Source: Kiritimatiellia bacterium
Lineage (GTDB): Bacteria; Verrucomicrobiota; Kiritimatiellia; RFP12; UBA1067
Direction: 5' to 3'
Assembly (NCBI GenBank): GCA_017412325.1
Contig: JAFPYE010000175.1
Coordinates: 1 to 12,497, forward strand
Length of the DNA stretch: 12,497 nt
Shown here: positions 1-12,497 of the stretch, in pieces
Layout: the number at the start of each line of letters is the position of its first letter
Numbering within the stretch: position 1 is the stretch's first letter
The notes under the pieces: model-generated
What the model saw: the letters and a program-made list of their open reading frames with translations, nothing else
Databases searched by the model: none
What the model was told of the DNA's origin: nothing
Program-made: the position numbers and the translations under genes

Positions 1-1358
1 CCGATCGCCTTGATGAGGTCGTCGATGCGCTGGAACGCGAGCGAGGTCAGGTTCAGCTTCTCGCGGATGAACTCGACCATGCTCGCGTAGTCGGGGCTGT
101 CGGGATCCGTGTACTTTTCGAGGTTCGCGTCCTCGCCCTCGTGGCCGCGCACATACCGCCGCGTGATGAGGTCGTAGACGCTCTTCGAGCGCGAGAAGTT
201 GAGGAAGAGGCACGGATAGACGAGCGGCGGGCACGCGATGCGCATGTGCGTCTCCTTGCAGCCGAGCGAATAGAGCCGCGCCGCCTGCTTGCCGAGCTGC
301 GTGCCGCGCACGATCGAGTCGTCGCAGAAGACGAGCTTCTTGTCCTTGATAAGCCCCGGAATCGAGATGAGCTTCATCGAGGCGACGTGCTCGCGCTGCT
401 TCTGGTCCTGCGGCATGAACGAGCGCGCCCACGTCGGCGTGTACTTGACGAACGGCCGCGAGAACTTGATGCCCGCCTCGTGCGCGTAGCCGAGCGCGTG
501 CGACGTGCCCGAGTCGGGGATGCCGCAGGCCGCGTCCGCGACCGTCGGCGTCCGCCGCGCGAGCGCCCCGCCGCAGCGGTAGCGCGTCATCTCCACGTTG
601 CGCCCCTCGTAGGACGAGGCCGGATAGCCGTAGTAGACCCAGAGGAACGAGCAGATCGCCATCTTCTCGCCCGGCGCGACGAGCGTGATGTCGGCCTCCG
701 GCGTCAGCTCCGCGACTTCGCCCGGCCCCAGGTCGCGCACGTATTCGTAGCCGAGGTTCGGCAGCGCGCAGCTTTCCATGAGCGCGATCATCGCGCCGTC
801 CTTCTTGCCGAGGATGATCGGCGTGCGGCCCCAGCGGTCGCGCGCGGCGTAGAGCCGCCCCTTCTCGTCCACGACGAGGAGCGAGCAGCTACCCTTCACC
901 TTCGCCTGCACGTACTTGATGCCGTCGATCAGCGTGTCCTGCGTCGCGATGAGCGCGGAGACGACCTCCGTCGGCCCGACCATGCCGCTCGTTGTGGAGA
1001 ACTGCAGCTGCATGTGGCTCGTCCGGAACAGCTCCTCCTTCAGCTCCTCGATGTTGGAGATGAGCCCCACGGTGACGATGGCGAACGTGCCGAGCTTGGA
1101 GCACATGACGAGCGGCTGCGGGTCGGTGTCCGAGATGACGCCGATGCCGACCGCGCCCGCGAAGCGCGAGAAGTCGCTCTCGAACTTCGACCGGAACGGC
1201 GCGTTCTGGATGTTGTGGATCGAGCGCTGGAAGACCCCGTCCGGCTTGAGGACGGCCATGCCGCCGCGATGCGTGCCGAGATGAGAATGGTAGTCCGTGC
1301 CGAAGAACAGATCGCTCACGCAATCCGCCTTCGAGATCACTCCGCAAAATCCGCCCAT
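1..1358 (-). CDS. purF: Divergent PurF-like amidophosphoribosyltransferase (3' end cut by window edge)
   Basis: Class II glutamine amidotransferase fused to a phosphoribosyltransferase; PurF makes phosphoribosylamine from PRPP and glutamine, the first step of purine synthesis in the cytoplasm. The start is the ATG at 1358, with GGAGG four bases upstream. About 452 residues are visible and the frame is open at the left edge, so the C-terminus is missing. The PRT half is convincing: IPDSGTSHALGYA, then the PRPP loop VFCDDSIVRGTQ at residues 343-354 (D346, D347), and ESCAL at 195-199. The N-terminal half keeps a possible nucleophile, Cys5 in MGGFCG, which would need removal of four residues. It lacks the usual HxRYxT motif (GIGVISDTDPQP at 71-82 instead) and the HNG oxyanion motif (TVG at 96-98). 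The PRT-domain match is strong, but whether glutamine is still used is open. It may be a PurF paralog. A promoter lies against the end of recJ, 33 nt upstream. Confidence 0.85.
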   Translation of the reverse strand, partial: MGGFCGVISKADCVSDLFFGTDYHSHLGTHRGGMAVLKPDGVFQRSIHNIQNAPFRSKFESDFSRFAGAVGIGVISDTDPQPLVMCSKLGTFAIVTVGLISNIEELKEELFRTSHMQLQFSTTSGMVGPTEVVSALIATQDTLIDGIKYVQAKVKGSCSLLVVDEKGRLYAARDRWGRTPIILGKKDGAMIALMESCALPNLGYEYVRDLGPGEVAELTPEADITLVAPGEKMAICSFLWVYYGYPASSYEGRNVEMTRYRCGGALARRTPTVADAACGIPDSGTSHALGYAHEAGIKFSRPFVKYTPTWARSFMPQDQKQREHVASMKLISIPGLIKDKKLVFCDDSIVRGTQLGKQAARLYSLGCKETHMRIACPPLVYPCLFLNFSRSKSVYDLITRRYVRGHEGEDANLEKYTDPDSPDYASMVEFIREKLNLTSLAFQRIDDLIKAI

Positions 1359-1384
1359 AGAACCTCCGTAAAAGTGAAAAAGAT

Positions 1385-1393
1385 ATTATATCA
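1385..1393 (-). promoter_or_regulatory. Extended -10 promoter of the purF-like gene
   Basis: On the minus strand TGATATAAT lies at 1393-1385, a perfect TATAAT with an extended TGn. The TGA is the recJ stop codon itself. The predicted start near 1378 leaves a leader of about 20 nt containing GGAGG at 1367-1363. No convincing -35 box is visible at 16-18 nt. Inferred from sequence only. Confidence 0.6.
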
Positions 1394-3097
1394 AATTTCC
1401 TGGGCCTTGAGGTCGACGAGGCGCAATTCGACGTGCGGTTCGCCGTAGGTCGAGACCTCGATCGTAAAGTAGACGTCGAACGGGTGCGCGGCCTTGCGGT
1501 GCAGCTCCTCGGCGACGCTGCCGTGGTTCCACCACACCCCGCGCGGCACGTCGGAGCTGTAGAAGAAGACCTGCAGGTGCCGCCCCTCCGCGCCCAGCTG
1601 CCGCGCCTCGCTCAGGTAGACGCCCTTGATGCCGAAGACCGGCTCGGGATTGCCCTCGCCGAACGGCTCCAGCTTCTGGACCCACTCGGCGAAATCGAGC
1701 GTCAGGTCGCGGCCCGTCACCCACGCGTCCACGTAGTCGACCCCCTGCGCCTCGCACGGGCCCGCCGCGCACTGCGCCGCACAGGCCGCGCGGAAGAGCC
1801 GCTTGAAGTCCTCGAACGCGCCCGGCTTGACCGAGAAGCCGCCCGCCGCCGCGTGCCCGCCGTAGCGCGTCAGCGTCGCTTCGGACGCGACAAAGGCGTC
1901 GCGGACGTTGTAGCCCTCCGGTGCGCGCGCGGAGCCGTGCCCGTCCACCGCAATCGCCACCGGCACCGCGCGGTCGATCTTCAGCCGCTCCATGATGCGC
2001 GAGGCGACGATGCCCGCGACGCCTTGGTGCGCGTTCGTGAGGTTGATCACCTGCGCCGGCGCGCCCGGCTCGATCTGCTCCATCGCGGCGTTCGTCATCT
2101 GCTGCTCGATCGACTTGCGCTCCGTGTTGCGCAGGTCGACTGCGAGCGCGAGCCGCCGCGCCTCCTCGCGCTCGTCGGCGAGAATCAGGTTCAGCGATTC
2201 GAGCCCGCTCGCCATCCGCCCCGACGCGTTGATGCGCGGGCCGAGGAGGAAGCCGAAGTCCTTGGCGTTCAGCTTCGGCGCCGTCGTGCGCGAGGCGCGC
2301 GCATAGAGCTCCTTCAGGCCGACCGGCGCCCACGCGTGGAAGCGGCCGAGCGCCTCGGACACGAGCAGGCGGTTCGGGCCCGTGAGCGGCATGATGTCCG
2401 TCACCGTCGCAAGCCCCGCCAGCACGAGCAACTCGCCGCCGATCTTGGGCCCCTCATAGAGCCCTTCCGCCTTCGCCGTCTCCAGCAGGTCCTTCGCCAG
2501 CAGAAACGCCACGCCCGCGCCGCAGAGCCCCTCCAGTTCCGGTGGCGCGGCGACCTTGGGGTTCACGATCGGGCACGCGGGCAACTCGTCGCCCGGCAGG
2601 TGGTGGTCGGTGACGACGACCTCGATGCCCTTCGCCGCAAAATCCGCGACTTCCTTGACGGCGTTGATGCCGTTGTCGACGGTGACGATCAGCTTCACGT
2701 CGGGGACTTCGGCGAGCAGCCGCGCGATCGACGCGGCGGTCATGCCGTAGCCCTCGGTCAGCCGCTCCGGGATGAACGGCACGGCCGACGCGCCCAGCGC
2801 GCGCAGCGCCTTCATCACGATCGCCGTCGCGCAGACGCCGTCGCAATCGTAGTCGCCGAAGACGACGATGCGGCTGCCCGCGCAGACGTGGAGCAGGATG
2901 TCCATCGCCGCCTCGCTGACGCCCGGCAGCGCCTTCGGGCTCGCCAGGCTCGCGAGCGACGGCGCAAAAAACGCGTCGGCGGTCGCGGGGGAAATGCCGC
3001 GGACGGCCAAGAGCCGCGCCTGCAGAGGCGAATAGCCCGCCGCAGTCAGCGCGTCAACGCAGGCGGCGTCGACGCGCTTCTCCTCCCACTGTGCCAC
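1391..3097 (-). CDS. recJ: Single-stranded-DNA-specific exonuclease RecJ
   Basis: 5'-3' single-strand DNA exonuclease of the DHH phosphoesterase superfamily, acting in recombination and repair. At 568 aa it is near the usual family length. DHH-domain metal motifs are in order: DYDCDG at residues 82-87, DNG at 141-143, TDHH at 163-166, then LCGAGVAFLLAK around 191-202 and GPRINASGRM at 286-295. The DHHA1 domain follows with HQGVAGIVASR at 357-367, GHGSAR at 386-391 and YGGHAAAGGFSV at 412-423. About 145 further residues fit the C-terminal OB-fold. The start codon is GTG at 3097-3095, since the MAQWEEK reading has no ATG nearby. It begins 6 nt after the ilvE stop, and its only visible ribosome site is an AAGG inside the ilvE 3' end, so it is probably co-transcribed with and coupled to ilvE. 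Confidence 0.96.
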   Translation of the reverse strand: MAQWEEKRVDAACVDALTAAGYSPLQARLLAVRGISPATADAFFAPSLASLASPKALPGVSEAAMDILLHVCAGSRIVVFGDYDCDGVCATAIVMKALRALGASAVPFIPERLTEGYGMTAASIARLLAEVPDVKLIVTVDNGINAVKEVADFAAKGIEVVVTDHHLPGDELPACPIVNPKVAAPPELEGLCGAGVAFLLAKDLLETAKAEGLYEGPKIGGELLVLAGLATVTDIMPLTGPNRLLVSEALGRFHAWAPVGLKELYARASRTTAPKLNAKDFGFLLGPRINASGRMASGLESLNLILADEREEARRLALAVDLRNTERKSIEQQMTNAAMEQIEPGAPAQVINLTNAHQGVAGIVASRIMERLKIDRAVPVAIAVDGHGSARAPEGYNVRDAFVASEATLTRYGGHAAAGGFSVKPGAFEDFKRLFRAACAAQCAAGPCEAQGVDYVDAWVTGRDLTLDFAEWVQKLEPFGEGNPEPVFGIKGVYLSEARQLGAEGRHLQVFFYSSDVPRGVWWNHGSVAEELHRKAAHPFDVYFTIEVSTYGEPHVELRLVDLKAQEI

Positions 3098-3103
3098 GGG
3101 GGA

Positions 3104-4129
3104 TCAAACCTTGACTTCATGGCACCAGCCGCGGGTGTCCTCGATCTCACCGTACTGGATGCCCTGCACGGTGTGATAGAGCTTGAGGAGCGTGGGATGC
3201 ACCTCGTCCGCGTTGGAAATCTTGATGACCTCGCTGCCGCGCGTGATTTCCCACACGGGCGTGATCACGACCGCCGTGCCGAGCGCGGCGACGGCGACGA
3301 AGTCGCGAATCTCCTCGTAGGGGATCGGGCGACGCTCGACCGTCATGCCGAGGTCTTCCGCCGCCTCGCGCAGCGAGAGGTTGGTGACCGAGGGCAGCAC
3401 CGAGCACGAATCCGGCGTGACGTACTTGCCGTCCTTCGTGATGCCGAGGAAGTTCGAGGTGGAGAATTCCTCCACGTACTTGTGCTCCTTCGCGTCGAGG
3501 TAGAGCTCGACCGGCCAGCCGTCGTGCTTGGCCTTCTCGTGCGCGAAGAGCGACGCGGCGTAGTTGCCGCCGACCTTGACGTCGCCCATGCCGTGCGGCG
3601 CGGCGCGGTCCCAGTCGTCGAGAATGACGGCGCGCACGGGCTTGAGGCCGCCCTTGTAGTAGGCGCCCACCGGCATCACCATCACCAGGAAGGTGTATTC
3701 CTTCGCGGGCGCGACGCCGATCTGCGGGCCCGTGCCGATGAGGAGCGGCCGGAGGTACAGGGAGCCGCCCGTCCCATAGGGCGGCACGAACTCCTCGTTC
3801 GCCGCGACGACCTTGTCGAGCGCGTCGAGGAACATCTCCTCGGGCACGGGCGGCATGACGCACCGGACGGCGGTGCGGTACATGCGGCGCGCGTTCTCCT
3901 CGGGACGGAAGATGACGATCCGGCCCGACTTCTGGCGGAAGGCCTTGATGCCCTCGAAGCATTCCTGCCCGTAGTGGAGGCAGCTCGCCCCGATGTGCAG
4001 GGTGATGTACGGATCCTTGACGAACTCGAACGCGCCCCACTTCCCGTCCTTCCACACCGCGCGGATGTGGCAGTTGACGTCGGAGAAGCCGAATCCGAGG
4101 TTCGCCCAGTCGATGTCTGTTCTTGGCAT
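3104..4129 (-). CDS. ilvE: Branched-chain amino acid aminotransferase
   Basis: PLP-dependent fold-type IV aminotransferase that interconverts leucine, isoleucine and valine with their 2-oxo acids, using glutamate/2-oxoglutarate. It is cytosolic, and 341 aa is right for the family. Visible landmarks are LHYGQECFEGIKAF near residues 51-64, SLYLRPLLIG at 123-132, the Schiff-base lysine K185 in GDVKVGGNYAAS, and the class IV signature around E221 (EEFSTSNFLGI). The ATG at 4129 is preceded by AAAGGAAAG at a good distance and an A/C-rich leader. The gene has its own extended -10 promoter and is followed at 6 nt by recJ. No leader peptide or attenuator of the leu/ilv type was seen. The specific substrate (branched-chain rather than another class IV aminotransferase) rests on the overall motif set. 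Confidence 0.94.
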   Translation of the reverse strand: MPRTDIDWANLGFGFSDVNCHIRAVWKDGKWGAFEFVKDPYITLHIGASCLHYGQECFEGIKAFRQKSGRIVIFRPEENARRMYRTAVRCVMPPVPEEMFLDALDKVVAANEEFVPPYGTGGSLYLRPLLIGTGPQIGVAPAKEYTFLVMVMPVGAYYKGGLKPVRAVILDDWDRAAPHGMGDVKVGGNYAASLFAHEKAKHDGWPVELYLDAKEHKYVEEFSTSNFLGITKDGKYVTPDSCSVLPSVTNLSLREAAEDLGMTVERRPIPYEEIRDFVAVAALGTAVVITPVWEITRGSEVIKISNADEVHPTLLKLYHTVQGIQYGEIEDTRGWCHEVKV

Positions 4130-4176
4130 TGTCTTTCCTTTTTTTGTTGTGTTGTTATTTTTGTTGGGAAATCGAT
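4130..4176 (-). promoter_or_regulatory. A/C-rich unstructured 5' leader with RBS of ilvE
   Basis: From the predicted transcription start to the ATG the minus strand is almost only A and C, with AACAAAAATAAC and CAACACAAC stretches, ending in AAAGGAAAG about 4 nt before the ATG. It is strikingly low in G and T in an otherwise GC-rich region, so it should stay single-stranded and favour ribosome entry. It shows no hairpin, riboswitch or leader ORF. Confidence 0.5.
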
Positions 4177-4183
4177 GCCAGAT

Positions 4184-4192
4184 AGTATATCA
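4184..4192 (-). promoter_or_regulatory. Extended -10 promoter of ilvE-recJ
   Basis: TGATATACT reads on the minus strand from 4192 to 4184, in an AT-rich island just after the lyase stop codon (4217-4219). The predicted start is near 4177. The candidate -35 hexamers at 17-18 nt (CACCTC, GCACCT) are poor, so this is called on the extended -10 alone. No terminator for the upstream lyase gene is visible, so read-through into ilvE is possible. Confidence 0.55.
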
Positions 4193-4216
4193 TATTTCGA
4201 TCCGAAGAGGTGCTTT

Positions 4217-7200
4217 CTATTCGAGATAGGTGCCGCGGAACCAGATCTTGTGTCCCTTCAGGTCCGGGCCGAAGTAGAAGCCGGGGTCGGTCGGCACGTT
4301 GTAGCCGTTGTTCTGGGTCAAGACGGAGATGCGGTAGACGGGGTCTTCGAGGAACGTGTGGAAGCGGTAGGGCGTGTCGTGCGGCGACAGGTAGACGCGG
4401 ATCGCCCGGTTGTCGCGGCGCGTCAGCAGGATTTCCTCGCGCCAGTCGCCGAAGAGGTCGGCGACGAGGCACGGGCAGCCCTTCGTGCCATGGTTGGAGT
4501 GGACGTTCGGCTCCGCGCCCTCCGGCCGCGCGTCGAGGTCTTCCTTGTCGACGAGCGCGCGCCCCTTCACCGAATAGCCCTTGATCACGCTGCCGCCCGA
4601 ATACGCCGAGCGCGTCAGGTCGCCCCGCCACCAGATGCCGAAGCGCAGGGTGCCGTAGTAGTTGTCCTTCGGGTTCGGCTTGGGCCCCATGTACCGCTGG
4701 CCCGTGAGGGCGGAGTAGATGCCGGTGTGCGCGCCGCCGAAGAGCTCCATCCCCGGCTGGTCGGGATCGATGTCCAGCGCGTTGCAGCTGCCGGTGTCGA
4801 TCGGCCCGTGCGTCCAGAAACGGATCCGCCCCGACTGCGCGTCGAAGAGCGTGACGCCGAACGGCGGCGCCTCGTGGCACGTCCACACCTGGAGCCCGCG
4901 CAGCGTCGGCGCGCCCTGGATGAGGTGGATCGCGTCGCCATGGCCCATGCCCGTCGTGTAGAGCCCCTGCCCGTCGTGGTCCACGACCATGTGGCCGTAG
5001 ACGATCTCGTCCTTGCCGTCGAAGTCCACGTCCCCGACGCGCAGGTTGTGGAAGCCCTGCCCGCCGTAGCCCCACCAGCGCGGCTCGTCAGAGCAGAAAA
5101 ACCACCGCTCCTTCAGCTTTTTGTCCACGAGGTCGTAGGCCGTCAGGCACGTGCGCGAGTAGTAGCCACGGCACAAGACGACGCTCGGATGCACGCCGTC
5201 GAGATAGGCGACGGCCCCGAGCATGCGGAACGCCTGGTTGCCGGGGTTGCGGCTCGACCATTCGCGGTTGATCGCCTTCTCGTCGCCGGCGATGCCGTCC
5301 TTGTCCGTCCCCGCCTTCGCGCGGGCGGTCGCCTCCTCGCGCCGTTTCGCGTCGCTGAGGACGTCCGGCTTGAACGGCACCGCGTCCACCGCCGCGCCCG
5401 TCGCGCCGTCGAATGCCGTCGTGAAGTTCCGCGCCCAGAGGATGTGCGCGCCGGGGACGGTCGCGCGCCAGTCCGTGAACGCGGCGGCCGTCGCCGGGGC
5501 GAAGACGCCGTCCGCGCCCTGCACGCGCCCCTTCCCGTCCACCGTGCCCTCGGCGGTGCGGCAGACGACCTCCGCCGTGCCGTCGCCGTCCATGTCGCAG
5601 ACCATGACGGGCACGTAGTGCGAGCCCGAGCGGATGTTCGGCCCCAAGTTGATCTTCCACAGACTCCTGTTCGTGCCGTCGAGCTTCACGCCCTCCAGCC
5701 ACGTGTCGCCCGTCTTGTGCCACGACGAATTGTCCGCGCCGTTGTCCGGCCACCAGATGACGACGAGTTCGTATTCGCCGTCGCCGTCGAGGTCGCCGAT
5801 GGAGCAGTCGCACGGATGGTGCGCGACGGCCGTGCCGTCGGGCATCTTCGTCTTCGGCGGCGGCGTGAGCGCGATGTCGAAGGAGCCGACCGGCGCGTTC
5901 GCGGGCAGCGTCCACGACCCGCTGACCTTGAACGTCGCCTCGCGCCCGCCGACGACGGCGCGCACCTCGTACGTCGTCGCCCGCCCCGTCCACGGCGTCT
6001 TGAAATAGGTGACGTCCGCAATCGGCGACGCGTTCAGCTTCGTCCCGTTTGCATAGACGTTGAACGCGATGTTCGTCGGGTCGCTCGACTTGTAGCGCCA
6101 GCCGACCATCACGTCCTTTTCCGTCTGCCGCACGGCGTAGACGCCGCGCCCCATGCGCTCCTTCTGCATGTGCTTGAGCTTGTAGCCGGTCGCCGGCTGC
6201 GGAAACGCGTCCGCGCCCACGTCCGTCGCGCCGGGGTTCGACTCGATCACCTTGGCGCCCGCCGCCTTGACGATGCGCCCGACGACGTTCGCCGAGACGC
6301 ACTTCAAGGTCGCGCCCTTCGCGAGCTCGATGGTGCCGCCCCACGTCGCCGCCGGGCCCAGGACGACGGTCGAGCCGTTGGCGACCGTCAGCTTGCCCGT
6401 CGCGCGGTCGCACGGATACTGGAGCCCGAGCGTGCCCTCGCCCGTCTTGACGAGGTTGCCGTCGCCCTCGAACGACGCGCGGACGACGAGCTGCCGGTTG
6501 GCGATGAGCCGGCTCGTCCCGCGCAGCTGGATCGGCGCGCCCGACTTCACGAACGTCGGCTCGAAGCTGAGGAGCGCGCCGCCCGAGAACACCACCTCGT
6601 TCGTCCGCGCCCGCGCGTAGTTGGAGTCGAACACGAAGCCGCCGGATCCCAGCGCGAACTGCCCGCCCGCGCCCAGCTCGAAGCGCTTTTCGCCGCCGAT
6701 GCCGCCCTGCGCGAGCACGCCTTTCGCGTAGAGCCGCTTTTCGCCGTCCGTGCCGATCACGATCCGCTCGGGAATCTCGTAGCCGAGGCGCAGCACCGAA
6801 TTCGTGTCGATGAACGCGCTGATCTTCTCCTTCGGCATCGGCAGCCCTTCCGGCCACGGCGCGTTGCCGTTCGCGATCTGGAGGAGCTGCACTTCGCCGA
6901 GCGCCGTGTCGTAGACGCGCCAGTCGTCGAGCTCCACGCCCTCGACCGCCGCGCAGCCGCCGCCCTTGCCCGCCCAGTGGAACGAGCCGAACGTGAACTC
7001 GCCCGCGAACCCGTCCGCCGCGAACTCGCGGCTTTCGCCCGCCTTCTTGCCGTCCACCCAGAGCGCCACCGCGCCGTCCGCGCCCTTCGTCACCGCATAG
7101 ACGTGGAACTGCTGGCCGAAGTGGACGACGTCCTTCATCGCGAGCAGCTTGCCGTCGGCCGCGCCGCCCCACCACTGGACGAGCTTGACGCCGCCCTTGC

Positions 7201-7645
7201 CCGTCGCCGCGAGCGCCAATGCGCGCGAGCCCTTGCCACGCGCCGTGCCCGAGCTCCAGATGATCGCGCCCTCGGCGTCGACGCCCTTGGCGATCGCGAC
7301 GATCGTCCATTCGTCGCCGAACGACATGTTGGTAATGTAGGGGAAAAAGCCGTTCGCGCCAAGCCGGAGCGCGCGCTGTTCGCCGCTGCGCGCCGCGACG
7401 TAGGAGGGGCCCTTTTGACGGAGCTTCGCCATCTGCCGGTTGTCGAACGCGCACGCCCGCTCGCCCGCCGAGTCGAGGGTGCCGTCGAACCTCAGCCGCA
7501 TCAGCGGCACCTGCCCGAGCTCGTCGAGTTGCGCGTTGTCGTCGTCCGTCGGCCGCTCGCCCCCCTGCGCGGCTGCACGCCACGCGCCGCAGACGGCACA
7601 TGCCGCCAGACACAGGATGCACAACCACTCGGTCCTCTTCTTCAT
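4217..7645 (-). CDS. Exported multidomain rhamnogalacturonan lyase (PL11)
   Basis: Polysaccharide lyase family 11 enzyme that cuts the rhamnogalacturonan-I backbone of pectin by beta-elimination. The protein is 1142 aa from the ATG at 7645. An export signal (MKKRTEW then a short hydrophobic run) contains LAAC at residues 13-16, a lipobox; signal peptidase I cleavage after AAA near residue 26 is the alternative. A LamG/concanavalin-like domain spans about 46-260. A beta-strand segment with GDGNLVKTGEGTLGL (394-408) resembles autotransporter-associated repeats. The PL11 catalytic region spans about 484-1142, with Ca-binding-type loops DLDGDG (618-623), DMDGDG (684-689) and DVDFDG (872-877), and the PL11-like stretch LCRGYYSRTCLTAYD. 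No Shine-Dalgarno precedes the ATG, and TATAAT ends only 7 nt before it, so translation may be leaderless. An upstream palindrome is shared with the oxidoreductase promoter. Rhamnogalacturonan specificity is a family-level assignment. Confidence 0.92.
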   Translation of the reverse strand: MKKRTEWLCILCLAACAVCGAWRAAAQGGERPTDDDNAQLDELGQVPLMRLRFDGTLDSAGERACAFDNRQMAKLRQKGPSYVAARSGEQRALRLGANGFFPYITNMSFGDEWTIVAIAKGVDAEGAIIWSSGTARGKGSRALALAATGKGGVKLVQWWGGAADGKLLAMKDVVHFGQQFHVYAVTKGADGAVALWVDGKKAGESREFAADGFAGEFTFGSFHWAGKGGGCAAVEGVELDDWRVYDTALGEVQLLQIANGNAPWPEGLPMPKEKISAFIDTNSVLRLGYEIPERIVIGTDGEKRLYAKGVLAQGGIGGEKRFELGAGGQFALGSGGFVFDSNYARARTNEVVFSGGALLSFEPTFVKSGAPIQLRGTSRLIANRQLVVRASFEGDGNLVKTGEGTLGLQYPCDRATGKLTVANGSTVVLGPAATWGGTIELAKGATLKCVSANVVGRIVKAAGAKVIESNPGATDVGADAFPQPATGYKLKHMQKERMGRGVYAVRQTEKDVMVGWRYKSSDPTNIAFNVYANGTKLNASPIADVTYFKTPWTGRATTYEVRAVVGGREATFKVSGSWTLPANAPVGSFDIALTPPPKTKMPDGTAVAHHPCDCSIGDLDGDGEYELVVIWWPDNGADNSSWHKTGDTWLEGVKLDGTNRSLWKINLGPNIRSGSHYVPVMVCDMDGDGTAEVVCRTAEGTVDGKGRVQGADGVFAPATAAAFTDWRATVPGAHILWARNFTTAFDGATGAAVDAVPFKPDVLSDAKRREEATARAKAGTDKDGIAGDEKAINREWSSRNPGNQAFRMLGAVAYLDGVHPSVVLCRGYYSRTCLTAYDLVDKKLKERWFFCSDEPRWWGYGGQGFHNLRVGDVDFDGKDEIVYGHMVVDHDGQGLYTTGMGHGDAIHLIQGAPTLRGLQVWTCHEAPPFGVTLFDAQSGRIRFWTHGPIDTGSCNALDIDPDQPGMELFGGAHTGIYSALTGQRYMGPKPNPKDNYYGTLRFGIWWRGDLTRSAYSGGSVIKGYSVKGRALVDKEDLDARPEGAEPNVHSNHGTKGCPCLVADLFGDWREEILLTRRDNRAIRVYLSPHDTPYRFHTFLEDPVYRISVLTQNNGYNVPTDPGFYFGPDLKGHKIWFRGTYLE

Positions 7646-7652
7646 GGCAAAA

Positions 7653-7661
7653 ATTATACCA
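7653..7661 (-). promoter_or_regulatory. Extended -10 promoter of the rhamnogalacturonan lyase
   Basis: TGGTATAAT reads on the minus strand at 7661-7653, with a perfect TATAAT and TGn extension. Normal spacing puts the start at about 7646, one base before the ATG. The hexamer 17 nt upstream (GTGTGG) is a poor -35, and the 14-bp palindrome abuts that position, as expected for an activator-dependent promoter. Confidence 0.65.
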
Positions 7662-7681
7662 AATCCGCCGCGCGACCACAC

Positions 7682-7695
7682 TACCCCATCGGGTA
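7682..7695. promoter_or_regulatory. Candidate operator 1 (palindrome upstream of lyase)
   Basis: TACCCCATCGGGTA on the plus strand is an inverted repeat with arms TACCC and GGGTA, extended one more pair by C7681 and G7696. It lies 22 nt (spanning palindrome-adjacent C7681 to the -10) upstream of the lyase -10 box, centred near -42 from the predicted start. A near-identical element at the same distance precedes the oxidoreductase gene. It is read as the site of a dimeric transcription factor; the protein is unknown and not encoded here. Confidence 0.6.
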
Positions 7696-7700
7696 GGATA

Positions 7701-7729
7701 TAAAAACGAAAACCCCCGCGGAGGGGGTT
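7701..7729 (-). terminator. Rho-independent terminator of tRNA-Asn
   Basis: On the minus strand AACCCCC, a five-base loop, then GGGGGTT form a 7-bp perfect stem (7729-7723 with 7717-7711), followed by TTCGTTTTTA (7710-7701). It begins about 10 nt after the tRNA CCA end and lies just before operator 1, so it separates tRNA transcription from the lyase gene. Confidence 0.85.
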
Positions 7730-7739
7730 CGCCTTTGAT

Positions 7740-7814
7740 TGGCTCGGGTGGCTGGATTCGAACCAGCGACCAATTGATTAACAGTCAACTGCGCTACCAC
7801 TGCGCCACACCCGA
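7740..7814 (-). tRNA. tRNA-Asn (anticodon GTT), CCA encoded
   Basis: The minus strand folds as a complete 75-nt tRNA. The acceptor TCGGGTG pairs with CACCCGA; the D arm is GCGC-AGTGGTA-GCGC; the anticodon arm is GTTGA-CTGTTAA-TCAAT with GTT at 7782-7780; the variable loop is TGGTC; and the T arm is GCTGG-TTCGAAT-CCAGC. Discriminator G is followed by an encoded CCA. It lies between the oxidoreductase and the lyase, on the same strand as both, with its own promoter and terminator. Confidence 0.98.
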
Positions 7815-7831
7815 ACGTTCAAGTGGCGCAT

Positions 7832-7861
7832 AGTATATCATTTCCGATTGCCGCCCTGCAA
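7832..7861 (-). promoter_or_regulatory. Promoter of tRNA-Asn
   Basis: The -35 TTGCAG (7861-7856), an 18-nt spacer and the -10 TATACT (7837-7832) with extended TGA read on the minus strand. The predicted start near 7825 leaves about 11 nt of 5' leader before the mature tRNA. The promoter sits in the gap after the oxidoreductase stop codon (7883-7881). Confidence 0.75.
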
Positions 7862-7880
7862 GGGGGTAAATCAAGAAACT

Positions 7881-9494
7881 TTACGCCAGTTCCGACTGGA
7901 GCAGCTGGCGCGCGGAGCCGGGGCCTGCGAGCAGCTTCACGAAGTAGCCTTCGATCTTCGCCGCGAGCGGCGTCGCCGTGAGGTCGCTCCCGAAGATGGA
8001 GGCGTTCGCGAGGATGGGCTTGAGCTGGCCCGCATAGCTCGCGGGGTCGTTCCAGACGATGCCCTTCAGCTGCGCCTGCAGCTCGTCCTTGAGCGGATCG
8101 GCGCTGACTTCCATCGCCGCGCCCGTGTCGTCGACCGCCAGGAGATAGCGCATCCAGCCCGCGATCGCGAGCGGAATCGAGACGAGCGAACCGAGGTCGC
8201 GGCCGGTCGCGACGTAGCTCTTGATCGTCTCGCCGAAGCGGATGCCGACCTTCTGCGACGTGTCGGTCGCGATGCGGCGCGGATCGTCCGGCATGAAGAC
8301 GTTCGGCAGGCGCTCGTTCACGACCTCGTCGATGAACGCCTTGGGCGAGAGGATCTTCGGATCGACCACCACCGGCAGGCCCTCGACGTAGCCAAGGCGC
8401 TTGACGAGCTTGACGATGTCCGCGTCCTGCATCTCCTTGCAGATGAGCGTGTAGCCGAGGAGGCACCCGTACATCGACATCGCCGTGTGCAGCGGGTTGA
8501 GGCAGGTCGTCACCTTCATCTTCTCGGTGTTGTTCACCGTGTCGCGGTCGGTCAGGTAGACGCCCGCCTTGTCGAGCGGCGCGCGGCCGTTCGGGAAGCG
8601 GTCTTCGACCACGAGGTACTGCGGCTTCTCGGCGTTGACGAACGGCGCGATGAACGTCTTCTTCGACGTGACGATCGGCTCCATCCCCTCGATGCCGCAC
8701 TTCTTCAGCTCCGCCTCGACCATCGGGTGCGGGCGCGGCGTGATCTTGTCGATCATCGACCACGGGAACGAGACCTTCGACTCGTCCTGGATGTAGTCGA
8801 GGTACGCGGCGGGCGCAAAGCCGTTCGCGACCCACGCCGACGCCATCGCGACGACCGACGCCTTCAGCTTCTCGCCGTTGTGCGAGCAGTTGTCCATCGA
8901 GACGACCGCCATCGGCAGCGTGCCCGCGTTGAAGCGCTCCAGCAGGAGCGCCGCGACGACGCTCATCGCGTGGCGGCTCGCCTCGGGGCCTTCCTTCATG
9001 TCCGCCTCCACGACCGGCAGGTACGCGCCGTCCGGCTTTTTGAGGGCATACCCCTTCTCGGTAATCGTGAACGAGAGCATCTTCAGCGACGGCGCGCGGA
9101 AGATCCGCTTCAGCTCCGCCTTCGCCGCCGCGTCCGCGAAGTTCGCCTTGACGCCCTTGGCGACGCCCGCGAGCACTTCCTTCGTCACCGTGCCGTCGGG
9201 ATTCAAGAGGACGTTCAGCGTCAGGTTGTCCTGCGCCGTGTAGATCTGGTCGATGATGTCGTAGTCGAACGTGTCGCACGCGATGATGCCCGTCTTCATC
9301 AGCCCCGCGTTCAGGAGGTTCTGCGCGAGCGAGCCGATGAAGCCGCGGAAGATGTTGCCCGCGCCGAAATGCACCCATTCGGGCGCCGCCTCGGTGGCCG
9401 CGCGCATCGCGGCCACGTCGAACGCGGGCAGCTTGACGCCCGCCGCCTGCCAGGCCGCCGCTTCGTTGATGATCGAATCCAGCTTGAGCTTCAT
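7881..9494 (-). CDS. Mannitol-dehydrogenase-family hexuronate oxidoreductase (fructuronate/tagaturonate reductase-like)
   Basis: NAD-dependent long-chain polyol dehydrogenase of the mannitol dehydrogenase/UxuB/UxaB group, likely reducing a keto-uronate from pectin sugars (fructuronate to mannonate or tagaturonate to altronate) in the cytoplasm. The ATG at 9494 follows GGAAGGAAAG at good spacing, giving 537 aa; an upstream GTG at 9542 lies inside the promoter and is rejected. The N-terminal nucleotide-binding segment has HFGAGNIFRGF near residues 42-52. MDNCSHNGEKL is at 200-210 and FPWSMIDKITP at 243-253. The catalytic segment is EKMKVTTCLNPLH, with K327, N333 and H336 as candidate catalytic residues; Lys-Asn spacing is one longer than in the classical mannitol 2-dehydrogenase. 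Its promoter carries the same palindrome as the rhamnogalacturonan lyase promoter, which favours a hexuronate substrate over mannitol. The exact substrate is not settled. Confidence 0.85.
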   Translation of the reverse strand: MKLKLDSIINEAAAWQAAGVKLPAFDVAAMRAATEAAPEWVHFGAGNIFRGFIGSLAQNLLNAGLMKTGIIACDTFDYDIIDQIYTAQDNLTLNVLLNPDGTVTKEVLAGVAKGVKANFADAAAKAELKRIFRAPSLKMLSFTITEKGYALKKPDGAYLPVVEADMKEGPEASRHAMSVVAALLLERFNAGTLPMAVVSMDNCSHNGEKLKASVVAMASAWVANGFAPAAYLDYIQDESKVSFPWSMIDKITPRPHPMVEAELKKCGIEGMEPIVTSKKTFIAPFVNAEKPQYLVVEDRFPNGRAPLDKAGVYLTDRDTVNNTEKMKVTTCLNPLHTAMSMYGCLLGYTLICKEMQDADIVKLVKRLGYVEGLPVVVDPKILSPKAFIDEVVNERLPNVFMPDDPRRIATDTSQKVGIRFGETIKSYVATGRDLGSLVSIPLAIAGWMRYLLAVDDTGAAMEVSADPLKDELQAQLKGIVWNDPASYAGQLKPILANASIFGSDLTATPLAAKIEGYFVKLLAGPGSARQLLQSELA

Positions 9495-9532
9495 GTCGTC
9501 TTTCCTTCCGTTGTCAGGTTGTGAAGGACACG

Positions 9533-9541
9533 AGTATATCA
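9533..9541 (-). promoter_or_regulatory. Extended -10 promoter of the oxidoreductase
   Basis: TGATATACT reads on the minus strand at 9541-9533. The predicted start near 9526 gives a leader of about 32 nt with GGAAGGAAA at 9509-9501. The hexamer 17 nt upstream is GTGCAC, a weak -35. The palindrome at 9562-9575 abuts this position. Confidence 0.65.
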
Positions 9542-9561
9542 CATCCGTGCCGCCCGTGCAC

Positions 9562-9575
9562 TACCCGAACGGGTA
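9562..9575. promoter_or_regulatory. Candidate operator 2 (palindrome upstream of oxidoreductase)
   Basis: TACCCGAACGGGTA on the plus strand is a perfect 6-bp inverted repeat around a central AA. It has the same arms and the same CAC flank as operator 1, and in both cases the last base of CACTACCC before TACCC is 22 nt from the -10 box. It is centred near -42 from the predicted start. Inferred binding site for a dimeric regulator. Confidence 0.6.
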
Positions 9576-9594
9576 AGGTGCCGCGCGCGGCCGT

Positions 9595-9608
9595 CCGGCC
9601 GCGGCCGG
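9595..9608. repeat. Perfect 14-bp GC palindrome after the SurA-like gene
   Basis: CCGGCCGCGGCCGG begins immediately after the stop codon of the SurA-like gene (9611-9609, minus strand) and is followed by more self-complementary GCCGCGCGCGGC sequence. RNA from it would form a very stable hairpin. There is no U-tract, so it is more likely an mRNA-end stabiliser or a weak/Rho-assisted stop than an intrinsic terminator. Confidence 0.45.
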
Positions 9609-10409
9609 TCAGTAGATCCGGATGTAGCTGTCCGCGCGCAGGCGCTCGACCCAGGCCGCGTACGCCGCCTGCGACTTCTCGCGGCGGACGTTCGCCTCGA
9701 TGTCGTCGTACGCCTCAGCGAACGTGCGCGCGACCGCGCCCGTCTCCGCCGTCTTCATGAAGCGGAAGCGCTTGCCGCCGAGCTCGATCCACTCCGACGA
9801 GCCGCCGACCGGCAGCGCGGCGATCGCCTGGCAGATCTCCGGCACGAACAGGTCTTCGGGCTTGACGTCCAGATATTCCTTCGGCGCGGCCTCGCCCTCG
9901 GTCTCGACCGAAATCGACACCTTCGACGCCGCGCGGTAGCGCTCGGGATGCGCGGCGAACTCGGCCTTCATCTCCGCCGGCGACGCCGTCACGTACTTGT
10001 CGACGACGTTCCACCGCATGGCGCTGACGATCAGGTCGTCCTTGATGCGCGTGCGCCACTCGGTGTAGGGGATCTTCTGCTGCGCGAGCGTCGCGACGAG
10101 CTTGTTGCGGTCGCCCCCGAAGGCGCTGTCGACGATCTCGCGGATGCGGTTCTCGATCACCCACTCCTGCATCGTCAGCTTCTGTTCGCCCGCCGCCTTG
10201 ACGATCAGCTTGCGGTCGATGAGACTGTTGCGCATCTCGTCGAAATGGCTGTCGTCCAGCCCCGCCCGCCGCAGCTCGTTGCGCACCTCGCTGCGGAGGA
10301 TCGTCTGCGCGCCGACCGTCGCGGCAATGCCGTCGACCTCGACGGCGGACAAGGGGGCGCACGCCGCGGCGAGCGCCAGCCCGACTGCGGACATGGCAAG
10401 ATTCTTCAT
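9609..10409 (-). CDS. SurA-like periplasmic chaperone with reduced rotamase region
   Basis: 266-aa exported protein with a SurA-type N-terminal chaperone domain, expected to help outer-membrane proteins fold in the periplasm. The ATG at 10409 is preceded by GGGAGGAA about 8 nt away. The signal peptide is MKNLAMSAVGLALAAAC followed by APLSA, with cleavage likely after A22. Mature residues IAATVGAQTILRSEV (28-42) match the SurA start, followed by a helical region with DRKLIVKAAGEQKL and the IVSAMRWNVVDKYV segment. A parvulin domain is only partly visible: the end part (AIAALPVGGSSEWIELGG) fits, but the opening HILV strand and GGDLGW-type core do not. SurA proteins commonly carry one or two rotamase domains over about 300-430 aa, so this one is short. 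It lies 23 nt after the hexokinase gene, in the same apparent operon. Confidence 0.75.
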   Translation of the reverse strand: MKNLAMSAVGLALAAACAPLSAVEVDGIAATVGAQTILRSEVRNELRRAGLDDSHFDEMRNSLIDRKLIVKAAGEQKLTMQEWVIENRIREIVDSAFGGDRNKLVATLAQQKIPYTEWRTRIKDDLIVSAMRWNVVDKYVTASPAEMKAEFAAHPERYRAASKVSISVETEGEAAPKEYLDVKPEDLFVPEICQAIAALPVGGSSEWIELGGKRFRFMKTAETGAVARTFAEAYDDIEANVRREKSQAAYAAWVERLRADSYIRIY

Positions 10410-10432
10410 CGACTGGATTCCTCCCTGGACGT

Positions 10433-11719
10433 TCACAGCATGGCCGCAATCGCCGCGCCGACCATCGGCGAGTCCTCGACCTGCGGCGTGATGGCGTAAT
10501 GGATGTTGCGGCGGGCGACGAGCATGTCGTTCAGCTCGCGCATGACCGTTTCCGCGAACGGGATCGCCCGCGTCTTGTAGTAGGTGGACCCGTCCGCGTT
10601 GATCGCCACCGGCTCGGCGGGGTCGTTGCCCGCGCCGGACTTGATGGCGAACGCCGCGAGGTGGATCGCCGTCAGCACCGCCGCGCGCTCGAAGACGGGC
10701 AGGCCCAGCCGCCGCGCCATCCGCGCATCGTCCGGGTCGGCGAAGATCGCGTCCAGCACGTTGTCGCGCCCTTCCTTCTTGAACGCCGCGCAGAAGTTGT
10801 CGAAGTCCATCGTCTCCAGCGCGCCCAGTCCGCCGATTGCCGCGGCGGCCTTGGCGGAGAAGAGCCCTTCCTTCGCCGCCGCCTTGTAGATCTCGAGGCC
10901 GATGCCGCCGAGGTACGCGCCCGCGATCAGCTTCTCGAAGACCTGCTGGCCCGGGTTGCCGCCCTTCGCGTCCAGCGCCTTGTCGAACGCGCTGACCGCG
11001 ATCTTGTTGAAGCCGCCCGACTCCGCGTTGATGATCATCGACCCGTCCCGGTCCAGCCCCGCGACCTTCGCGATGTTCGCGTTCTGCTCGACGTAGGCGC
11101 AGTTGGTGCCGGTGCCGAGGATGAAACCGATGTAGGAAGAATACGTCTTGTCGCCTTCCGTCGCCTTCGCCGCGAGGAGCGTCGCCACCGTGTCGTTCAC
11201 GATGGCGATCTCGCCGCCGCCCAGCCGCTTGAGGAGCTCCGCGCCGACGTACTGGCCGACGATGGCGGGGGCCTGGATGTTCTTCGTCCAGCGCACGAGC
11301 TTCGCGTCCAGCGCAGGCGTCGCCTCCGCCGGATACGAGAAGCACCAGCCGATCTTCTTCACCGACGCGAGCGGCCGGAGGCGCGCGACCTCTTCCGCAA
11401 ACGCCTTGTAGAACGTCTCCTCGTCCACTTCGCCCTTCGTGCCGGGCATCGGGCGGTTCTGCTTCTCGGCGACCTTCGGCGGGACCGAGACGATGCCGCC
11501 GCGGAAATTCGTGCCGCCCGCGTCAAGCACCGCCGCCGTCGCGCCCGGCGGCACCTTGCCGTTGATGCCGACGTAGGTCGGGACCATCATCAACGACGAC
11601 GGCTCGCCGCGGAGCCCCTTCTCCATTTCGTCGATGAACGCCGCGATCAGCCTCTGGCGGTCGATGTCGTCGGCGAGGACAAAGCCGTTGTCCTTCAGGA
11701 ATTCTTCAGGTGTCTTCAT
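10433..11719 (-). CDS. Hexokinase (eukaryotic-type family)
   Basis: ATP-dependent kinase that phosphorylates glucose or another hexose in the cytoplasm. At 428 aa it fits a single-unit hexokinase of the eukaryotic-type (PF00349/PF03727) fold rather than the shorter ROK or Glk glucokinases. Motifs in order: phosphate-1 loop LDAGGTNFR (65-73), sugar-binding FSYP (127-130), WTK (144-146), NDTVATLL (175-182, candidate catalytic D176), GFILGTGTNCAYVE (198-211), IINAESGGF with sugar-binding E233, and an adenosine-site NADGSTYYKT near the C-terminus. The usual NTEWG tryptophan is serine here. The ATG at 11719 overlaps the rsmA 3' end by 14 nt with AAAGGA upstream, so translation is probably coupled; an internal promoter in rsmA may add independent expression. 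Which hexose is used cannot be told. Confidence 0.9.
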   Translation of the reverse strand: MKTPEEFLKDNGFVLADDIDRQRLIAAFIDEMEKGLRGEPSSLMMVPTYVGINGKVPPGATAAVLDAGGTNFRGGIVSVPPKVAEKQNRPMPGTKGEVDEETFYKAFAEEVARLRPLASVKKIGWCFSYPAEATPALDAKLVRWTKNIQAPAIVGQYVGAELLKRLGGGEIAIVNDTVATLLAAKATEGDKTYSSYIGFILGTGTNCAYVEQNANIAKVAGLDRDGSMIINAESGGFNKIAVSAFDKALDAKGGNPGQQVFEKLIAGAYLGGIGLEIYKAAAKEGLFSAKAAAAIGGLGALETMDFDNFCAAFKKEGRDNVLDAIFADPDDARMARRLGLPVFERAAVLTAIHLAAFAIKSGAGNDPAEPVAINADGSTYYKTRAIPFAETVMRELNDMLVARRNIHYAITPQVEDSPMVGAAIAAML

Positions 11720-12497
11720 TCTCTATCAGTCCTTTCACAAGGTTGATCCAGTCGTCGTTCGCGAGCTCTTCGGCCCGTGCCGTAGATTGTATCATATCTT
11801 TGAAGATCGTGCCAAGCTGTTTCCGGCGGTGCTCGAACGCCTGCTTGGTCAGGCGATGGAAGAGGTCGCGCTCCGCGTCGGTCAGCGCGGCGTTGCGGTC
11901 GTGCCGGACGAGCGTGACCACCGTCGAGCCGATGGCGGGGCGCGGCCAGAAGCAGCTCGCCGCCACCTTGCGCACGATCGCCACGTCGTAGTCGAGCTGC
12001 GCCCATACGCCCGCGAGGCCGCGCACCTTCGAGCCCTCCTTCGCCGCCAGCCGCTCGGCGACCTCCGTCTGCACGAGCACCGTCATCCGCGCCAACGCGC
12101 GTTGCCGCACCAGCTCCAGCAGGATCCGCGTCCCCGCCTGGTAGGGCAGGTTGGAGACCATCGTCAGGCGCGCGGCATCGGACGAAGCGAGGAGCTTCTC
12201 GTGCGCCGCCGCCCGCACGCGCGGGTCGAGCGCATCGCCCGTGAGGACGGTGAGTCCGGCGATCCCCGCCGCCGCGAGCCGGTCCGCCAGCACGGGGTCC
12301 TTCTCGATGGCGACGACCGGATGCCCGCGCGCGACCATCTCTTCCGTCAGCACGCCCAGCCCCGGCCCGATCTCCAGAACCGGCGCGCCCGCCGGCACGC
12401 CGTCGAGCCCCGCGTCCACGATGGCGACGAGCGCATTGCGGTCGATGAGGAAGTTCTGCCCCATCGTCTTGTTCGGGTGGAAGTCGTGTTCGATGCA
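11706..12497 (-). CDS. rsmA: 16S rRNA dimethyladenosine transferase RsmA/KsgA (5' end beyond window)
   Basis: SAM-dependent enzyme that dimethylates two adjacent adenosines near the 3' end of 16S rRNA during small-subunit maturation. Motif I is VLEIGPGLGVLTEEM, followed by the acidic IEKD that binds SAM ribose, GDALD, and the adenine-site SNLPYQAG; CFWPRPAIGSTVV is typical of the family C-terminal half. An ATG occurs at 12464 before GQNFLID, but the frame stays open to the right edge and reads HPNKTMGQNFLID. Since family members normally have a basic stretch before GQNFL, the true start is probably off the window. The C-terminus ends with a 14-nt overlap into the hexokinase gene. A run of AT-rich codons (GATATGATACAATC, 11799-11786) coincides with a promoter-like element. 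Confidence 0.95.
   Translation of the reverse strand, partial: CIEHDFHPNKTMGQNFLIDRNALVAIVDAGLDGVPAGAPVLEIGPGLGVLTEEMVARGHPVVAIEKDPVLADRLAAAGIAGLTVLTGDALDPRVRAAAHEKLLASSDAARLTMVSNLPYQAGTRILLELVRQRALARMTVLVQTEVAERLAAKEGSKVRGLAGVWAQLDYDVAIVRKVAASCFWPRPAIGSTVVTLVRHDRNAALTDAERDLFHRLTKQAFEHRRKQLGTIFKDMIQSTARAEELANDDWINLVKGLIENEDT
11786..11815 (-). promoter_or_regulatory. Intragenic promoter in rsmA, driving hexokinase
   Basis: On the minus strand, -35 TTGGCA (11815-11810, five of six consensus bases), an 18-nt spacer, and -10 TACAAT (11791-11786) with TGA extension. The start would be near 11779, about 60 nt before the hexokinase ATG. It lies in coding sequence, where the codons used (ATA, CAA, TCT) are unusually AT-rich for this gene. 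Confidence 0.55.

Follow-up and report, generated by a model that had tools for sequence, protein, structure and literature searches.

Two-component control of rhamnogalacturonan genes through extracytoplasmic sensing is known from Bacteroides, where HTCS_Rgu is a single fused protein that binds DNA through an AraC-type domain and has direct-repeat motifs, an arrangement called unique to Bacteroidetes. The system proposed here resembles it in the sensing mode and in the rhamnogalacturonan genes, but consists of a separate kinase and a NarL-type (GerE HTH) regulator, has a palindromic operator, and includes the cytoplasmic pathway. The domain composition is instead that of NarX/NarL, VraSR, DesKR, and DevR/DosR, which likewise pair a HisKA_3 kinase with a REC-GerE regulator and an inverted-repeat operator. 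However, these NarL-type systems serve nitrate, wall stress, and hypoxia, whereas the present one concerns pectin and hexuronate use and has a two-domain beta-rich sensor; furthermore, NarL uses 7-2-7 inverted heptamers, while the TACCC halves described here are 4 bp apart, not 6. The hexuronate pathway is also regulated by KdgR, a member of the IclR or LacI family. Both KdgR and ExuR/UxuR share their target pathway with the present system but are one-component regulators from other families, which are absent from or not common to the genomes studied here. For ExuR/UxuR (GntR), control of this pathway is described in the available portion of PMC9369180.

The window, i.e., the whole analyzed stretch of 12,497 nt from a gut-type Kiritimatiellia bacterium (genome G000), contains the following features:

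4217..7645, minus strand: RGL11 gene (rhamnogalacturonan lyase family 11; Pfam PF21348, E 5e-137, and PF18370)
7653..7658, minus strand: extended -10 of the lyase promoter (TATAAT preceded by TG), combined with a poor -35
7682..7695, minus strand: operator TACCCGATGGGGTA in the lyase promoter, centred at -42.5 by prediction, from mismatch and spaced-pattern searches
7740..7814, minus strand: tRNA-Asn (GTT), a neighbour immediately preceding the lyase promoter but outside the regulon
7881..9494, minus strand: mannitol-dehydrogenase-family reductase, UxuB-like (Pfam PF01232/PF08125)
9533..9538, minus strand: -10 element TATACT with extended TG of the uxuB-like promoter, poor -35
9562..9575, minus strand: operator TACCCGTTCGGGTA of the uxuB-like promoter, conserved in genomes G009 and G061

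The ATG of RGL11 follows 7 nt past the -10 element, and its mRNA is therefore probably leaderless. The reductase scored 104 bits against the NCBIfam fructuronate reductase model, under the cut-off of 603, and its substrate assignment is ambiguous. By eye, the tRNA-Asn gene is followed by a hairpin-like terminator.

A preliminary description had reported a palindrome at an identical distance from the -10 element in both promoters. This was confirmed: on the minus strand, the 14-mers at 7695-7682 and 9575-9562 each lie 23 nt from their -10 elements (7658-7653 and 9538-9533), corresponding to 22 nt when counted from the 15-mers of that description. That description had not noticed the motif at the other four promoters of the window. 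When no more than 2 mismatches to TACCCGNNNGGGTA are allowed, the two operators are the only sites in the window; with up to 3 mismatches, matches in the window are at chance level (22 versus 19.6 expected). If the -10 element is set at -12 to -7, the palindrome is centred at -42.5, 30 bp upstream of the -10, in agreement with the suggested class II-like position near -42.

The same architecture recurs in related genomes, for which we used G000 (60% complete), its relative G009 (85% complete), and a genus set of 61 genomes. A search of G000 and G009 for exact TACCC-N4-GGGTA palindromes, with no -10 in the pattern, revealed 15 instances, each of which is followed, on a single strand, by an extended -10 (TGNTANAMT), at an offset of 23 nt in 14 cases and 24 nt in 1, against a background of 34 extended -10 elements in 186,764 positions. 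The operator consensus is TACCC-R-A-W-Y-GGGTA. Allowing up to one mismatch, the spaced pattern matched 5, 14, and 19 sites in G000, G009, and G061, against 0, 0, and 1 matches of the reversed control; 35 of these 38 sites have a called gene within 450 nt. Site and spacing are also kept in ortholog promoters, i.e., for the uxuB-like gene in G009 and G061 and, with 1 mismatch, for the lyase in G009 (L128). The operator observation is thus confirmed, far beyond chance. Among GTDB species genomes, a set that may lack close relatives of the window, the strict pattern gave a single match, upstream of a permease-like gene on a Clostridiales contig with 37% GC, which we read as chance. Many genomes of the genus carry another exact palindrome, TACCCTTGCGGGTA, once each; it was rejected as an operator, since in the one case read it lies within a tRNA-like gene (L281 3024-3037, tRNA-Ser by eye). 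Separately, G002, G006, and G021 carry TACCCC..GGGGTA palindromes.

A sequence logo was built from 62 spaced sites of 9 genomes, out of 68 in the 10 regulator-bearing genomes described below (omitted were 3 from G011 and 1 each from G008, G062, and G081). Although the extended -10 positions were outside the search pattern, T at -17 and TG at -15/-14 were each found in 58 of the 62 sites; by eye, 4 of the 6 omitted sites also have the TG. The poor -35 boxes noted for the window recur among these sites: at 16-18 nt spacing, raw counts of matches to TTGACA were 2-3/6 in 46 of the 62 sites, 1/6 in 3, 4/6 in 12, and 5/6 in 1. These features bear on whether the palindrome could be a repressor site blocking RNA polymerase, as its contact with the upstream edge of the core promoter might suggest. 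Repressor sites are usually variable in position and found on good promoters; the near base-exact spacing and the poor -35 boxes thus make repression highly improbable.

The genes downstream of the sites encode rhamnogalacturonan lyase, GH28, GH2/GH35, rhamnosidases, and sugar transporters, as well as UxaC, UxaB, UxuA, UxuB-like and UxaA-like proteins, a KDG-type kinase, and Eda of the hexuronate pathway. The names transporter, RhaT, KDG-kinase, UxaA-like, and UxuB-like are ones we presume, as matches were below NCBIfam cut-offs; the family scans took in some of the regulon genes, and genes in the relatives were called with a simple codon-usage script, so that some starts may be wrong. This gene content supports a predicted pectin regulon joining extracellular pectin cleavage to intracellular hexuronate catabolism, as initially proposed, and the suggested genome scan gave a positive result for uxaC, uxuA, kdg, pectinase, and rhamnose genes. 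Unknown genes that the operator flags, such as those for a 627-aa protein (L124) and a 572-aa protein (L284), both without a Pfam match, are likely pectin genes.

The regulator had been expected to belong to the LacI, GntR, or IclR family, which the genomes do not bear out. LacI HTH matches above cut-off were absent from all 7 site-bearing genomes checked; sub-threshold matches occur in 6 of them, and the two that were read (one each from G062 and G011) look RpoN-like. GntR matches (ExuR/UxuR type) are present in 9 of 11 genomes, with none in G009, which carries 14 sites, and none in G000. For IclR (KdgR type), 5 of 10 genomes have one match each over the cut-off, with no common member; the matches of G061 and G081 fall inside GntR matches, and none was found in G062 (8 sites), G011, G000, G074, and G082. 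Being absent from or not common to the site-rich genomes, these families were set aside as operator-binding candidates.

Two further candidates were weighed. An XylR-like regulator (AraC-type HTH with a LacI-type sensor) is encoded divergently from site-bearing genes, namely kdgK in G009 and G061, RhaT in G074, and an FAD enzyme in G003, which would suit it as the binder of the palindrome. However, XylR-like promoters have a conserved element of their own, TTATCCgnTTGCGCAA, in direct repeats 23 bp apart, the usual AraC-family pattern (by eye, repeats clear in 5 of 7 genomes read and one degenerate copy in G009 and G061). Moreover, the best matches to the kdgK-linked XylR, the protein compared from among many paralogues, are just 36-42% identical in G062, G081, G008, and G011, which have 8, 7, 4, and 6 spaced sites, and the perfect 2-fold operator fits a dimer of single HTHs better. 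We therefore regard this regulator as an unlikely binder. FNR sites have the half-site spacing of TACCC-N4-GGGTA, and the 14-bp inverted repeat together with the class II position would fit the geometry of FNR or PrfA, so that a CRP/FNR-family activator could be envisaged. CRP-type HTHs are present in G009, G061, G062, and G008, and CRP/FNR matches in 9 of 11 genomes, which are incomplete; however, none was found in G000 or G074, the sole match of G081 lies within a GntR gene, and the CRP-type proteins of site-rich genomes differ by eye, with no linkage to sites seen. We consider a CRP/FNR-type activator improbable.

The sites themselves point to a two-component pair. In G061, a site lies directly upstream of an operon for a histidine kinase and a NarL/FixJ response regulator, and in G009 upstream of a truncated kinase gene. 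Only after this site-led finding was the response regulator queried genus-wide; orthologs with at least 58% identity, a cut placed at the gap seen in that search (next best 53%), occur in 10 of 61 genomes, including G000 (89%; contig C168, kinase and regulator at about 3459-4853 and 4850-5464). Autoregulation is not universal, as no site precedes the kinase gene of G000. In five further genomes, the neighbourhoods are kinase-regulator directly upstream of uxuB (G081), kinase-regulator-RGL11-GDSL esterase (G011), site (24 nt)-GH28-kinase-regulator (G062), site-gene-kinase-regulator-GH2 (G082), and kinase-regulator-GH35 (G008).

Kinase and regulator are two separate genes. All three regulators scanned (G000, G061, G081) have PF00072 (REC) and PF00196 (GerE), and all three partner kinases HisKA_3 (PF07730), above cut-offs. 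The nearest solved relatives of the regulator are VraR, NarL, DesR, and DevR; a PDB fold search of the kinase model gave matches in the kinase part only, with a VraS- and DesK-like fold, and barely covered the sensor half. The kinase has a signal-peptide-like start, a beta-rich two-domain sensor (about residues 22-222), which the strand order of the model suggests to be OB-like, and a membrane anchor. The sensor appears to be extracytoplasmic, so that signal perception probably takes place outside the cytoplasm rather than through a sugar acid inside the cell.

Sites and regulator co-occur across the genus. At least 3 spaced sites were found in 8 of 10 genomes with the regulator and in 0 of 51 without it (Fisher 1.5e-8); in total, there were 68 sites versus 3 control matches with the regulator and 18 versus 5 without. 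Among the 34 uxuB-bearing genomes, the corresponding fractions are 7/8 and 0/26 (p = 1.5e-6). Ortholog promoters were scored as site-bearing with at least 8/10 palindrome positions at 22-24 nt from the -10. Among the 30 loci listed for each gene, this applied to 5/8 uxuB and 6/8 kdgK promoters with the regulator, compared to 0/22 each without, with loci lacking a scorable -10 counted as misses (8/30 for uxuB, 10/30 for kdgK). Some promoters of regulator-bearing genomes have no site, namely those of uxuB in G008, G081 (where uxuB follows the pair), and G082, and those of kdgK in G008 and G011. G067 has the regulator at 62% identity, yet no spaced site when 1 mismatch is allowed; at its kdgK promoter, 8/10 positions match. 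Among the 51 genomes without an ortholog of at least 58%, 2 spaced matches each were found in G003, G019, G029, G076, G080, and G083, and 1 in six others; at least the sites of G019 and a transporter promoter common to G026, G029, and G076 look real. With relatedness taken into account on gene trees, all pairs differing in both traits agree and none opposes; this test is not significant, because only 3-4 independent pairs lie on well-supported branches.

The pair might also be linked merely as a regulon member, with a different regulator (another NarL-type, TetR, MarR, or CsoR) binding the palindrome. The regulator search spanned no more than four families of DNA-binding proteins and two individual regulators, genus genomes contain up to 26 NarL-type regulator matches each, and CsoR operators such as TACCCTACGGGGTA resemble the palindrome. 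The genus-wide co-occurrence and the linkage in the five further neighbourhoods nevertheless favour the named NarL/FixJ regulator, and we consider another binder quite unlikely.

It is therefore likely, judging from sequence data, that the palindrome is bound by a dimeric NarL/FixJ response regulator that activates pectin and hexuronate genes; the sequences themselves show the operator with its spacing, the anatomy of the promoters, the content of the regulon, and both the co-occurrence and the gene linkage of the pair. In the proposed mechanism, the kinase would detect a pectin-derived product outside the cytoplasm and phosphorylate the regulator, whose dimer would bind TACCCGTTCGGGTAG as its predicted target. 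Positioned at about -42.5 and abutting the degenerate -35 region, we infer, it would recruit RNA polymerase to promoters otherwise left with an extended -10 alone, jointly switching on rhamnogalacturonan/pectin depolymerases, transporters, and the cytoplasmic hexuronate pathway. In the accessible part of PMC7419079, one NarL site just upstream of and abutting the -35 suffices at Escherichia coli yeaR, as proposed here; the same text reports that an E. coli promoter whose only NarL site lies at -44.5 is not coupled to nitrate, which weakens the NarL-type reading. According to the portion available of PMC9314961, functional NarL sites lie 65, 55, or 32 bp before the -10, and in a known CRP promoter this distance is 29 bp, compared to 30 bp for the palindrome centre here.

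In the accessible open-licence PMC literature on Kiritimatiellae, hexuronate regulation, and pectin two-component systems, no Kiritimatiellae operator or regulon was found. More tentatively, Kiritimatiellae may possess an expanded set of separate HisKA_3 kinases (with a beta-rich, OB-like extracytoplasmic sensor) and NarL-type partners as glycan switches, as a counterpart independent of the Bacteroidota hybrids. Every pair would recognize a different palindrome, placed at the same -42.5 slot of extended -10 promoters, and the pectin pair would command the whole chain from extracellular cleavage down to the cytoplasmic KDPG aldolase. Five kinase genes or operons were checked for a palindrome: 0 of the 3 with a scorable -10 have a perfect one at the slot, and 2 have no scorable -10, which lends this wider idea no direct support. 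Because operator, regulon, and a candidate pair of sensor and regulator are now described side by side, in vitro tests of binding, ligand, and activation would not require the organism to be cultured. Kiritimatiellota are largely uncultured polysaccharide degraders, and the finding would explain how pectin digestion is turned on in these bacteria.

The two promoters singled out in the preliminary description carry a TACCC-N4-GGGTA palindrome (the operator) at the following positions:

7695-7682, minus strand: operator TACCCGATGGGGTA, upstream of the rhamnogalacturonan lyase family 11 (RGL11) gene
9575-9562, minus strand: operator TACCCGTTCGGGTA, upstream of the mannitol-dehydrogenase-family reductase (uxuB-like) gene

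The proposed identical distance was confirmed, with exactly 23 nt between operator and -10 at both promoters (22 nt when counted from the 15-mers originally described), as was the restriction of the motif to these two promoters, the rest of the window being devoid of matches at up to 2 mismatches. Allowing a third mismatch brought the number of matches in the window to chance level. The lyase promoter is separated from the uxuB-like gene by a tRNA-Asn gene and a hairpin-like terminator (7700-7814).

In a palindrome-only search, with no promoter in the pattern, exact palindromes were found 5 times in the genome of the window (G000; 878 kb in 190 contigs, 60% complete) and 10 times in the congeneric genome G009, while the reversed controls yielded 0 and 1. 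All 15 are accompanied, on exactly one strand, by an extended -10 element (TGNTANAMT; background frequency 34 of 186,764 positions), at an offset of 23 nt in 14 cases and 24 nt in 1. Spaced sites, i.e., palindromes at this fixed distance from -10 with at most 1 mismatch, numbered 19 in G061, 14 in G009, 8 in G062, 7 in G081, 6 in G011, and 5 in G000 (reversed controls: 1, 0, 0, 0, 2, and 0, respectively). Across GTDB species genomes, a collection that may omit near relatives of the window, the strict pattern gave a single match, apparently by chance. Separately, TACCCTTGCGGGTA occurs as a single exact palindrome in many genomes of the genus; at locus L281 (3024-3037), it lies inside a tRNA-like gene (tRNA-Ser by eye).

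The genes behind the sites in G000, G009, and G061 agree with the pectin chain, from extracellular to cytoplasmic, that had been suggested. Among the enzymes encoded directly behind sites are the lyase, GH28 polygalacturonases, and members of GH35 and GH2; a GH43-GH2 protein, a GH88 protein with an acetylesterase domain, and a long reading frame containing GH106 and six-hairpin rhamnosidase domains are also site-led. Transporters include an MFS protein of the ExuT/galactonate kind, with mannonate dehydratase downstream of it in G000, and a RhaT-type rhamnose symporter. Hexuronate catabolism is represented by the UxuB-like reductase, tagaturonate reductase, a KDG-type sugar kinase (kdgK), and KDPG aldolase, the latter followed by glucuronate isomerase and, in G009, an altronate-dehydratase-like gene. 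In more distant genomes, sites precede a GDSL esterase and RhaT (G081) or an MFS transporter and a UxuB-like gene (G074). A weaker site in G000 (TCCCCGAATGGGTG; contig C4, L044 3251-3264), 24 nt from an extended -10, lies upstream of a transketolase-like gene and possibly links the regulon to central metabolism.

The LacI, GntR, or IclR regulator originally envisaged was not recovered: each family, tested across the site-bearing genomes, failed, and in these incomplete genomes the CRP-type hits did not appear to represent a shared regulator. An XylR-like protein seems an unlikely candidate, as it has a separate operator of its own (TTATCCgnTTGCGCAA) and its best matches in four site-rich genomes are only 36-42% identical. 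TTATCCgnTTGCGCAA occurs in tandem, 23 bp apart, just upstream of the -10 of the XylR-like gene (evident in 5 of the 7 genomes inspected), which is divergent from kdgK or RhaT (L048 7750-7897; L176-L182); its product is a predicted second sugar regulator of the genus.

In G061, the genes behind one site encode a histidine kinase of 465 aa and a NarL/FixJ response regulator of 204 aa; a site in G009 precedes the gene for this kinase, of which only the start is present before the contig ends. The response regulator was chosen from these site neighbors before being searched over 61 genus genomes as a prospective test. It was found at 58% identity or more in 10 (G000, at 89%, G009, G061, G062, G081, G074, G082, G011, G067, and G008; next match 53%), adjoined by the kinase in all 10. 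At least 3 spaced sites occur in 8 of the 10 genomes with the regulator vs. 0 of the 51 without (Fisher 1.5e-8). Among the 34 uxuB-like-bearing genomes, the effect persists (7/8 vs. 0/26, p 1.5e-6); thus, sites track the regulator, not merely pectin genes. Orthologous promoters with at least 8 of 10 palindrome positions 22-24 nt from -10 were found for uxuB in 5 of 8 and for kdgK in 6 of 8 genomes with the regulator, and in 0 of 22 other genomes for either gene. The regulator is scattered on the gene trees (5 changes for uxuB, 7 for kdgK), and no independent pair opposes its link to the sites, the 3-4 pairs being too few for significance.

Assignment to the Kiritimatiellae is based on two named homologues of the kinase and on the taxonomy. 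The genomes compared are incomplete assemblies; G067 has the regulator and 0 spaced sites at one mismatch, and the kinase gene of G000 has no site upstream. Spaced matches in the 51 genomes with no close orthologue numbered 18 (vs. 5 control matches); those in G019 and in a transporter promoter common to G026, G029, and G076 look real. In the latter (L097, L111, and L095, respectively), AACCCGAACGGGTA stands at the same spacing upstream of a sugar transporter, of GPH type by eye, and may be read by a related regulator. At kdgK in G008, G003, G031, and G080 (L218, L219, L226, and L230), a different conserved block, approximately GATTGRATAGTGCTAT...GCTATATC..., occupies the slot of the palindrome, and the gene seems rewired to another regulator.

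Gene linkage in other genomes connects the kinase-regulator pair to both window genes: in G081, uxuB follows it immediately, and in G011 it has the RGL11 lyase and a GDSL-type esterase as neighbors. The order is site, GH28, and pair in G062, and site, one further gene, pair, and GH2 in G082; GH35 follows the pair in G008. NarL-type response regulators reach up to 26 matches per genome (G062, G081, G008, and others), several being paired with kinases next to polysaccharide genes (L286, L290).

From 62 of the 68 sites of the ten regulator-bearing genomes (six rows were left out), the consensus TACCC-R-A-W-Y-GGGTA was derived. T at -17 and TG at -15/-14, neither of which was part of the search pattern, are each present in 58 of the 62, and agreement with TTGACA is at most 3/6 in 49, indicating extended -10 promoters with a poor -35. 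The operator center lies 30 bp upstream of -10 (predicted -42.5), its end coinciding with where the -35 hexamer would start. As 14 of 60 site rows (the lyase at 7645-7658 and loci of relatives) have a start codon only 6-7 nt after -10, these genes, including the lyase, should produce leaderless mRNAs.

The response regulator comprises receiver and GerE domains, and the kinase a HisKA_3 domain. An AlphaFold2 model of a 97% identical kinase homologue (mean pLDDT 83) has two beta-rich domains at 42-219, whose strand order suggests OB-like folds, followed by a long helix; in a fold search, matches were confined to the VraS/DesK-like kinase part. NarL heptamers have TACYY as their first bases, and a 4-bp gap likewise separates the half-sites of DosR. 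By analogy with NarL-type regulators, we infer that a phosphorylated response regulator dimer would bind the operator and confer class II activation. According to PMC7419079, a single NarL site just upstream of -35 suffices at Escherichia coli yeaR, and an ogt derivative with a single NarL site at -44.5 is active, yet without nitrate coupling; PMC9314961 places functional sites 65, 55, or 32 bp (NarL) and 29 bp (CRP) upstream of -10 in E. coli.

In the open-licence PMC literature searched (Kiritimatiellae, hexuronate regulation, pectin two-component systems), no stand-alone NarL-type pair over pectin depolymerases and hexuronate catabolism was found. The nearest functional counterpart is Bacteroides HTCS_Rgu, which, as described in PMC3878776, employs fused AraC-type proteins and direct repeats, in a type of system there called unique to Bacteroidetes. 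In contrast, the regulon proposed here would be governed by a stand-alone NarL-type pair and would place depolymerases together with cytoplasmic hexuronate catabolism.
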